Shown piece after piece: positions 1-64,000 of a stretch of 64,000 nucleotides of DNA. How positions within the stretch are numbered: position 1 is the first letter of the stretch; each line of letters begins with the position of its first letter. The stretch is from Stutzerimonas degradans (GTDB lineage Bacteria > Pseudomonadota > Gammaproteobacteria > Pseudomonadales > Pseudomonadaceae): assembly GCF_024448505.1 (NCBI RefSeq), contig NZ_JAMOHV010000004.1, positions 186,001 through 250,000 on the forward strand. The letters are read 5' to 3'. Under the pieces are notes generated by a model. The model was not told the DNA's origin, did not search any database, and was given only the letters and a program-made list of their open reading frames with translations. Made by a program: the position numbers and the translations under genes.

Positions 1-1
1 G

Positions 2-1297
2 GTGCTGCAGGCCTACGCCAACCTGGAAGACCAGGGCATGATTCGCGCCCGTCCGCAGTCGGGCTTCTACGTGCACCAGACGCCCATGCTGACCGCGCCG
101 ACGCCCGACATCGCGCAGGTCGAGCGGCCCACGCTGGTCACCCGCAGCAGCATCATCAACCAGGTGCTCAACGAGTCACGCCGCGAGGGCCTGATTCCGC
201 TGGGCGCTGCCGTTCCGCACGTCGACTACCTGCCGGTGCGCGCGCTGCACCAGCAGCTGGCCAAGGTGACCCGCTTCCACAGCCCGCGCGCCTTCAGCTA
301 CATGTTCAGCCCGGGTTACGAACCGCTGCGCCGGCAGGTTGCGATCCGCATGCGCGACGCCGGGGTGCTGGTCGATCCGGCCGAAGTGGTGATCACCCAC
401 GGTTGTGTCGACGCGCTGCAGATGTCGTTGCGCGTGCTGACCCGGCCCGGCGACCTGATTGCCGCCGAGTCGCCGACCTATTACGGCCTGCTGCAACTGG
501 CGGACCTGCTGGGGCTGAAGGTGATCGAGATCCCCAGCGACCCAGACACCGGCATGAGCCTCGAGGCGCTGCAGCTGGCCGCCAGCCAGTGGCCGATCAA
601 GGCGTTGGTGCTGACCGCGCGGCTGAGCAACCCGCTGGGCGTGAGCATGCCCGACAGCCGGCAGAAGCAGCTGCTCAACCTGGCGTCACGCTTCGACATC
701 CAGATCGTCGAGGACGATATCTACGGCGAGCTGATGTTCGAGCAGGGCCCGTACAAGGCGCTCAAGTCCAATGACCGCGAAGGCCGGGTGATCTATTGCT
801 CGAGCTTTTCCAAGACCCTGTCGCCGGGCGTACGCATCGGTTGGATCATCGCCGGCCGGCACCAGGCCGAGGTGCAGCGCCTGCAGACATTCAGCACGCA
901 CTCGGCGTGCAGCGTGACGCAGATGGGCGTGGCCGCTTATCTGGAGAATGGTGGCTATGACCGTCACCTGCGCTTCATCCGGCAGGAGTACCGCAAGAAC
1001 CTGTCGGCGTTCCAGCTGGCGGTGCAGCGTTACTTTCCCGAAGGTACGCAGATGACCCGGCCCAAGGGCAACTTCATTCTCTGGGTCAGCCTGCCGGCGC
1101 GGGTCAACACCAAGGACCTGCAGGTGCGCGCGCTGGCGCAGGGCATCAGCATCGCGCCGGGGCTGATCTTCAGTAACACCGAGCAGTTCAATCACTGCAT
1201 CCGGCTGAACTGCGGCCTGCCCTGGAACCGCGAGACAGAGCGGGCGCTGAGTACGCTCGGCGCGCTGGCCGTCGAGCTTTGCCGGGAGGCACAATAG
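2..1297 (+). CDS. MocR/GntR-type regulator with aminotransferase fold (5' end outside window)
   Basis: Proteins of this type join a GntR winged-helix DNA-binding domain to a fold-type I aminotransferase domain that binds PLP, and usually regulate a neighbouring metabolic gene. Only the end of the winged helix is visible (residues 1-25, LQAYANLEDQGMIRARPQSG), so roughly the first 40-60 residues lie upstream and the true start is not in the window. The aminotransferase domain runs to the C-terminus. It shows the SNPLG loop, the EDDIYGE aspartate motif (about residues 237-243) and the PLP-lysine motif SSFSKTLSPG with K271 of this fragment. Target genes cannot be told. It could instead be annotated simply as a PLP-dependent aminotransferase, but the HTH remnant argues for a regulator. 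Confidence 0.85.
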   Translation: MLQAYANLEDQGMIRARPQSGFYVHQTPMLTAPTPDIAQVERPTLVTRSSIINQVLNESRREGLIPLGAAVPHVDYLPVRALHQQLAKVTRFHSPRAFSYMFSPGYEPLRRQVAIRMRDAGVLVDPAEVVITHGCVDALQMSLRVLTRPGDLIAAESPTYYGLLQLADLLGLKVIEIPSDPDTGMSLEALQLAASQWPIKALVLTARLSNPLGVSMPDSRQKQLLNLASRFDIQIVEDDIYGELMFEQGPYKALKSNDREGRVIYCSSFSKTLSPGVRIGWIIAGRHQAEVQRLQTFSTHSACSVTQMGVAAYLENGGYDRHLRFIRQEYRKNLSAFQLAVQRYFPEGTQMTRPKGNFILWVSLPARVNTKDLQVRALAQGISIAPGLIFSNTEQFNHCIRLNCGLPWNRETERALSTLGALAVELCREAQ

Positions 1298-1338
1298 CGC
1301 CGCGCCCGGTATGCGCGAACGAGAGGAGCGGCGCTGCG

Positions 1339-1842
1339 ATGATCAAACCCCTGTGGCTGGCAGGTGCGCTGCTTGTTCTGACCGCCTGCGATAAGGAGCC
1401 GTCCACACCGCCGGCGCCAGCGAAGACCGCGCCGCCCGCGCTGCAGGCGCCGGCCGCACCGCAGCAGGCCGAGGAAACGCCGCCGGATCTGAAGATCGAG
1501 GTGGCGCCCGCAACTGAACAGGCCGACGAAACGAAGCCGCCCGTGCAGATCAGCGTACCGAAGCCGCCACCCGCGGCGCCGGCGCACAAAGTCGCGACTC
1601 CCGAGAAGCTTGAGAAGATCGAAGAGATCGAGTTGACCACCCCCCGGCTCGACCTGAGCCTGCCGGAAGACTGGGCCAAGGAGTTCGGGCACGACGAGTC
1701 CGCGCCGGCGATGAGCCTACTGCCGCCGCTGTTCAGTGAGCCGACGCAGTCGGTACAGATGAGCGGGCGGCTGATCACCGGCGACGAGGAAGACGATCCG
1801 CTGATCGAAGGCGCGGAAATCCAGTTCGAATTCAAGCGCTGA
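1339..1842 (+). CDS. Proline/alanine-rich lipoprotein, function unknown
   Basis: Predicted 167-residue lipoprotein. The ATG at 1339 is preceded by a purine-rich gagagga ribosome site; a longer frame from 1279 would overlap the upstream gene and has no such site. The N-terminus is a lipoprotein signal (MIKPLWLAGALLVLTAC) with lipobox LTAC, so Cys17 should be acylated. Residues about 20-95 are low-complexity Pro/Ala/Glu/Lys, resembling a periplasmic spacer, followed by a short acidic C-terminal part ending in EIQFEFKR. No catalytic domain is recognisable. It ends 24 bases before the convergent GGDEF-EAL gene. Function is unknown. Confidence 0.7.
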   Translation: MIKPLWLAGALLVLTACDKEPSTPPAPAKTAPPALQAPAAPQQAEETPPDLKIEVAPATEQADETKPPVQISVPKPPPAAPAHKVATPEKLEKIEEIELTTPRLDLSLPEDWAKEFGHDESAPAMSLLPPLFSEPTQSVQMSGRLITGDEEDDPLIEGAEIQFEFKR

Positions 1843-1866
1843 GCGCGGCCGGACGAACCGCGCCGC

Positions 1867-4428
1867 TCAAGGTGTCCGACGTGCCAGTAGTGTCAGCAGT
1901 GCGTCGGCCGCCAGCGGCCGGCTCATATGGAAGCCCTGTACCTCGGTGCAGCCGTCGGCCTGCAGTAGGCGCAACTGCTCGGCGGTTTCCACACCCTCGG
2001 CGGTGACCTGCAGATTCAGCCCGCGTCCGAGATCGATCAGTGCGCGGACGATCGAGTGATCTTCGGCATTCTGCTGCATGCCGCCGACGAAGCTGGTATC
2101 GATCTTGATCACGTCGAACGGGTAGGTGCGCAGGTTGCTGAGCGACGAATAGCCCGTGCCGAAATCATCCATCGCCAGTCGCACGCCCAGCGCCTTGAGG
2201 CTGCTGAGCAGCGCCAGGGTGCCGGCGTTTTCCTGCAGCAGGGCGCTCTCGGTGATTTCCAGCTCCAGCCGGCTGGCGGGCAGGCCGCTTTCGGCCAACG
2301 CGGCCTTTACCTCATCCAGCAGTTGCTCATGGCGCAGCTGCAGCGGAGAAAGGTTGACCGAGACCACCAGACCGTCCGGCCAGGCTACGGCGTCGCGGCA
2401 GGCCTGGCGTAAAACCCAGTTGCCCAGCGTGGCGATCAGGCCGGTTTCTTCGGCGAGCGGGATGAACGACTCGGGCAACAGCAGCCCGCGTTCTGCATGC
2501 GGCCAGCGCAGCAGCGCCTCGGCGCCGATGATGTGCAAGCCCGCGCTGCGGTAGCGCGGCTGGTAATGAATTTCGAAACGTTCGTCGGCAATCGCCTGAC
2601 GCAGCTCGTCTTCCTGTCGATGGCGATCGTTGGCGCGATTGTCCAGTTCGCGCGTGTACGGATGCCAGATGCCGCGGCCGTTGGCCTTGGCCTGGTACAG
2701 CGCGATGTCGGCGCAGCGCAGCAGCTCGCTGGCCAGCAGGCCGTCGCCGGGCGCCACCGCGACGCCGATACTGGCGCCGACGTAGATCTTGTGTCCCTCG
2801 TAGAAGAACGGCTCGCTGATAGCGGCGATCACTCGCTCGCAAAGCCGCGCGATGTCCTCCGGCGCGCCCAGACGGCCGAGCACCATGACGAACTCGTCGC
2901 CTCCCAGGCGGGCCACCAGATCATCGTCGCGTGTGCATTGCTTGAGGCGCTGGGCGACCCCGATCAGCACCTCGTCGCCTGCGGCGTGGCCGAGTGTGTC
3001 GTTGACCGGCTTGAAGCGGTCCAGATCGAGATAGAGCACCGCCAGCCGGGAGGTGCCGCGCAGCGCCGCCAATCGGCCTTCCAGGTGGTCGCGCAGGCGG
3101 GCGCGGTTGGGCAGCCCGGTCAGCGCGTCATGTTGCGACAGATACTGGACGCGTGCCTGGGCACGGGTTTCCTCGGTGATGTCGCTCGCAGTGCCGCGAT
3201 AGCCGCGCAACTGGCCGTCATCGCGGATCGCCCGTGCGGCCAGCCGGCAATGCCGTTCGCGACCATCTGCATCGCGATAGCTGCATTTCAGCGCGTTTGC
3301 CTGTGGCGCCTGCAGCCACTCGTGCAGGGCGGCGTGGTCGCTGATCAGCAGGTTGATCAGCGGACGGCCGATCCAATTAGCCGGAGCGTGGCCGGTGATT
3401 TCTTCGAAACGACTGGAGAGGTAGGTCAGGTGCGCCTGTGCATCGGTTTCCCAGATCCAGTCGGAGGCCGCCTCGGCGACATCGCGAAAACGTGCCTCGC
3501 TGGCGCTCAGCTCGCGACTCTTGCTGGCCAGGCGGGCGTAGTTGGTGTCCATCATCTGCACCGTACGCAGCGCCAGACGCCCCAGCACCCAGATCAGCCC
3601 GCCCAGCGCCAGCGCCGCCAGCGCGAGCGTCGGTAGCGCTACCCAGAGCATCCGTCGTCCTGGCTGCGCGGGTTTCCAGGTCAAGGTCTGGGCGGTGCCG
3701 TCTTCCAGCGTCAGCGGCAGCTGTGGCGCCGTGCGCGGGGTGTCGGCATCCGCTACGCGCAGCGCGTCGACGGCGTAGTCCTGGCCGAGCTCGGCCAGGC
3801 GTGCGGTATCCAGCACATCGACGAACAGCACGATCGAGGCCGGCGTCGCGGCAGCCTTGACCGTGCTGTCTCCCGGCGACAGCACGGCCGCGGCCACCAT
3901 CGCCGGCGTGCCATCCACCGACAACAGGCCGACCACGCCCTGTTCGTGGTCGAACGCCAGGCGTGCGCGCGCCAGCAGCGGCTCCAGGCCGCCCTGCAAC
4001 CACCGGTAGGCGTCGACCGAGCGCAGCTCGCCGTCAATCACCGCATAGGACGTCTCGCCCTGCGGTGTCACCAGCAGCACGCCTTCATAGCCGAAGTCTT
4101 CGTACAGCGAGGCGCCGAAGTTGGCTTGCGTATAGGCCCAGTCGATGCTCACCGGGCCGTTGAGGTGCGCATAGGCATCACCCCAGAAGGCGTAGTCGAC
4201 CACCGAGCGGCCCATCCACTCGCGCTGCCCCTCGATGGCCTTGCCGGTGAGGAAGCGGCTTTGCGCAACGGCATCTTCATCGATGCTCGTGGCGATCCGG
4301 CTGACCGCGACGCTGGCGCCGAGCAGCGCGCAAAGCAGCACGCCAACTGCGCCGGGCAGTATGCGGCGGGTAAAAATGGCGCGGGCGTGGAGGCGGTTTT
4401 CTTCGATATCGGGCAGGGCTGCTGACAT
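1867..4428 (-). CDS. Membrane-bound GGDEF-EAL protein with CHASE4 and PAS sensor domains
   Basis: Predicted c-di-GMP enzyme of about 853 residues. Order: short cytoplasmic tail, transmembrane helix (about 25-43), periplasmic CHASE4 sensor with its DYAFWGDAY motif, second helix (about 265-290), PAS domain, GGDEF and EAL. The diguanylate cyclase motif RLGGDEF is intact, and an RxxD product-inhibition site (RDDD) lies exactly five residues before GGDEF. The EAL domain keeps EALLRW, and DDFGTGYSSL is also intact. Both synthesis and hydrolysis of c-di-GMP are therefore possible; net activity cannot be read from sequence. The in-frame ATG at 4428 is preferred over 4434; neither has a clear ribosome site. 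A 55-residue membrane protein lies upstream on the same strand. Confidence 0.93.
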   Translation of the reverse strand: MSAALPDIEENRLHARAIFTRRILPGAVGVLLCALLGASVAVSRIATSIDEDAVAQSRFLTGKAIEGQREWMGRSVVDYAFWGDAYAHLNGPVSIDWAYTQANFGASLYEDFGYEGVLLVTPQGETSYAVIDGELRSVDAYRWLQGGLEPLLARARLAFDHEQGVVGLLSVDGTPAMVAAAVLSPGDSTVKAAATPASIVLFVDVLDTARLAELGQDYAVDALRVADADTPRTAPQLPLTLEDGTAQTLTWKPAQPGRRMLWVALPTLALAALALGGLIWVLGRLALRTVQMMDTNYARLASKSRELSASEARFRDVAEAASDWIWETDAQAHLTYLSSRFEEITGHAPANWIGRPLINLLISDHAALHEWLQAPQANALKCSYRDADGRERHCRLAARAIRDDGQLRGYRGTASDITEETRAQARVQYLSQHDALTGLPNRARLRDHLEGRLAALRGTSRLAVLYLDLDRFKPVNDTLGHAAGDEVLIGVAQRLKQCTRDDDLVARLGGDEFVMVLGRLGAPEDIARLCERVIAAISEPFFYEGHKIYVGASIGVAVAPGDGLLASELLRCADIALYQAKANGRGIWHPYTRELDNRANDRHRQEDELRQAIADERFEIHYQPRYRSAGLHIIGAEALLRWPHAERGLLLPESFIPLAEETGLIATLGNWVLRQACRDAVAWPDGLVVSVNLSPLQLRHEQLLDEVKAALAESGLPASRLELEITESALLQENAGTLALLSSLKALGVRLAMDDFGTGYSSLSNLRTYPFDVIKIDTSFVGGMQQNAEDHSIVRALIDLGRGLNLQVTAEGVETAEQLRLLQADGCTEVQGFHMSRPLAADALLTLLARRTP

Positions 4429-4565
4429 GCACATTCATCTGGAGGGAAAGGAAAAATCGGCGCAGCGATCCGGACAGGCGCTGCCACCGATGAGCGTGTC
4501 GTGCTTCCTTTCACCTCGCCGAACGTGCGGCGATTGCGATGCTGCAGCCGCAGCGGCGACCGGGT

Positions 4566-4733
4566 TCAGCGGTCGCGTGCGTCCTGTGCGTCTGCTGCGG
4601 CATTGCGCTCGGCGATGCGCTTCTTCTGTTCTTCGCTGAGGGGAATCTTGCGCGCCGTCGAGCGCAACATGAGCAGGCTGCCGACGATGGAGCCGAGCGC
4701 TACGGCCAGAATCAGCCAGAAGTACCAGGGCAT
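4566..4733 (-). CDS. DUF2897-type small inner-membrane protein (55 aa)
   Basis: Short gene encoding MPWYFWLILAVALGSIVGSL followed by a charged tail (LRSTARKIPLSEEQKKRIAERN and onward) rich in Ala, Asp and Arg. One N-terminal transmembrane helix (residues 3-23) and a cytoplasmic amphipathic tail are evident. A strong ggagg ribosome site sits 8 bases before the ATG. The length, the MPWY start and the single helix match the DUF2897 family of Pseudomonas small membrane proteins, whose role is unknown. It precedes the GGDEF-EAL gene on the same strand with a 137-base gap, so co-transcription is possible but not shown. Confidence 0.75.
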   Translation of the reverse strand: MPWYFWLILAVALGSIVGSLLMLRSTARKIPLSEEQKKRIAERNAAADAQDARDR

Positions 4734-4865
4734 GGCGTACCTCCACAGACGAAATAGACGAAGCCGCAGACCTTATTTGCGGACAGCGTCACTTTACGCT
4801 GCACCGTAGTGTGGGTCACGTGCGATCCGGTTTGTCGGCGCAAGCGGCGGGGGCTTTAGTTCGAC

Positions 4866-4880
4866 CGCAGATTTTCTGCG
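4866..4880 (+). promoter_or_regulatory. Short perfect dyad upstream of pyrF
   Basis: Six-base arms CGCAGA/TCTGCG around a TTT centre, 34 bases before the pyrF start codon. It could be a leader hairpin or an operator, but nothing else in the 181-base intergenic stretch supports either reading. Confidence 0.3.
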
Positions 4881-4914
4881 ACAATGCGCGCCGAATTTTG
4901 CCGAGGACCCCGTC

Positions 4915-5610
4915 ATGACTTGCCAGACTCCGATCATCGTTGCGCTCGACTTCCCTTCGCAGGACGCCGCCCTGGCGCTGGCGCAGCAGCTCGATCCCGC
5001 GCTGTGCCGGGTCAAGGTCGGCAAGGAGTTGTTCACTCGCTGCGGCCCGGCGGTGGTCGAGGCGCTGCGCGCGCGCGGCTTCGAGGTGTTCCTCGACCTG
5101 AAATTCCACGACATTCCCAACACCACGGCGATGGCGGTCAAGGCAGCCGCTGAGCTGGGCGTATGGATGGTCAACGTGCACTGCTCGGGTGGCCTGCGCA
5201 TGATGGCGGCCTGCCGCGAGACGCTGGACAAGATCGGCGGACCGGTGCCGCTGCTGATTGGCGTGACCGTGCTGACCAGCATGGAGCAGGCCGATCTGGC
5301 TGATATCGGCCTGGACATCGCGCCGCAGGAGCAGGTGCTGCGCCTGGCCGGGCTGGCCGCGCGAGCCGGTCTCGACGGCCTGGTCTGCTCGGCCCAGGAA
5401 GCGCAGCCGTTGAAGGCGCAGTACCCGCAGCTGCAGCTGGTGACGCCCGGCATTCGTCCAGCCGGTAGTGCCCAGGACGACCAACGGCGCATCCTCACGC
5501 CGGCGCAGGCGATGGCCGCCGGATCGGATTACCTGGTCATCGGTCGGCCGATCGCCCAGGCCGCCGATCCGGCGCAGGCGCTGGCCGCGGTCGTTGCCGA
5601 GCTGGGTTGA
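4915..5610 (+). CDS. pyrF: Orotidine 5'-phosphate decarboxylase
   Basis: Decarboxylates OMP to UMP, the last step of de novo pyrimidine synthesis, in the cytoplasm. At 231 residues it has normal length for the bacterial enzyme. The N-terminal IIVALDF strand, the substrate lysine in RVKVGKELF and the catalytic array [11 protein letters not shown] (Asp-x-Lys-x-x-Asp) are all present, as is the phosphate-binding VTPGIRP loop near the C-terminus. A gagga ribosome site precedes the ATG. It converges on the NADP-dependent oxidoreductase with only four bases between the stop codons. Confidence 0.97.
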
Positions 5611-5614
5611 GCGC

Positions 5615-6613
5615 TCAGCCGACCTTGAGCACCAGCTTGCCGAAGTTCTCGCCGCTGAAGAGCTTCAACAGGGTTTCGGGGAAGGTTTCCAGGCCCTCGA
5701 CGACGTCCTCCTTGCTCTTCAGCTGGCCGCTGGCCAGCCAGCCGGCCATCTCGCGCATCGCCTCCGGGTAACGAGCCATATAGTCGGTCACCACCATGCC
5801 TTCCATGCGCGCACGGTTGACCAGTAGCGACAGGTAGTTCGCCGGTCCCTTGACCGCCTCCTTGTTGTTGTACTGACTGATCGCGCCGCACAGCACCACT
5901 CGCGCACCGACGTTGATGCGAGTGAGCACGGCGTCGAGGATGTCGCCGCCGACGTTGTCGAAATAGACGTCCACACCCTGCGGGCATTCGCGCTTCAGGC
6001 CCGCGGCCAGGTCCTCGTGCTTGTAGTCGATGGCACCGTCGAAGCCCAGTTCCTCGGTGAGGAAGCGACACTTGTCGGCGCCGCCGGCGATGCCCACTAC
6101 CTTGCAGCCTTTTATCTTGGCGATCTGCCCGGCCACGCTGCCCACCGCGCCGGCAGCGCCGGACAGCACCACGGTATCGCCGGCCTTCGGCTGGCCGACG
6201 GCGAGCAGGGCGAAGTAGGCGGTCATGCCGGTCATGCCCAGCGCCGACAGGTAGCGCGGCAGCGGCGCCTGCTGCGGGTCGACCTTGTAGAAGCCTTTCG
6301 GCTCGCCGCGAAAGTACTTCTGCACACCCAGCGGACCATTCACGTAGTCGCCGACGGCGAAGCCCGGATGCTGCGAGGCGATCACCTTGCCGACGCCGAG
6401 CGCGCGCATCACCTCGCCGAGGCCCACCGGCGCAATGTACGACTTGCCTTCGTTCATCCAGCCGCGCATGGCCGGATCGATGGACAGGTATTCGACCTGC
6501 ACCAGAATTTCGTTGGGGCCGGGCTCACCGGTGTCGGCCTCGGCAAAGCGGAAGGTGTCGCGCGTTGGCGCGCCGATCGGTCGCTGGGCCAGCAGGTACT
6601 GTTGATTGAGCAT
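5615..6613 (-). CDS. NADP-dependent medium-chain oxidoreductase, zinc-independent (CurA/leukotriene B4 dehydrogenase-like)
   Basis: A 332-residue medium-chain dehydrogenase/reductase of the type that reduces activated double bonds of enones or prostaglandin-like substrates with NADPH. The N-terminus NQQYLLAQRPIG and the segment DPAMRGWM are typical of the subfamily. The Rossmann motif reads VLSGAAGAVGSVAGQIAK, followed by AGGADKCRFLTEELGFDGAI. No zinc-ligand set is seen. The start at 6613 is chosen because the family begins there; an upstream in-frame extension to 6676 looks non-coding. It is divergent from the SDR gene with a 210-base gap. The physiological substrate cannot be deduced. Confidence 0.9.
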   Translation of the reverse strand: MLNQQYLLAQRPIGAPTRDTFRFAEADTGEPGPNEILVQVEYLSIDPAMRGWMNEGKSYIAPVGLGEVMRALGVGKVIASQHPGFAVGDYVNGPLGVQKYFRGEPKGFYKVDPQQAPLPRYLSALGMTGMTAYFALLAVGQPKAGDTVVLSGAAGAVGSVAGQIAKIKGCKVVGIAGGADKCRFLTEELGFDGAIDYKHEDLAAGLKRECPQGVDVYFDNVGGDILDAVLTRINVGARVVLCGAISQYNNKEAVKGPANYLSLLVNRARMEGMVVTDYMARYPEAMREMAGWLASGQLKSKEDVVEGLETFPETLLKLFSGENFGKLVLKVG

Positions 6614-6751
6614 GTCGAACAAGCCTTTGTTGAGCGAAAAGCTTGGTTTAGCCGCCGCTGCGCGTGACCGCAACATGCATCCGTCGGCGCGTATGCACTG
6701 GCATCCAGAGCGGTGATATCGGCGTCGAGGGTTCCACGGAGCGGTATAACG

Positions 6752-6777
6752 GTGACCGCTTATGGTCTCGCGGTCAC
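6752..6777. promoter_or_regulatory. Inverted repeat GTGACCGC-N10-GCGGTCAC, candidate operator
   Basis: Two perfect 8-base arms separated by 10 bases, in the divergent region between the oxidoreductase and SDR genes, 46 bases before the SDR start codon. A TATAAC hexamer (6745-6750) that could be a -10 element abuts the left arm. Arm length and spacing suit a dimeric repressor site of TetR size. No regulator gene is adjacent, so the binding protein is unknown. Confidence 0.5.
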
Positions 6778-6823
6778 GTCAGGACCCGGCGCCAGGTTCA
6801 ATCTCTCGTTCAGGAGCTTCAGC

Positions 6824-7585
6824 ATGAGCATGAAATTCTCCGGTCAGGTCGCCCTCGTCACCGGCGCAGCGGCGGGCATCGGCCGCGCCACCGCGCTGGC
6901 CTTCGCCGAGCAGGGCCTCAAGGTCGTCCTCGCCGATCTCGATGACACCGCTGGCGAGGCGGCCGCCGCGGCGATTCGGGAAAACGGCGGTGAGGCGTTG
7001 TTTGTCCGTTGCGATGTTACGCGCGACGAACAGGTCAGAGCCTTGCTGGAGCAGGTCGTGGGTCGTTTCGGCCGGCTCGACTATGCCTTCAACAACGCCG
7101 GTATCGAGATCGAGCAAGGCCGGCTGGCCGAAGGCAGCGAGGCGGAGTTCGACGCGATCATGGGCGTCAACGTCAAGGGCGTGTGGCTGTGCATGAAGCA
7201 CCAGTTGCCGCTGATGCTGGCGCAGGGCGGTGGCGCCATCGTCAATACCGCCTCGGTGGCCGGCCTCGGTGCGGCGCCGAAGATGAGCATCTACTCGGCA
7301 TCCAAGCACGCGGTGATCGGCCTGACCAAGTCGGCGGCCATCGAGTATGCGAAGAAGGGAATTCGGGTGAATGCGGTGTGCCCGGCGGTGATCGACACCG
7401 ACATGTTCCGTCGCGCCTACGAGGCCGATCCGCGCAAGGCGGAGTACGCGGCAGCGATGCATCCGGTGGGGCGTATCGGCCGGGTGGAGGAGGTGGCGGC
7501 AGCGGTACTCTATCTGTGCAGCGATGGCGCCTCGTTTACCACGGGCCATGCGCTGGCGGTGGATGGCGGGACGACGGCGATTTAG
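6824..7585 (+). CDS. Short-chain dehydrogenase/reductase (classical SDR)
   Basis: A 253-residue NAD(P)-dependent oxidoreductase. The cofactor motif TGAAAGIGRATALAFAEQG is followed by an acidic residue in VVLADLDD, which favours NAD(H). The NNAG structural motif, the catalytic serine in NTASVAGLGAAP and the YSASK active site (Tyr-x-x-x-Lys) are present, as is the C-terminal GHALAVDGG typical of the family. The ATG at 6824 sits seven bases after CAGGAG; longer frames from 6713 lack a ribosome site. The substrate is unknown. A possible operator dyad lies just upstream. Confidence 0.92.
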   Translation: MSMKFSGQVALVTGAAAGIGRATALAFAEQGLKVVLADLDDTAGEAAAAAIRENGGEALFVRCDVTRDEQVRALLEQVVGRFGRLDYAFNNAGIEIEQGRLAEGSEAEFDAIMGVNVKGVWLCMKHQLPLMLAQGGGAIVNTASVAGLGAAPKMSIYSASKHAVIGLTKSAAIEYAKKGIRVNAVCPAVIDTDMFRRAYEADPRKAEYAAAMHPVGRIGRVEEVAAAVLYLCSDGASFTTGHALAVDGGTTAI

Positions 7586-7703
7586 CGTTCTGATTTGAGC
7601 GGGTGAGGGGCGATTCTCGAGTGCGGCAATGCCTCGGGCTTCGCCTGCCGGTCGCCTTGTCGGCTGCCGGATCGCCCCGGCGCGGCGCCGAAACCAGGCC
7701 CGC

Positions 7704-8891
7704 TCAGCCTCGCTTGCTTAGCACCAGCAAGGTCACCACCCCCGCAATCAACCCCCACAGCGCAGCCCCGATGCCGAACAGCGTCAGCCCCGACGCCGTC
7801 ACCATGAAGGTAACTAGCGCTGCCTCGCGCTCATGCGGCTGCTGCATGGCCTGGGTCAGCCCCGCGCCGATCGAGCCGAGCAGCGCGAGCGCCGCGATCG
7901 ACAGCACCAGCGCCGTCGGAAACGCCGCGAACAGTGCCGCCAGGGTCGCGCCGAAGATGCCGGCGATGCCATAGAACACCCCGCACCACACCGCCGCCGT
8001 GTAGCGTTTGCGCGGGTCGGGATGCGCCTCGGGGCCGGCGCAGATCGCCATGGTGATCGCCGCCAGATGGATGCCGTGCGAGCCGAACGGTGCCAGTAGC
8101 ACCGAGGCGATGCCGGTCACCGAAATCAGTGGCGAGGCTGGCACGTCGTAACCCTCGGCACGCAGCACTGCCAGCCCCGGCATGTTCTGCGACGCCATCG
8201 CGATGACGAATAGCGGGATGCCGATGCTGAGAATTGCGGCAAACGACAGCGCCGGCGTGGTCCATACCGGCACCGCCAGCTCCAGACGCAAGTCGCGGAA
8301 ATCCAGCAGCCCCTGCATGGCCGCCAGCACGCAGCCGACCACCAGCGCACCCGGCACCGCATAGCGCGGCAGCAGCCGTTTGCCCAGCAGGTAGGTGAAG
8401 AACATGCCCAGCACCAGCAACGGCTGGGCCGGCACGGCGCGGAAAATCTCGCTGCCGATATTGAACAGCACGCCGGCCAGCAGCGCCGCGGCGAGCGAGG
8501 CGGGAACGCGGCGCATCAACCGTTCGAAGCTGCCGGTAAGCCCGCACAGCACGATCAGTGCCGAGGCGAAGATGTAGGCGCCGATCGCCTCCGCGTACGG
8601 TACGCCGGGCAGACTGGCGATCAGCAGGGCGGCGCCGGGCGTCGACCAGGCGACCACCACCGGCGTGCGGTAACGCAGCGACAGGCCGACGCTGCAGATC
8701 GCCATGCCGATCGACAATGCCCAGATCCACGAGGAGATTTGCCCGGCGCTCAGCCCGGCTGCCTGGCCGGCCTGGAACATCAGTACCAGCGAGCTGGTGT
8801 AGCCGGTCAGCATGGCGATGAAACCGGCGACGATGGTCGAGGGCGAGCTGTCGCTGAGGGGACGCAGTCCAAGGCGGGCGGATTCGGTCAT
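7704..8891 (-). CDS. benE: BenE-family benzoate/H+ symporter-like membrane transporter
   Basis: A 395-residue polytopic inner-membrane protein with about 11-12 hydrophobic segments. The N-terminal region STIVAGFIAMLTGYTSSLVL, the WSTPGAALLIASLPG loop and the GSHGIHLAAITMAICAGPEAHPDPRKRY stretch are characteristic of BenE, which imports benzoate with protons. No ben catabolic genes are next to it; it stands between an SDR gene and the flagellar fliE operon. Transport of benzoate itself is therefore family inference. The 118 bases between it and the SDR gene show no other feature. Confidence 0.88.
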   Translation of the reverse strand: MTESARLGLRPLSDSSPSTIVAGFIAMLTGYTSSLVLMFQAGQAAGLSAGQISSWIWALSIGMAICSVGLSLRYRTPVVVAWSTPGAALLIASLPGVPYAEAIGAYIFASALIVLCGLTGSFERLMRRVPASLAAALLAGVLFNIGSEIFRAVPAQPLLVLGMFFTYLLGKRLLPRYAVPGALVVGCVLAAMQGLLDFRDLRLELAVPVWTTPALSFAAILSIGIPLFVIAMASQNMPGLAVLRAEGYDVPASPLISVTGIASVLLAPFGSHGIHLAAITMAICAGPEAHPDPRKRYTAAVWCGVFYGIAGIFGATLAALFAAFPTALVLSIAALALLGSIGAGLTQAMQQPHEREAALVTFMVTASGLTLFGIGAALWGLIAGVVTLLVLSKRG

Positions 8892-9071
8892 GGTGCTTGT
8901 TCTTGTGGGGCCGACGGGACGCCGCCGGTCGGGCCGGGACGCATCTGCAGGCTAGCCTACCGGCACGGTGCGCGCGGCATGCAGTACAGCCGGCGGCGGG
9001 TTCGACGGAACAGTGTCGGTGTTCGCAGTCGGACGAAGGTAGGTGCCGGTGGCAGGGCATGTCACAGTTTC

Positions 9072-9087
9072 TGGCACCCTTGTTGCT
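9072..9087 (+). promoter_or_regulatory. Sigma54 (RpoN) promoter of the fliE operon
   Basis: TGGCACCCTTGTTGCT matches the -24/-12 consensus TGGCAC-N5-TTGCW, with GG and GC separated by the required ten bases. It lies 57 bases before the fliE ATG. In Pseudomonas fliE is a FleQ/RpoN-dependent class II-III flagellar gene, which fits. Confidence 0.9.
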
Positions 9088-9110
9088 ATCTACTCACTGC
9101 CTGCCACGTA

Positions 9111-9126
9111 GCGTCAAAAAACCGTG
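9111..9126 (+). promoter_or_regulatory. fliE leader element GCGTCAAAAAAC (candidate FleQ site)
   Basis: The 12-mer GCGTCAAAAAAC starts 25 bases after the GC of the fliE sigma54 promoter. An identical 12-mer sits at nearly the same offset (26 bases) in the flhA leader. The GTCAAAAAA core resembles the left half of the FleQ box (GTCaNTAAAtTGAC, recalled from P. aeruginosa work), and FleQ is known to act from downstream leader positions. Confidence 0.6.
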
Positions 9127-9143
9127 GCTGTTGGAGGAAGTAG

Positions 9144-9473
9144 ATGAGTCAGGGTGTCCAATTCAATCGCTTGATGCTGGAAATGCGGGCCATGCAGACC
9201 GATGCCATGGCGCGCACCAAGCCCGAGGCGCCGGTACAGGAAGCCGGTGCGCCGAGCTTCTCCGACATGCTCGGCCAGGCGGTGAACAAGGTGCACGAAA
9301 CCCAGCAGGTTTCCAGTCAGATGTCCTCCGCCTTCGAGATGGGGCAGGGCGGCGTCGACCTGACCGAAGTGATGATCGCCTCGCAGAAGGCCAGCGTTTC
9401 TTTCCAGGCCCTGACCCAAGTGCGTAACAAGCTGGTCCAGGCCTATCAAGACATCATGCAGATGCCGGTGTGA
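9144..9473 (+). CDS. fliE: Flagellar hook-basal body protein FliE
   Basis: FliE joins the MS ring to the proximal rod and opens the export gate assembly. The 109-residue product has the typical low-complexity N-terminus and the conserved C-terminal core: [17 protein letters not shown], then [20 protein letters not shown] and [18 protein letters not shown] ggagga ribosome site precedes the ATG. It is the first gene of the fliEFGHIJ operon, behind a sigma54 promoter, and is 13 bases from fliF. Confidence 0.97.
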
Positions 9474-9486
9474 GGCGGATTGAATT

Positions 9487-11274
9487 ATGGCTGATGCGGT
9501 GAGCAACGTTCCGGTGCAGAGCGGCGCGGTAGAGGCGAAGAAGCCGCTGCTGGGGCTGTCGTTCCTGGAAAATCTCTCCGAGATGTCGATGCTGCGCCAG
9601 ATCGGCCTGCTGGTCGGGCTGGCGGCGAGCGTCGCCATCGGTTTCGCCGTGGTGCTCTGGTCGCAGCAGCCGGACTATCGCCCACTGCTCGGCAGCCTCG
9701 CCGGTATGGACGCCAATCAGGTGATGGAGACGCTCGCCGCGGCGGATATCGCCTACACTGTCGAGCCCAATTCCGGCGCGCTGCTGGTCAAGGCCGACGA
9801 CCTCGCACGCGCCCGGCTGAAGCTCGCCGGTGCCGGCATCGCGCCAGCCGACAGCAACATCGGTTTCGAGATCCTGGACAAGGAGCAGGGCCTGGGCACC
9901 AGCCAGTTCATGGAGGCGACCCGTTACCGCCGCGGCCTGGAAGGCGAACTGGCGCGCACCGTGTCCAGCCTGAACAACGTCAAGGGTGCCCGTGTGCACC
10001 TGGCGATTCCCAAGAGTTCGGTGTTCGTCCGTGACGAACGCAAGCCCAGCGCCTCGGTGCTGGTCGAGCTGTACCCGGGCCGCTCGCTGGAGCCGAGCCA
10101 GGTGATGGCGATCATCAACCTGGTCGCCACCAGCGTGCCGGAGCTGAGCAAGTCGCAGATCACCGTGGTGGACCAGAAGGGCAACCTGCTGTCCGACCAG
10201 CAGGAGCTGTCCGAGCTGACCATGGCCGGCAAGCAGTTCGACTACAGCCGGCGCATGGAAGGGCTCTACACCCAGCGCGTGCACAACATCCTGCAGCCGG
10301 TGCTGGGCAGCGGCCGCTACAAGGCGGAAGTCTCGGCGGACGTCGATTTCAGTGCGGTGGAGTCCACCTCGGAAACCTTCAACCCTGACCAGCCGGCACT
10401 GCGCAGCGAGCAGAGCGTCAACGAACAGCGCCAGAGCAGCCTGCCGCCGCAGGGCGTGCCCGGTGCGCTGAGCAATCAGCCGCCCGGACCGGCTTCGGCG
10501 CCGGAGCAGGCCAGACAGCAGGCCGCCGCCGCGGGCGCCGTGGCACCCGGTCAGCCGCTGCTGGATGCCAACGGTCAGCAGATCATGGACCCGGCGACCG
10601 GCCAGCCGATGCTGGCACCATATCCCTCGGACAAGCGCGAGCAGGCCACCCGCAACTACGAGCTGGATCGCTCCATCAGCTACACCAAGCAGCAGCAGGG
10701 TCGCCTGCGCCGGCTGTCGGTGGCGGTGGTGGTTGACGACCAGGTCATGACCAATGCTGCCGGAGAAGTCACCCGTACGCCGTGGACCGCCGACGACTTG
10801 GCGCGCTTCACCCGTCTGGTGCAGGACGCCGTGGGCTTCGATGCCAGCCGTGGCGACAGCGTCAGCGTGATCAACACCGCCTTCGTCGCGGATTCCTTCG
10901 ACGATGCGGTGATCGATATCCCGTTCTACTCGCAGCCGTGGTTCTGGGATGTGGTCAAGCAGGTGCTGGGCGTGCTGTTCATCCTGGTGCTGGTGTTCGG
11001 CGTGCTGCGTCCGGTGCTGAACAACCTGACCCATGCCGGCAAGGGCAAGGAACTGCAGAACATTGGCGACGGCGATGTCGAACTGGGAGACATGGACGGC
11101 GTCGACGGTGCGCTGGCCAACGACCGCGTCAGCCTCAGCGGTCCGCAGAACATCATGTTGCCGAGTCCGAGCGAGGGATACGAAGCCCAGCTCAACGCGA
11201 TCAAGAACCTGGTGGCCGAAGATCCGGGACGGGTCGCCCAGGTGGTGAAAGAGTGGATCAACGCCGATGAGTGA
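9487..11274 (+). CDS. fliF: Flagellar MS-ring protein FliF
   Basis: Forms the membrane-embedded MS ring on which the rotor and export apparatus assemble. The 595-residue protein has the expected N-terminal transmembrane helix (about 36-59, QIGLLVGLAASVAIGFAVVL) and C-terminal helix (about 481-505). Ring-building motifs lie between them (VKGARVHLAIPKSSVFVRDE, ASVLVELYPGRSLEPSQVMAI). The last residues, KNLVAEDPGRVAQVVKEWIN, form the FliG-binding tail. The middle is unusually rich in Gln/Pro/Ala (about 310-375). Its 3' end overlaps the fliG start by eight bases. Confidence 0.98.
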   Translation: MADAVSNVPVQSGAVEAKKPLLGLSFLENLSEMSMLRQIGLLVGLAASVAIGFAVVLWSQQPDYRPLLGSLAGMDANQVMETLAAADIAYTVEPNSGALLVKADDLARARLKLAGAGIAPADSNIGFEILDKEQGLGTSQFMEATRYRRGLEGELARTVSSLNNVKGARVHLAIPKSSVFVRDERKPSASVLVELYPGRSLEPSQVMAIINLVATSVPELSKSQITVVDQKGNLLSDQQELSELTMAGKQFDYSRRMEGLYTQRVHNILQPVLGSGRYKAEVSADVDFSAVESTSETFNPDQPALRSEQSVNEQRQSSLPPQGVPGALSNQPPGPASAPEQARQQAAAAGAVAPGQPLLDANGQQIMDPATGQPMLAPYPSDKREQATRNYELDRSISYTKQQQGRLRRLSVAVVVDDQVMTNAAGEVTRTPWTADDLARFTRLVQDAVGFDASRGDSVSVINTAFVADSFDDAVIDIPFYSQPWFWDVVKQVLGVLFILVLVFGVLRPVLNNLTHAGKGKELQNIGDGDVELGDMDGVDGALANDRVSLSGPQNIMLPSPSEGYEAQLNAIKNLVAEDPGRVAQVVKEWINADE

Positions 11275-12283
11275 GAACCGGGTTCAAACCAAGCTCAACA
11301 AGGTCGACAAGGCCGCCATCCTGCTGCTGTCGCTGGGCGAAACCGATGCCGCGCAGGTGCTGCGTCACCTCGGTCCGAAAGAGGTGCAGCGGGTCGGCAC
11401 GGCGATGGCGCAGATGCGCAACATCCACCGCGAGCAGGTCGAGCGGGTGATGAGCGAATTCGTCGAGATCGTCGGCGACCAGACCAGCCTCGGCGTCGGC
11501 TCCGACGGCTACATCCGCAAGATGCTCACCCAGGCGCTGGGCGAGGACAAGGCCGGCGGCCTGATCGACCGCATCCTGCTGGGTGGCAACACCAGCGGCC
11601 TGGACAGCCTGAAATGGATGGAGCCGCGCGCCGTGGCGGACGTGATCCGCTACGAACACCCGCAGATCCAGGCCATCGTGGTGGCCTATCTGGACCCCGA
11701 CCAAGCGGGCGAGGTGCTGTCGCACTTCGACCACAAGGTGCGCCTGGACATCGTGCTGCGCGTGTCCTCGCTCAACACCGTGCAGCCGGCAGCGCTGAAG
11801 GAACTGAACCTGATCCTCGAGAAGCAGTTCTCCGGCAACACCAACACCAGTCGCGCCAGCCTCGGCGGTGTGAAGCGTGCCGCCGACATCATGAACTACC
11901 TCGACAGCTCCATCGAAGGCCAGCTGATGGACGCCATCCGCGAGGTCGACGAGGACCTGTCGACGCAGATCGAGGACCTGATGTTCGTCTTCGACAACCT
12001 GGCCGACGTCGACGACCGCGGCATCCAGATCCTGCTGCGCGAGGTTTCCTCCGACGTGCTGGTGCTGGCGCTCAAGGGCGCCGACGAAGCGATCAAGGAA
12101 AAGGTCTTCAAGAACATGTCCAAGCGCGCCGGCGAACTGCTGCGCGACGACCTGGAGGCCAAGGGCCCGGTGCGCGTCAGCGAAGTCGAGAACGCGCAGA
12201 AGGAAATCCTCACCATCGCCCGCCGCATGGCCGAAGCCGGGGAGATCGTCCTGGGCGCCAAGGGCGGCGAGGAAATGGTCTAA
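11267..12283 (+). CDS. fliG: Flagellar motor switch protein FliG
   Basis: A C-ring protein that contacts FliF, FliM and the stator and transmits torque. At 338 residues it has normal length. The N-terminal domain (DKAAILLLSLGETDAAQVL) binds FliF. The central domain includes EHPQIQAIVVAYLD, and the C-terminal torque helix carries the charged residues expected for stator contact (IQILLREVSSDVLVLALKGA). It overlaps fliF by eight bases and is followed three bases later by fliH, indicating translational coupling. Confidence 0.98.
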   Translation: MSENRVQTKLNKVDKAAILLLSLGETDAAQVLRHLGPKEVQRVGTAMAQMRNIHREQVERVMSEFVEIVGDQTSLGVGSDGYIRKMLTQALGEDKAGGLIDRILLGGNTSGLDSLKWMEPRAVADVIRYEHPQIQAIVVAYLDPDQAGEVLSHFDHKVRLDIVLRVSSLNTVQPAALKELNLILEKQFSGNTNTSRASLGGVKRAADIMNYLDSSIEGQLMDAIREVDEDLSTQIEDLMFVFDNLADVDDRGIQILLREVSSDVLVLALKGADEAIKEKVFKNMSKRAGELLRDDLEAKGPVRVSEVENAQKEILTIARRMAEAGEIVLGAKGGEEMV

Positions 12284-12286
12284 GCC

Positions 12287-13057
12287 GTGGCCAAGGAAAA
12301 TCCTAGCGATGTGATCCGTGCCCAGGACGTGCGGCTGTTCGACCGCTGGGCGCTGCCCAGCTTCGACGCCGAGGGTGCGGCAGCCGAAGAGTCCGTCGAA
12401 GCGGAACCGGTCGTCGAAGAGCTGGCGCACAGCGAAGAGGTCCCGGTCGAGGAAGTCAAACCCTTGACACTCGACGAGCTGGAAGCGATTCGCCAGGAGG
12501 CCTACAACGAAGGCTTCGCCACCGGCGAGAAGGACGGCTTCCATGCCGGCCAGCTGAAGGCCCGCCAGGAGGCCGAGACGGCGCTGGCCGCACGCCTGCA
12601 GAGCCTGGAGCAGCTGATGACGCAGCTGCTCGATCCGATTGACGAGCAGGATCGCAACCTCGAGCACGCGCTGGTCACGCTGGTCAGCCACCTGTCGCGC
12701 GAGGTGATCCAGCGCGATCTGCTGATCGATTCCAGCCAGATCCGCCAGGTGCTGCGCGAGGCGCTCAAGCTGCTGCCGATGGGCGCGCAGAACGTGCACG
12801 TTCACGTCAATCCGCAGGATTTCGAACTGATCAAGGCGCTGCGCGAGCGTCACGAGGAGAGCTGGCGGATTCTCGAAGACGCCAGCCTGCTGCCCGGCGG
12901 CTGCCTCATCGAGACCGAACACAGCCGCATCGACGCCAGCGTCGAGACGCGCCTGAGCCAGGCGATCAAGCAGTTGTTCGAGCAGCAGCGCGAGAACGCC
13001 ACGCATCCGCCGGCGGCCGATCTGCACCTCGATCTGGACCACCCCGATGCGCCTTGA
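12287..13057 (+). CDS. fliH: Flagellar export apparatus regulator FliH
   Basis: FliH binds and restrains the FliI ATPase and links it to the C ring. The 256-residue product starts with GTG three bases after the fliG stop codon. It has an acidic, variable N-terminus (about 25-60) and the typical central glycine/alanine-rich helix ([27 protein letters not shown]). The C-terminal domain has [12 protein letters not shown] and [20 protein letters not shown], as in the FliH/YscL family. It overlaps fliI by eleven bases. Confidence 0.95.
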
Positions 13058-14405
13058 CCGGGTCAGTTTCGCCCGGCGCCTGGCCTGCTACACCGAGGCG
13101 GTCAAGCTGCCCAGTCAGCCGATTCTCGAAGGCCGCCTGCTGCGCATGGTTGGCCTGACGCTGGAAGCCGAGGGCCTGCGCGCCGCGGTCGGCAGCCGCT
13201 GCCGGGTGATCAACGACGACAGCTACCACCCGACCGAGGTCGAGGCCGAGGTCATGGGTTTCTCCAGCGGCAAGCTCTACCTGATGCCAGTCGGCAGCCT
13301 CGCCGGTATCGCGCCCGGCGCGCGGGTGGTGCCGCTGCCCAATACCGGTCGCCTGCCGATGGGTATGTCCATGCTTGGCCGCGTGCTCGACGGCGCCGGC
13401 CGCGCGCTGGACGGCAAGGGCGGCATGCGCGCCGAAGACTGGGTGCCGATGGACGGTCCGGTGATCAACCCACTCAAGCGCCACCCGATCAGCGAGCCGC
13501 TGGACGTCGGCATCCGCAGCATCAACGGCCTGCTCACCGTCGGCCGCGGCCAGCGCCTGGGCCTGTTCGCCGGTACCGGCGTCGGTAAGTCGGTGCTGCT
13601 GGGCATGATGACCAAGTTCACCGAGGCGGACATCATCGTCGTCGGCCTGATCGGCGAGCGCGGGCGCGAGGTCAAGGAATTCATCGAACACATCCTTGGC
13701 GAGGAAAGCCTCAAGCGCTCGGTGGTGGTCGCTTCGCCCGCCGATGAGGCGCCGCTGATGCGCCTGCGCGCCGCACAGTACTGCACGCGCATCGCCGAGT
13801 ACTTTCGCGACAAAGGCAAGAACGTCCTGCTGCTGATGGATTCGCTGACGCGCTACGCCCAGGCCCAGCGCGAAATCGCCCTGGCCATCGGCGAGCCGCC
13901 AGCGACCAAGGGCTATCCGCCATCGGTGTTCGCCAAGCTGCCGAGCCTGGTCGAGCGCGCCGGTAATGCCGAGCAGGGCGGCGGTTCGATCACCGCGTTC
14001 TATACGGTGCTCTCCGAAGGCGACGATCAGCAGGACCCGATCGCCGACGCCGCGCGCGGCGTGCTCGACGGCCACATCGTGCTGTCGCGGCGGCTGGCCG
14101 AGGAGGGTCACTATCCGGCCATCGATATCGAAGCGTCGATCAGCCGGGTCATGCCGCAGGTGGTGGATGCCGAGCATGTGCGCGCCTCGCAGCGTTTCAA
14201 ACAGCTGTGGTCGCGTTACCAGCAGAGTCGCGACCTGATCAGCGTCGGCGCCTACGTGCCCGGCGGCGACCCGGATACCGACCTTGCCATCGCCCGCCAG
14301 GCCGAGATGGTTCGCTACCTGCGCCAGGGTCTGAACGAAAGCGAGCGGCTGGAGGAAAGCGCGGCACAACTGGCCGCGGTATTCGGCCCGCGTCAGGGCG
14401 CGTAA
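13047..14405 (+). CDS. fliI: Flagellum-specific ATPase FliI
   Basis: The hexameric ATPase that energises the flagellar type III export apparatus at the cytoplasmic face. The 452-residue sequence has the Walker A motif [13 protein letters not shown], the Walker B strand [23 protein letters not shown] and the family loop [23 protein letters not shown]. The N-terminal beta-barrel and C-terminal helical domain have normal length. It overlaps fliH by eleven bases and is followed closely by fliJ, so the three are translationally coupled. Confidence 0.98.
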
Positions 14406-14408
14406 TCC

Positions 14409-14861
14409 GTGGCAAGCAGTCGTGCCGACCGGTTGGCGCCGGTGATCGAGATGGCGCAGAAGGCCGAGCGCGACGCCGCGCGCATGCTCGGTCAGGGGCA
14501 GATGCAGCTGTCGCAGGCCGAGGCCAAGCTCGGCGAGCTCGAGCAGTATTTCAGCGATTACCAGCAGCAGTGGCTGCGCCAGGGCAGCCAAGGCGTGTCC
14601 GGCCAGTGGCTGATGAACTATCAGCGTTTTCTGTCCCAGCTCGAATCGGCCATCGGCCAGCAGCAGCGCAGCGTGGCCTGGCATCGCGACAACCTGGCCA
14701 AGCTGCGAAGCCAGTGGCAGCAGCGGCACGCGCGGCTCGAAGGGCTGAGCAAGCTGGTGGAGAGTTATCTGCGCGAGGCGCGCGTCGCGGCCGACAAGCG
14801 TGAGCAGAAACTGCTCGACGAGTTCTCGCAGCGGCTGGCAGGACGGCCCCGGCAGGATTGA
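14409..14861 (+). CDS. fliJ: Flagellar export chaperone FliJ
   Basis: FliJ is the coiled-coil stalk of the export ATPase and also escorts chaperones. The 150-residue product is almost entirely helical and highly charged, with heptad-like runs such as AEAKLGELEQYFSDYQQQW and LRSQWQQRHARLEGLSKLVE. Start is GTG, three bases after the fliI stop. It is the last gene of the fliE operon; the next 184 bases contain no gene and no strong terminator that I could see. Confidence 0.95.
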   Translation: MASSRADRLAPVIEMAQKAERDAARMLGQGQMQLSQAEAKLGELEQYFSDYQQQWLRQGSQGVSGQWLMNYQRFLSQLESAIGQQQRSVAWHRDNLAKLRSQWQQRHARLEGLSKLVESYLREARVAADKREQKLLDEFSQRLAGRPRQD

Positions 14862-15045
14862 GCTTGCCGCTGTAGGGTCTGAATGCTAAATCTTCTCGGG
14901 TATCATCGCAGCAGCCCGCGACAGCTCGCTGGTACGCGCCCATTCAGCGCCGTGCAGCCTGCGCCCGGTTCACCGGCAGGCACAGTCGTTCTCACGTGGC
15001 GCATGGCGGTCTGGCAAGACCCCGTTTCGGATCAGGGAGTGCTAC

Positions 15046-15351
15046 ATGACCATTACTTCTCAACCATCGGCCGATGGGCGCGAACTGACGATCGCCATCA
15101 GCGGACGCTTCGATTTCAACGCCCACCAGGCATTCCGCGATGCGTACCAGCGTCAGGACGTCACGCCCGAGCGCTATGTCGTCGATCTGCAGGGCGCGAC
15201 TTATCTCGACAGCTCGGCGCTCGGCATGCTGTTGCTGCTGCGCGACCATGCCGGCGGCGATGAAGCCGACGTCCGGCTGCTCAACTGCAATGCCGACGTG
15301 CGCAAGATTCTTTCGGTGTCCAACTTCGAACAACTGTTCGTGATCGCCTGA
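15046..15351 (+). CDS. hsbA: STAS-domain anti-sigma factor antagonist, HsbA-like
   Basis: A 101-residue single STAS domain. In P. aeruginosa HsbA is switched by phosphorylation between binding the anti-sigma factor FlgM and activating a diguanylate cyclase, tying motility to sessile growth. The phospho-acceptor motif YLDSSALGMLLLLRD is present with serines at 56 and 57; Ser56 is the position recalled as phosphorylated in HsbA. A gggag ribosome site precedes the ATG. It is followed immediately by an HsbR-like phosphatase/kinase and an HptB-like protein, the same trio as in P. aeruginosa but here inside the flagellar island. The symbol rests on this arrangement. Confidence 0.85.
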   Translation: MTITSQPSADGRELTIAISGRFDFNAHQAFRDAYQRQDVTPERYVVDLQGATYLDSSALGMLLLLRDHAGGDEADVRLLNCNADVRKILSVSNFEQLFVIA

Positions 15352-15358
15352 GGTGCCG

Positions 15359-17047
15359 ATGCGCCTGACCATCCTGATCGCCGAGGACAGCCCGGTCGAT
15401 CGGATGCTGCTGTCGACCATCATCGCCCGTCAGGGCCACCATGTGCTGACCGCCGGCGACGGCCTGGAAGCCGTAGCGCTCTACGAACGTGAGCGTCCGC
15501 AGCTGGTGCTGATGGATGCGCTGATGCCGCTGATGGACGGCTTCGAGGCGGCGCGGCGGATCAAGAGTCTGGCCGGCGACGAGCTGGTGCCGATCATCTT
15601 CCTCACCTCGCTCAGCGAGAACCAGGCGCTGGTGCGCTGTCTGGAAGCCGGTGGCGACGACTTCATCGTCAAGCCGTACAACCCGGTGATTCTCGAAGCC
15701 AAGATCAAGGCCATGCATCGGCTGCGTCGACTGCAGGCGACGGTGGTCGAGCAACGCGACCTGATCGCCCGGCGCAACCAGCAGCTGCTAGACGAGCAGC
15801 GTGCGGCCAAGGCGATCTTCGACAAGGTGGCGCATGCCGGTTGCCTGGGCGCGCCGAACATCCGCTACCGGCAATCGCCGCGAGCGCTGTTCAACGGCGA
15901 CCTGCTGCTGGCGGCGCAATCGCCGACCGGGCAGATGTTCGTGCTGCTGGGCGACTTCACCGGCCACGGCCTGCCGGCGGCGATCGGCGCCATGCCGCTG
16001 GCCGAGACCTTCTACGGCATGACCGCCAAGGGCTACGCGGCCAAGGACATCCTTCGTGAGCTGAATGCCAAGCTCAAGCAGATCCTGCCGGTGGAGATGT
16101 TCTGCTGCGCCACACTGCTGGACATCAACCTCACCCAGGGCGTGCTGAATGTCTGGAACGGCGGGCTGCCGGACGGCTACCTGATTCGTCCGGACGGTGA
16201 GCGCGTGGCGCTGGTGTCGCGCCATCTGCCGCTGGGCGTGCTGGCGCCGGGTGCGTTCGATGCGCACTTCGAGAGCCACCCGCTGAAACTCGGCGATCGC
16301 CTGCTGCTGCTGTCCGACGGCGTGGTGGAGAGCAGCAATGCGCGCGACGAGTTGTTCGGCGAGCAACGCCTGCTGGCCGTTCTCGATGCCAACCACGATG
16401 CGAAGCGGCTGTTCGACGAGATCGAGGAGGCGCTGCTGGCGTTTCACGGCCAGCTGCGCGACGACCTCAGCCTGGTCGAGGTCGATCTGAGCGAGAAGAT
16501 GGCGGCGCTGCAGCTGCCTTTGTCGTTCGGTGCGCCGAAGGAAGGCCGGCCGGCCGACTGGTCCGGGCGCTTCGAGCTGCGTGCGGCCAGCCTGCGCGCC
16601 GGCAATCCCTTGCCGCTGTTGCTGCAGGTGCTGCTGCAGGTCCATCAGCTGCGGCCTCGCGCCGGCGCCGTTTATGCGGTACTGGTCGAGCTGTATTCCA
16701 ACGCGCTGGAGCACGGCGTGCTCGGCCTGGATTCGGCGCTCAAGCGCGATGCCGCCGGCTTCGCCCGCTATTACGAGGCGCGTAGCGAGCGTCTGGCCGC
16801 GCTGGTGGACGGCTACATCCGTCTCGAACTGGATATCCAGTGCGACGCAGTGGGTGGTCGCCTGCGCATCGGCATTCAGGACAGCGGCACGGGCTTCGAT
16901 GTCGAGCGCGCGCTGGGCGAGGCGCGCGGCGTGGAATCTCTGGGTGGACGGGGATTGCAGTTGATCCGTCAGCTCAGTGACGGTTTCGCCTGGCAGGCCG
17001 ACGGGCGCGGACTGAGCGTGGAGTTCCGTTGGTCGGCTCAGGCATAA
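15359..17047 (+). CDS. hsbR: Response regulator with PP2C phosphatase and HATPase domains, HsbR-like
   Basis: Three domains in about 562 residues. Residues 1-120 are a receiver with phospho-acceptor Asp53 in LVLMDALMPLMDG. A PP2C/SpoIIE-type phosphatase domain follows (about 170-370, with VLLGDFTGHGLPAAIGAMPL and LLLLSDGVVES). The C-terminus is an anti-sigma-type HATPase (about 420-562) with N box ELYSNALEHG and glycine box DSGTGFD. HsbR both phosphorylates and dephosphorylates HsbA, depending on its own phosphorylation by HptB. The ATG at 15359 has a gagg site five bases upstream; a GTG six bases earlier is the alternative. The HATPase overlaps the reading frame leading into hptB. Confidence 0.88.
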   Translation: MRLTILIAEDSPVDRMLLSTIIARQGHHVLTAGDGLEAVALYERERPQLVLMDALMPLMDGFEAARRIKSLAGDELVPIIFLTSLSENQALVRCLEAGGDDFIVKPYNPVILEAKIKAMHRLRRLQATVVEQRDLIARRNQQLLDEQRAAKAIFDKVAHAGCLGAPNIRYRQSPRALFNGDLLLAAQSPTGQMFVLLGDFTGHGLPAAIGAMPLAETFYGMTAKGYAAKDILRELNAKLKQILPVEMFCCATLLDINLTQGVLNVWNGGLPDGYLIRPDGERVALVSRHLPLGVLAPGAFDAHFESHPLKLGDRLLLLSDGVVESSNARDELFGEQRLLAVLDANHDAKRLFDEIEEALLAFHGQLRDDLSLVEVDLSEKMAALQLPLSFGAPKEGRPADWSGRFELRAASLRAGNPLPLLLQVLLQVHQLRPRAGAVYAVLVELYSNALEHGVLGLDSALKRDAAGFARYYEARSERLAALVDGYIRLELDIQCDAVGGRLRIGIQDSGTGFDVERALGEARGVESLGGRGLQLIRQLSDGFAWQADGRGLSVEFRWSAQA

Positions 17048-17076
17048 TTCAGCGCCTTTCTCCCAGGAGCGGATCT

Positions 17077-17427
17077 GTGTCCATTCCTCATCTCGACAGT
17101 GCCGTACTCGTCACGCTGCAAGCGGTCATGGAGGGCGAGTACCCACTTCTGCTGGACACCTTCCTGGTCGACTCCGAGGAGCGCCTGCGCCTGCTGCGCC
17201 AGGCCTTCCAGGCCGGGGAGGGCGAGACGCTGCGGCGTGCGGCGCACAGCTTCAAGGGCAGCTGCAGCAACCTGGGCGCCGCCGCGCTGGCCGATCTGTG
17301 CTGCCAGCTGGAGACCCTGGCCCGCGAGCAACGACTGGTCGAAGCGCCGGCGATGATCGAGCGGATCGAGCGCGAGTTCGCCATCGTCGGCATCCTGTTT
17401 CGTGCCGAGCGTCAGCGCTACGGCTGA
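17077..17427 (+). CDS. hptB: Histidine phosphotransfer protein, HptB-like
   Basis: A 116-residue four-helix Hpt domain. The phosphorylated histidine is in RRAAHSFKGSCSNLGA (His57). HptB relays phosphate from several hybrid sensor kinases to HsbR in P. aeruginosa and so controls swarming and biofilm formation. The GTG at 17077 has a caggag site six bases upstream; longer frames would overlap hsbR more deeply. No sensor kinase is adjacent, so its inputs must be encoded elsewhere. Confidence 0.87.
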   Translation: MSIPHLDSAVLVTLQAVMEGEYPLLLDTFLVDSEERLRLLRQAFQAGEGETLRRAAHSFKGSCSNLGAAALADLCCQLETLAREQRLVEAPAMIERIEREFAIVGILFRAERQRYG

Positions 17428-17452
17428 ACGGACGGCTCTCTGACGGTTTTGC

Positions 17453-17468
17453 TGGCCCGGAACTTGCT
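17453..17468 (+). promoter_or_regulatory. Sigma54 promoter of fliK
   Basis: TGGCCCGGAACTTGCT keeps the invariant GG and GC ten bases apart, and the TTGCT of the -12 element. It differs from TGGCAC-N5-TTGCT only by A to C in the -24 box. It lies 37 bases before the fliK ATG in the 78-base gap after hptB, so fliK can be transcribed apart from the hsbA trio. Confidence 0.75.
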
Positions 17469-17505
17469 CAAGGTTCTGCACGAACCACACTGAGCGGAAT
17501 GTTTC

Positions 17506-18732
17506 ATGGCCGTTTCCCCCGATCTGTTGCTCAAGTCCCCGACTCTCGAAGTGCGTCCCAAGGCCGCCGCCGCGCAACCGTCGCCGGCGCCCGAGGCGAG
17601 CGATGGCAAGCGTTCCAGCTTCTCCGAGGTGTATGCGCGCGAGCGCCAGACCAAGCCTGTCGAGCGCAAGGACGATGCTTCGGCATCGTCGCGCGAGCAA
17701 GTCGACGAGGAGCAGAGCGCCGGTGAGCCGACGGCAACCGCTGACGCCGAGAAGTCGACGGTTGCCGAGAGCGGCAATTCCTTGCCTGGCGAGGAAGCGA
17801 GCGATGAGCCGCTGCCGGAGGGCGAGCTCGATCCGCTGCTGCTGTTCGGCCTGAATGGCCAGTTGCCGGCGCCCGAGCCGGCCGCCGCTCAGACCGAGGC
17901 CCTGACGCTGATGCCAGGGCTGGGCCAGACGCAGCTGACACCGCCGCTCGCTGATGCCGAGACGCAAGTGTCGGAAGATGTTTCCGGCGAGTCGGCGACC
18001 ACCGTCGCGGCACCGGCCCTGACGCTGAAGGCCGCGCCCACCGCCGTTTCGCCAGCCGCTGCGAGCGAGACCGCGGCACCCGCCGAGGACGACTTCGCCA
18101 GTCTGCTGCAAGCCAGCAGCGAGCCCGAGCCGGAAGTCGAGCTGGAGGTTGCGCTGAGTGAAGTCTCGAAGGGCCTGGATGCGCCGCAGGACAGCCGTCA
18201 GCCGGCCGATCCGGCGCTCGGCCGTGCCAGCCCGCTGAGCCAGGCGATCACCCAACAGATTCAGCAGGCGCAGCGCACGCCGCTGGTACCGGGGCAGCCG
18301 GTGGCGATGCAGCAGGCCGGCTGGAGCGAGGCGGTGGTGGATCGGGTGATGTGGCTGTCCAGCCAGAACCTCAAATCGGCGGAGATCCAGCTCGATCCGG
18401 CTGAACTGGGGCGGATGGAGGTGCGCATCGAGATGAACCGCGAGCAGGCGCAGATCACCTTCCTCAGCCCGCATGCCGGCGTGCGCGATGCGCTCGAAGG
18501 GCAGATGCAGCGCTTGCGCGAGATGTTCGACCAGCAAGGCATGAGCATGAACGTCAACGTTTCCGATCAGTCCCTGGCGCGTGGCTGGCAGGGCCGCGGC
18601 GAAGGCGAAGCGGGGCGCGGTGGCGCGTCGCCTGCCGCGACGGCGGGCGACGACGAGCAGCTGCAAGGCGTCAGCGAAGTCGCCAGCAATCGTGCCGTGG
18701 GCAACCGCGGGCTGGTGGATTACTACGCCTGA
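17506..18732 (+). CDS. fliK: Flagellar hook-length control protein FliK
   Basis: FliK is a secreted ruler that stops hook growth and switches the export gate to filament substrates by contacting FlhB. The 408-residue protein has a long disordered Ala/Glu/Pro-rich N-terminal part (about 1-250). The conserved C-terminal hook domain (about 285-385) includes LNLKSAEIQLDPAELGRMEVRI-type sequence: SAEIQLDPAELGRMEVRIEM and FLSPHAGVRDALEGQMQRLR. Its own sigma54 promoter lies upstream. A second, longer FliK-like gene is present at 40020. Confidence 0.93.
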   Translation: MAVSPDLLLKSPTLEVRPKAAAAQPSPAPEASDGKRSSFSEVYARERQTKPVERKDDASASSREQVDEEQSAGEPTATADAEKSTVAESGNSLPGEEASDEPLPEGELDPLLLFGLNGQLPAPEPAAAQTEALTLMPGLGQTQLTPPLADAETQVSEDVSGESATTVAAPALTLKAAPTAVSPAAASETAAPAEDDFASLLQASSEPEPEVELEVALSEVSKGLDAPQDSRQPADPALGRASPLSQAITQQIQQAQRTPLVPGQPVAMQQAGWSEAVVDRVMWLSSQNLKSAEIQLDPAELGRMEVRIEMNREQAQITFLSPHAGVRDALEGQMQRLREMFDQQGMSMNVNVSDQSLARGWQGRGEGEAGRGGASPAATAGDDEQLQGVSEVASNRAVGNRGLVDYYA

Positions 18733-18747
18733 CCGGCCGCCGCCGGT
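18732..18747 (+). terminator. Hairpin after fliK
   Basis: Perfect six-base stem ACCGGC/GCCGGT with a four-base loop, starting on the last base of the fliK stop codon and followed by only three Ts. It may act as a weak intrinsic terminator before the independently promoted fliL operon. Confidence 0.4.
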
Positions 18748-18875
18748 TTCCCGTCGCTCTGGCGCGCAGGCCCGTCTCGCGCCGGAGCGTCATCTATCTT
18801 CCTTCGGGCGTGCCGGGCGGCGCCTTCAGGGATGCCGTATCCTCTGCGGCCTAACGCGCAGCGCGTCGCTGACAT

Positions 18876-18891
18876 TGGCACAGCAGTTGCT
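18876..18891 (+). promoter_or_regulatory. Sigma54 promoter of the fliL operon
   Basis: TGGCACAGCAGTTGCT is a full match to TGGCAC-N5-TTGCT with correct GG/GC spacing, 50 bases before fliL. In P. aeruginosa fliL is a known FleQ/RpoN-dependent operon start. Confidence 0.9.
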
Positions 18892-18940
18892 CCAACGATG
18901 CCTCAGTGAGCGGTCGCGCGTAGAATGACGGATATTTGGC

Positions 18941-19468
18941 ATGGCGAAGAAACAGGTACCCCCCGGACCACCGATTGCCGACGCGCAGGACGCGGGCAAA
19001 GGTCGGTTGAAGATCATCATCGCGATCGCGGTGGCCTTCCTGCTGGCCATCGGGTTGTCCATCGGCGGCACGCTGTTCTTCCTCGATAAAGGTGACGACA
19101 AGGCGGCTGAGCAGCCGGCCGAGGCCGGGCAGACGGCGACCGGCAAGCCGGCGGCGATCTACGAGGTGCTGATGCCGGCCTTCGTGGTCAACTTCAATCA
19201 CAAGGGGCGTCAGCGCTACATGCAGGTGAGCGTGGCGCTGATGTCGCGCGATCAATTGGCGCTCGATGCGCTCAAAGGACATATGCCGTTGCTGCGCAAT
19301 CATCTGGTGATGCTGTTCTCCAGTCAGGATTTCGCGGCGTTGATGACCCCGGTGGGCAAGGAAATGCTGCGTCAGCAGGCTACCTCCAGCGTGCAGGAAC
19401 TGGCGCAGAAGGAAGTCGGTAAGCTGGCGGTCGAGCAAGTGCTGTTCACCAACTTCGTACTGCAATAG
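18941..19468 (+). CDS. fliL: Flagellar basal body-associated protein FliL
   Basis: An inner-membrane protein that surrounds the stator units and supports high torque. The 175-residue product has a short cytoplasmic N-terminus, one transmembrane helix (about 21-45, KIIIAIAVAFLLAIGLSIGG) and a periplasmic stomatin-like domain. That domain contains MPAFVVNFNHKGRQRYMQVSVAL and ends FTNFVLQ, the typical FliL terminus. It is first in the fliLMNOPQR-flhB operon; fliM starts twelve bases later. Confidence 0.95.
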   Translation: MAKKQVPPGPPIADAQDAGKGRLKIIIAIAVAFLLAIGLSIGGTLFFLDKGDDKAAEQPAEAGQTATGKPAAIYEVLMPAFVVNFNHKGRQRYMQVSVALMSRDQLALDALKGHMPLLRNHLVMLFSSQDFAALMTPVGKEMLRQQATSSVQELAQKEVGKLAVEQVLFTNFVLQ

Positions 19469-19480
19469 AAGGTTCCGCCG

Positions 19481-20452
19481 ATGGCTGTTCAAGACCTGCT
19501 TTCGCAAGACGAGATCGATGCGCTGCTGCATGGCGTCGATGACGGTCTGGTCGATACCGAAAGCGATGCCGAACCGGGCGCGATCAAGAGCTACGACCTC
19601 ACCAGCCAGGATCGCATCGTCCGCGGGCGCATGCCGACGCTGGAAATGATCAACGAGCGCTTCGCGCGTTACACCCGCATCAGCATGTTCAACCTGCTGC
19701 GCCGCTCGGCAGACGTCTCGGTGGGCGGTGTGCAGGTCATGAAATTCGGCGAGTACGTGCATTCGCTGTACGTGCCGACCAGCCTCAATCTGGTGAAGAT
19801 GAAGCCGCTGCGCGGCACCGCGCTGTTCATCCTCGACGCCAAGCTGGTGTTCAAGCTGGTGGACAACTTCTTCGGCGGCGACGGCCGCCACGCCAAGATC
19901 GAGGGTCGCGAGTTCACCCCCACCGAACTGCGGGTGGTGCGCATGGTGCTCGATCAGGCCTTCACCGACCTCAAGGAAGCCTGGCATGCGGTGCTGGATG
20001 TCAACTTCGAGTACATCAACTCGGAGGTGAATCCGGCGCTGGCGAACATTGTCAGCCCCAGCGAAGTGGTGGTGGTGTCGACCTTCCACATCGAGCTGGA
20101 CAGCGGCGGCGGCGACCTGCACGTGACCATGCCCTATTCGATGATCGAGCCGATCCGCGAAATGCTCGACGCCGGCTTCCAATCCGACGTCAGCGACCAG
20201 GACGAGCGCTGGATCAAGGCGCTGCGCGAAGACATCCTCGACGTCAACGTACCGCTCGGCGCGACGGTGGTGCGCCGCCAGCTGAAACTGCGCGACATTC
20301 TCAACATGCAGCCGGGCGACGTGATTCCGGTGGAGATGCCCGAGGACATGATCATGCGCGCCAACGGCATGCCGGCCTTCAAGGTCAAGCTGGGTGCGCA
20401 TAAGGGCAATCTGGCCCTGCAGGTGCTGGAGCCGGTGGTGCGAACCCGGTGA
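19481..20452 (+). CDS. fliM: Flagellar motor switch protein FliM
   Basis: A C-ring protein that binds CheY-P and sets rotation direction. The 323-residue product has the N-terminal CheY-binding peptide DLLSQDEIDALLHGV and the GGVQVMKFGEYVHSLYVP region. The middle domain has FFGGDGR and the C-terminal SpoA domain has VNVPLGATVVRRQLKLRDIL. No disrupted motif was seen. It is followed 40 bases later by fliN. Confidence 0.98.
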   Translation: MAVQDLLSQDEIDALLHGVDDGLVDTESDAEPGAIKSYDLTSQDRIVRGRMPTLEMINERFARYTRISMFNLLRRSADVSVGGVQVMKFGEYVHSLYVPTSLNLVKMKPLRGTALFILDAKLVFKLVDNFFGGDGRHAKIEGREFTPTELRVVRMVLDQAFTDLKEAWHAVLDVNFEYINSEVNPALANIVSPSEVVVVSTFHIELDSGGGDLHVTMPYSMIEPIREMLDAGFQSDVSDQDERWIKALREDILDVNVPLGATVVRRQLKLRDILNMQPGDVIPVEMPEDMIMRANGMPAFKVKLGAHKGNLALQVLEPVVRTR

Positions 20453-20492
20453 CTCATTTTTCTACTCAATTCGAGCCGGTCGAGGACTAGCG

Positions 20493-20960
20493 ATGGCAGA
20501 CGATCAGAACACTTCCCCCGAAGAGCAGGCGCTCGCCGACGAATGGGCCGCGGCTCTGGCCGAGGCCGGCGATGCCAGCCAGGACGACATCGACGCGTTG
20601 CTCAATCAGGGGCCGGCGGCGGCACCGGCCGCTCCGCGTGCACCGCTGGAGGACTTCGCCAGCGCACCCAAGGGCGGCGGCGTGCCGCTGGGGCTGGAAG
20701 GGCCGAATCTGGATGTGATTCTGGATATTCCGGTGTCCATCTCGATGGAAGTCGGCAGCACCGAGATCAGCATCCGCAACCTGCTGCAGCTCAATCAGGG
20801 CTCGGTGGTGGAGCTCGACCGGCTGGCCGGCGAGCCGCTGGACGTATTGGTCAACGGCACGCTGATCGCCCATGGCGAGGTGGTGGTGGTCAACGAGAAG
20901 TTCGGCATTCGCCTGACGGACGTGATCAGCCCCACCGAACGCATCAAGAAGCTGCGCTGA
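20493..20960 (+). CDS. fliN: Flagellar motor switch protein FliN
   Basis: Forms the base of the C ring with FliM and docks FliH. The 155-residue product has an acidic N-terminal extension (about 1-65, including QDDIDALLNQG, which resembles the FliM CheY-binding peptide). A SpoA domain follows: VILDIPVSISMEVGSTEISI, then LAGEPLDVLVNGTLIAHGEV, ending VISPTERIKKL. ATG at 20493 is chosen over an upstream frame that runs into fliM. Confidence 0.97.
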   Translation: MADDQNTSPEEQALADEWAAALAEAGDASQDDIDALLNQGPAAAPAAPRAPLEDFASAPKGGGVPLGLEGPNLDVILDIPVSISMEVGSTEISIRNLLQLNQGSVVELDRLAGEPLDVLVNGTLIAHGEVVVVNEKFGIRLTDVISPTERIKKLR

Positions 20961-20961
20961 C

Positions 20962-21381
20962 ATGCGCGCGCTAGCCTTTCTCGCGCTGCTGGTAGCGCTG
21001 CCGGCACTGGCTGCCGAACCGTCCGCCAGCATGAGTGGCACCGACATGGGCGCGCAGCTGAGCAAACTGCTGCTCGGCCTGCTGCTGGTGGTCGGCCTGA
21101 TCTTTCTGCTGGCCTGGCTGCTGCGCCGCGTCCAGCAGATGAATCCACGCGGTACTCAGGTGATCAAGCTGGTTTCCAGCCAGGCACTCGGCCCGCGCGA
21201 GCGGCTGGTGCTGGTGCAGGTCGGCAGCGAGCAAGTGCTGATCGGCCTCTCGGCCGGGCGCATCACGCCGCTGCACGTGCTCAAGGAGCCGGTGCATCTG
21301 CCCGATTCCGAACCGGCCAACCCGGAGTTCGCCCAGCGCCTGATGGAGCTGTTGGGCAAGGATCACAAGGACAAGCCCTGA
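20962..21381 (+). CDS. fliO: Flagellar biosynthesis protein FliO
   Basis: An assembly factor for the FliP ring of the export gate. The 139-residue product has a signal-like N-terminus, one transmembrane segment (about 33-55, [21 protein letters not shown]) and a cytoplasmic domain with [21 protein letters not shown] and [15 protein letters not shown], as in FliO. It starts one base after the fliN stop codon, and its stop overlaps the fliP start. Confidence 0.93.
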
Positions 21382-22157
21382 TGTTGCGAATTCTGCTGGC
21401 GTTGCTGCTGGCCGTGGTCGCCCCGCTGGCTCTCGGCCAGGAAGCGGGCGGACTGCTGACCCGTGGCGACAATCCGCTGTCGATCCCGGCGATCACCCTG
21501 AGCACCGACGCCCAGGGCCAGCAGGAGTATTCGGTCAGCCTGCAGATTCTGCTGATCATGACGGCGCTGAGCTTCATCCCGGCGTTCGTCATGCTGATGA
21601 CCAGCTTCACGCGAATCATCATCGTATTCTCCATCTTGCGTCAGGCGCTGGGCCTGCAGCAGACGCCATCGAACCAGATTCTCATCGGCCTGACGCTGTT
21701 CCTTACGCTGTTCATCATGGCCCCGGTGTTCGAGCGGATAAACCAGGAAGCGCTGCAGCCGTACCTCGCCGAGCAGATTCCGGCGCAGGAGGCGATCACC
21801 CGCGCCGAAGTCCCGCTCAAGGCGTTCATGCTGGCGCAGACTCGCGAGAGCGATCTGGACCTGTTCATGCGTCTGTCGCGGCGTACCGACATCGCCAGCC
21901 CGGAAGCGGCGCCGCTGACCATTCTGGTGCCGGCCTTCGTCACCTCGGAGCTGAAGACGGCGTTCCAGATCGGTTTCATGATCTTCATTCCGTTCCTGAT
22001 CATCGACATGGTGGTGGCTAGCGTGCTGATGGCGATGGGCATGATGATGCTCTCGCCACTGATCATCTCGCTGCCGTTCAAGATCATGCTGTTCGTGCTG
22101 GTCGACGGCTGGGGCCTGATCATCGGCACCCTGGCCGGCAGCTTCGGCACGCTCTAG
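21381..22157 (+). CDS. fliP: Flagellar type III export gate protein FliP
   Basis: Core subunit of the FliPQR export channel. The 258-residue protein has an N-terminal signal peptide and about four transmembrane segments. Conserved stretches are [20 protein letters not shown], the [20 protein letters not shown] segment and [19 protein letters not shown]. The start codon overlaps the last base of fliO, and fliQ follows after ten bases. Confidence 0.98.
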
Positions 22158-22167
22158 GAGGCTCGTC

Positions 22168-22437
22168 ATGACGCCCGAAGTCGCGGTGGACCTGTTTCGC
22201 GAAGGCCTGTGGATGACCGCGATGATCGTCGGTGTGCTGGTGATGCCGAGCCTGCTGGTCGGCCTGGTGGTGGCGATGTTCCAGGCCGCCACACAGATCA
22301 ACGAACAGACCCTGAGCTTCCTTCCGCGCCTTTTGGTGATGCTGCTGACGCTGATCTGGGCCGGGCCGTGGCTGGTGCGCGAGCTGATGGAGTACACCCA
22401 GGGCCTGATCGCCAACATTCCGCTGATCATCGGCTGA
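22168..22437 (+). CDS. fliQ: Flagellar export gate protein FliQ
   Basis: An 89-residue protein with two transmembrane helices that forms part of the helical export channel with FliP and FliR. MTPEVAVDLFREGLWMT, VVAMFQAATQINEQTLSFLP and the ending IPLIIG are typical. A ggagg ribosome site precedes the ATG; fliR begins three bases after its stop. Confidence 0.97.
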   Translation: MTPEVAVDLFREGLWMTAMIVGVLVMPSLLVGLVVAMFQAATQINEQTLSFLPRLLVMLLTLIWAGPWLVRELMEYTQGLIANIPLIIG

Positions 22438-22440
22438 ACC

Positions 22441-23217
22441 ATGCTGGAACTGAGCAATGCGCAGATCGGCAGCTGGGTGGCGCAGTTTCTGCTCCCGCTG
22501 TTTCGTATCGCCGCGTTGCTGATGAGCATGCCGATCATCGGCACGCAGCTGGTGCCGCCGCGGGTGCGACTGTATCTGGCGCTGGCCATCACCCTGGTGC
22601 TGGCGCCGACGCTCGGGCCGATGCCGCTGGTCGAGGCGCTGAGCGTGCGCGCGCTGCTGCTGATCGCCGAGCAGATTCTGATCGGCGTGATGCTCGGTTT
22701 CGTTCTGCAGCTGTTCTTCCAGGTGTTCATCGTTTCCGGGCAGCTGCTGGCGATGCAGATGGGCCTGGGGTTCGCCTCGATGGTCGATCCGGCCAACGGC
22801 GTGTCGGTGCCGGTGCTCGGCCAGTTCTTCAACATGCTGGTGATCCTGCTGTTCCTGGCGATGAACGGCCATCTGGTGGTGCTGGAAATCCTCACCGAGA
22901 GCTTCGTGACCCTGCCGGTGGGCGGCGGGCTGTCGACCAATCATCTGTGGGAGGTGGCGAGCAAGCTCGGCTGGGTGCTCGGCGCCGGCCTGCTGCTGGT
23001 GCTGCCGGCGATCACCGCGCTGCTGGTGGTCAACCTGGCGTTCGGCTTGATGACTCGTGCCGCACCGCAGCTGAACATCTTTTCCATCGGCTTTCCGCTG
23101 ACGCTGGTGCTGGGTCTGGTCATCGTCTGGATCGGCATGGCCGACATCCTGGCGCAGTATCAGATCTTCGTCGGCGAGTCGCTGGCGATGCTGCGCGAGC
23201 TGGTGGGGCTGCGCTGA
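22441..23217 (+). CDS. fliR: Flagellar export gate protein FliR
   Basis: A 258-residue polytopic membrane protein completing the FliPQR gate. Conserved features include the N-terminal WVAQFLLPLFRIAALLMSMP, the QMGLGFASMVDPANGVSVPV loop and a C-terminal helix pair ending in YQIFVGESLAMLRELVGLR. It lies between fliQ and flhB with short gaps, in the same transcription unit. Confidence 0.97.
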   Translation: MLELSNAQIGSWVAQFLLPLFRIAALLMSMPIIGTQLVPPRVRLYLALAITLVLAPTLGPMPLVEALSVRALLLIAEQILIGVMLGFVLQLFFQVFIVSGQLLAMQMGLGFASMVDPANGVSVPVLGQFFNMLVILLFLAMNGHLVVLEILTESFVTLPVGGGLSTNHLWEVASKLGWVLGAGLLLVLPAITALLVVNLAFGLMTRAAPQLNIFSIGFPLTLVLGLVIVWIGMADILAQYQIFVGESLAMLRELVGLR

Positions 23218-23250
23218 TGAATACGCTGATGCACAACGCGGAGGCCGTCG

Positions 23251-24387
23251 ATGGCTGAAAGCGAAAGCGGTGCCGACAAAAGCGAGGAACCCACAGAGAA
23301 ACGGCTACGGGAATCTCGCGAGAAAGGCCAGATCGCGCGCTCGCGCGAGCTGAACACGGTGGCCGTAACCATCGGCGGCATTGGCGGCCTGCTAGCGTCC
23401 GGCAGCGGGCTGGCGCAGGCGCTGATGGCGATGATGCAGGGCAGTTTCGAGCTGAGCCGCGAAACCCTGCTGGACGAGAGCAACATGGCGATGCTGCTGG
23501 CGGCCAGCGGCAGGATCGCGCTGGAGGCGACCCTGCCGTTGCTGATCGCCTTGCTAATCGCGTCCATCGCCGGGCCGATCGCGCTGGGCGGCTGGCTGTT
23601 CTCCGCCAAGGCAATGGCGCCCAACTTCGGCCGGATGAATCCTGCTGCCGGGCTCAAGCGCATGTTCTCGACCAAGGCGCTGGTGGAGCTGCTCAAGGCC
23701 CTCGGTAAGTTCTTGGTGGTGCTGCTGGTGGCGTTGATGGTGCTGTCCTCCTACGAGGACGATCTGCTCTCCATCGCCAAGCAGCCGCTGGACCTGGCGA
23801 TCATGCACAGCGCCGAGGTAGTCGGCTGGTGCGCGCTGTGGATGGCCTGCGGGCTGATCCTGATCGCCGCGGTGGATGTGCCGTTCCAGCTCTGGGACAA
23901 CAAGCAGAAGCTGATGATGACCAAGCAGGAGGTCAAGGACGAGTACAAGGACTCCGAGGGCAAGCCGGAGGTCAAGTCGCGCATCCGTCAGCTGCAGCGC
24001 GAGGCGGCGCAGCGGCGCATGATGCAGGCCGTGCCCGAGGCCGATGTGGTGATTACCAACCCGACGCACTTTGCCGTGGCGCTGAAATACGACGGCGACA
24101 AGGGTGGCGCGCCTCGGCTGGTGGCCAAGGGCGGCGACTTCGTGGCGCTGAAGATTCGCGAGATCGCCCAGGAGCACAACGTGACGGTGCTTGAATCGCC
24201 GGCGCTGGCGCGAGCGGTGTACTACTCGACCGAACTGGAGCAGGAAATTCCTGCCGGCCTCTACCTGGCCGTGGCGCAGGTGCTGGCTTACGTCTATCAG
24301 TTGCGCCAGTACCGCGCCGGCAAGGGCCGTCGACCCGATCCACTGAACGACCTGCCGATTCCGCCAGATCTGCGGCGCGACGAATAG
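23251..24387 (+). CDS. flhB: Flagellar export switch protein FlhB
   Basis: Sets substrate specificity of the export gate; autocleavage at an Asn-Pro bond lets FliK switch it from hook to filament export. The 378-residue product has the SGADKSEEPTEKRLRESREK start, four transmembrane segments and a cytoplasmic domain with the cleavage motif VITNPTHFAVALKYD. The C-terminal part continues with ESPALARAVYYSTELEQEIP and a basic tail. A FlhB C-domain orphan is encoded at 39697. Confidence 0.98.
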   Translation: MAESESGADKSEEPTEKRLRESREKGQIARSRELNTVAVTIGGIGGLLASGSGLAQALMAMMQGSFELSRETLLDESNMAMLLAASGRIALEATLPLLIALLIASIAGPIALGGWLFSAKAMAPNFGRMNPAAGLKRMFSTKALVELLKALGKFLVVLLVALMVLSSYEDDLLSIAKQPLDLAIMHSAEVVGWCALWMACGLILIAAVDVPFQLWDNKQKLMMTKQEVKDEYKDSEGKPEVKSRIRQLQREAAQRRMMQAVPEADVVITNPTHFAVALKYDGDKGGAPRLVAKGGDFVALKIREIAQEHNVTVLESPALARAVYYSTELEQEIPAGLYLAVAQVLAYVYQLRQYRAGKGRRPDPLNDLPIPPDLRRDE

Positions 24388-24390
24388 CGG

Positions 24391-24419
24391 CGGGCTGCAA
24401 GCGTGTCGCTTGCAGCCCG
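24391..24419. terminator. Bidirectional hairpin between flhB and sodC
   Basis: A perfect 12-base stem (CGGGCTGCAAGC/GCTTGCAGCCCG) with a five-base loop lies between two convergent genes. It lacks a T-run, but stem length and position suggest a terminator or transcript-end stabiliser for both flhB and sodC. Confidence 0.7.
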
Positions 24420-24435
24420 AGGCCCGTCGCTGCCG

Positions 24436-24957
24436 TTACTCGATGACGCCGCAGGCCACCCGGGCACCGCCACCGCCGAGCGGCTGCGGATGGTCGGCAT
24501 GGTTGTCGCCGCCCTGATGCACCATCAGCGCCAGGCCCTTGATGTCGCCCAGGCTCTTCAGGCGTGGGGCCAGCACGGGCTGGCTGGCCTTGCCATCCTT
24601 GTCAACATAGAGCGCGGGCAGGTCGCCCAGGTGGCCGTCGCCCCAGGGTTCGCCGTGCTTGCCGCTGTTCTTCGGATCCCAGTGGCCGCCGGCAGCGCCC
24701 GCCGGCGTGACCTTGCCGTCGATCTCGGCGCTCTCGCAATTGCCCTTGGCGTGCACGTGGAAGCCGTGAATGCCGGGCTCCAGCCCCGACAATTCGGGGC
24801 GCAGGACCAGGCCGTATTCGCTGCTCTCGATCTTCACGCTGCCGACGGCGGCGCCGATGCCCTGGGCGCTGACGGCCTTGAGCGGAACGCTGAGCGTCTC
24901 CGCCTGGACAGTCAGCGCGGTGCAGCCGGCCAATGCGGCGATGATCCACTGTTTCAT
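24436..24957 (-). CDS. sodC: Superoxide dismutase [Cu-Zn], periplasmic
   Basis: Dismutates superoxide in the periplasm. The 173-residue precursor has a Sec signal (about 1-19, ending VQA) and the metal-site pattern [40 protein letters not shown] and [20 protein letters not shown]. The disulfide partner is in RVACGVIE. An aaggaga ribosome site is present. It lies on the opposite strand between flhB and flhA, which are adjacent or separated by other small genes in relatives, so it appears inserted into the flagellar series. No mobile-element remnant is visible beside it. Confidence 0.96.
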
Positions 24958-25124
24958 CGATTGTCTCCTTGCAGGTTGGGCCGGGCGGAGCGGTTCCGCC
25001 GGTCGAAGGTCTGACTGCGCGACACCGGTCGGGTTCGCCCGCAGGCGGCGAGACGTCCCGTAGCGCCTGCTTCAGTTGAGTTCAACTGGCCCGCGTCCGC
25101 CAGTCCGCCGCTGCGCCGCCAAGT

Positions 25125-25140
25125 TGGACCCCTTCTTGCT
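25125..25140 (+). promoter_or_regulatory. Sigma54 promoter of flhA
   Basis: TGGACCCCTTCTTGCT has correct GG/GC spacing and a full TTGCT -12 element, 55 bases before the flhA start. sodC separates flhA from the fliL operon, so flhA needs its own promoter here; in P. aeruginosa flhA is also FleQ/RpoN-dependent. Confidence 0.88.
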
Positions 25141-25164
25141 ATAGCCCACGGCAGGGCGCATCGG

Positions 25165-25180
25165 GCGTCAAAAAACTTTC
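25165..25180 (+). promoter_or_regulatory. flhA leader element GCGTCAAAAAAC (candidate FleQ site)
   Basis: Identical 12-mer to the fliE leader element, starting 26 bases after the GC of the flhA sigma54 promoter (25 in fliE). The full 14-mer GTCAAAAAACTTTC agrees at 12 of 14 positions with one arm of the dyad upstream of fleQ. Confidence 0.6.
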
Positions 25181-25194
25181 TGCTGGGGGCCACG

Positions 25195-27315
25195 TTGGAT
25201 CGCACGCAACTCATCAACATGCGCAACAACCTGACGGGTGTCGGTCGCGGCAACCTCGGGGTGCCGCTGCTGTTGCTGGTGATGCTGGGCATGATGATGC
25301 TGCCCGTGCCGCCGTTCCTGCTCGACGTGCTGTTCACCTTCAACATCGCACTGTCGATCGTCGTGCTGCTGGTCAGTGTCTACGCGCTGCGGCCGCTGGA
25401 TTTCGCGGTGTTCCCGACCATCCTGCTGGTGGCGACCTTGCTGCGTCTGGCGTTGAACGTCGCATCCACCCGGGTGGTGCTGATTCACGGCCACGAAGGC
25501 GGCGCGTCGGCCGGTCACGTGATCGAAGCCTTCGGCAACGTGGTGATCGGCGGCAACTACGTGGTCGGTATCGTGGTGTTCGCGATCCTGATGATCATCA
25601 ACTTCGTGGTGGTCACCAAGGGCGCCGGGCGGATTTCCGAGGTGAGCGCGCGCTTCACCCTCGACGCGATGCCCGGCAAGCAGATGGCGATCGATGCCGA
25701 CCTCAACGCCGGGCTGATCGATCAGGCCGAGGCGAAAAAGCGCCGGGTCGAGGTGGCTTCCGAAGCGGACTTCTACGGCTCGATGGACGGTGCCAGCAAG
25801 TTCGTGCGCGGCGACGCCATCGCCGGCCTGCTGATCCTCTTCATCAATCTGCTCGGCGGCATGGGCATCGGCATGGCGCAGCACGGCCTGAGCTTCGCTG
25901 AAGCCGGCAAGGTCTACGCGCTGCTGACCATCGGTGACGGTCTGGTGGCGCAGATCCCCTCGCTGCTGCTGTCCACCGCGGCGGCGATCATGGTGACGCG
26001 GGTCACCAGCTCCGAGGACATGGGCCAGCAGGTCAACCGGCAGATGTTCGCCTCGCCCAAGGCGCTGGCGGTATCGGCCGCGATCATGATCGCGATGGGC
26101 CTGGTGCCGGGCATGCCGCACCTGTCATTCCTCGGCCTCGGTGCGCTCGCCGCCGGTGGCGCCTACTGGATCTGGTATCGGCAGAAGCGCGTCAAGCAGC
26201 ACGCCGAGCAGGAAGTGCAGAAGCAGCAGGAGCTGCTGCCAGCGCAGCGCGCGGCGGAAACCAAGGAGCTGGGCTGGGATGATGTCACGCCCGTGGACAT
26301 GGTCGGTCTGGAGGTTGGCTACCGGCTGATTCCGCTGGTCGATCGCAACCAGGGTGGCCAGCTGCTGGCGCGGATCAAGGGCGTGCGCAAGAAGCTGTCG
26401 CAGGACCTGGGCTTCCTCATGCCGTCGGTGCATATCCGCGACAACCTCGATCTGCTGCCCAATGCCTATCGCCTGACGCTGATGGGCGTCAGCCTGGCCG
26501 AGGCGGAGGTCTACCCGGATCGCGAGCTGGCGATCAACCCGGGCCAGGTGTTCGGGCCGCTCAACGGCATCGCGGCCAAGGACCCGGCGTTTGGGCTGGA
26601 TGCGGTGTGGATCGAGGGCAGCCAGCGCGACCAGGCGCAGTCGCTCGGCTATACCGTGGTGGATGCCAGTACCGTGGTTGCCACCCACCTCAATCAGGTG
26701 TTGTACAAGCACGCGCATGAACTGCTTGGCCATGAGGAGGTCCAGCAGTTGCTGCAATTGCTCGCGCGCAGCTCGCCCAAGCTGGCCGAGGAGCTGGTGC
26801 CGGGCATGCTGTCGCTGTCCACGCTGCTCAAGGTGTTGCAGGCGCTGCTGCAGGAGCAGGTACCGGTGCGTGACATCCGCACCATCGCCGAAGCCATCGC
26901 CAATGTCGCCACTAAGAGTCAAGATCCCGCCGCGATGGTGGCGGCAGTGCGCGTCGCGCTTTCTCGCGCAATCGTGCAGAACGTTGTGGGACTAGAGCCG
27001 GAGCTGCCTGTGATCACGCTGGAACCGCGATTGGAACAGATCTTGCTCAATAGCCTGCAGAAGGCCGGACAGGGTGCCGAAGATGGCATCCTGCTGGAGC
27101 CGGGAATGGCAGAGAAGTTGCAAAGGTCGCTGGTAGAAGCGGCGCAGCGCCAGGAAATGCTCGGTAAGCCGGCGATCCTCCTGGTGGCCGGACCGGTTCG
27201 CGCGATGTTGTCCCGCTTCGCCCGGCTGGCCGTACAGAACATGCATGTACTGGCCTACCAGGAAATTCCGGACAACAAGCAGGTCACCATCGTTGCGACG
27301 GTGGGTCAGAATTAA
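25195..27315 (+). CDS. flhA: Flagellar export gate protein FlhA
   Basis: The largest export-gate subunit, a nonameric ring that receives substrates and uses proton motive force. The 706-residue product has about eight transmembrane segments in the first 330 residues, with the family motifs DVLFTFNIALSIVVLLVSVY and RFTLDAMPGKQMAIDADLNAG. A large cytoplasmic domain follows. The start is TTG: it gives MDRTQLINMRNNLTGVGRGN, which matches the recalled Pseudomonas FlhA N-terminus, and a ggggg stretch lies just upstream. Next gene is flhF. Confidence 0.97.
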   Translation: MDRTQLINMRNNLTGVGRGNLGVPLLLLVMLGMMMLPVPPFLLDVLFTFNIALSIVVLLVSVYALRPLDFAVFPTILLVATLLRLALNVASTRVVLIHGHEGGASAGHVIEAFGNVVIGGNYVVGIVVFAILMIINFVVVTKGAGRISEVSARFTLDAMPGKQMAIDADLNAGLIDQAEAKKRRVEVASEADFYGSMDGASKFVRGDAIAGLLILFINLLGGMGIGMAQHGLSFAEAGKVYALLTIGDGLVAQIPSLLLSTAAAIMVTRVTSSEDMGQQVNRQMFASPKALAVSAAIMIAMGLVPGMPHLSFLGLGALAAGGAYWIWYRQKRVKQHAEQEVQKQQELLPAQRAAETKELGWDDVTPVDMVGLEVGYRLIPLVDRNQGGQLLARIKGVRKKLSQDLGFLMPSVHIRDNLDLLPNAYRLTLMGVSLAEAEVYPDRELAINPGQVFGPLNGIAAKDPAFGLDAVWIEGSQRDQAQSLGYTVVDASTVVATHLNQVLYKHAHELLGHEEVQQLLQLLARSSPKLAEELVPGMLSLSTLLKVLQALLQEQVPVRDIRTIAEAIANVATKSQDPAAMVAAVRVALSRAIVQNVVGLEPELPVITLEPRLEQILLNSLQKAGQGAEDGILLEPGMAEKLQRSLVEAAQRQEMLGKPAILLVAGPVRAMLSRFARLAVQNMHVLAYQEIPDNKQVTIVATVGQN

Positions 27316-27330
27316 TCGAGGGTGCAGGCC

Positions 27331-28605
27331 ATGCAGGTCAAACGTTTCTTCGCCGCCGATATGCGCATCGCCATGAAGATGGTGCGCGACGAGCTGGGCG
27401 CCGATGCCGTGATCATCGGCAATCGCCGGGTCGCCGGCGGTGTCGAGCTGACTGCCGTGCTCGATTACCCGATGCAGGCCGCGCCGGAAGCGAACAAGCC
27501 CAACCCCGTGCTGGAAGCCGAGCTGCGCAAGACGCAGGCGCGCATCGCCTCGGCGCATGCCGAACTGAGCGCGCCGAGCCGCGTGAAGGCGGGCCAGGAC
27601 CGTCAACTGCTTGACGAGCAGCCGGCCGCCGCGCCGCAGCCCGCTGCCAGTGCGCCGGTCGATACGCGCGCCTTCGAGAGCATGTGCACCGAACTGCAAG
27701 GCCTGCGTGAGCTGATCGAAGTGCAGCTCGGCTCCATCGCCTGGGGCCAGGAGCAGAGCCGACGGCCGCAGCAGGCCGGACTCTGGCGCCGCCTGCAGCG
27801 TCTCGGCCTGCCGGCAGAACTGTCGCGCAGCCTGCTGGAAAAGGTCGCCACCATCGCCGATCAACGTCAGGCCTGGCGCATGCTGCTGGCGCACCTGGCG
27901 CAGGCGATCAAGGTCACCAAGCACGAACCGCTGGAAGAGGGCGGGGTAATCGCCTTGGTGGGACCGGCCGGTGTCGGCAAGACCACCACGCTGGCCAAGC
28001 TGGCGGCCCGTTACGTATTGAAGTACGGCGCGCAGAACATTGCGCTGGCGAGCATGGATAACTACCGCATCGGCGCGCAGGAGCAGCTCAAGACGCTCGG
28101 TCGTATTCTCGATGTGCCGGTGGTGCAGATCGACCCGTCGCAGCCGCTGGGCAAGACGCTGGCGCCGCTGGCGCGCAAGCGCGTGATCCTGATCGACACG
28201 GCCGGGCTGCCGGCGAGCGATCCGACACTGCGCATGCAGCTCGAAGCGCTGTCCGATCGTGGCGTGAAATCGAAGAACTACCTGGTGCTGGCCGCCACCA
28301 GCCAGAGCCAGGTGCTCAAGGCGGCGTGGCACAACTATCGTCGCTGCGGCCTGGCCGGTTGCATCCTGACCAAGCTCGACGAGGCCGGCTCGCTCGGCGA
28401 CGTGCTCGGACTAACGATCAGCCAGCACCTGCCGATAGCCTACCTCGCCGACGGGCCGCGTATTCCCGATGACCTGCACCTGCCGCGCAGTCATCAGCTG
28501 GTCAGTCGGGCGGTGAGCCTGCAATCTGGCGAGGAGCCGAGCGAGGAAACGATGGCCGATATGTTCGCCGGCCTGTACAACGAATCATCGCGGCGAGCGG
28601 GCTGA
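27331..28605 (+). CDS. flhF: SRP-type GTPase FlhF, polar flagellum placement
   Basis: FlhF recruits early flagellar components to the cell pole. The 424-residue protein begins MQVKRFFAADMRIAMKMVRD, the usual N-terminus, which supports the ATG at 27331 over a GTG nine bases upstream. A variable middle is followed by the NG domain with G1 VGPAGVGKTTTLAKLAARY, G3-like LIDTAGLPASD and ILTKLDEAGSLG (G4). It sits between flhA and fleN, its known antagonist in flagellar number control. Confidence 0.97.
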   Translation: MQVKRFFAADMRIAMKMVRDELGADAVIIGNRRVAGGVELTAVLDYPMQAAPEANKPNPVLEAELRKTQARIASAHAELSAPSRVKAGQDRQLLDEQPAAAPQPAASAPVDTRAFESMCTELQGLRELIEVQLGSIAWGQEQSRRPQQAGLWRRLQRLGLPAELSRSLLEKVATIADQRQAWRMLLAHLAQAIKVTKHEPLEEGGVIALVGPAGVGKTTTLAKLAARYVLKYGAQNIALASMDNYRIGAQEQLKTLGRILDVPVVQIDPSQPLGKTLAPLARKRVILIDTAGLPASDPTLRMQLEALSDRGVKSKNYLVLAATSQSQVLKAAWHNYRRCGLAGCILTKLDEAGSLGDVLGLTISQHLPIAYLADGPRIPDDLHLPRSHQLVSRAVSLQSGEEPSEETMADMFAGLYNESSRRAG

Positions 28606-28695
28606 AGCGGCAGTGCGTTACTCGGATAAACCTGATGCATTCGAGCTGAATGCATCGCCGGCCTTGCAGGCCGAGCAACATATAGGCGTTTGAAC

Positions 28696-29520
28696 ATGGG
28701 TATGCATCCCGTACAGGTGATTGCGGTGACCGGCGGCAAGGGTGGCGTCGGCAAGACCAACGTGTCGGTCAATCTGGCACTGGCGCTGGCCGAACTCGGC
28801 CGGCGGGTGGTGCTGCTTGACGCCGACCTCGGGCTGGCCAATGTCGACGTGCTGCTGGGGCTGACTACCAAGCGCACGCTTGCCGACGTGATCGCCGGTG
28901 AATGCGACCTGCGCGACGTGCTCATCCAGGGGCCGGGCGGCATCCGCATCGTGCCGGCGGCATCCGGCACGCAGAGCATGGTGCAGCTGTCCTCGCTGCA
29001 GCACGCCGGCCTGATCCAGGCGTTCAGCGAGATCGAGGATCTCGACGTACTGATCATCGACACCGCCGCCGGTATCGGCGAGGCGGTGATCAGCTTCGTG
29101 CGCGCCGCGCACGAGGTGCTGCTGGTGGTCACCGACGAGCCGACCTCGATCACCGACGCCTATGCGCTGATCAAGCTGCTCAACCGTGATTACGGCATCA
29201 ACCGCTTCCGCGTGCTGGCCAACATGGCGCACGCGCCGCAGGAAGGGCGCAACCTGTTCGCCAAGCTGACCAAGGTCACCGAGCGCTTCCTCGATGTCGC
29301 ACTGCAGTATGTCGGCGCGATTCCCTACGACGAAACCGTGCGCAAGGCCGTACAGAAGCAGCGTGCAGTCTACGAGGCCTATCCGCGGTCGAAATGCGCA
29401 TTGGCTTTCAAGGCCATCGCGCAGAAGGTCGACACCTGGCCGCTGCCGGCCACGCCGCGCGGGCATCTTGAATTCTTCGTCGAGCGCCTGATCAGGCCTG
29501 CGAACGACACTCACGAATGA
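28696..29520 (+). CDS. fleN: Flagellar number regulator FleN (FlhG/MinD-type ATPase)
   Basis: FleN limits flagellar number by binding FleQ and countering FlhF; it also modifies FleQ responses to c-di-GMP. The 274-residue ATPase has the deviant Walker A motif VTGGKGGVGKTNVSVNLALA, a switch region LLDADLGLANVDVLLG and Walker B VLIIDTAAGIGEAV. The start at 28696 follows the recalled family N-terminus (MHPVQVIAVTGGKGG soon after); ribosome-site evidence is weak. It overlaps fliA by four bases. Confidence 0.96.
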   Translation: MGMHPVQVIAVTGGKGGVGKTNVSVNLALALAELGRRVVLLDADLGLANVDVLLGLTTKRTLADVIAGECDLRDVLIQGPGGIRIVPAASGTQSMVQLSSLQHAGLIQAFSEIEDLDVLIIDTAAGIGEAVISFVRAAHEVLLVVTDEPTSITDAYALIKLLNRDYGINRFRVLANMAHAPQEGRNLFAKLTKVTERFLDVALQYVGAIPYDETVRKAVQKQRAVYEAYPRSKCALAFKAIAQKVDTWPLPATPRGHLEFFVERLIRPANDTHE

Positions 29521-30263
29521 CGGCTGCTGGATTCGCTATGTATTACAGCAAGGCTCAGGCGAAGGATGCCCAGCATCGTTTGATCGACCAGTATGCGCCG
29601 CTGGTCAAGCGCATTGCCTACCACCTGCTCGCACGCCTGCCGGCCAGCGTCCAGGTCGACGACCTGATCCAGGCAGGGATGATCGGCCTGCTGGAGGCAG
29701 CGAAGAAGTACGACGCCGGCAAGGGCGCCAGCTTCGAAACCTACGCCGGTATCCGCATCCGCGGCACCATGCTCGACGAGGTGCGCAAGGGCGACTGGGC
29801 GCCACGCTCGGTGCATCGCAACTCGCGCATGGTCAGCGAGGCGATTCGCGCCATCGAAGCGAAAACCGGACGTGACGCTAAAGATCACGAGGTTGCGGCC
29901 GAACTTAAGCTCAGCCTCGATGAGTACTACGGCATTCTCGGCGATACCCTGGGCAGCCGCCTGTTCAGCTTCGACGACCTGTTGCAGGACGGCGAACATG
30001 GCGAGTTGCACGACGATGCCGCCAGCACTCATTCCGAGCCGTTTCGCGATCTTGAGGACGAGCGTTTCCAGCAGGCGCTGGCCGATGCCATCACCAACCT
30101 GCCCGAACGCGAAAAGCTGGTGCTGTCGCTGTACTACGACGAAGAGTTGAATTTGAAGGAAATCGGTCAGGTGCTCGGGGTCAGCGAGTCGCGGGTCAGT
30201 CAGCTGCATAGCCAGTGCGCCGCCCGTCTGCGTGCCCGCCTCGGCGAATGGCGGGCGAGCTGA
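29517..30263 (+). CDS. fliA: RNA polymerase sigma28 factor FliA
   Basis: Directs transcription of late flagellar and chemotaxis genes until sequestered by FlgM, which is not encoded here. The 248-residue product has region 2 ([20 protein letters not shown], then [20 protein letters not shown]), region 3 ([16 protein letters not shown]) and region 4 with the [23 protein letters not shown]. The ATG overlapping the fleN stop gives the usual MTAA start. Consistent with its presence, a consensus sigma28 promoter occurs at 49168. Confidence 0.97.
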
Positions 30264-30324
30264 CCGGTACCCTCACTGCGAGACGTGCTCGGTTGCCGAG
30301 ATTTTGGGATTTACGGAGGTCGAC

Positions 30325-30711
30325 TTGGACAAGAACATGAAAATCCTCATCGTCGATGACTTCTCGACGATGAGACGAATCATCAAGAACCTCCTGCGAG
30401 ACCTGGGGTTCACCAACACCGCCGAGGCCGACGACGGCACCACTGCGTTGCCGATGCTCAAGAGCGGCAGCTTCGATTTCCTCGTCACCGACTGGAACAT
30501 GCCGGGCATGAGCGGCATCGACCTGCTGCGCCACGTGCGTGCCGACGAGCGCCTCAAGCACCTGCCGGTGCTGATGGTGACGGCCGAAGCCAAGCGCGAT
30601 CAGATCATCGAAGCGGCCCAGGCCGGCGTTAACGGTTACGTCGTCAAGCCTTTCACTGCCCAGGTGCTCAAGGAGAAGATCGAAAAGATCTTCGAGCGCG
30701 TCAACGGCTGA
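30325..30711 (+). CDS. cheY: Chemotaxis response regulator CheY
   Basis: Phosphorylated CheY binds FliM and switches motor rotation. Receiver motifs are complete: acidic pair VDDFSTMRR, phospho-acceptor in [10 protein letters not shown] (Asp56), Thr in VTAEAK and Lys in VVKPFTAQ. The start is uncertain. A strong GGAGG at 30315-30319 is five bases from a TTG at 30325 (giving [12 protein letters not shown]), but seventeen from the ATG at 30337 (MKILIVDD). I chose the TTG, which gives 128 residues, close to the 129 of E. coli CheY. cheZ follows after 23 bases. Confidence 0.95.
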
Positions 30712-30734
30712 AGCAGTAACGCCGCGAGGGCACT

Positions 30735-31529
30735 ATGACGCAAGCAGACCAACGCCTGGCGGAGTTCGAAGCGACTCTGCAGGCCAATGCACCGCAGCTG
30801 ATTGAAAGCCTGCAGCAGGGCCGCTTCGATGAGGCGGCGCAAATGTTCAACGAGCTCAACCAGGCCCGTAATCAGGGGCTCTATCAAGAGGTTGGCAAGC
30901 TCACCCGCGAACTGCACAACGCGATCGTCAAGCTCGAGATGGACACCTGCGCCACGGGCGGGGATCCGTCGCCGATAACCGATGCGACCGACCGGCTTTC
31001 CTACGTGGTGGCGATGACCGAGAAGGCCGCCAACCGCACCATGGATCTGGTCGAGGAGTCGGCGCCGCTGGTGAACTACGTAAGCTACGAAGCCCAGAGT
31101 CTGACCGCCGACTGGCAGCGCTTCATGCGCCGCGAGATGAACGCCGAGCAGTTCCGCGAGCTGGTCCGGCGCATCGACCAGTACCTGCAGCGCTCGATGA
31201 ACGATGGCAGCCAGCTGTCGCAGAACCTCAGCGAAATCATGCTGGCACAGGACTTCCAGGACCTGACCGGGCAGGTGATCAAACGCGTCACGCGGCTCAT
31301 CACCGAGCTGGAAAGCAACCTGGTCAACCTGGTGGCAATGGCCGGGCAGGTCGATCGCGTGGCCGGCATCCAGCACGACCGCGACGCGATGCGTGCCGAG
31401 CAGGAAAAGAAAAAACAAGAGAAAGAGCCTTCCAACGGTGAAGGTCCGCAGATGCATGCCGATATACGTGAGGACGTCGTATCTGGACAGGACGACGTGG
31501 ACGATCTGCTTTCGAGCCTGGGCTTTTAG
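30735..31529 (+). CDS. cheZ: Protein phosphatase CheZ
   Basis: Dephosphorylates CheY-P. The 264-residue helical protein contains the phosphatase region AQDFQDLTGQVIKRVTRLI, with the catalytic Gln in DLTGQ. Its C-terminal CheY-binding peptide is GQDDVDDLLSSLGF. A short Lys/Glu-rich linker (about 218-235) separates the four-helix bundle from that peptide. cheA follows twelve bases later. Confidence 0.95.
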   Translation: MTQADQRLAEFEATLQANAPQLIESLQQGRFDEAAQMFNELNQARNQGLYQEVGKLTRELHNAIVKLEMDTCATGGDPSPITDATDRLSYVVAMTEKAANRTMDLVEESAPLVNYVSYEAQSLTADWQRFMRREMNAEQFRELVRRIDQYLQRSMNDGSQLSQNLSEIMLAQDFQDLTGQVIKRVTRLITELESNLVNLVAMAGQVDRVAGIQHDRDAMRAEQEKKKQEKEPSNGEGPQMHADIREDVVSGQDDVDDLLSSLGF

Positions 31530-31541
31530 GGGAATTGCAAT

Positions 31542-33683
31542 ATGAGCTTCGACGCCGATGAAGAAATCCTCCAGGATTTCCTGGTAGAGGCCGGCGAGAT
31601 TCTCGAACTGTTGTCAGAGCAGTTGGTGGAGCTGGAAAGCAGCCCCGACGACATGGCGTTGCTCAATGCAATTTTTCGCGGGTTCCACACGGTCAAGGGC
31701 GGGGCGGGCTTCCTGCAGCTTAACGAGCTGGTGGAATGCTGCCACATCGCCGAGAACGTCTTCGACATCCTGCGCAAGGGCGAGCGCCGGGTGGATTCCG
31801 AGCTGATGGACGTGGTGCTGCAGGCGCTGGACGCCGTCAATGCCATGTTCAGTCAGGTTCGCGAGCGCGTCGAGCCGACCCCGGCAACCCCTGAGCTGCT
31901 GGCGGCGCTGTCGCGCCTGGCCGAGCCGGCGTCGGCGGATGCGCCCGGTGTAGCGGCAGAAGTCGCGGCGCCGGTGGTGGCGGACGATGAGTTCGAGCAG
32001 ATGCTGCAGGCTATCGATACGCCGGCCGTCGCCGAGCCCGCAACGGCGTCGAGCGATGAAATCACCGACGATGAGTTCGAGTCGCTGCTCGACCAGCTGC
32101 ACGGCAAGGGGCAGTTCAGTGCCGCGGCCGCCGAAGCGGAAACGGCAGCAGAGCCGGTAGCAGCCGCGAGCGACGAGATCACCGACGAAGAATTCGAGGC
32201 GCTGCTCGACCAGCTGCACGGCAAGGGGCAGTTCAACGAGCCTGCCGCCACGCCTGCGTCAGCACCCACGGTAGCCGAGGCCGGCGCCCCGGCGGCCGGC
32301 GACAATATCACCGACGACGAATTCGAAGCGCTGCTCGATCAGCTGCACGGCAAGGGCAAGTTCGAGCCCGAGAGCGTGGCGCCGGCCGCTGCAGTAGCGG
32401 CAGCGGCTCCGCCTGCATCGGCGGCCAAGAGCGCGCCGCGCCAGCCCGCTGCCGTGCCGAACAAGGCAGAGGCGGCACCGCGCGCAGCGGCCCCGGCCGA
32501 GAAACCGGCCAGCGACGCGGAAACCACCGTGCGGGTCGATACCGCCCGGCTCGACGAGATCATGAATATGGTCGGCGAACTGGTGCTGGTGCGAAACCGT
32601 TTGGTGCGCCTAGGCGCCAACAGCGGCGACGAGGCGATGTCCAAGGCCGTGTCCAACCTCGACGTGGTCACCGCCGATCTGCAGAGCGCGGTGATGAAGA
32701 CGCGCATGCAGCCGATCAAGAAAGTCTTCGGCCGCTTCCCGCGGCTGGTTCGCGATCTGGCGCGTAACCTGAAGAAAGAGATCAACCTGGAGCTGGTGGG
32801 CGAAGAGACCGATCTCGACAAGAACCTCGTCGAGGCGCTGGCCGATCCGCTGGTGCACCTGGTGCGCAATGCCGTCGACCACGGCATCGAGTCGCCGGAG
32901 GACCGCGAGGCCGCCGGCAAACCGCGCGTCGGACGCGTGGTGCTGTCCGCGGAGCAGGAGGGCGACCACATCCTGCTGATGATCACCGACGACGGCAAAG
33001 GGATGGACGCCAACATCCTGCGTGCCAAGGCGGTGGAGAAGGGCATGCTGGACAAGGATGCCGCCGAGCGCCTGAGTGATCTGGAGTGCTACAACCTGAT
33101 CTTCGCGCCCGGTTTCTCGACCAAGACCGAGATTTCCGACGTGTCCGGCCGTGGCGTCGGCATGGACGTGGTCAAGACCAAGATTTCCCAGCTCAACGGC
33201 ACGGTCAACGTGTTCTCCACCAAGGGCCAGGGCTCGCGGGTGGTGATCAAGGTGCCGCTGACCCTGGCGATCATGCCGACGCTGATGGTCATGCTCGGCA
33301 ACCAGGCATTCGCTTTCCCGCTGGTCAACGTCAACGAGATCTTCCACCTCGACCTGTCGCGCACCAATGTGGTGGACGGCCAGGAGGTGGTCATCGTCCG
33401 CGACAAGGCACTGCCGCTGTTCTATCTCAAGCGCTGGCTGGTGCAGGGCGCCGAGCAGGACGAGCAGCGTGAGGGGCACGTGGTCATTCTCAGCGTCGGC
33501 AACCAGAGCATCGGCTTCGTCGTCGACCAGCTGGTGGGTCAGGAAGAGGTGGTGATCAAGCCGCTCGGCAAGATGCTGCAGGGTACGCCCGGCATGTCCG
33601 GCGCGACCATTACCGGCGATGGCCGCATCGCCCTGATCCTCGATGTTCCCAGCATGCTCAAGCGCTACGCGCGTCGGGTGTGA
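31542..33683 (+). CDS. cheA: Chemotaxis histidine kinase CheA
   Basis: Autophosphorylates in response to chemoreceptors and phosphorylates CheY and CheB. The 713-residue protein has the P1 Hpt domain with His49 (FRGFHTVKGGAGF), the P3 dimerisation region with TARLDEIMNMVGELVLVRN, and the P4 kinase with HLVRNAVDHGIESP, DDGKGMD and GRGVGMDVV. A C-terminal CheW-like P5 domain completes it. The usual P2 domain is replaced by an Ala/Pro-rich linker (about 110-330) carrying three near-identical 21-residue repeats. Confidence 0.97.
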   Translation: MSFDADEEILQDFLVEAGEILELLSEQLVELESSPDDMALLNAIFRGFHTVKGGAGFLQLNELVECCHIAENVFDILRKGERRVDSELMDVVLQALDAVNAMFSQVRERVEPTPATPELLAALSRLAEPASADAPGVAAEVAAPVVADDEFEQMLQAIDTPAVAEPATASSDEITDDEFESLLDQLHGKGQFSAAAAEAETAAEPVAAASDEITDEEFEALLDQLHGKGQFNEPAATPASAPTVAEAGAPAAGDNITDDEFEALLDQLHGKGKFEPESVAPAAAVAAAAPPASAAKSAPRQPAAVPNKAEAAPRAAAPAEKPASDAETTVRVDTARLDEIMNMVGELVLVRNRLVRLGANSGDEAMSKAVSNLDVVTADLQSAVMKTRMQPIKKVFGRFPRLVRDLARNLKKEINLELVGEETDLDKNLVEALADPLVHLVRNAVDHGIESPEDREAAGKPRVGRVVLSAEQEGDHILLMITDDGKGMDANILRAKAVEKGMLDKDAAERLSDLECYNLIFAPGFSTKTEISDVSGRGVGMDVVKTKISQLNGTVNVFSTKGQGSRVVIKVPLTLAIMPTLMVMLGNQAFAFPLVNVNEIFHLDLSRTNVVDGQEVVIVRDKALPLFYLKRWLVQGAEQDEQREGHVVILSVGNQSIGFVVDQLVGQEEVVIKPLGKMLQGTPGMSGATITGDGRIALILDVPSMLKRYARRV
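32055..32117 (+). repeat. CheA linker repeat 1
   Basis: Encodes DEITDDEFESLLDQLHGKGQ plus Phe, residues 172-192 of CheA. First of three in-frame copies; an earlier degenerate copy (DDEFEQMLQAID, residues 148-159) precedes it. Confidence 0.9.
32172..32234 (+). repeat. CheA linker repeat 2
   Basis: Encodes DEITDEEFEALLDQLHGKGQ plus Phe, residues 211-231. Differs from repeat 1 at two residues. The DNA copies are also closely alike, suggesting duplication rather than convergence. Confidence 0.9.
32301..32363 (+). repeat. CheA linker repeat 3
   Basis: Encodes DNITDDEFEALLDQLHGKGK plus Phe, residues 254-274. Separated from repeat 2 by a Pro/Ala-rich spacer of 22 residues. Confidence 0.9.
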
Positions 33684-33729
33684 CAGACCGGCAGGGGTCG
33701 TGACGGGCCACTGCCGCTAGGAGTGTTTT

Positions 33730-34827
33730 ATGGCAGTCAAGGTCCTGGTGGTCGACGATTCGGGGTTCTTCCGCCGGCGTGTCTCGGAGATCCTCGCCTC
33801 GGATCCCGGTATCCAGGTGGTCGGCACCGCCACCAACGGTCGCGAGGCCATCGATCAGGTACTGGCGCTCAAGCCGGATGTTGTCACCATGGACTATGAA
33901 ATGCCCATGATGGACGGCATTACCGCCGTGCGGCAGATCATGCAGCGCTGTCCCACGCCGGTGCTGATGTTCTCGTCGCTGACTCACGAAGGCGCCCGGG
34001 TCACGCTCGATGCGCTCGACGCCGGCGCGGTGGACTATCTGCCGAAGAACTTCGAGGATGTCTCGCGTAACCCGGAGAAGGTCAAGCAACTGCTGTGCGA
34101 GAAGATCCATACCGTCTCGCGCAGTAACCGGCGCTACGGCAGCTGGAGCGGTACGGCAGCGCCCGCACCGACCCCGGTCGCCCGCAGCACGCCGCTGACG
34201 ACCGGGGCCGTGTCACCGCGCGCCAGCACCTCTGCGGCGCCCGTCGCCGCGGCACCCAAACGCAAGGCCTACAAGCTGGTCGCCATCGGCACCTCGACCG
34301 GCGGCCCGGTGGCGCTGCAGCGGGTGCTGACCCAGTTGCCAGCCAGTTTCCCGGCGCCGATCGTGCTGATCCAGCACATGCCGGCGGCGTTCACCAAGGC
34401 CTTCGCCGAGCGCCTCGACAAGCTCTGCAAGATTCGCGTCAAAGAAGCCGAGGACGGCGATTTGCTGCGCCCCGGGCTTGCGCTGCTGGCGCCGGGCGGC
34501 AAGCAGATGATGATCGACGGACGCGGGGCGGTGCGCATCCTGCCCGGCGATGAACGACTGAACTACAAGCCGTGCGTGGACATCACCTTCGGCTCGGCGG
34601 CCAAGTCTTTTCACGACAAGGTGCTGGCGGTGGTGCTCACCGGCATGGGCGCCGATGGCCGCGAGGGTGCGCGCCTGCTCAAGCAGAGCGGCAGTCAGGT
34701 GTGGGCGCAGGACGAGGCCAGCTGCGTGATCTATGGCATGCCGATGGCGGTGGTTAAGGCGAATCTCAGCGACGCCGTCTACAGCCTGGACGATATCGGT
34801 CGCCATCTCACCGAGGCGTGCATCTAG
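33730..34827 (+). CDS. cheB: Chemoreceptor methylesterase/glutamine deamidase CheB
   Basis: Removes methyl groups from chemoreceptors for adaptation. The 365-residue product has an N-terminal receiver with acidic pair VVDDSGFFRRR and phospho-acceptor Asp55 (TMDYEMPMMDG), and a Pro/Ala/Ser linker (about 140-175). The esterase domain has catalytic Ser in GTSTGGPVALQRVL, His in IQHMPAAFT and Asp in TGMGADGREGARLL. It abuts motC with no gap. No cheR is in the window. Confidence 0.97.
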   Translation: MAVKVLVVDDSGFFRRRVSEILASDPGIQVVGTATNGREAIDQVLALKPDVVTMDYEMPMMDGITAVRQIMQRCPTPVLMFSSLTHEGARVTLDALDAGAVDYLPKNFEDVSRNPEKVKQLLCEKIHTVSRSNRRYGSWSGTAAPAPTPVARSTPLTTGAVSPRASTSAAPVAAAPKRKAYKLVAIGTSTGGPVALQRVLTQLPASFPAPIVLIQHMPAAFTKAFAERLDKLCKIRVKEAEDGDLLRPGLALLAPGGKQMMIDGRGAVRILPGDERLNYKPCVDITFGSAAKSFHDKVLAVVLTGMGADGREGARLLKQSGSQVWAQDEASCVIYGMPMAVVKANLSDAVYSLDDIGRHLTEACI

Positions 34828-35568
34828 ATGGATGTTCTCAGCCTGATCGGGCTGGTGCTGGCCTTTGTCGCCATCGTCGGCGGCAATTTCCTCGAAGGCG
34901 GGCACATTTCCTCGTTGCTCAACGGGCCGGCCGCTCTCATCGTGCTGGGCGGCACCCTGGGCGCGGTGCTGCTGCAGACGCCAATCGCGGTGTTCATGCG
35001 TGCGGTGTCCATCGCGCGCTGGATCTTCTTCCCGCCGCGCATCGATATGAACGGAGGCATTCAACTGGTCACCGGCTGGAGCAACACCGCGCGCAAGGAG
35101 GGCCTGCTGGGCCTGGAGCCGGCGGCTGAAACCGAGCCCGATCCCTATGCGCGCAAGGGCCTGCAACTGCTGGTCGATGGCGCCGAGCCGGAAGTCATTC
35201 GCAGCATCCTCGAGGTCGACCTGTACACCCAGGAGAGCCGTGACCTGCGCGCGGCCAAGGTCTACGAGAGCATGGGCGGCTATGCGCCGACCGTTGGCAT
35301 CATCGGCGCGGTGATGGGCCTGATTCACGTGATGGGCAACCTCGCCGACCCCAGCCAGCTGGGCAACGGCATCGCCGTGGCGTTCGTCGCGACCATCTAC
35401 GGCGTCGGCGTGGCCAACCTGCTGGTGCTGCCGATCGGCAACAAGCTCAAGAGCGTGGTGCAGCGGCAGACTGCCTATCGCGAGATGCTGCTCGAAGGCG
35501 TGTTGTCGATCGCCGAGGGTGAGAACCCGCGTTCCATCGAAATGAAGCTGCAGGGCTTCATCGACTGA
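34828..35568 (+). CDS. motC: Flagellar stator protein MotC (MotA family)
   Basis: Proton-channel stator subunit. The 246-residue protein has four predicted transmembrane segments and the cytoplasmic loop typical of MotA proteins (EGLLGLEPAAETEPDPYARK, then EGENPRSIEMKLQGFID at the C-terminus). Channel helices include GGYAPTVGIIGAVMGLIHVM and VAFVATIYGVGVANLLVLP. Pseudomonas has two stators, MotAB and MotCD; location in the che cluster identifies this as MotC. It begins directly after the cheB stop. Confidence 0.95.
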   Translation: MDVLSLIGLVLAFVAIVGGNFLEGGHISSLLNGPAALIVLGGTLGAVLLQTPIAVFMRAVSIARWIFFPPRIDMNGGIQLVTGWSNTARKEGLLGLEPAAETEPDPYARKGLQLLVDGAEPEVIRSILEVDLYTQESRDLRAAKVYESMGGYAPTVGIIGAVMGLIHVMGNLADPSQLGNGIAVAFVATIYGVGVANLLVLPIGNKLKSVVQRQTAYREMLLEGVLSIAEGENPRSIEMKLQGFID

Positions 35569-35578
35569 GGCCGCCGCG

Positions 35579-36427
35579 ATGGCACGACGCAGACACGCCG
35601 AAGAGCATGAAAATCACGAGCGCTGGATGGTGTCCTACGCGGACTTCATTACCCTGCTGTTCGCCTTCTTCGTGGTGATGTACTCGATCTCGTCGGTGAA
35701 CGAGGGCAAGTACAAGATCCTCTCCGATTCATTGGTCGGCGTGTTCAACCAGGTGGATCGCGCGGTCAAGCCGATCCCTATCGGTGAGGAGCGGCCACGC
35801 ACCACCAGCCCGGCGCTGTCGGAGGTCGATCAGCCGACCGGGCAGTCGCTGCTGGAGCAGAGCGTCGCCGACCCGCTGCATAGCATTGCGCAGAGCATGC
35901 GCGAGACCTTCGGCGAGCTGATTGCCGACGGCCAGCTGACGGTGCGCGGCAACGAGCTGTGGATCGAGATCGAACTCAATTCCAGCCTGCTGTTTCCCAG
36001 CGGCGATGCCATTCCCAACGATCTGGCCTTCGATCTGATCGCCCAGGTGGCGGCGATTCTCGCGCCGTTCGACAACCCGATCCATGTCGAAGGGTTCACC
36101 GACAACCTGCCGATCAGCACCGCCAAGTTTCCGACCAACTGGGAGCTTTCCGCAGCGCGCGCCGGCAGCGTGGTGCGCATGCTGGCTGCCGATGGTGTCG
36201 ATCCGGCACGCATGGCGGCGGTGGGCTACGGCGAGTTCCAGCCGGTGGCGGACAATGCGACGCCCGAGGGACGCGCGCGCAATCGGCGTGTGGTGCTGGT
36301 GGTGTCGCGCAATCTCGACGTGCGCCGCAGCGTTACCGGCACCGGTAGCAGCAACGCGCGGGCGGACGCGGCGCTGCAGCGAGCTGGCACACAAACTGCA
36401 CCGGTCAGCGGCAATTCGGCGCACTAG
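35579..36427 (+). CDS. motD: Flagellar stator protein MotD (MotB family)
   Basis: Peptidoglycan-anchored partner of MotC. The 282-residue protein has a basic N-terminus and one transmembrane helix with the proton-binding aspartate at position 22 (WMVSYADFITLLFAFFVVMY). A periplasmic OmpA-like domain follows, with VEGFTDNLPISTAKFPTNWE, SAARAGSVVRML and GRARNRRVVLVVSR. The last 40 residues are low-complexity. The next gene starts 76 bases on. Confidence 0.96.
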   Translation: MARRRHAEEHENHERWMVSYADFITLLFAFFVVMYSISSVNEGKYKILSDSLVGVFNQVDRAVKPIPIGEERPRTTSPALSEVDQPTGQSLLEQSVADPLHSIAQSMRETFGELIADGQLTVRGNELWIEIELNSSLLFPSGDAIPNDLAFDLIAQVAAILAPFDNPIHVEGFTDNLPISTAKFPTNWELSAARAGSVVRMLAADGVDPARMAAVGYGEFQPVADNATPEGRARNRRVVLVVSRNLDVRRSVTGTGSSNARADAALQRAGTQTAPVSGNSAH

Positions 36428-36503
36428 GGCGCCTTCGTCAAATCACCGTCGTCGCGGGGCCTGGCAGTCGCCGGCCCGCTCGGATTCGGATGGAATGTGC
36501 GCA

Positions 36504-37292
36504 ATGAGAGTCTGGGCAGTAGCCAATCAAAAGGGCGGGGTGGGCAAGACCACCACGTCGATCGCACTGGCAGGCTTGCTCGCCGATGCGGGCAAGCGGG
36601 TGGTGGTGCTCGATCTCGACCCTCATGGGTCGATGACCAGCTATTTCGGCCATGACCCGGATAACCTCGAGCACAGCGTCTTCGATCTGTTTCAGCACAA
36701 CGGCAGCGTACCCGAGGGCTTGCCGTGGCAGTTGCTGCTGTCGACCAGTCATGAGCGTATCTCGCTGTTGCCGTCCAGTACCGTGCTCGCCACGCTGGAG
36801 CGCCAGTCGCCCGGGCAGAACGGTCTGGGCCTGGTCATCGCCAAGAGTCTGTCGCAGCTGTGGCAGGACTTCGATTACGCCATCATCGACAGCCCGCCGT
36901 TGCTCGGCGTATTGATGGTCAATGCGCTGGCGGCCAGCCAACAGCTGGTGATTCCGGTACAGACCGAATTCCTCGCGATGAAGGGGCTGGAGCGGATGGT
37001 CGGCACCCTCGCGATGATCAATCGCTCGCGCAAACAGCCGCTGCCTTATGTCATCGTGCCGACCCTGTTCGACCGCCGGACGCAGGCGTCGATGAATACC
37101 CTCAAGGTGTTGCGTGCCGGTTACCCGAACAGCCTGTGGCCAGCGTTCATCCCGATCGATACGCGCCTGCGCGACGCCAGCCGGGCGGGGCTCACGCCGT
37201 CGCAGTTCGACTCGGGCAGCCGGGCGGTGCTGGCGTACCGCGCGCTGCTCAAGCATCTGCTGTCACTGCAGACCTCGCCCGAGGCAGCCTGA
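36504..37292 (+). CDS. parC: ParA-family ATPase of the chemotaxis cluster, ParC-like
   Basis: A 262-residue MinD/ParA-type ATPase with deviant Walker A ANQKGGVGKTTTSIALAGLL, LDLDPHGSMTSYFG and Walker B DYAIIDSPPLLG. In Vibrio and Pseudomonas the homologue (ParC) places chemotaxis arrays at the old pole with ParP. The neighbouring CheW-like gene and cheW agree with that reading, and the symbol rests on this context (it should not be confused with topoisomerase IV). ATG at 36504 gives the usual MRVWAVANQKGG; an in-frame ATG nine bases upstream is possible. Confidence 0.88.
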   Translation: MRVWAVANQKGGVGKTTTSIALAGLLADAGKRVVVLDLDPHGSMTSYFGHDPDNLEHSVFDLFQHNGSVPEGLPWQLLLSTSHERISLLPSSTVLATLERQSPGQNGLGLVIAKSLSQLWQDFDYAIIDSPPLLGVLMVNALAASQQLVIPVQTEFLAMKGLERMVGTLAMINRSRKQPLPYVIVPTLFDRRTQASMNTLKVLRAGYPNSLWPAFIPIDTRLRDASRAGLTPSQFDSGSRAVLAYRALLKHLLSLQTSPEAA

Positions 37293-37379
37293 CATGCTGA
37301 CGAAGTGTCGGATGACCGGCTCAAGTTCGCCTTGGCACTGGCCGATAGCCTGTCTGAATTTTCAACAGAAGTGGGTCCC

Positions 37380-38177
37380 ATGAGCCGCGCCGTTCTCACC
37401 GAAACTCGCTCCCAGCTCGCGCTGCAGTCGTATCTCGATGCGCTGCTGCAGGACGCGACGGTCGAGCTGGCGGAGTCGGTCAGCCTGGACGAGTTCCAGG
37501 CCGCCGTGCTGGAGGAGCAGCAGCGCGATAACCTGCGCCAGGTCGAGACCGTTAGCGAGTTGCCGGCGGAAAGCCCGCCGGCGACCACGGTGGTCGCCGA
37601 GATTGCCGTGCCGGCTGCCGTAGTCGAGCCGGTCGTGGAGCTGAGCGTGGCGGCGGCATCGGCGGCTGAACCGCCGGCGCTCGACCCGCACCAGCCGCCC
37701 CAGTGGGGGGAGCAGCCGTTCGAGTGTCTGCTGTTCGATGTCGCCGGGCTGACCCTGGCCGTGCCGTTGGTCTGCCTCGGTTCGATCTACCCGCTGACGG
37801 GGCAGGAACTGACGCCACTGTTCGGCCAGCCGGACTGGTTTCTCGGCATATTGCCGAGCCACGCCGGCAATCTGAAGGTGCTGGATACCGCACGCTGGGT
37901 CATGCCCGACCGCTATCGCGATGACTTCCGCGAGGGCCTGCAGTACGTGATTTCCGTGCAAGGTTACGAATGGGGGTTGGCGGTGCATCAGGTCAGCCGC
38001 TCGATCCGTCTGGACCCGCGCGAAGTGAAATGGCGTACGCAGCGCAATCAGCGGCCGTGGCTGGCCGGTACGGTGATCGAACACATGTGCGCGCTGGTGG
38101 ATGTCACCGCGCTCGCCGAGCTGATCGCCAGTGGCGCGGTCAGGCAGCTGCACCCGGCATCGACAAGGAAACATTGA
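37380..38177 (+). CDS. parP: CheW-domain protein, ParP-like
   Basis: A 265-residue protein with a CheW-like domain in the C-terminal 140 residues (FECLLFDVAGLTLAVPLVCL, then LGILPSHAGNLKVLDTARWV). A variable Ala/Pro/Glu-rich N-terminal region resembles ParP proteins, which join chemoreceptor arrays to ParC. Start is uncertain. The frame is open from a GTG at 37305, but third-position GC drops in that stretch; the ATG at 37380 has a gaagtggg stretch upstream and begins a segment (LQSYLDALLQDAT) like relatives. It lies between the ParA-like gene and cheW. Confidence 0.82.
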   Translation: MSRAVLTETRSQLALQSYLDALLQDATVELAESVSLDEFQAAVLEEQQRDNLRQVETVSELPAESPPATTVVAEIAVPAAVVEPVVELSVAAASAAEPPALDPHQPPQWGEQPFECLLFDVAGLTLAVPLVCLGSIYPLTGQELTPLFGQPDWFLGILPSHAGNLKVLDTARWVMPDRYRDDFREGLQYVISVQGYEWGLAVHQVSRSIRLDPREVKWRTQRNQRPWLAGTVIEHMCALVDVTALAELIASGAVRQLHPASTRKH

Positions 38178-38262
38178 GATTGATACGCGCCGGACGCATC
38201 CGTCGGCTCCGGTGCAACCGACAAATCGACCGCTGCGGCGGTATCTGAAAAAGGGTGGGACT

Positions 38263-38742
38263 ATGAAGATGACGTCTGCGCAGGGTTCCGATGATCCTGT
38301 CCTGCAATGGGTAACCTTCCGTCTGGACAACGAGACCTACGGCATCAATGTGATGCAGGTGCAGGAAGTGTTGCGCTATACCGAAATTGCGCCGGTCCCT
38401 GGTGCGCCGAGCTACGTGCTGGGCATCATCAACCTGCGCGGTAATGTGGTCACGGTGATCGACACGCGCCAGCGCTTCGGTCTGGCACCGGCGCCGGTTT
38501 CCGACAACACGCGCATCGTGATCATCGAGGCCGACCGTCAGGTCATCGGCATCATGGTCGACAGCGTCGCCGAGGTGGTTTATCTGCGTCAGTCGGAAAT
38601 CGAGACCGCGCCGAACGTGGGTAACGACGAATCGGCCAAGTTCATTCAGGGTGTGTGCAACAAGAACGGTGAGCTGCTGATCCTGGTTGAACTGGACAAG
38701 ATGATGACGGAAGAGGAATGGGCGGAACTTGAGAGCATCTGA
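38263..38742 (+). CDS. cheW: Chemotaxis coupling protein CheW
   Basis: Links CheA to chemoreceptors. The 159-residue protein has the SH3-like double barrel with WVTFRLDNETYGINVMQVQE, PSYVLGIINLRGNVVTVIDT and VGIMVDSV-type core (VIGIMVDSVAEVV). gggtggga precedes the ATG at 38263; the longer open frame would overlap the ParP-like gene. It is followed three bases later by the DUF2802 gene. Confidence 0.97.
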   Translation: MKMTSAQGSDDPVLQWVTFRLDNETYGINVMQVQEVLRYTEIAPVPGAPSYVLGIINLRGNVVTVIDTRQRFGLAPAPVSDNTRIVIIEADRQVIGIMVDSVAEVVYLRQSEIETAPNVGNDESAKFIQGVCNKNGELLILVELDKMMTEEEWAELESI

Positions 38743-38745
38743 TCC

Positions 38746-39156
38746 ATGCTGATCGTGTCGCTGGTCGCGTCGGTCGTCGCCCTGGCCCTCGGTTGCCTGG
38801 GGCTACTGGGCTTCTGCGTGTGGCTGCTGCGCCAGCAGCGGCGCCAGGCTGAAGAACAGGCCAAGCGCGACGCTGTCCGCGACCGACGCATCAAGGATCT
38901 GGTCCAGCAACTGGACGTCTACGCCGAAGGCAGTGCGCGCATGGGCGATCGGCTCGAGGAGCTGGCCCGCCTGGTGGCGCCGCTTCCGGACAAGCTGGTG
39001 CAGCTCGAGCAGCGCGATCCCAACAATTTCTCGTTCAGCCAGGCCGCCAAACTGGTTGGCATGGGCGCCAGCGTGGACGACCTCACGCATTCCTGCGGCC
39101 TCTCGCAATCCGAGGCCGAGCTGATGAGCAAGCTGCACAAGGCGCGCAAGCCCTGA
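38746..39156 (+). CDS. DUF2802 membrane protein of the chemotaxis cluster
   Basis: A 136-residue protein with one N-terminal transmembrane helix (about 2-26), a charged coiled-coil segment (RRQAEEQAKRDAVRDRRIKD, then VQQLDVYAEGS) and a short C-terminal HTH-like segment (FSQAAKLVGMGASVDDLTHSC). That layout is typical of DUF2802, which regularly follows cheW in pseudomonads. Biochemical function is unknown. It is probably co-transcribed with cheW. Confidence 0.8.
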   Translation: MLIVSLVASVVALALGCLGLLGFCVWLLRQQRRQAEEQAKRDAVRDRRIKDLVQQLDVYAEGSARMGDRLEELARLVAPLPDKLVQLEQRDPNNFSFSQAAKLVGMGASVDDLTHSCGLSQSEAELMSKLHKARKP

Positions 39157-39275
39157 CAGCTGGCCATGCGTCGCCCGCTGACGTGTTGGTTGGAACCTCG
39201 CCTCGCCGTATTTCTCCAAATCTCCACGAGCTTTGCTGCGCGGTGCAGTCGCCGCGGGCCGAGGAGGCGTGGGCG

Positions 39276-39716
39276 ATGGTGCGCGTACTGATTCTGCTGC
39301 TGTGCATGGTGCCGCTGAGTGGGCTGACGCGGGAGGCGCCACAGGAAGTGCATGGCGCGCTGACGGTGAATGCTCACCAGGCCAAACGTCTGCACGAGCT
39401 GGGCGCGATGTTCGTCGATATCCGCCCCATGCGCGAGTGGACCTGGGGGCATGTGCAGGGTGCGCTGCACCTCGATCTGGCGACGGGCTTCGGCATCCTG
39501 GCGAGCCAGAACATTCCGCGCAGCGTGCCGCTGGTGATCTATTGCGACAGCGAAATCTGCCCCGGCAGTGCGCAGGCTGCGCGGATGGCGGTGGCGTGGG
39601 GATATCGCCAGGTCTTCTATTTCCGCGACGGCTATTTCGCCTGGCAGCTGGAAGATTTCCCGCAGGAGAAAGGCAGCGACGACACCTACACCGCGCTCAG
39701 CGCTCTGGTGCGTTGA
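39276..39716 (+). CDS. Exported rhodanese-like domain protein
   Basis: A 146-residue predicted periplasmic protein with a Sec signal (MVRVLILLLCMVPLSGL and on) and one rhodanese fold. VDIRPMREWTWGHVQGALHL is the conserved substrate-site strand, and the active loop contains IYCDSEICPGS with Cys in the catalytic position. Rhodaneses transfer sulfane sulfur or serve as binding domains; which applies here is unknown. gaggagg lies eight bases before the ATG. Its 3' end overlaps the convergent FlhB-like gene by 20 bases. Confidence 0.8.
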   Translation: MVRVLILLLCMVPLSGLTREAPQEVHGALTVNAHQAKRLHELGAMFVDIRPMREWTWGHVQGALHLDLATGFGILASQNIPRSVPLVIYCDSEICPGSAQAARMAVAWGYRQVFYFRDGYFAWQLEDFPQEKGSDDTYTALSALVR

Positions 39717-40023
39717 GCAGCGGTGGCAACGCGGCGGGCGCCGCTTGCGGATCGAAGTCAGCAGGGCGCTTGCCTTTGAGATACCAGGCGAAGGCGATGA
39801 TCTCCGCGATTACGCGATACAGTTCCGGCGGGATCTCGTCGCCCAGCTCCAGGCGCGCGAGCAGCTTGACCAGCTCGGCGTTTTCGTAGATCGGCACCTC
39901 GTGTTCGCGGGCGATCGCCAGAATCATCTCCGCCAGTTCGTCGTCGCCCTTGGCGCTCAGGGTTGGGGTATGCCGGCCATCGTAACTGAGGGCAATCGCC
40001 TGGCGTGGCTGCTGGTCGTTCAT
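39697..40023 (-). CDS. FlhB C-terminal-domain orphan (FhlB/FlhX-like)
   Basis: A 108-residue soluble protein aligning with the part of FlhB that follows the autocleavage site: QAIALSYDGRHTPTLSAKG corresponds to FAVALKYDGDKGGAPRLVAKG, and IPPELYRVIAEIIAFAWYLK to IPAGLYLAVAQVLAYVYQL. It lacks the NPTH motif and all membrane segments. In other bacteria such stand-alone FlhB-C proteins can substitute for the cleaved C domain of FlhB. It overlaps the upstream second FliK gene by four bases, so they form one transcription unit. Confidence 0.85.
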   Translation of the reverse strand: MNDQQPRQAIALSYDGRHTPTLSAKGDDELAEMILAIAREHEVPIYENAELVKLLARLELGDEIPPELYRVIAEIIAFAWYLKGKRPADFDPQAAPAALPPLLNAPER

Positions 40024-41564
40024 GCGGTTTCATCCACGAAACGCTGATCCAGCGACGTACGCGGTCCCTGCGGTGGCACCCCTTGCCGACAGGCCAGCTC
40101 GCCGACGTTGAGACCGGCGGCTTGCAGGCGTTCGCGCAGATGTTCGAGTTCGCTGGCGATCAGCTCGGCGGTTTCGCCGCGTTCGGCCCACAGCTGGCTG
40201 GACAGGCTGCCGCGCAGCAGCTGTGCCTGGACCTGCAAGGGGCCCAAGGGCTGGATGTCGAAAGCCAGTTCGATCTTCCAGAGCGTGTCCGGTTGTTCCT
40301 TGTCGCGCTGGCGCTGGCTCTGCTCGCGCTGCACTTTGATCTGCAGGGGCACGATGTCGCGCTGGTCGCGCATCGGTACCTCCAGCTGCCAGGTCGTCAG
40401 CTGGACACCATCCGGTAGCGTTTGCGTCTGCGCCAGACTCGACAGTTGATGCGTCTGCAGGCGTGAGACCGCGGCCGCGGCGAGCTTGAGCAGCAGCTCC
40501 AGATCAGCCTGTTCGTCCTGACCATCCGGCAGCTTGCCGCCCAGCGGACTGCCGCCGAGGGGAAAGCCCAACGCCAGCTGGCGTGCATTGTTCTGGCCGA
40601 GAGCCCCCAGCGCGCTACGGGCAAATGCCGGCAACGCCTGGCCGGTTGCCGCGCCCAGCTGTGCCGCGGCCTGCGGAGTGCTGCCCAGCAGGTTGGGCAG
40701 CTGCGCCATCAGCCTCAGCAGTGCGGCCTTGAGATCGCCGGCGACCCCGGCGGTGTGCCCGCTCAGCAAATGTGCCTCGAGAAACGCTCCGCTGGCGGCG
40801 AAGGCCCGGGCCACCCCTTGAGGATCGCTTAGTTGCTGGACGCCGGGTAGCAGGCCGAGGAGCTTTCCGGCGGCGTCGCGCAGGCCGTCGGGCAGCGTAT
40901 TGCCGAGCGCCGCCAAGGCTTGGAAAACACCACTCAGCGGTGCCTGCCGACCGTGCTGGGCAGCCAGCTGCTGGCCGAGCAGCAGCCGGTCGAACAGGCC
41001 GCTCAACGGCACGAAGCTCAATGCCTGGCTGCCCTGGACCTGGGCCGTCAGCAGGCTGCCGAGTGCCAGCGGGGTGCTGGTCTCGAGCTGCAGTTTCTGC
41101 CCGGCCAGCGGGGAGTTGAGCAGGCTGAGCACGACCTGGAATGTGGGGCGGCCATCGCCGCCAGTCTGCTGGCCGGTGGCGATCACCTTGCCTTGCAGGA
41201 TGCTGCCGGCCGGCAGCAGTGCCAGGTCGATGCTCTGTAGCGGCTGGTTGCGCCCCGGTTGCGGCTGCGCCAGCAGCCGGCTATCCGACAGCGCCGCTAC
41301 TGCGTAGCTGGCGCCGGGCAGCACCGGGCGTGGACTCTGGGCTTCGACGGTGGCCTGGCGGCCGTTCTCCAGCGTCAGGCGCAACACCAGCTGGAAGCTC
41401 TGCGCGGTTTCCTTGACGGAGACGACCTCGGCCTGCGCGCTCTCGCCCGCTCCCAGCAGGCCCTGCATCGGCTGCAGCAACCTGAGCGCCACATCGAGCG
41501 CGGCAGTACTGGCGCGCGGGGTGGTGGGCGGCGGGACGGGAGAAGCGCTCTTGATCTCGGTCAT
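40020..41564 (-). CDS. Second FliK-like hook-length control protein
   Basis: A 514-residue protein with a long Leu/Gln/Ala-rich N-terminal region and a C-terminal FliK hook domain (about 375-490). That domain has TWQLEVPMRDQRDIVPLQIK, WKIELAFDIQPLGPLQVQAQ and LEHLRERLQAAGLNVGELAC. It shows little similarity to the canonical FliK at 17506 outside the general domain shape. A gagg site is five bases before the ATG. The stop overlaps the FlhB-C orphan, pairing a FliK-like ruler with its FlhB-like target. Whether it serves the same flagellum is unknown. Confidence 0.82.
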   Translation of the reverse strand: MTEIKSASPVPPPTTPRASTAALDVALRLLQPMQGLLGAGESAQAEVVSVKETAQSFQLVLRLTLENGRQATVEAQSPRPVLPGASYAVAALSDSRLLAQPQPGRNQPLQSIDLALLPAGSILQGKVIATGQQTGGDGRPTFQVVLSLLNSPLAGQKLQLETSTPLALGSLLTAQVQGSQALSFVPLSGLFDRLLLGQQLAAQHGRQAPLSGVFQALAALGNTLPDGLRDAAGKLLGLLPGVQQLSDPQGVARAFAASGAFLEAHLLSGHTAGVAGDLKAALLRLMAQLPNLLGSTPQAAAQLGAATGQALPAFARSALGALGQNNARQLALGFPLGGSPLGGKLPDGQDEQADLELLLKLAAAAVSRLQTHQLSSLAQTQTLPDGVQLTTWQLEVPMRDQRDIVPLQIKVQREQSQRQRDKEQPDTLWKIELAFDIQPLGPLQVQAQLLRGSLSSQLWAERGETAELIASELEHLRERLQAAGLNVGELACRQGVPPQGPRTSLDQRFVDETA

Positions 41565-41626
41565 TTTTCCTCAAATGCTCTTACAACCTTTCGCTTCCGC
41601 AGCCTTTGGTGCAAGGGGTTGCCATG

Positions 41627-41632
41627 TATAAT
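41627..41632 (+). promoter_or_regulatory. Candidate -10 element of the ccm operon
   Basis: TATAAT on the plus strand, 70 bases before the ccmA start. The best -35 at suitable distance (TTTGGT, 16 bases upstream) is weak, so this is a partial promoter call. Confidence 0.45.
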
Positions 41633-41647
41633 TCCGACCGCCCTCGG

Positions 41648-41673
41648 GTGGCCGCCTGAATTATAGCGGCCAC
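41648..41673 (+). promoter_or_regulatory. Leader hairpin of the ccm operon
   Basis: Perfect eight-base arms GTGGCCGC/GCGGCCAC around a ten-base loop, between the candidate ccm -10 element and ccmA. The loop contains ATTATA, i.e. a TATAAT on the opposite strand. It could be a 5' leader structure or a repressor site controlling both divergent operons. Confidence 0.5.
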
Positions 41674-41689
41674 GCTCTTTTCATCTTGA
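41661..41689 (-). promoter_or_regulatory. Candidate sigma28 (FliA) promoter of the second-FliK operon
   Basis: On the minus strand TCAAG, fourteen bases, then GCCGCTATAA. This is close to the sigma28 consensus TCAAG/TAAA-N14-15-GCCGATAA, with mismatches at the fifth and eighth -10 positions. It ends 97 bases before the FliK-like start codon and overlaps the ccmA leader hairpin. Confidence 0.5.
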
Positions 41690-41701
41690 GGTATCGCCGG
41701 C

Positions 41702-42337
41702 GTGTCAAATCCCTTTCTCGAAGCTGTGGCGCTCGCCTGTGAGCGGGATTGGCGCTTGCTGTTCGAGCAGCTCGAATTGCGCCTGGAGAAAGGCCAGATG
41801 CTGCAGATATCCGGCCCCAACGGCAGCGGCAAGACCAGTCTGCTGCGTCTGCTCTGCGGACTGATGCAGCCGACCGCCGGGCAAATCCTGCTCCAGGGCC
41901 AGCCTCTGGAGTCCCAGCGTAGCGAACTGGCGCGCAACCTGCTGTGGATCGGCCATGCTGCCGGCATCAAGGGGCTGCTCACGCCGGAGGAGAATCTCGC
42001 CTGGCTCTGCGCCTTGCACCAGCCGGCCGACCGCGAGGCGATCTGGCAGGCGCTGGCGCAGGTCGGTCTGCGCGGCTTCGAGGACGTACCCTGCCACACG
42101 CTTTCTGCCGGCCAGCAGCGCCGCGTCGCTCTGGCGCGGCTGTATCTGGCGCCGCCGCCGTTGTGGATTCTCGACGAACCGTTCACCGCGCTCGACAAGC
42201 ACGGTGTGGCCCAGCTGGAAGCCCATCTGGCGCGTCACTGCGAGCAGGGCGGTCTGGTGGTACTCACCACGCATCACACGCTGACGGAAAAACCGGCCGG
42301 CTACCGTGAACTGGATCTGGGGCAGCGGGCCGCATGA
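41702..42337 (+). CDS. ccmA: Heme exporter ATP-binding protein CcmA
   Basis: ATPase of the CcmABC transporter that releases holo-CcmE during System I cytochrome c maturation. The 211-residue protein has Walker [20 protein letters not shown], the signature [14 protein letters not shown], Walker B LWILDEPF and a switch His in VLTTHH. Start is GTG; the next gene overlaps by four bases. First gene of ccmABCDEFGHI. Confidence 0.97.
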
Positions 42338-43005
42338 GCAGCGTCTTCACTCTTCTGTTGGCTCGCGAGGCGCGCCTGCTGTTTCGCCGCCCGGCCGAGC
42401 TGGCCAACCCGCTGGTGTTCTTCGCCATCGTCATTGCGCTGTTTCCGCTGGCGGTCGGCCCAGAGTCGCAATTGTTGCAGACGATTTCGCCCGGGCTGGT
42501 ATGGGTCGCGGCGCTGTTGGCCGTGCTGCTCTCGCTGGACGGGCTGTTTCGCAGCGATTTCGAGGACGGTTCACTCGAGCAGTGGGTCGTTTCGCCGCAC
42601 CCGCTGGCGCTTCTGGTGCTCGCCAAGGTGCTGGCACACTGGCTGTTCTCGGGGCTGGCGTTGGTCTTGCTGGCTCCCTTGCTCGGGCTGATGCTCGGCC
42701 TGCCGATGAGCGCGATGCCGGTGTTGCTGCTGTCGCTGCTGCTGGGGACGCCGATCCTCAGTCTGCTCGGCGCGGTCGGCGCGGCGCTGACCGTTGGCCT
42801 CAAGCGTGGTGGCTTGTTGCTCGCGCTGTTGATTCTGCCCTTGTACATCCCGGTGCTGATTCTTGGCAGCGGGGCTCTGCAGGCGGCCTTGCAGGGACTG
42901 CCCGCCGCCGGCCATCTGTTATGGCTGGCCAGCCTGACCGCCCTGGCGGTTACTCTGACCCCCTTTGCGATTGCCGCCGGGCTGAAGATCAGCGTCGGCG
43001 AGTAG
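42334..43005 (+). CDS. ccmB: Heme exporter membrane protein CcmB
   Basis: A 223-residue membrane subunit with about six transmembrane helices. [20 protein letters not shown] at the N-terminus, [20 protein letters not shown] and [19 protein letters not shown] are typical of CcmB. It overlaps ccmA by four bases and precedes ccmC by 97 bases. Confidence 0.96.
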
Positions 43006-43102
43006 CGGTACATAACGCCGGCCGGAGTCGCTAAGCTCATCCGGCCGCTGAAACGGATTGTCGAGGCCGGGTTGTCGGTCTCTAACCACGATGAGTCATT
43101 CG

Positions 43103-43858
43103 ATGAACTGGACATGGTTTCACAAGCTGGGTTCGCCCAAGTGGTTCTACGAGATCAGCGGTCGCTGGCTGCCGTGGCTAGGCTGGAGCGCGGCTATCCT
43201 CATCGTCGTGGGAACGATCTGGGCGCTGGCGTTCGCGCCCGAGGATTACCAGCAGGGCAACAGTTTTCGCATCATCTATATCCACGTTCCGGCGGCGTTC
43301 CTCGCCCAGTCGGTTTACGTGATGCTGGCCGTGGCGGGTGTGGTCGGTCTGGTCTGGAAGATGAAGCTCGCCGACGTGGCGTTGCAGCAGGCCGCGCCCA
43401 TCGGGGCCTGGATGACCTTTATCGCACTGCTGACCGGCGCGGTCTGGGGCAAGCCCACCTGGGGCGCCTGGTGGGTCTGGGATGCACGCCTGACCTCGAT
43501 GCTGATCCTGCTGTTCCTCTATTTCGGCGTGATCGCGCTTGGTCAGGCGATCAGCAATCGTGACAGCGCCGCCAAGGCCTGCGCGGTGCTGGCGATCGTC
43601 GGCGTGGTGAACATTCCGATCATCAAGTACTCGGTCGAGTGGTGGAATACCCTGCACCAGCCGGCCACGTTCAAGGTTACCGAGAAACCCGCGATGCCCA
43701 TCGAGATGTGGCTGCCTCTGCTGGTCATGGTGCTGGGCTTCTACTGTTTCTTCGCCGCCGTGCTGCTGATGCGCATGCGCCTGGAAGTGCTGCGCCGCGA
43801 GTCGCGTAGCAGCTGGGCGAAGACCGAAGTCACCGCTCTGGTGGGGAAAATGTCGTGA
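43103..43858 (+). CDS. ccmC: Heme-handling protein CcmC
   Basis: Transfers heme to CcmE. The 251-residue protein has six transmembrane segments and the tryptophan-rich heme-handling motif [19 protein letters not shown]. Periplasmic histidines are seen in IYIHVPAA and [12 protein letters not shown]. The ATG at 43103 ([12 protein letters not shown]) matches the recalled Pseudomonas N-terminus and follows gatgag by seven bases; an ATG at 43091 is the alternative. The stop overlaps the ccmD start. Confidence 0.95.
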
Positions 43859-44031
43859 ATTTTTCGTCCTTCGCCGATTTCATCGCCATGGGCAACCACG
43901 GCCTGTACGTCTGGACCTCCTATGGCATCAGCCTGGCGGTACTGATCCTGAACGCGGCGCTGCCGATGCTGGCGCGTCGCCGTTACCTGCAAGACGAGGC
44001 GCGCCGTTTGCGCCGGGAGGAAGTGAAGTGA
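43855..44031 (+). CDS. ccmD: Heme exporter accessory protein CcmD (58 aa)
   Basis: A small membrane protein that stabilises the CcmABC-CcmE complex. The GTG overlaps the ccmC stop by four bases, and the product reads [20 protein letters not shown] followed by one transmembrane helix (about 21-41) and a basic tail rich in Arg and Glu. Size, the GxHGxYVW motif and position between ccmC and ccmE identify it. Its stop overlaps the ccmE start. Confidence 0.93.
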
Positions 44032-44495
44032 ATCCGGTGCGCAAGAAACGCCTGTTCATCGTGCTGGCGATCCTCGCCGGCGTCGGCATCGCCGTCGCCT
44101 TGGCCCTGTCGGCGCTGCAGCAGAACATCAACCTGTTCTACACGCCGACGCAGATCGCCAACGGTGAGGCGCCCGAGGGCACGCGAATTCGCGCCGGCGG
44201 GCTGGTGGAAACCGGCTCGGTGCAGCGCTCCAGTGATTCGCTGAGCGTGTCCTTCCGTGTGACCGACGGTGTGGAGACGGTGACGATCAACTATCAGGGC
44301 ATCCTGCCGGATCTGTTCCGCGAAGGGCAGGGCATCGTCGCGCTGGGGCGGGTGAACGCCGATGGCGTGCTGGTCGCCGACGAAGTGCTGGCCAAGCACG
44401 ATGAAAACTACATGCCGCCGGAGGTTTCGCAGGCGCTCGAGAAGAGCGGCATGATGAAACATTACGAGGGCGGCAAGCAGGAGTATGCGAAATGA
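44028..44495 (+). CDS. ccmE: Heme chaperone CcmE
   Basis: Carries heme covalently from CcmC to CcmF. The 155-residue protein has an N-terminal transmembrane helix (about 7-29) and a periplasmic OB fold. The heme-binding histidine and tyrosine are in [14 protein letters not shown]. Start is GTG, overlapping ccmD by four bases; ccmF overlaps its stop by four bases. Confidence 0.97.
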
Positions 44496-46465
44496 TTCCT
44501 GAGCTTGGCCATCTGGCGATGATCCTCGCGCTGTGCCTGGCCTGCGTGCAGGGCACGTTGCCGCTGATCGGCGCCTGGCGCGGTGACCGGCAGTGGATGA
44601 GTCTGGCGCAGCCGGCGGCCTGGGGGCAGTTCGCGTTCCTCGCCTTCGCCTTCGCCTGTCTGACCTATGCGTTCATGGTCGACGACTTCTCCGTTTCCTA
44701 CGTGGCGCAGAACTCCAACAGCGCGTTGCCCTGGTACTACAAGTTCAGCGCGGTATGGGGCGCGCATGAGGGCTCGCTGCTGCTCTGGGCGTTCATTCTG
44801 TCGGCCTGGACCTTCGCCGTCTCGGTGTTCTCGCGGCAACTGCCGGAAGAGATGCTGGCGCGCGTGCTGGGGGTGATGGGGCTGATCAGTATCGGTTTTC
44901 TGCTGTTCCTGATCGTTACTTCCAACCCGTTCGACCGTCTGCTGCCGCAGTCGCCGATGGATGGCCGCGATCTCAATCCGCTGCTGCAGGACTTCGGCCT
45001 GGTGGTACACCCGCCGATGCTCTACATGGGGTACGTCGGCTTCTCCGTGGCCTTCGCCTTCGCCATTGCGGCACTGCTCGGCGGGCGCCTGGATGCCGCC
45101 TGGGCGCGCTGGTCGCGCCCCTGGACGCTGGTGGCCTGGGCGTTTCTTGGTATCGGTATCGCGCTGGGCTCCTGGTGGGCTTATTACGAGCTGGGCTGGG
45201 GTGGCTGGTGGTTCTGGGACCCGGTGGAAAACGCCTCGTTCATGCCCTGGCTGGTCGGCACGGCGCTGATCCATTCGCTGGCGGTCACCGAGAAGCGCGG
45301 TGTGTTCAAGAGCTGGACGGTACTGCTGGCGATCGCCGCGTTCTCGCTCAGTCTGCTGGGCACCTTCCTGGTGCGTTCCGGCGTGCTGACCTCGGTACAT
45401 GCATTCGCCACGGATCCTGAGCGCGGCGTGTTCATCCTGGTCTTCCTGCTGGTGGTGGTGGGCGGCTCGCTGACGCTGTTCGCCCTGCGTGCGCCGGTGG
45501 TCAAGAGCCAGGTCGGCTTCGGATTGTGGTCACGCGAAACGCTGCTGCTGATCAACAACCTGCTGCTGGTGGTCGCCACGGCGATGATCCTGCTCGGCAC
45601 GCTGTATCCGCTGCTGCTCGATGCGCTGTCGGGAGCCAAGCTGTCGGTAGGACCACCCTACTTCAACGCCATGTTCGTACCGCTGATGGCTGCGCTGTTG
45701 CTGGCTCTGGCGGTCGGCATTCTGGTGCGTTGGAAGGACACGCCATTGCGCTGGCTGCTGGGCATGCTGACACCGGTGCTGATTGCCAGTGCAGTGCTCG
45801 GCGGGCTGGGCGCGCTCGCTTTCGGTGACTTCCACTGGGCAGTGCTGGCAGTCAGCTTCCTGGCGGCCTGGGTGGTACTGGCGAGCGTGCGTGACCTGCT
45901 CGACAAGACCCGACACAAAGGCCTGCTGAACGGCGTGCGCAGCCTGGCGCCAAGCTATTGGGGCATGCATCTGGCGCATATCGGCCTGGTGATGTGTGCG
46001 CTGGGCGTCGTGCTCACCAGCCAGCAGAGTGCCGAGCGCGACCTGCGTCTGGCACCGGGCGAGTCGTTGGAGCTGGGTGGCTATCAGTTCGTCTTTGAAG
46101 GCGCGCAGCACCACGAAGGGCCGAACTACACCTCCGATCGGGCCACCATTCGCGTACTCGACGGTGATCGCGAGATCACCGTTCTGCACCCCGAGAAACG
46201 CCTTTACACCGTGCAGCAAATGCCGATGACCGAGGCAGGCATCGACGCGGGTTTTACCCGCGACCTCTACGTCGCGCTGGGCGAGCCGCTGGGCGATGGC
46301 GCCTGGGCGGTACGGGTGCATATCAAACCCTTCGTGCGCTGGATCTGGCTCGGTGGGCTGATGATGGCCTTTGGCGGCATGCTGGCGGCGAGTGACCGGC
46401 GGTATCGGGTCAAGGTGAAAACCCGGGTGCGTGAAGCACTGGGGCTGGCTGGACAAGGAGCCTGA
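44492..46465 (+). CDS. ccmF: Cytochrome c heme ligase subunit CcmF
   Basis: Attaches heme to apocytochrome c with CcmH/CcmI. The 657-residue integral membrane protein has about 15 hydrophobic segments and the WWD motif [19 protein letters not shown]. Periplasmic histidines occur in the [13 protein letters not shown] and HLAHIGL segments, as expected for heme ligands. It overlaps ccmE, and ccmG starts directly after its stop. Confidence 0.97.
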
Positions 46466-46466
46466 T

Positions 46467-46994
46467 GTGAAACGAGTGCTGATGTTGCTGCCGCTGGCGA
46501 TCTTCCTGGTGGTGGCGGTATTTCTGTATCGCGGGCTGTTTCTCGATCCGACCGAGTTGCCTTCGGCGCTGATTGGCAAGCCGTTTCCGGCGTTCGAGCT
46601 GCCGGCAGTGGAGGGCGACCGGCAGGTTCGCCGCGAGGACTTGCTGGGCAAGCCAGCGCTGGTGAACGTCTGGGCGACCTGGTGTCCGACCTGTAAGGCC
46701 GAGCACGCCATGCTCAATCGCCTGGCCGAGCAGGGCGTCGTGATTCACGGCATCAACTACAAGGACGAGAACGCCAAGGCACAGCAGTGGCTCAAGGATT
46801 TCCTCGACCCCTACCAGCTCAACGTCAGTGATCCGGATGGCAAGCTGGGATTGGACCTGGGCGTCTACGGCGCACCGGAAACGTTCCTGATCGACAAGAA
46901 CGGCATCATTCGCCACAAGTACGTTGGCGCGATCGACGAGCGAGTCTGGCGCGAGCAGCTGGCGGCGCTCTATCAGGAGCTGGTGGACGAATGA
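46467..46994 (+). CDS. ccmG: Thiol:disulfide interchange protein CcmG (DsbE)
   Basis: A membrane-anchored periplasmic thioredoxin that keeps apocytochrome c cysteines reduced. The 175-residue protein has an N-terminal helix (about 3-22), the active site NVWATWCPTCKAEH (Cys-Pro-Thr-Cys) and the cis-proline in YGAPETFLID. The GTG at 46467 has aaggag six bases upstream; the longer frame would overlap ccmF. Confidence 0.96.
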   Translation: MKRVLMLLPLAIFLVVAVFLYRGLFLDPTELPSALIGKPFPAFELPAVEGDRQVRREDLLGKPALVNVWATWCPTCKAEHAMLNRLAEQGVVIHGINYKDENAKAQQWLKDFLDPYQLNVSDPDGKLGLDLGVYGAPETFLIDKNGIIRHKYVGAIDERVWREQLAALYQELVDE

Positions 46995-47464
46995 AATCGA
47001 TGATCCGCGCGCTGCTGCTGGGTTTGGCCGTCAGCGCTACGGCACATGCTGCCATCGACACCTATGACTTCAAGGACGAAGCCGAGCGCGAGCGCTACCG
47101 CACGCTCACCGAAGAACTGCGCTGTCCGAAATGCCAGAACCAGAACATCGCCGACTCCAACGCGCCGATCGCCATGGACCTGCGCGAAGAGATCTTCCGC
47201 ATGCTGGAGGAAGGCAAGAGCAACGATGAGATCGTCGCCTATCTGGTCGATCGCTATGGCGATTTCGTGCGCTACAACCCGCCGGTAAACACCACCACGC
47301 TGTTGCTCTGGTACGGCCCAGCGGGCCTGCTGATCCTTGGTTTCGGTGTGTTGACGGTAATTCTGGTCCGCCGCCGCCGAGCGGATACCGCACCTGCGGC
47401 AAGAACCCTTTCCGATGCCGAGCGCGAACGCCTCGCCACGCTGCTGGATAAAAAAGACTCATGA
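46991..47464 (+). CDS. ccmH: Cytochrome c maturation protein CcmH
   Basis: A 157-residue short-form CcmH (no TPR part): signal peptide, periplasmic three-helix domain with the redox motif [19 protein letters not shown], and a C-terminal transmembrane helix (about 102-123). Together with CcmF and CcmI it forms the heme ligation complex. It overlaps both ccmG and ccmI by four bases. Confidence 0.96.
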
Positions 47465-48666
47465 TCGATTTCTGGATTGCTGCCAGCGTACTGCTGCTGG
47501 CGGCTCTGGCCTTTCTGCTGCTACCGATCCTGCGCGGGCGCAAGGCCCAGGCCGAGGAAGACCGCACTGCGCTGAATGTCGCCCTGTATCAGGAGCGTCT
47601 CGCTGAACTTGCTGCCCAGCGCGCCGCCGGCACCCTTACCGAGGAGCAACTGGAAGCGGGGCGTGCCGATGCCGCACGCGAGCTGCTGGATGATACCGAG
47701 GGCAGCGACGACGCGCGCAGCGCGCGGCTGGGGCGTGCAGTGCCGCTGCTGGCGGCGCTGCTTGTGCCTCTGCTTGGCTACGGCCTGTACCTGCACTGGG
47801 GCGCCAGCGATAAGGTCGAGCTGGCCCGCCAGTTCGGCGAGCAACCGCGTTCTCTCGAGGAAATGACGGTGCGCCTGGAGCGGGCTGTCGAAGCGCAGCC
47901 CGATTCCGCCGAGGGCTGGTACTTCCTCGGACGTACTTACATGAATCAGGAACGTCCGGCCGACGCCGCCAAGGCGTTCGCGCGAGTGATCGAACTGGCC
48001 GGCCGGCAGCCCGAGCTGCTTGGGCAGTGGGCACAGGCGCAGTATTTCGCCGGCAATCGGCAGTGGACGAAGGAACTGCAGGCGCTGACCGACGAAGCCT
48101 TGCGCGCCGATCCGCAGGAGGTGACCAGCCTAGGTCTGCTGGGGATCGCGGCGTACGAAGAAGCCCGCTTTCAGGATGCGATTGGCTTCTGGGAGCGTCT
48201 GGTGGCCACACTGCCGGAAGAGGACCCATCCCGTGAGGCGATCAAGGGCGGTATCGCCCGCGCGCGTGAACAGCTTGGCGAGACAGCACCTGCGCCTGCG
48301 GCCGCCAGCGAATCGGCGGCGGTTCGGCTTCAGATCGAGGTAACCCTGGACCCGTCGCTGCAGGACGATGTGCGTCCGGATGACAGCGTATTCGTGTTCG
48401 CCCGTGCCGTATCGGGGCCGGCGATCCCGTTGGCGGCCAAGCGCCTGCGCGTTGCCGATCTGCCGGCCAACATCAGTCTGGGCGACGCAGATGCGATGAT
48501 GCCGCAGCTGAAGATGTCCAATTACCCTGAGGTGAAGCTGGTGGCGCGCGTTTCGCGTGAGGGTAATGCAACCAAAGGCGAGTGGGCGGGTCAGAGCGAA
48601 GCGTTGAAAACCGCAGGTGGCGACAAGACGATTCGCCTGATGATCGACAAGCCCGACGCTCCTTGA
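47461..48666 (+). CDS. ccmI: Apocytochrome c chaperone CcmI (CycH)
   Basis: Binds the C-terminus of apocytochromes through TPR repeats. The 401-residue protein has two N-terminal transmembrane helices (about 3-21 and 94-113). These flank a cytoplasmic segment with [16 protein letters not shown] region (about 130-260, with [20 protein letters not shown]) and a periplasmic C-terminal domain (about 285-400) follow. Last ccm gene. Confidence 0.94.
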
Positions 48667-48694
48667 CGCGCCGGCAGGTAGCGGAGGGATGAAG

Positions 48695-49126
48695 ATGGTG
48701 CGCGTTGGCGATATTTCGTTGGTGCGGCACGCGCAGCGGATCGTAGCGCTAGGCGCGACGCTGCTTCTGGCAGCGTGTGCGGGAACGCCCTATGAGGCCG
48801 AACGGCCGGTTCCGCCTGCCAAGCCTGTGCCGCAGGCACCGGCTCCACGCGGTCCGGTTATCGCTCCGCCACCCATCCAGACCCCACCGGCGCCGCGGGC
48901 ACCATCGGTGCAGCGCAGCCATCCGCGCTATGCGCCGCCGCCGCATGCGGCAGCGCACTGGGATAATCGTTTGGGCGTGTATGTGGTGGAAGGCACCGAG
49001 CTGTTCTACCGCGAACGCCTTTATTACCGCTGGGATGGCGAGTGGTACTGCTCCGGACGCCCGGATGGCCCGTGGGATCCAGTGGCGCCGCCCAGCGTTC
49101 CGCCAGGGCTGCGTAATCGCTACTGA
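48695..49126 (+). CDS. Proline-rich lipoprotein, function unknown
   Basis: A 143-residue predicted lipoprotein: signal with lipobox LLAAC (about Cys27), a long Pro/Ala/Arg-rich segment (about 35-85), then a compact aromatic domain (VYVVEGTELFYRERLYYRWD, then GEWYCSGRPDGPWDPV). The ATG at 48695 is six bases after gcggaggg; the ATG at 48689 would touch that site. It follows the ccm operon by 28 bases. No domain name could be assigned with confidence. Confidence 0.7.
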   Translation: MVRVGDISLVRHAQRIVALGATLLLAACAGTPYEAERPVPPAKPVPQAPAPRGPVIAPPPIQTPPAPRAPSVQRSHPRYAPPPHAAAHWDNRLGVYVVEGTELFYRERLYYRWDGEWYCSGRPDGPWDPVAPPSVPPGLRNRY

Positions 49127-49167
49127 TCGCGGTCGGCTTGCACGGCGAGTCTTTTCGTCGGCTCTGC

Positions 49168-49194
49168 TAAAGCCGGCTGGCGGTGTGCCGATAA
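49168..49194 (+). promoter_or_regulatory. Consensus sigma28 (FliA) promoter of the FliT-like gene
   Basis: TAAA, exactly fifteen bases, then GCCGATAA: a full match to the sigma28 consensus TAAA-N15-GCCGATAA. It ends 48 bases before the FliT-like start codon, in an otherwise empty 116-base gap. Confidence 0.9.
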
Positions 49195-49242
49195 GCAGGA
49201 AGCAGCTAGCGGCTGCATGATGAGCCTGCCCGGAGTCGATCC

Positions 49243-49539
49243 ATGAATATGTCCGTCAAACGTCTCGAAGAAACCGGTAGCGCCTTGCGCAATGCACTGG
49301 CGCAACAGGACTGGGCGGCTATCAGTGTGCTCGATCGTCAGTGCCGGCAGGCAGTCGACGAAGCCATGAGCGAGCCTGAGCGCGACGAAGTTCAGCTACG
49401 CCACGGCATGCAGCAACTGCTGAACCTATACGGCGAGCTGGTTGGCGCATGCCAGACGGAGCGGCAACGTATCGCCGGCGAGTTGCGACAACTCAACCAG
49501 GCACGCGAGAGCGCCAAGGTCTACCAGCTGTTCGGATAG
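49243..49539 (+). CDS. Small FliT-like flagellar protein upstream of fleQ
   Basis: A 98-residue, all-helical, charged protein (LEETGSALRNALAQQDWAAI, then RDEVQLRHGMQQLLNLYGEL and QTERQRIAGELRQLNQARES). Size, helical layout and position before fleQ match the FliT-like/PA1096-type genes that in P. aeruginosa follow fliD and fliS; FliT proteins are chaperones for the filament cap. cggag lies seven bases before the ATG. Its sigma28 promoter supports a late-flagellar role. fliC, fliD and fliS are not beside it here. The family call rests on context and shape, not on a diagnostic motif. Confidence 0.65.
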   Translation: MNMSVKRLEETGSALRNALAQQDWAAISVLDRQCRQAVDEAMSEPERDEVQLRHGMQQLLNLYGELVGACQTERQRIAGELRQLNQARESAKVYQLFG

Positions 49540-49674
49540 TCGCGGCCTGCGGGTGCGACATAGCGTCAATCTGCCACAGCTGGCTGTGCCGCCTGTCAGG
49601 CGCCGCTCGCCAGGACGCTCGTGTAATCGTTCCGTCCAACTTCCCGGAAAAGCCGGCATCTTCCTGCTGGTGCT

Positions 49675-49715
49675 GTCAATTAGCTATCAAAATTAAGGTT
49701 TGATAGATTTTTGAC
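49675..49715. promoter_or_regulatory. 41-base inverted repeat, candidate double regulator site
   Basis: Two 17-base arms agree at 14 positions, with a seven-base centre. The inner eight bases, CTATCAAA/TTTGATAG, are perfect; the outer ends are GTCAA and TTGAC. Read from each end, the arms begin GTCAATTAGCTATC and GTCAAAAATCTATC. The latter matches the flhA leader element GTCAAAAAACTTTC at 12 of 14 positions. Confidence 0.65.
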
Positions 49716-49826
49716 TCTGGCGACGCTATGCCTTTACCCCGTAGATATTCCTATCCGGCGGCACGGGAAGTGTGTGCTGGCGCCGATTAACGGCATTTCC
49801 GGCGCTGCCTTTGGTCGACAATTCAC

Positions 49827-49840
49827 GTCATAAATTTGAC
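49827..49840. promoter_or_regulatory. Near-consensus FleQ box
   Basis: GTCATAAATTTGAC compared with GTCaNTAAAtTGAC, with the palindromic GTCA/TGAC ends intact. It lies 116 bases before the fleQ start codon, suggesting autoregulation. Confidence 0.6.
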
Positions 49841-49956
49841 TCCGTTCATTTTTTTTAATTAACTACCGGCCAATTGCCTCTGGTGTGGCCGCGTTTCCCC
49901 ATGGATGCGAAAACTCCGGCGCTTCTTTTCTGCAAGCCAAGAGCCCTATAAACAAG

Positions 49957-51441
49957 ATGTGGCGTGATACCAAGATTTTGTTGATAGACGATGATCGTGA
50001 CCGTTGTCGTGACTTGACTGTGATCCTGAATTTCCTCAGCGAGGATCATCTGGCGTGTTCCAGCCACGATTGGCGCGACGCCGTGGAGGGCTTGGAGTCG
50101 CGGAGCGTCATTGGCGTCCTGCTGGGCGAGGTCACCAGCAAGGGCGGGGCGGTCGAGCTGTTCAAGCAGATGAGTCAGTGGGACGAGAACGTGCCGGTGA
50201 TCCTGATTGGCGAGCCGGTGCCGACGGATTGGCCGGAAGAGCTGCGCCGCCGCGTGCTCACCAGCCTTGAGATGCCGCCCAGCTATAACAAGCTGCTCGA
50301 TTCGCTGCACCGCGCGCAGATTTACCGGGAAATGTACGATCAGGCCAAGGGGCGCGGGCGTCAGCGCGAGCCGAATCTGTTTCGCAGCCTGGTCGGCACC
50401 AGCCGTGCCGTGCAGCATGTACGCGAAATGATGCAGCAGGTCGCCGACACCGAGGCCAGCGTGCTGATACTCGGTGAATCCGGGACGGGCAAGGAAGTTG
50501 TCGCGCGCAACCTGCACTACCACTCCAAGCGCCGCCAGGCACCGTTCGTGCCGGTGAACTGCGGCGCGATTCCGGCGGAACTGCTGGAGAGCGAGCTGTT
50601 TGGCCATGAGAAAGGCGCCTTCACCGGGGCGATCACGGCACGCGCCGGGCGTTTCGAGCTGGCCGAGGGCGGTACCCTGTTCCTCGACGAGATCGGCGAC
50701 ATGCCGCTGCCGATGCAGGTCAAGCTGCTGCGCGTGTTGCAGGAACGCACCTTCGAGCGCGTGGGCAGCAACCGCACGCAGGTCGCCGATGTGCGCATCA
50801 TCGCTGCGACGCACAAGGATCTGGAGAAGATGATCGAGGCGGGCACCTTCCGCGAAGATCTCTATTACCGCCTGAATGTCTTCCCGATCGAGATGGCGCC
50901 GCTGCGCGAGCGCGTTGAAGACATACCGCTGCTGATGAATGAACTGATCTCGCGTATGGAGCACGAGAAGCGCGGTTCGATTCGCTTCAACTCGGCAGCC
51001 ATCATGTCGCTCTGCCGGCACGATTGGCCGGGCAACATTCGCGAGCTGGCTAATCTGGTCGAGCGAATGGCCATCATGCACCCGTATGGGGTAATCGGCG
51101 TCATGGAGCTGCCGAAGAAGTTTCGCCATGTCGATGACGACGACGAGCAGTATGCCGTCAGCCTGCATGATGAGATGGAAGAGCGCGCTGCGATCAGTGC
51201 GCCGATGGCGGTTCCCGAAGCGCACGCCATGCTGCCGATCGAGGGGCTGGATCTCAAGGAGTACCTCGGCAATCTCGAGCAGGGCCTGATCCATCAGGCC
51301 CTGGAGGATGCCGGCGGCGTTGTGGCGCGGGCCGCGGAGCGCCTGCGCATCCGGCGCACGACGTTGGTGGAGAAAATGCGCAAGTACGGCATGAACCGCC
51401 GCGACGACGATAACGGCGAGCTGGCAGCAGCCGAAGACTGA
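49957..51441 (+). CDS. fleQ: Flagellar master regulator and c-di-GMP sensor FleQ
   Basis: An AAA+ enhancer-binding protein that activates sigma54 flagellar promoters and, with c-di-GMP, controls exopolysaccharide genes. The 494-residue protein has an N-terminal receiver-like FleQ domain in which the phospho-aspartate site reads VLLGEV, as in known FleQ. The AAA+ domain has [19 protein letters not shown], the sigma54 contact loop [11 protein letters not shown] and FLDEIGDM. A Fis-type HTH ([20 protein letters not shown]) ends the protein. ATG at 49957 gives the usual [12 protein letters not shown]; the frame is open further upstream but without support. Confidence 0.97.
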
Positions 51442-51458
51442 TTGTCTGGCGGGCGTAG

Positions 51459-51482
51459 CCGTACCGGTTGTTGTCGGTACGG
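51459..51482 (+). terminator. Hairpin after fleQ
   Basis: Perfect eight-base stem CCGTACCG/CGGTACGG with an eight-base loop, eighteen bases after the fleQ stop codon. No T-run follows. It probably separates fleQ from the sigma54-driven fleSR unit. Confidence 0.55.
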
Positions 51483-51521
51483 CCCGCTCATGTCCATCCC
51501 TCTCCGCGCCCAGCGTGCCTC

Positions 51522-51537
51522 GGGCACGAACCTTGCT
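51522..51537 (+). promoter_or_regulatory. Sigma54 promoter of fleSR
   Basis: GGGCACGAACCTTGCT matches TGGCACG-N4-TTGCT except for the first base, with correct GG/GC spacing, 45 bases before the fleS start. fleSR is a FleQ/RpoN-dependent operon in P. aeruginosa. Confidence 0.85.
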
Positions 51538-51551
51538 CCCGCCAGTGACAG

Positions 51552-51565
51552 GTCTTTTTTTTGAC
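51552..51565 (-). promoter_or_regulatory. fleS leader element GTCAAAAAAAAGAC (candidate FleQ site)
   Basis: On the minus strand this 14-mer keeps both palindromic GTC/GAC ends and begins with the same GTCAAAAAA as the fliE and flhA leader elements. It is centred about 22 bases after the GC of the fleS sigma54 promoter. On the plus strand it is a T8 run flanked by GTC and GAC. Confidence 0.55.
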
Positions 51566-51581
51566 AGTCACGAGTGGAACA

Positions 51582-52757
51582 GTGAGCGCCGCCTCTAGCC
51601 CAACCCCCGCCGAACGTCCGTGCTCGCCATCGCTCGATGGGCTGACCCAGCTGCAAACCCAGCTGGACGCCACTCAGCAGCGGATGGCTGCACGCGTGGC
51701 CTCGCTCGAAGGTCAGTTGGACGCCGCCAGCGCGCTGCGTCTGCGCGAGCTGGATGAAAAAGAGCGGCTGGCCCAGCGGTTGCGCAGCCTGCTCGATCTG
51801 CTTCCCGGTGGCGTGGTGGTGCTCGACGGGCATGGCGTCGTGCGCGAAGCCAATCCGGTTGCCATTGAGCTCCTGGGCGAGCCGCTGGAGAATCAGTTGT
51901 GGCGCAACGTCATCGCACGCTGCTTCGCCCCGCGGCGCGACGACGGCCATGAGATATCGCTCGCCAACGGGCGGCGGGTTGCGCTTGCCACCCGCTCGCT
52001 GAGCGGCGAGCCGGGGCAGCTGGTACTGCTCACCGACATGACCGAAACGCGCCGGCTGCAGGATCAGCTGGCGCGCCATCAGCGCCTGTCGTCACTTGGG
52101 CGGATGGTCGCCTCGCTGGCGCATCAAATTCGCACGCCGCTGAGCTCTGCCTTGCTCTACGCCAGCCACCTGGAAGAGGGTGGGCTGAGCACGGAACAGC
52201 AAACGCGTTTTGCCGGACGCCTGAAGAGCCGGCTGCACGAACTGGAGCATCAGGTTCGCGACATGCTGGTGTTCGCCCGCGGCGATCTGCCTCTGCAGGA
52301 TCGCATTACCCCGGCCGAGCTGTTCGGTGCGCTATGCGCGGCGGCCGAGTCGCGCTTGCAGAATATCCACCTGCGCTGGCAGTGCGATGCGGCGCAAGGG
52401 CTGCTGCTGTGCAACCGTGACACGCTGGTCGGCGCATTGCTCAATCTGATCGAAAATGCCGTGCAGGCTGCAGGCGCCGGTGTGCGGCTCAAGATTCATC
52501 TCTACGCACGCGGCGACAGCTTGCGCTTGTGTGTCAGCGACAACGGGCCGGGCATCGAGCCGGCGCTGCTGGCGCGGTTGGGTGAGCCTTTTCTCACCAC
52601 CAAGGCGACCGGTACCGGGCTTGGGTTGGCGGTGGTCAAGGCCGTTGCGCGTGCCCATCACGGTGAGCTGCAGCTGCTTTCCCGGCCTGGACGAGGCACC
52701 TGCGCGCGGCTGGTGATTCCCCTGCTTCCAGCAGGCCCGCAGGAGATTTGCGAATGA
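51582..52757 (+). CDS. fleS: Flagellar two-component sensor kinase FleS
   Basis: Kinase partner of FleR for class III flagellar genes. About 391 residues, cytoplasmic: a Gln/Ala-rich coiled N-terminus (TQLQTQLDATQQRMAARVAS), a PAS domain with LLDLLPGGVVVLDGHGVVRE, the H-box SLAHQIRTPLSSALLYAS, N-box NLIENAVQAAGAG and glycine boxes DNGPGIE and GTGLGLAVVKA. The GTG at 51582 is chosen, with a weak cgag site upstream; a TTG at 51561 inside the T-run is the alternative. The fleR start overlaps its stop. Confidence 0.94.
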   Translation: MSAASSPTPAERPCSPSLDGLTQLQTQLDATQQRMAARVASLEGQLDAASALRLRELDEKERLAQRLRSLLDLLPGGVVVLDGHGVVREANPVAIELLGEPLENQLWRNVIARCFAPRRDDGHEISLANGRRVALATRSLSGEPGQLVLLTDMTETRRLQDQLARHQRLSSLGRMVASLAHQIRTPLSSALLYASHLEEGGLSTEQQTRFAGRLKSRLHELEHQVRDMLVFARGDLPLQDRITPAELFGALCAAAESRLQNIHLRWQCDAAQGLLLCNRDTLVGALLNLIENAVQAAGAGVRLKIHLYARGDSLRLCVSDNGPGIEPALLARLGEPFLTTKATGTGLGLAVVKAVARAHHGELQLLSRPGRGTCARLVIPLLPAGPQEICE

Positions 52758-54130
52758 CTGGCAGAATTCTTCTGGTTGAAGACGATCACGCATTGCGTGA
52801 AGCACTGGGCGACACCCTTGAGGTCGGCGGTTATGCCTATCGCGCTGTGGCGAGCGCCGAGGCGGCATTGCAGGCGCTGCGCGAAGAGGCGTTCAGTCTG
52901 GTGGTCAGTGACGTCAATATGCCGGGTATGGATGGCCACGAACTGTTGAGCGTGATCCGCCAGCGTTATCCGCAGGTGCCGGTGCTGCTGATGACCGCTT
53001 TCGGCGCCATCGAGCGCGCGGTGCAGGCCATGCGTCAGGGGGCGGTGGATTACCTGCTCAAGCCATTCGAACCGAAGGCTCTGCTGAACCTGATCGCGCA
53101 ACACGCCTGCGGTCGCTTGGATGATGCCGAGCAGGGGCCGGTCGCTCATGCACCGGCCAGTCGACAATTGCTCGAGTTGGCCGCACGGGTGGCGCAGAGC
53201 GATTCCACGGTGCTCATCTCCGGTGAGTCGGGGACCGGCAAGGAAGTGCTGGCGCGTTACATCCATCAGCAGTCGCCGCGGGCGAATGGACCGTTCATTG
53301 CAATCAACTGTGCGGCCATTCCCGACAACATGCTCGAGGCCACGTTGTTCGGTCATGAGAAGGGCGCCTTTACCGGAGCGGTCGCCGCGCAGCCGGGCAA
53401 GTTCGAACTGGCCGATGGCGGTACGCTGCTGCTCGACGAGATATCCGAGATGGCGCTGCCGTTGCAGGCCAAGCTGCTGCGGGTGCTGCAAGAGCGTGAA
53501 GTGGAGCGGGTCGGCGCGCGCAAGCCGATCACGCTCGATATCCGCGTGCTCGCCACGACCAACCGTAATTTGCAGGGCGAAGTGGCGGCGGGGCGTTTTC
53601 GCGAGGATCTGTACTATCGGCTATCGGTCTTTCCCTTGGCGTGGGCGCCACTGCGTGAGCGGACTGCGGATATCGTGCCGCTGGCCGAGCGGCTGTTGGC
53701 CAAGCATGGGCAGAAGATGCGACAGGCGCCGGCGCGGTTGTCCGAGGCCGCGCGGCGCTGCCTGCAGGCTCATGCCTGGCCGGGGAACGTGCGCGAGTTG
53801 GACAACGCCATCCAGCGCGCGCTGATTCTTCAGCGCGGCGGCGTGATCGAGCCGGCCGACCTCTGCCTGGGCGGTGTTGAGCTGATGCTCGCGGCCGTCT
53901 CGAGCCAGGCGCCAGCGGCCAGCGACGTCGCGACGAAATCCGCCGCGGCGCTTGGAGAGGATCTGCGGCAGCACGAATTCCAGCTGATCATCGAAACCTT
54001 GCGCAGCGAACGCGGACGCCGCAAGGAGGCGGCGGACCGCCTCGGTATCAGCCCGCGTACGCTGCGCTACAAGCTGGCGCAGATGCGTGATGCCGGCTTC
54101 GATGTCGAGGCTGCGCTGTACGCAGAATGA
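52754..54130 (+). CDS. fleR: Flagellar sigma54-dependent response regulator FleR
   Basis: Activates basal-body, hook and rod genes after phosphorylation by FleS. The 458-residue protein has a receiver with Asp53 ([12 protein letters not shown]) and an AAA+ domain with [19 protein letters not shown], the [11 protein letters not shown] loop and LLDEISEM. A Fis HTH ([20 protein letters not shown]) follows. ATG at 52754 has aggag eight bases upstream and overlaps fleS. In PAO1 fliE follows; here the next gene is tpm. Confidence 0.96.
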
Positions 54131-54190
54131 TCGGCTTCGCCTGTAAGGTGCTCTGCTAAGCTGCCGTCTTCATTGGAAGGAGGTTTGCGG

Positions 54191-54850
54191 ATGCACGAAG
54201 ACTTCTGGCTGCAGCGCTGGGCGCGCAATGAAATCGGTTTTCACCTTGGCATGGTGCATCCCGGGCTGCGGCGCCACTGGCCGCGGCTTGGGCTTGCGCC
54301 GGGTGCGCAGGTATTGGTGCCGCTGTGCGGCAAGAGCGTCGATCTTGCCTGGTTGGCCGAACAGGGGTATCGGGTGCTGGGTGTCGAGCTGAGCGAGAAG
54401 GCGGTCGAAGCGTTCTTCGCTGAACAGCAGCTCGACGCCGAGGTCTCCCAAGCCGGGCCTTTCAAGATTTTCCGTGCAGGCGCGCTGGAGATCCGCTGCG
54501 GTGATATTTTCGCGCTCGCGGCGCAGGATGTTGCCGACTGCCAGGCTCTATACGATCGTGCCGCGCTGATTGCCTTGCCGCCGCCGATGCGCCAGCGCTA
54601 TGCAGCACATCTTTCGGCAATCCTGCCGAATGCCTGTCAGCAGTTGCTGATTACCCTCGATTACGAGCAGTCGCAGATGGACGGGCCGCCCTTCGCCGTC
54701 GATACCGCTGAGATCACTGCCCTTTATGCGGCCGACTGGCACGTCGAACTGCTCGAGTCGAAGGAGGTGCTGGAACGCAACCCGCGCATGCGTGAGTGCG
54801 GTCTGGGGCGCCTGGAGGAGCGTTTCTATCACCTGCGGCGCCACGCCTGA
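54191..54850 (+). CDS. tpm: Thiopurine S-methyltransferase
   Basis: A SAM-dependent methyltransferase of 219 residues; bacterial TPMTs methylate thiopurines and volatilise selenium and tellurium oxyanions. [20 protein letters not shown] at the N-terminus, the SAM motif [35 protein letters not shown] and [18 protein letters not shown] are diagnostic. aaggagg precedes the ATG at 54191. The order tpm, DUF2959, htpX, hypothetical, aminotransferase, msrB matches the recalled PA2832-PA2827 order. Confidence 0.96.
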
Positions 54851-54896
54851 GACATCCCCGCGCTTGTCATGCCGTCACGGCGACCGGGCGGGGCGC

Positions 54897-55541
54897 TCAG
54901 CTTCCCGCCTGCAGACGGCGGATGAAACTGTCCGCTTCGTCGATGGCGCGCTGCATGTCCGCCATCAGCTGATCGACGTTGCTCTGCAGCGTCCGGTATT
55001 CGCCCTGCAGTGCGCCAATGGCGCGGGCGTTGAGATTGTGCTTGAGAAACAGCACTTGGTCGCGCAGCACGGCAAGCACCGGCGCAATGCGCTTCTCGGC
55101 AGCCTTCATGCGCTGCAGCAGTGTGCGGTATTCGCTGCGCGTGCGGCTCAGCTCACGTGTACTGGCGCTCTTCAGGCTGGCGTTGCTGTACTGCTGTAAT
55201 TCGTCTTCCCATTCGTCGAACAATGCCTCGGCGACATCTTCGACAGCCTCGATGCGTGCGCGCACGTCGTTGGCTGCGGCGACACTGGCCTCATATTCCC
55301 GGTTCAGCGCCTCGTAGCGCTGTTCCAGATCGCCGCCGTTGACTTTGACGACGCTGCGGTAGCGCTCCAGCGCATCCTTGAACTGCTGCTTGGCGTCCTG
55401 CTGCGAGTCGCGGGCATCCTCGACGCGATCAACCAGAATGTCACGTTTATGAATGCCTGCCTTTTCCATCGCGGAGTAATAGGCGCTCTGGCAACCGCTG
55501 AGCGTGAGCATGACGCAGCAGGTGAGTAGAAGTCGGCGCAT
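54897..55541 (-). CDS. DUF2959 lipoprotein
   Basis: A 214-residue predicted lipoprotein: signal MRRLLLTCCVMLTLSGC with acylated Cys17, then a long all-helical coiled-coil domain (SAMEKAGIHKRDILVDRVED, then QQDAKQQFKDALERYRSVV) of the DUF2959 type. Function is unknown. The start at 55541 has aagga upstream; the longer frame to 55613 crosses the htpX terminator and is not credible. Convergent with tpm. Confidence 0.8.
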   Translation of the reverse strand: MRRLLLTCCVMLTLSGCQSAYYSAMEKAGIHKRDILVDRVEDARDSQQDAKQQFKDALERYRSVVKVNGGDLEQRYEALNREYEASVAAANDVRARIEAVEDVAEALFDEWEDELQQYSNASLKSASTRELSRTRSEYRTLLQRMKAAEKRIAPVLAVLRDQVLFLKHNLNARAIGALQGEYRTLQSNVDQLMADMQRAIDEADSFIRRLQAGS

Positions 55542-55581
55542 GAGGGTTCCTTTGTGCGCGGGAGGAAGAAGATAGACAAAC

Positions 55582-55610
55582 AAAAAGGGCGACTTGCGTC
55601 GCCCCTTTTT
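55582..55610 (-). terminator. Rho-independent terminator of htpX
   Basis: Seven-base stem GGGCGAC/GTCGCCC with a four-base loop, flanked by A5 and T5. Read on the minus strand it follows the htpX stop codon and ends in a T-run, just before the DUF2959 gene. Confidence 0.85.
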
Positions 55611-55623
55611 CATCCGAACATGC

Positions 55624-56496
55624 TCAGCCGCGCTGACGCAGCGCCTCGATGCGATCGTCCAGCGACGGGTGGGTCATGAACAGCCCAGCCATGCCATGTT
55701 TCAGCGCGCCGTTGATGCCGAACGCCTTGAGCGTATCCGGCATCTGAACCGGCACGCCTTGTTCGGCCTGCAGGCGGCGCAGCGCGCCGATCATGGCTTG
55801 GGTGCCGGCGAGCTGAGCGCCGGCTTCATCGGCGCGGTATTCGCGTTTGCGCGAGAACCACATGACGATGATGCTGGCCAGCAGACCCAACACCAGTTCG
55901 GCGAAGATGGTCGCGATGAAGTAGCCGATGCCTTGGCCTTCCTCGTTCTTGAGGATCGCTTTGTCGACGAAGTTGCCGAAGATCCGCGCGAAGAACATCA
56001 CGAAGGTGTTCACCACGCCCTGGATCAGCGCGAGCGTGACCATATCGCCGTTGGCCACGTGGCCGATTTCATGGGCCAGTACGGCCTTGACCTCGTCCGG
56101 CGAGAAGCGCTCCAGAAGACCCTGGCTGACGGCCACCAGGGCATCGTTCTTGTTCCAGCCGGTGGCGAAGGCGTTGGCCTCGTAGGCCGGGAAGATACCG
56201 ACTTCCGGCATCTTGATACCGGCTTCGCGCGACAGTTGCTCGACGGTCTGCAGCAGCCACTGCTCATGGCGCGTACGAGGCTGGCTGATGATTTCGGTGC
56301 GGGTGCTCATTTTCGCCATCCACTTGGAGATGAACAGCGAAACCAGCGAGCCGGCGAAGCCGAAGACCGCGCAGAAGGCCAGCAAGCTGCCATAGTTCTG
56401 GCCGGTGTAGCGGTCGACCCCGAGCACCTTGAGCGTGATGCTGGCGATCAGCAGTACCGCGAGGTTGGTGGCCACGAACAGAAAAATGCGCATCAT
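55624..56496 (-). CDS. htpX: Membrane zinc metalloprotease HtpX
   Basis: Stress-related inner-membrane protease that degrades misfolded membrane proteins. The 290-residue product has the N-terminal helix pair ([20 protein letters not shown]), the zinc-binding [10 protein letters not shown] motif and the distal Glu region [14 protein letters not shown]. Four membrane segments are predicted. Its terminator lies eight bases past the stop codon. Confidence 0.96.
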
Positions 56497-56578
56497 GGTT
56501 GCGACTGACTCCGGGAGTACGAGAAAGAACGTAGGCTATATAAGGTGCGCCCCCGGGCTATTCAACCGGGCGACTATT

Positions 56579-57034
56579 TCAAGCTATGTCGTGTCGTGCT
56601 GGCAGCGGGCCGCTTTCGAGGAGCAGTCGGGCCAATCCGGCGAGACGCTCGCTGTTTCCGCTTTTCAGCGCTTCGCGTAGCTGATGGGCGAGGCTGGCAT
56701 GAACGCGTTGCACGCTCGAAGGCAGGGTTTCCGTTGCGGCGGGCAGATCGGGAACGCTGCGAGTCAGGCGCAGGAACGCCTTTTCGGTGAGTACCGCCTG
56801 ATCCAGCGCCTGATACTGAATGGTGCTGTCGAAGCGCAGGTAGCCTTCTTCGGCGAGCCATAGCAGCGCCCCAAGGCAGCCCTGGTGGCGCTTGCTCGGC
56901 AGGCCGAATTCGTCCGGCTCTTCGTGGCCGATCAGATCCTCGACGTACAGCGCGACCTTGCGCGGAAAGGCCTGATAGAGCATCAGCAGGCCTGCCGCGG
57001 CGTCCCGGTAGAAATCGTCGATGTGCAGATCCAT
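56579..57034 (-). CDS. Conserved hypothetical protein (151 aa)
   Basis: Cytoplasmic-looking, helical, no signal peptide or membrane segment. It begins MDLHIDDFYRDAAAGLLMLY and contains LPSKRHQGCLGALLWLAEEG, which resembles a winged-helix-like fold, but no family could be assigned. It starts four bases after the alaA stop on the same strand, so the two are probably co-transcribed, and occupies the same place as a hypothetical gene in P. aeruginosa (recalled). Confidence 0.7.
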   Translation of the reverse strand: MDLHIDDFYRDAAAGLLMLYQAFPRKVALYVEDLIGHEEPDEFGLPSKRHQGCLGALLWLAEEGYLRFDSTIQYQALDQAVLTEKAFLRLTRSVPDLPAATETLPSSVQRVHASLAHQLREALKSGNSERLAGLARLLLESGPLPARHDIA

Positions 57035-57038
57035 GCCG

Positions 57039-58250
57039 TTACTGGTGATAGGTCTTGAGGAAGTTGCCTATGCGACCAATCGCCTGCTCCAGATCGTCGA
57101 CGCGCGGCAGGGTGACCACGCGGAAATGATCCGGCCACGGCCAGTTGAACGCCGTGCCCTGGACGATCAGCAGCTTCTCGGCCAACAACAGGTCGAGTAC
57201 GAACTTTTCGTCGTTGTGAATCGGGCAAACCTTCGGGTCGATCCGCGGGAAGGCGTAGAGCGCACCCATCGGCTTGACGCAGCTGATGCCCGGAATGTCG
57301 TTGAGCAGCTCCCAGGTGCGGTTGCGTTGCTCGATCAGGCGGCCTGGCGGCAATATCAGGTCGTTGATGCTCTGATAGCCGCCCAGGGCGGTCTGGATCG
57401 CATGCTGGGCCGGCACGTTAGCGCACAGGCGCATGTTGGCAAGGATATCCAGGCCTTCGATGTAGCTCTGCGCCTTGTGCTTGGGGCCGGAAATTGCGAC
57501 CCAGCCCGAGCGGAAGCCTGCCACTCGGTAGGATTTGGACAGGCCGTTGAAGGTCAGGCAGAGCACGTCCGGCGCCAGCGAGGCGGTGGAAATGTGCACG
57601 GCGTCGTCGTAGAGAATCTTGTCGTAGATCTCGTCGGAGAAGAGCACGAGTTTGTGCTGGCGCGCCAGCTCCACCATGCCTTCCAGCACTTCTTTAGGGT
57701 AGACCGCACCGGTCGGGTTGTTCGGGTTGATCAGCACCAGCGCCTTAGTGTTCGGCGTGATCTTGGCCTTGATATCGGCCAGGTCCGGCCACCAGTTGGC
57801 CTGCTCGTCGCACAGATAATGCACCGGCTTGCCACCGGCCAGGCTAACGGCTGCGGTCCACAGCGGATAGTCCGGCGCCGGGATCAGTACTTCGTCACCG
57901 TTGTTCAGCAGGGCCTGCATGGACATGACGATCAGCTCGGACACGCCGTTGCCGAGGTAGATGTCCTCGATACCGACGCCTTCGACCTGCTTCTGCTGGT
58001 AGTACTGCATGATCGCCTTGCGGGCGCTGAACAGACCTTTGGAGTCGCTGTAGCCCTGGGCGGTTGGCAGATTGCGGATCACGTCCTGGAGGATTTCCTC
58101 CGGGGCCTCGAAACCGAACGGCGCCGGGTTGCCGATGTTCAGCTTGAGGATGCGATGGCCTTCCTCTTCCAGGCGTTTGGCGTGCCGTAGCACCGGCCCG
58201 CGAATGTCGTAGCAGACATTGGCGAGCTTGTTCGATTTGCTGACCTGCAT
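57039..58250 (-). CDS. alaA: Glutamate-pyruvate aminotransferase AlaA-type
   Basis: A PLP aminotransferase making alanine from pyruvate and glutamate. The 403-residue sequence is very close to recalled E. coli AlaA: NVCYDIRGPVL, EEGHRILKLNIGNPAPFGFE, NLPTAQGYSDSKG, DYPLWTAAVSLAGGKPVHYL and the PLP-lysine motif FNGLSKSYRVAGFR. The ATG at 58250 follows cagga; upstream open frame to 58559 is non-coding in character. msrB is divergent 190 bases away. Confidence 0.94.
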   Translation of the reverse strand: MQVSKSNKLANVCYDIRGPVLRHAKRLEEEGHRILKLNIGNPAPFGFEAPEEILQDVIRNLPTAQGYSDSKGLFSARKAIMQYYQQKQVEGVGIEDIYLGNGVSELIVMSMQALLNNGDEVLIPAPDYPLWTAAVSLAGGKPVHYLCDEQANWWPDLADIKAKITPNTKALVLINPNNPTGAVYPKEVLEGMVELARQHKLVLFSDEIYDKILYDDAVHISTASLAPDVLCLTFNGLSKSYRVAGFRSGWVAISGPKHKAQSYIEGLDILANMRLCANVPAQHAIQTALGGYQSINDLILPPGRLIEQRNRTWELLNDIPGISCVKPMGALYAFPRIDPKVCPIHNDEKFVLDLLLAEKLLIVQGTAFNWPWPDHFRVVTLPRVDDLEQAIGRIGNFLKTYHQ

Positions 58251-58440
58251 GATCCTGAGTGTCCCGAAGTGAAAACGCGCCAGCTCCGGAGTGGCTGGCC
58301 ACGCTTGGCATGAACCCGGGCGCCTTGGCAGTCGGAAACCCCGCTGCCAGACTAGGCGTCGAAGAGCCACGCATGATACGTGCGGCCCGATCACCGGAAA
58401 AGGTACAGATCGGCCTTTTTTAAGCTGTGGAGGTGTACCG

Positions 58441-58839
58441 ATGGATAAGCTGGAAAAACCGCTCGAAGTCTGGCGCGAAGAGCTTTCCGACGAGCAGTTC
58501 CAGATCTGCCGCCTCGGTGCCACTGAGCGTCCGTTCAGCGGCAAGTACAACGACAGCAAGACCCCGGGTACCTACCGTTGCGTCTGTTGCGGTGCGCCGC
58601 TGTTCGATTCGGCTGCCAAGTTCGATTCCGGTTGCGGCTGGCCCAGTTACTTCCAGCCGGTCAGTGACACGGCGATCGCCAGTCTGGATGATTTCAGCCA
58701 CGGGATGCATCGCATCGAGGTGCGTTGTGCGCGCTGCGATGCACACCTCGGCCACGTGTTCCCCGACGGACCGCGACCAACCGGCTTGCGCTATTGCATC
58801 AATTCCGCGTCTCTCGATCTGGAGCCGCACGACGCCTGA
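58441..58839 (+). CDS. msrB: Peptide methionine-R-sulfoxide reductase
   Basis: Repairs methionine-R-sulfoxide in proteins. The 132-residue protein has the four zinc-binding cysteines (CVCC and CARC), substrate-site [11 protein letters not shown] and the catalytic cysteine in [10 protein letters not shown]. tggaggtg precedes the ATG at 58441. A T6 run lies in the upstream region, which is otherwise unmarked. Confidence 0.96.
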
Positions 58840-58943
58840 GTCTCCCCGCCGCGGAGGACGCTGCGAGCGCCCGCTGCGTCGATGGGGTAGTGGGTGTGGA
58901 GCTCGCGCCGCTCAAGTCTATGAATCACATCTGGAGTCGCCCG

Positions 58944-59834
58944 ATGGATGTCGAACTGAAAGCATTTCTGCGGCGTGCCGAGGCGCTGCTGACGCGTGTC
59001 GAGCCGTTATTGCCGATACCGCATGAGCCCATCGACTGGGGTGGGACCATTGCCGCGCGCTGGCAGCGAGATGCGCGCGGGGGCTGGCTGGCGCCTTTGC
59101 GCGTGAATCTCGATCTGTCGCTGGACGACCTGATCGGCATCGACCGCCAGCGCGATCTGCTGGCGGCCAATACCCGCCAGTTCGTTTCCGGAATGCCGGC
59201 CAACCATGTGCTGCTTTGGGGCGCGCGTGGCACCGGCAAGTCGTCGCTGATTCGCGCCCTGCTGGCTGAATACGCCGCCGCCGGACTACGTCTGATCGAA
59301 ATCGAGCGCGACCACCTGGCCGATCTGCCCCGCCTAGTGGAGGCGCTTGCCGGCGAGCGGCGGGCGTTCGTAGTGTTCTGCGATGACCTGTCCTTCGAGG
59401 CCGGCGAGGGGGATTACCGGGTGCTCAAGAGCGTGCTCGACGGTTCGCTGGAGCGGGCACCGGAAAACGTGCTGCTTTACGCCACCTCCAATCGCCGCCA
59501 TCTCGTGCCGGAACGGCAGAGCGATAACGAGCACTGGCAAATGGTCGATGGCGAGTTGCATCCCAACGAGGCGGTGGAGGACAAGATCGCCTTGTCCGAC
59601 CGGTTCGGCCTGTGGCTGTCGTTCTACCCGTTCAGTCAGGAGCACTACCTGAGCGTCGTTCGCCACTGGATCGGCTCGCTGGCAGATCGGGCCGGGCTGG
59701 ACTGGGTATGGAGCGAGGCGCTGGAGAGAGATGCGATTCGCTGGGCAACCGGACGCGGTAACCGCAACGGACGATGCGCGTATCAATATGCGCGTCAGTG
59801 GGTCGGTCAGCGTTTGCTCGAACGTCGCGACTGA
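58944..59834 (+). CDS. DUF815-family AAA+ ATP-binding protein
   Basis: A 296-residue cytoplasmic ATPase of the DUF815 family, function not established. Features: DLIGIDRQRDLLAANTRQFV, Walker A LLWGARGTGKSSLIRALLAE, Walker B AFVVFCDDLSFE, sensor LLYATSNRRHLVPER and a C-terminal helical lid ending in YARQWVGQRLLERRD. The ATG at 58944 follows ctggag by seven bases; an ATG at 58920 is possible. It follows msrB on the same strand after 104 bases. Confidence 0.85.
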   Translation: MDVELKAFLRRAEALLTRVEPLLPIPHEPIDWGGTIAARWQRDARGGWLAPLRVNLDLSLDDLIGIDRQRDLLAANTRQFVSGMPANHVLLWGARGTGKSSLIRALLAEYAAAGLRLIEIERDHLADLPRLVEALAGERRAFVVFCDDLSFEAGEGDYRVLKSVLDGSLERAPENVLLYATSNRRHLVPERQSDNEHWQMVDGELHPNEAVEDKIALSDRFGLWLSFYPFSQEHYLSVVRHWIGSLADRAGLDWVWSEALERDAIRWATGRGNRNGRCAYQYARQWVGQRLLERRD

Positions 59835-59840
59835 AGAGTT

Positions 59841-59863
59841 GCAGCGCCTCGGTCGGGCGCTGC
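59841..59863. terminator. Bidirectional hairpin between convergent genes
   Basis: Perfect eight-base stem GCAGCGCC/GGCGCTGC with a seven-base loop, in the 41-base gap between the DUF815 gene and the GST gene. No long T-run follows on either strand. Confidence 0.6.
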
Positions 59864-59875
59864 GTACGTTTAGGC

Positions 59876-60553
59876 TCAGCGTGCCGCCGCTTTGGCCATT
59901 TCCTTGAGCTTGTCGTTCATGCGCTGCTCGCTGGGCAGCAGACCGGCGAGCGAGGGCAGGGCAAGCATGCGGGCGTAATGATCAGCCAATGCGGGCCAGC
60001 GAGCGGTGTCCAGCGATTCACCACCGTGAGCCAGGTTGATGAACTGGCTGGTAATGGCGAGATCGGCCAGCGACAGGCGCCCGCCAACGAAATAGTCCTG
60101 CTGCCCCAGTTGCTGCTCAAGGTAGTCGAGGTGTCGCGGCAGCTTTTCGTGCAGCGCCGACTGTACGGCTTGCTCGTCGCAGCTGCCCCCCGAGCTCGGT
60201 TTGAGTATGCGGTTGGCAAAGATGCAGAAGGTTGTCAGCGGCGCGAGCTCGTAGTCGGCGTATTTCTCCAGCCAGCGAATCCTTGCTCGGCTTGCAGCGT
60301 CATCGCCGTACAGGCGGTGCGTATCGGCATAGGCGTCTTCGAGGTACTGGCAGATCACGCTCGAGTCGGCCAGCGTAAGGTCGCCGTCGCGCAGCGCCGG
60401 AATGCGACCGAGAGGGTTGAGTTGCAGATACCAGTCCGGCGGATTGAACGGCATCACCATTTCCAGCTGATAGTCGAGCGCTTTTTCCAACAGGCAGAGC
60501 CTGACCTTGCGTACGAAAGGCGAAAGCGGGGCGCCGTAAACCGTCAGTGTCAT
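59876..60553 (-). CDS. Glutathione S-transferase family protein
   Basis: A 225-residue protein with an N-terminal thioredoxin-like domain (TLTVYGAPLSPFVRKVRLCL, then NPLGRIPALRDGDLTLADSS, the Pro-Ala and Asp-Ser glutathione contacts). The helical C-terminal domain contains YFVGGRLSLADLAITSQF, the N-capping motif. Substrate unknown. The ATG at 60553 follows agagaga; it begins 20 bases after the stop of the next upstream gene, suggesting co-transcription. Confidence 0.9.
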   Translation of the reverse strand: MTLTVYGAPLSPFVRKVRLCLLEKALDYQLEMVMPFNPPDWYLQLNPLGRIPALRDGDLTLADSSVICQYLEDAYADTHRLYGDDAASRARIRWLEKYADYELAPLTTFCIFANRILKPSSGGSCDEQAVQSALHEKLPRHLDYLEQQLGQQDYFVGGRLSLADLAITSQFINLAHGGESLDTARWPALADHYARMLALPSLAGLLPSEQRMNDKLKEMAKAAAR

Positions 60554-60573
60554 TGTTGTTCTCTCTGTAGGGC

Positions 60574-61341
60574 CTAGTAGACGTTGTTCTTCTTCCACAG
60601 ATCCTCGTCGTCGAACGCCTTCATGCCTTCGGCCAGCTCGCTCGGCTCATCCGCGGCGGGACGCACCTGGTTCGACACCAATGCATTGGCGTGATCGAGA
60701 AGATTCTGCAATTGTTTGAGTTGCGCCGAGTACTCGACTGTAGACGGCTGTTTGCGAATGTGCTGGATCGCACGCTCGAAGGCCAGGCGCGCGCGTTGTG
60801 GCAGGTTCTGTTGCAGCGCCTGGCGACCGAGACCCGCAAAGTATTCGATGTGCAGTACGGCGAGCAGGCGCTGGATTTCCTGAACCCAGCGGCGACCTTC
60901 CTCCTGGCTGAGCTGACGCTCCTTGGCTGCTCGAACGATCTGCGCATGGAGATCTTCAAGCATGAAGCGCACCTCCTTGGCCTGGGCTTCGCTGATGATC
61001 TGCCGTGGCGGATTGCGAACCGGGATGGCGTCGCCTTCGGCGATTTCGGCGCGCAGGCCCTGGATTCGGCTGGTCAGCTGATCGTTGCCGCGCTCGAGCG
61101 GCAGCAGCCGTTCGCTGAGGTTCAGCTCGATACGGGCGAGTACCTGCTTCAGGGCTGGTGTCATCATCTGCCCGGGTAGCGCTTCGCTGAGGTTGCTGCA
61201 GCGGCGTCGGCGATCGTTCAGGTCTGCCCGTAGCCTGGCTTTCTCCAGGTTCTTCCGCTCGACGAGTTGGTTGATATAGCCGATAGCAACCAGCAGAACT
61301 ACGCCGGCAACGACCAGGCCGGTGACCATTAAAGGAGACAC
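60574..61341 (-). CDS. Conserved hypothetical protein with N-terminal membrane anchor
   Basis: About 255 residues: one transmembrane helix (residues 5-24, MVTGLVVAGVVLLVAIGYIN), an Arg/Leu-rich coiled segment (VERKNLEKARLRADLNDRRR, then ERLLPLERGNDQLTSRIQGL) and a helical TPR-like C-terminal region (ALQQNLPQRARLAFERAIQH). No family could be named. The GTG at 61341 has ggag eight bases upstream and is preferred over the GTG at 61350 and the ATG at 61329. Probably in one operon with the GST gene. Confidence 0.65.
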   Translation of the reverse strand: MSPLMVTGLVVAGVVLLVAIGYINQLVERKNLEKARLRADLNDRRRRCSNLSEALPGQMMTPALKQVLARIELNLSERLLPLERGNDQLTSRIQGLRAEIAEGDAIPVRNPPRQIISEAQAKEVRFMLEDLHAQIVRAAKERQLSQEEGRRWVQEIQRLLAVLHIEYFAGLGRQALQQNLPQRARLAFERAIQHIRKQPSTVEYSAQLKQLQNLLDHANALVSNQVRPAADEPSELAEGMKAFDDEDLWKKNNVY

Positions 61342-61441
61342 ATCAGGCACTCCGTGCGGCTGAGTTTGCGCCTGAGTGTAGTGGCTGGGGTGGCAAGCTG
61401 ATAGCGTCGAAGACGATGTCGATTTTTTTTGGTTTGCAGGG

Positions 61442-61470
61442 TTGACGGGCTATCGGTGCCTCCATAAAAT
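61442..61470 (+). promoter_or_regulatory. Sigma70 promoter of the tRNA operon
   Basis: TTGACG, seventeen bases, TAAAAT, followed by a GC-rich GCGCGCC discriminator typical of stringently controlled stable-RNA promoters. It lies 72 bases before tRNA-Glu. Confidence 0.85.
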
Positions 61471-61542
61471 GCGCGCCACTTGCAGCGTGAAGCACCAAAC
61501 GAAGCGCGGCAAGCCGGAATCAGGCTGTAGTTTCCGGGGTGT

Positions 61543-61618
61543 GTCCCCTTCGTCTAGTGGCCTAGGACACCGCCCTTTCACGGCGGTAACAGGGGTTCGA
61601 GTCCCCTAGGGGACGCCA
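61543..61618 (+). tRNA. tRNA-Glu (anticodon TTC)
   Basis: 76 bases including encoded CCA. Acceptor GTCCCC pairs with GGGGAC, the anticodon stem CCGCC/GGCGG encloses CTTTCAC (anticodon TTC), and the T arm AGGGG-TTCGAGT-CCCCT is regular. Confidence 0.98.
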
Positions 61619-61623
61619 AGTTT

Positions 61624-61699
<76 letters not shown>

Positions 61700-61735
61700 A
61701 ATTCGCTTCAGGTGTCGAAACCGGCATTTGAAGCT

Positions 61736-61765
61736 AAAAAAGCGACCTCAGGGTCGCTTTTTTTA
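61736..61765 (+). terminator. Rho-independent terminator of the tRNA operon
   Basis: Seven-base stem AGCGACC/GGTCGCT with a four-base loop, flanked by A5 and a T7 run, 37 bases after tRNA-Gly. Confidence 0.92.
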
Positions 61766-61831
61766 TGCCTGCAATTTCTCACATCGCTCATTTCCTGTAC
61801 GGCATCGCTACGCGGCAGGCGCGTCGATCGC

Positions 61832-62116
61832 TCAGGTGTACTTGGTGAAGATGCTGCGCACACGCTCCAGTGCGGCCGCCGTGTCCTGTTCCTGATCGTG
61901 TAGCGCCTCCTCGAGCAGGCAGGTCAGCATCAGCCTATAGGCCTTATCCAGTGCGCTGCGGGCTGCCGAGAACTGCTGAGCGATGGCCTCGCATTCCTCG
62001 CCGCGCTTGATCATCGCCTGAATGCCGCGAATCTGGCCTTCGACCCGGGCCAGCCGTTTGAGCATGGCCTGCTGCTGGTCCTGCATGTCGATCGACGTTA
62101 TTGCCTGGTCTTCCAT
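61832..62116 (-). CDS. CsoR/FrmR-family (DUF156) transcriptional repressor
   Basis: A 94-residue all-helical repressor. The family core is clear: LKRLARVEGQIRGIQAMIKRGEECEAIAQQ, seen as RLARVEGQIRGIQAMIKRG followed by ECEAIAQQFSAARSALDKAY. The first sensing Cys (Cys42) is in place. The second family Cys position appears to be Ala, while a Cys (Cys66) sits about five residues earlier and the usual His before it is absent. The ligand could be a metal, aldehyde or persulfide; the neighbouring sulfur-type genes favour the last, as inference. gaggtg precedes the ATG at 62116. It is divergent from the ArsR gene. Confidence 0.85.
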   Translation of the reverse strand: MEDQAITSIDMQDQQQAMLKRLARVEGQIRGIQAMIKRGEECEAIAQQFSAARSALDKAYRLMLTCLLEEALHDQEQDTAAALERVRSIFTKYT

Positions 62117-62252
62117 CAATCACCTCGGCGGGAAGAAACGAACAGAGCGCCCGGCGCGAGTACGTTTTGCGTGGGTCGGTCATATACCGGTAGGGGCATC
62201 CTAGCGATGGCAACGAGCGTTGACCACCGCTGTGTTGACAAGTGGGTCACCA

Positions 62253-62280
62253 AACAATATAGATATAAATATATTGTTTT
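62253..62280. promoter_or_regulatory. AT-rich palindrome AAACAATATA-N8-TATATTGTTT, candidate ArsR/BigR-type operator
   Basis: Perfect ten-base arms around an eight-base centre, ending 17 bases before the ArsR start codon and lying in the divergent region with the CsoR-type gene. AT-rich palindromes overlapping the promoter are the known sites of BigR/SqrR repressors. It contrasts sharply with the GC-rich surroundings. Confidence 0.75.
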
Positions 62281-62297
62281 TTTTGAAGGTGTTTCTT

Positions 62298-62621
62298 GTG
62301 ACGCTTGCTTCCGCTGAATTGGATATCCAACGCCTGCGTGACAGCGCGGCGGCGGCAGGGCAGCTGCTGCGAACGCTCGCGAATCCGGACCGACTGTTGC
62401 TGCTGTGTCAGTTGAGCCAGGGCGAGCGCAATGTCAGCGACATGGAGCAGTTGCTGGGCATCCAGCAGCCGACGCTGTCGCAACAGCTCGCGGTGCTGCG
62501 GCGCGAGGGGTTGGTGGAAACCCGTCGTGATGGCAAACAGATCTTCTACCGCATCAGCAGTCCCGAGGCGCTGGCGGTCATCGCCACCCTCTACCAACTT
62601 TTCTGCGGGAGCGAGCAATGA
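62298..62621 (+). CDS. ArsR-family repressor of the BigR/SqrR/YgaV type
   Basis: A 107-residue winged-helix repressor. The wHTH reads NVSDMEQLLGIQQPTLSQQL with the wing ETRRDGKQIFYRIS. Two cysteines, Cys37 in LLLLCQLSQGER and Cys103 in LYQLFC near the C-terminus, match the pair that forms a persulfide-sensing link in BigR, SqrR and YgaV. The GTG at 62298 is eight bases after gaagg; other in-frame starts lie upstream. Its stop overlaps the first YeeE/YedE gene, so it leads that operon. Confidence 0.85.
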   Translation: MTLASAELDIQRLRDSAAAAGQLLRTLANPDRLLLLCQLSQGERNVSDMEQLLGIQQPTLSQQLAVLRREGLVETRRDGKQIFYRISSPEALAVIATLYQLFCGSEQ

Positions 62622-63052
62622 CTATCGATTGGGTCAATTTCACCCCTTGGTCGGCCTTGGCCGGCGGCGCGCTGATCGGGCTGGCAGCTGCTCTGTTCGT
62701 CATGCTGAACGGCCGCATTGCCGGCATCAGCGGCCTGCTCGCCAGCCTGCTGGAGCGCAACGCGGAGGGGCGGGGCGAGAAGGCGCTGTTCCTGCTCGGT
62801 ATCCTGCTGGCGCCGTTGCTGTGGTTGATAGCCGGCGAATGGCCGCAGATGGAATTCCAGACCAATTGGCTTGGCCTGCTGATCGCCGGCGTGCTGGTAG
62901 GTGTAGGGACGCGCTATGGCGCGGGCTGCACCAGCGGTCACGGCGTTTGCGGTATTTCACGCCTCTCGGCGCGTTCTATCGTCGCGACCCTGGCCTTCAT
63001 GGCCGCAGGATTCGCGACCGTTTTCGTCATTCGCCACCTTGTCGGAGCTTGA
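62618..63052 (+). CDS. YeeE/YedE-family half-transporter, PmpA-like
   Basis: A 144-residue membrane protein with about four helices. The YeeE/YedE motif RYGAGCTSGHGVCGISRLS is present with its two cysteines, which in thiosulfate transporters of this family contact sulfur. It starts on the stop codon of the ArsR gene. Together with the next gene it forms the two-part PmpAB-like arrangement seen in bigR operons. Thiosulfate or another reduced sulfur species as substrate is inference. Confidence 0.87.
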   Translation: MTIDWVNFTPWSALAGGALIGLAAALFVMLNGRIAGISGLLASLLERNAEGRGEKALFLLGILLAPLLWLIAGEWPQMEFQTNWLGLLIAGVLVGVGTRYGAGCTSGHGVCGISRLSARSIVATLAFMAAGFATVFVIRHLVGA

Positions 63053-63054
63053 AC

Positions 63055-63474
63055 ATGCGCAAGCTGACTGCATTTGCCGCGGGTCTGCTGTTCGGTATCG
63101 GTCTGCTGCTTTCGGGCATGGCCAATCCGGCCAAGGTGATCGGTTTTCTCGACCTGGCGGGCGTCTGGGATCCCTCACTGGCGCTGGTGATGGCCGGTGC
63201 CATCGCAGTGGCGCTGTTGCCGTTCGGCTGGGCGCGACGCCGCCATGTCTCGCTGCTCGATGCACCGATGCGCTTGCCGGAAAAGCGTGAGCTGGATCGG
63301 CGCCTGATCGGCGGCAGCCTACTGTTCGGCATTGGCTGGGGTATCGCCGGCATCTGTCCCGGTCCGGCGCTGGCGATGCTGCTGTCCGGGCGCTGGCAGG
63401 TCGCGCTGTTCGTCGTGGCGATGCTGGGCGGAATGTTGCTCTTCACTGCGCTGGAAAGCCGGCGCGCGCACTGA
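63055..63474 (+). CDS. YeeE/YedE-family half-transporter (DUF6691), PmpB-like
   Basis: A 139-residue membrane protein with about four helices: LTAFAAGLLFGIGLLLSGMA, NPAKVIGFLDLAGVWDPSLA and the second-half motif GIGWGIAGICPGPALAML with its single conserved cysteine. It starts two bases after the preceding gene's stop and should pair with it to form one transporter. Confidence 0.87.
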   Translation: MRKLTAFAAGLLFGIGLLLSGMANPAKVIGFLDLAGVWDPSLALVMAGAIAVALLPFGWARRRHVSLLDAPMRLPEKRELDRRLIGGSLLFGIGWGIAGICPGPALAMLLSGRWQVALFVVAMLGGMLLFTALESRRAH

Positions 63475-63488
63475 CCTTGGAGGTCATC

Positions 63489-63680
63489 ATGAAAGCCAAT
63501 GTGGGAACAATCGATCGTACGGTGCGGATAGTCGTCGGGCTGTTACTGATCGGCCTGACGCTGGGCGGCGTGATCGGCATGTGGGGCTGGATCGGCCTGC
63601 TACCGCTCGCGACCGGCATCTTCCGCTTCTGCCCGGCATACGGTCTGCTGGGCATCAAGACCTGCAAGCTGCGCCATTGA
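63489..63680 (+). CDS. DUF2892 small membrane protein (63 aa)
   Basis: Two hydrophobic helices: MKANVGTIDRTVRIVVGLLL, then GGVIGMWGWIGLLPLATGIF, ending FCPAYGLLGIKTCKLRH with two cysteines. This resembles the DUF2892 membrane part found alone or fused to rhodanese in YgaP-like proteins, again a sulfur-associated family. ttggagg lies just upstream of the ATG. It is 14 bases from the second YeeE/YedE gene and probably ends that operon. Confidence 0.82.
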   Translation: MKANVGTIDRTVRIVVGLLLIGLTLGGVIGMWGWIGLLPLATGIFRFCPAYGLLGIKTCKLRH

Positions 63681-63734
63681 GGCCACACTCGCCGCTGGTC
63701 GGCAATCGACCGGCGGCGACTGCCATCGCCATGC

Positions 63735-64000
63735 TCAGTAGCGCATGTCGATAATGATGGTCGTGTTCTGCTCGGCGACGACGTCAAAGGCGCTGTCGTC
63801 GAAGGCCGGCGGGCCCATCACCTTGGGGTTGTTGGACAGACCGTAGCCTTCGGCCGGAAACATGCCGAAGCGGCGGTCGAGTTCGTCGTTGGCGTTCTCG
63901 TCGTGGTAGGCCATGACCGCATAACGCCCCGGCGGAACATCACCGAAAGTCAGCGTCACGTCGCCCGTTGCCGCGGGGGCCTGCTTGGTGGCGAATGCTT
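63735..64000 (-). CDS. DUF2141 family protein (5' end outside window)
   Basis: The C-terminal 88 residues are visible; the start lies beyond the window edge. VTLTFGDVPPGRYAVMAYHD, ENANDELDRRFGMFPAEGYG and LSNNPKVMGPPAFDDSAFDV are typical of DUF2141, small exported beta-sandwich proteins of unknown function. The 54 bases between it and the DUF2892 gene hold nothing recognisable. Confidence 0.8.
   Translation of the reverse strand, partial: AFATKQAPAATGDVTLTFGDVPPGRYAVMAYHDENANDELDRRFGMFPAEGYGLSNNPKVMGPPAFDDSAFDVVAEQNTTIIIDMRY

Follow-up and report, generated by a model that had tools for sequence, protein, structure and literature searches.

The closest described systems to the locus studied here involve two repressor families. 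In the ArsR family, BigR has the reference cysteine pair Cys42/Cys108 (PMC5823870), and BigR of Acinetobacter baumannii controls two YeeE/YedE genes (PMC7315123). PmpA and PmpB are half-size members of the latter transporter family (PMC11582611), and YedE1E2 of Cupriavidus pinatubonensis is reported to import zero-valent sulfur (PMC10812762). In the CsoR family, TTHA1953 of Thermus thermophilus is a thiol switch over sulfur oxidation, the disulfide-linked dimers of which show weaker DNA binding (PMC10318464).

The window, i.e. the whole stretch of 64,000 nucleotides of Stutzerimonas degradans that was analyzed, carries members of both families close to its right end, in the divergent arrangement reported by an initial annotation made from the sequence alone. 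Genes were assigned by homology searches; longest-ORF calling gave antisense artefacts. On the minus strand, positions 61832-62116 (with a possible TTG start at 62119) encode a CsoR/DUF156-family repressor of a clade having Cys42 and Cys66, which matches PF02583 with 72.7 bits against a cut-off of 22.8 and is the only DUF156 match in the 4.0 Mb genome. An intergenic region of 181 bp separates csoR from the gene of an ArsR-family repressor of the BigR/SqrR type on the plus strand (62298-62621), whose reading frame overlaps that of the first of two half transporters, a PmpA/YedE1-like Sulf_transp protein of 144 aa with Cys104 and Cys111 (62618-63052); a PmpB/YedE2-like DUF6691 protein of 139 aa with Cys101 (63055-63474) and a DUF2892/YgaP-like transmembrane protein (63489-63680) follow on the same strand. 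Family matches confirm the annotated operon of two YeeE/YedE halves and a DUF2892 protein led by ArsR. Genes for tRNA-Glu and tRNA-Gly (61543-61699) lie immediately behind csoR.

The BigR/SqrR cysteine pair claimed for the ArsR protein is present as Cys37 and Cys103, 66 residues apart, a spacing equal to that of the BigR pair. Its closest solved relative is a "biofilm growth-associated repressor" (BigR, known from Xylella; 2.3e-26); the NCBIfam BigR equivalog is still the top-scoring family for this protein, with 108.4 bits that fall below the cut-off of 155. The transporter pair likewise has the defining features of PmpAB/YedE1E2 (PMC11582611, PMC10812762): both halves are short, they lie next to each other, and each has a conserved Cys. 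Orthologous loci with at least 70% identity number 39 (L002-L040, counting that of the window genome); pmpAB lie near csoR in 33 of them, and in 27 ArsR does too. Most of the closest relatives with a name are Stutzerimonas. This neighbourhood, the conserved sites presented below and published work on BigR and YedE1E2 give good support to a sulfane-sulfur locus that has two thiol repressors.

The usual persulfide dioxygenase or SQR had been thought missing, which for the dioxygenase is true within the window alone: the genome has it beside a rhodanese. The dioxygenase gene lies on the minus strand at C4:250713-251558 (about 64.7-65.6 kb in window coordinates); 707 bp separate its 3' end from the right edge, so that it seemed to be missing because the window edge cut it off; the rhodanese gene, also on the minus strand, stands between it and the DUF2892 operon. 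The protein matches the dioxygenase half of Blh (NF040641 positions 142-423, 1.5e-121), its 406 bits falling below a cut-off of 625 bits that was set for the two-domain protein. As for SQR, the fused SQR of relatives had no match in the window genome; a type III SQR model gave weak partial matches only, and is a weak test because it matches 14 of 14 control genomes below its cut-off as well. In most sister species the equivalent position is occupied by dioxygenase, SQR, SulP and rhodanese genes in that order, which converge on DUF2892-pmpB-pmpA-arsR, csoR following behind; of the 21 named loci that bear pmpAB, 16 have the SQR at this position. Both SQR and SulP are absent at this place from the window genome and from S. 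stutzeri TS44 (L099), presumably through loss.

Alignment of 24 distinct csoR-arsR intergenic sequences, derived from 47 loci (identical sequences occur in L020/L060, L028/L069 and L029/L072), revealed two conserved blocks. Block 2, ACAATATA-N8-TATATTGT, is the AT-rich palindrome noticed previously; in the window it is perfect (62254-62277, no strand), spans the putative arsR -10 (TATAGA, 62258-62263, plus strand, with TTGACA at 62235-62240 as putative -35), has no other match in the genome even when 3 mismatches are allowed, and constitutes the predicted BigR-type operator. Block 1, ATRCCCC-N5-GTAT, lies over the putative csoR promoter and reads ATGCCCCTACCGGTAT on the csoR strand of the window (62184-62199, minus strand), where this predicted CsoR-type operator overlaps the putative csoR -10 (TAGGAT, 62198-62203, with TGGTCA at 62221-62226 as putative -35, both on the minus strand). 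The -10 and -35 boxes were placed by eye; a consensus promoter scan found no promoter. Of the 24 distinct sequences, 22 fit AT[AG]CCC-N6-GTAT, and the other two are without a csoR-promoter site. Just past the window, the dioxygenase promoter has a site of the same type, ATACCCCGCGGGGTAT.

These two blocks led us to reject a single shared palindrome. The suggestion that two sensors surround one palindrome and bring two signals to one operon is unsupported, because each putative promoter has its own site and because the CsoR-type motif is commonest before the dioxygenase (see below). We rather favor, with a probability of about 0.72, a split regulon in which the CsoR-type protein would control sulfane-sulfur oxidation and itself, and BigR the importer. 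Both sites do lie, conserved and at a distance of 54 bp from each other, in one 181-bp region, as would be expected if both repressors acted jointly on the pmpAB operon and integrated two signals there; however, the CsoR-type site of the window overlaps the putative -10 of csoR and not the arsR promoter, the same motif stands at the dioxygenase promoter, and two loci (L033 and L034) have lost the intergenic site and kept that of the dioxygenase. We thus regard joint control as unlikely.

The motif used for counting, ATACYCCNNGGRGTAT, was first picked by visual inspection of upstream sequences, some from other Pseudomonas loci and one from the dioxygenase gene of the window genome. Allowing at most 1 mismatch, it was found at 39 sites in 68 loci, a set which holds duplicate genomes (L034/L075, also in the later dioxygenase set, and L035/L081), while 60 permuted palindromes gave a mean of 0.38 and a maximum of 5. 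Sixteen of the sites stand before the dioxygenase, 8 before csoR, 5 before cydA and 10 elsewhere. The only perfect match in the whole genome is just before the dioxygenase. Genome matches with 1-2 mismatches resembled a reversed control (8 vs 5 per strand, perfect one included) and, not being clearly above it, were discarded as operators; the match at C7:1072 falls inside a coding frame, presumably ccoP-like. Another pattern, ATACSGGTRGGGGCAT, had one exact and six 2-mismatch matches, and was informative only once read on the other strand. The csoR site of the window is one letter off the dioxygenase site of four genomes (G012, G018, G032 and G051).

We then compared 17 genomes having csoR with 16 Stutzerimonas and 6 genomes from other genera lacking it, six of the 16 showing weak CsoR-family matches only, with E above 1e-9. 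A dioxygenase orthologue is encoded in 17/17 csoR-positive genomes and in 1/16 csoR-negative Stutzerimonas (G011). The palindrome precedes the dioxygenase in all 17 csoR-positive genomes, starting 31-42 nt ahead of the start codon (1 mismatch in 7, 2 in 8 and 3 in 2), and is absent from the 5 csoR-negative orthologues (G011 plus four of other genera) and from all 4 dioxygenase paralogues, of 47-53% identity. The co-occurrence of site and csoR yields a Fisher p = 1.5e-8, with the relatedness of the genomes ignored. In a second csoR-positive set, overlapping the first in genomes, the palindrome was found at 17 of 19 dioxygenase starts, up to 3 mismatches being allowed. Genes, sites, their conservation and this co-occurrence are direct results of the computation. 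Since site and csoR are inherited together, and binding by the CsoR-type protein is a prediction, the dioxygenase palindrome might be bound by another regulator that merely follows the csoR lineage; we find this highly unlikely, given that the same motif stands before csoR itself in seven loci (L042, L043, L079, L080, L083, L084 and L085), L042 and L043 belonging to other families of the order, and that no second DUF156 protein is encoded in the genome.

The two misses of the second set, L039 (genome G009) and L040 (genome G008), have no site directly before the dioxygenase. The dioxygenase gene comes second in L039, behind SulP; L040 gave no SulP match and has 1.3 kb between dioxygenase and pmpA. 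Both loci lack ArsR and have lost the AT palindrome, and neither genome has a BigR homologue better than 34 bits. Instead, ATACCCCCTATGGTAT, a perfect ATRCCCC-N5-GTAT, is found about 84 bp before pmpA (L039:7526-7541 and L040:4193-4208), an apparent regulator swap at the importer, judging from the sites. Evidently pmpAB can be put under the CsoR-type regulator, which speaks for joint control to the extent that these ArsR-lacking genomes are concerned. Four other genomes without a local ArsR (G027, G031, G034 and G039) all keep the AT palindrome, and all have a BigR homologue of 58-59% identity elsewhere, while the palindrome is absent in both ArsR-lacking genomes without such a homologue. Taken with the pattern of site and csoR, each site therefore tends to follow its proposed regulator, in agreement with a split regulon. 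The distant homologue may act in trans on the AT palindrome, but in L201, L203 and L204 it adjoins another dioxygenase (31% identity) at some 6 kb from tsdBA, and the best palindrome at the homologue's own promoter has 4 mismatches.

A third CsoR-type site of the window genome, ATGCCCCTGGGGGTAT, lies at C2:144966-144981 (L142; L202:4967), about 150 bp before tsdBA, encoding a thiosulfate dehydrogenase with a SoxA/TsdA domain match. With at most 1 mismatch the site occurs in 4 of 29 tsdB loci (L172, from the own genome, L173, L175 and L176); tsdBA was therefore rejected as a general target and is a lineage-limited one.

Two further elements were observed in relatives. CsoR-type palindromes before cydA (cytochrome bd oxidase) are present in L074, L093, L096 and L097, in several Pseudomonas, which suggests that the regulon has a branch in respiration. 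In 15 of 22 loci (L206-L213 and L215-L221), two of them without csoR (L218 and L221), the dioxygenase start is preceded at 73-85 nt by another element, CTAA(G/C)(C/T)ATA(T/G)AAC, which is not found in the window genome and is perhaps an activator site.

In 46 of 53 named loci, one or more of the scored families lie no further than about 6 kb from csoR, some of the contigs ending early: rhodanese in 34, SulP in 32, dioxygenase in 29, DUF2892 in 25, pmpAB and SQR in 21 each, ArsR in 18, rhodanese-YgaP in 7, TauE in 6 and cydA in 4. No scored gene was near csoR in the remaining seven (L077, L078, L091, L092, L094, L100 and L101). CstR controls sulfane-sulfur genes from a GC-rich palindrome; for the window protein such control is a prediction from the sites and neighbours. 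L101, a metagenome contig, has two CsoR-type matches less than 2 kb apart (4364-4537 and 6001-6264). In L066, L070, L086, L095 and L097, inspection by eye showed csoR to be preceded, often by few bases, by a frame that ends close to a CxxCH-like motif and is a possible partner of it.

Orthologues of the CsoR-type protein with at least 70% identity were found in 39 of 145 related genomes. Cys42 and Cys66, with a spacing of 24, are conserved in 60 of 62 distinct aligned proteins from L001-L101, the other two rows being canonical outgroup proteins. A wider profile search of 369 genomes from the class gave matches at 1e-10 in 24, and of 13 loci read among those 24, six have the Cys pair (L149-L154), with dioxygenase (L151), cydA (L152), SulP and SoxB (L153) or SQR (L154) seen by eye to adjoin; the second Cys is missing from L155, L156-L160 have a canonical look, and a pattern search of L163 found no CsoR frame. 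In a phylogenetic tree the clade plus L155 is split from nine canonical sequences with support of 100/99, several branches being long, including that of Streptococcus pneumoniae CstR; a single partial CstR was in the tree.

Metal sites of the InrS type, that of CsoR included, are Cys-His-Cys. In an ungapped alignment Cys42 corresponds to the first Cys of both S. pneumoniae CstR (PDB 7mq1), which shares the fold, and InrS. Cys66 falls one residue before the position of the family's His/Asn, the His of InrS corresponds to Leu67, and the second Cys of InrS and of CstR to Ala71, so that two cysteines 29 residues apart, as in CstR, are not found. The CsoR family has copper, nickel and formaldehyde sensors, and the protein could sense a metal or formaldehyde, its sulfur neighbours being historical and BigR the sole persulfide sensor; the predicted monomer (mean pLDDT 84, pTM 0.65) matches InrS, FrmR, CsoR and CstR chains alike, with E <= 0.001 for two InrS chains only. 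Nevertheless, the His and second Cys of an InrS-type site are missing (alignments to copper CsoR being partial), sulfur-gene neighbours recur and the operator tracks the dioxygenase, which makes a metal or formaldehyde sensor very unlikely in our view. Helix 42-73 is unbroken in the model, which would place Cys42 and Cys66 ~36 Å apart within one chain (24 residues x 1.5 Å, by arithmetic). The CsoR dimer is antiparallel. At that distance a Cys42-Cys66 contact would be between subunits, and an inter-subunit Cys42-Cys66' pair differing from that of CstR is predicted. To our knowledge, no characterised CsoR-family member uses this bridge position.

According to the split-regulon model, the BigR-type ArsR would repress its own operon (PmpA-PmpB and the YgaP-like protein) through the AT-rich palindrome at the putative arsR promoter, and the CsoR-type protein would repress itself from block 1 and, as its main target, the dioxygenase-rhodanese pair. 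Persulfide or polysulfide would bridge Cys37 and Cys103 in BigR; in the CsoR-type protein the bridge would run from Cys42 of one subunit to Cys66 of the partner subunit, and both repressors would leave the DNA. Sulfane-sulfur import and oxidation to sulfite would then rise together through independently tuned sensors. Binding, inducer, disulfide chemistry and transport substrate are what we infer here from the genes and sites. More broadly, and with only slightly better than even odds, we propose a further thiol-sensor class in the CsoR family, present in several gammaproteobacterial families: a persulfide sensor with a Cys42-Cys66' inter-subunit switch that would control the genes of dioxygenase, SQR, rhodanese and cytochrome bd, and also those of thiosulfate dehydrogenase in some lineages, with a co-located BigR separately controlling import and a CsoR-type site taking over the importer where BigR is lost.

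The locus is a real, conserved sulfur locus, more interesting on its CsoR side than the initial annotation had it, and ordinary as to the claimed enzyme absence and the shared palindrome. Among the matches listed in a search of open-licence literature, neither a Cys42/Cys66 clade of CsoR nor a CsoR-type regulator of a Pseudomonas dioxygenase was described, though either may be described elsewhere, and none of them assigned a regulator to the Pseudomonas-type dioxygenase operon. For this operon a concrete regulator, an operator and a testable cysteine pair are now proposed, and a design is suggested in which sulfane-sulfur import and oxidation are under different sensors, two genomes (G008 and G009) representing a natural operator swap. 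The locus may also serve to test how a CsoR fold can change from a metal sensor into a sulfur sensor when its cysteines are displaced.

Among described systems, YedE1E2 of C. pinatubonensis also consists of two half transporters adjoining an ArsR gene, and its essential Cys104 and Cys101 (PMC10812762) have identical numbers in the window pair, for which transport is a prediction. On the CsoR side, TTHA1953 differs from the window protein in having Cys39/Cys68, with a spacing of 29, a consensus TACNNTACNNNNGTANNGTA without a G/C run, and targets distant from its own gene (PMC10318464). The nearest precedent for two persulfide systems is A. baumannii, which also has two independent persulfide-sensing systems per cell; however, its dioxygenase is inside the BigR operon (yeeE-yedE-pdo2) and its second sensor is the sigma-54 activator FisR, whereas in the window genome a CsoR-type site is found at the dioxygenase (PMC7315123).
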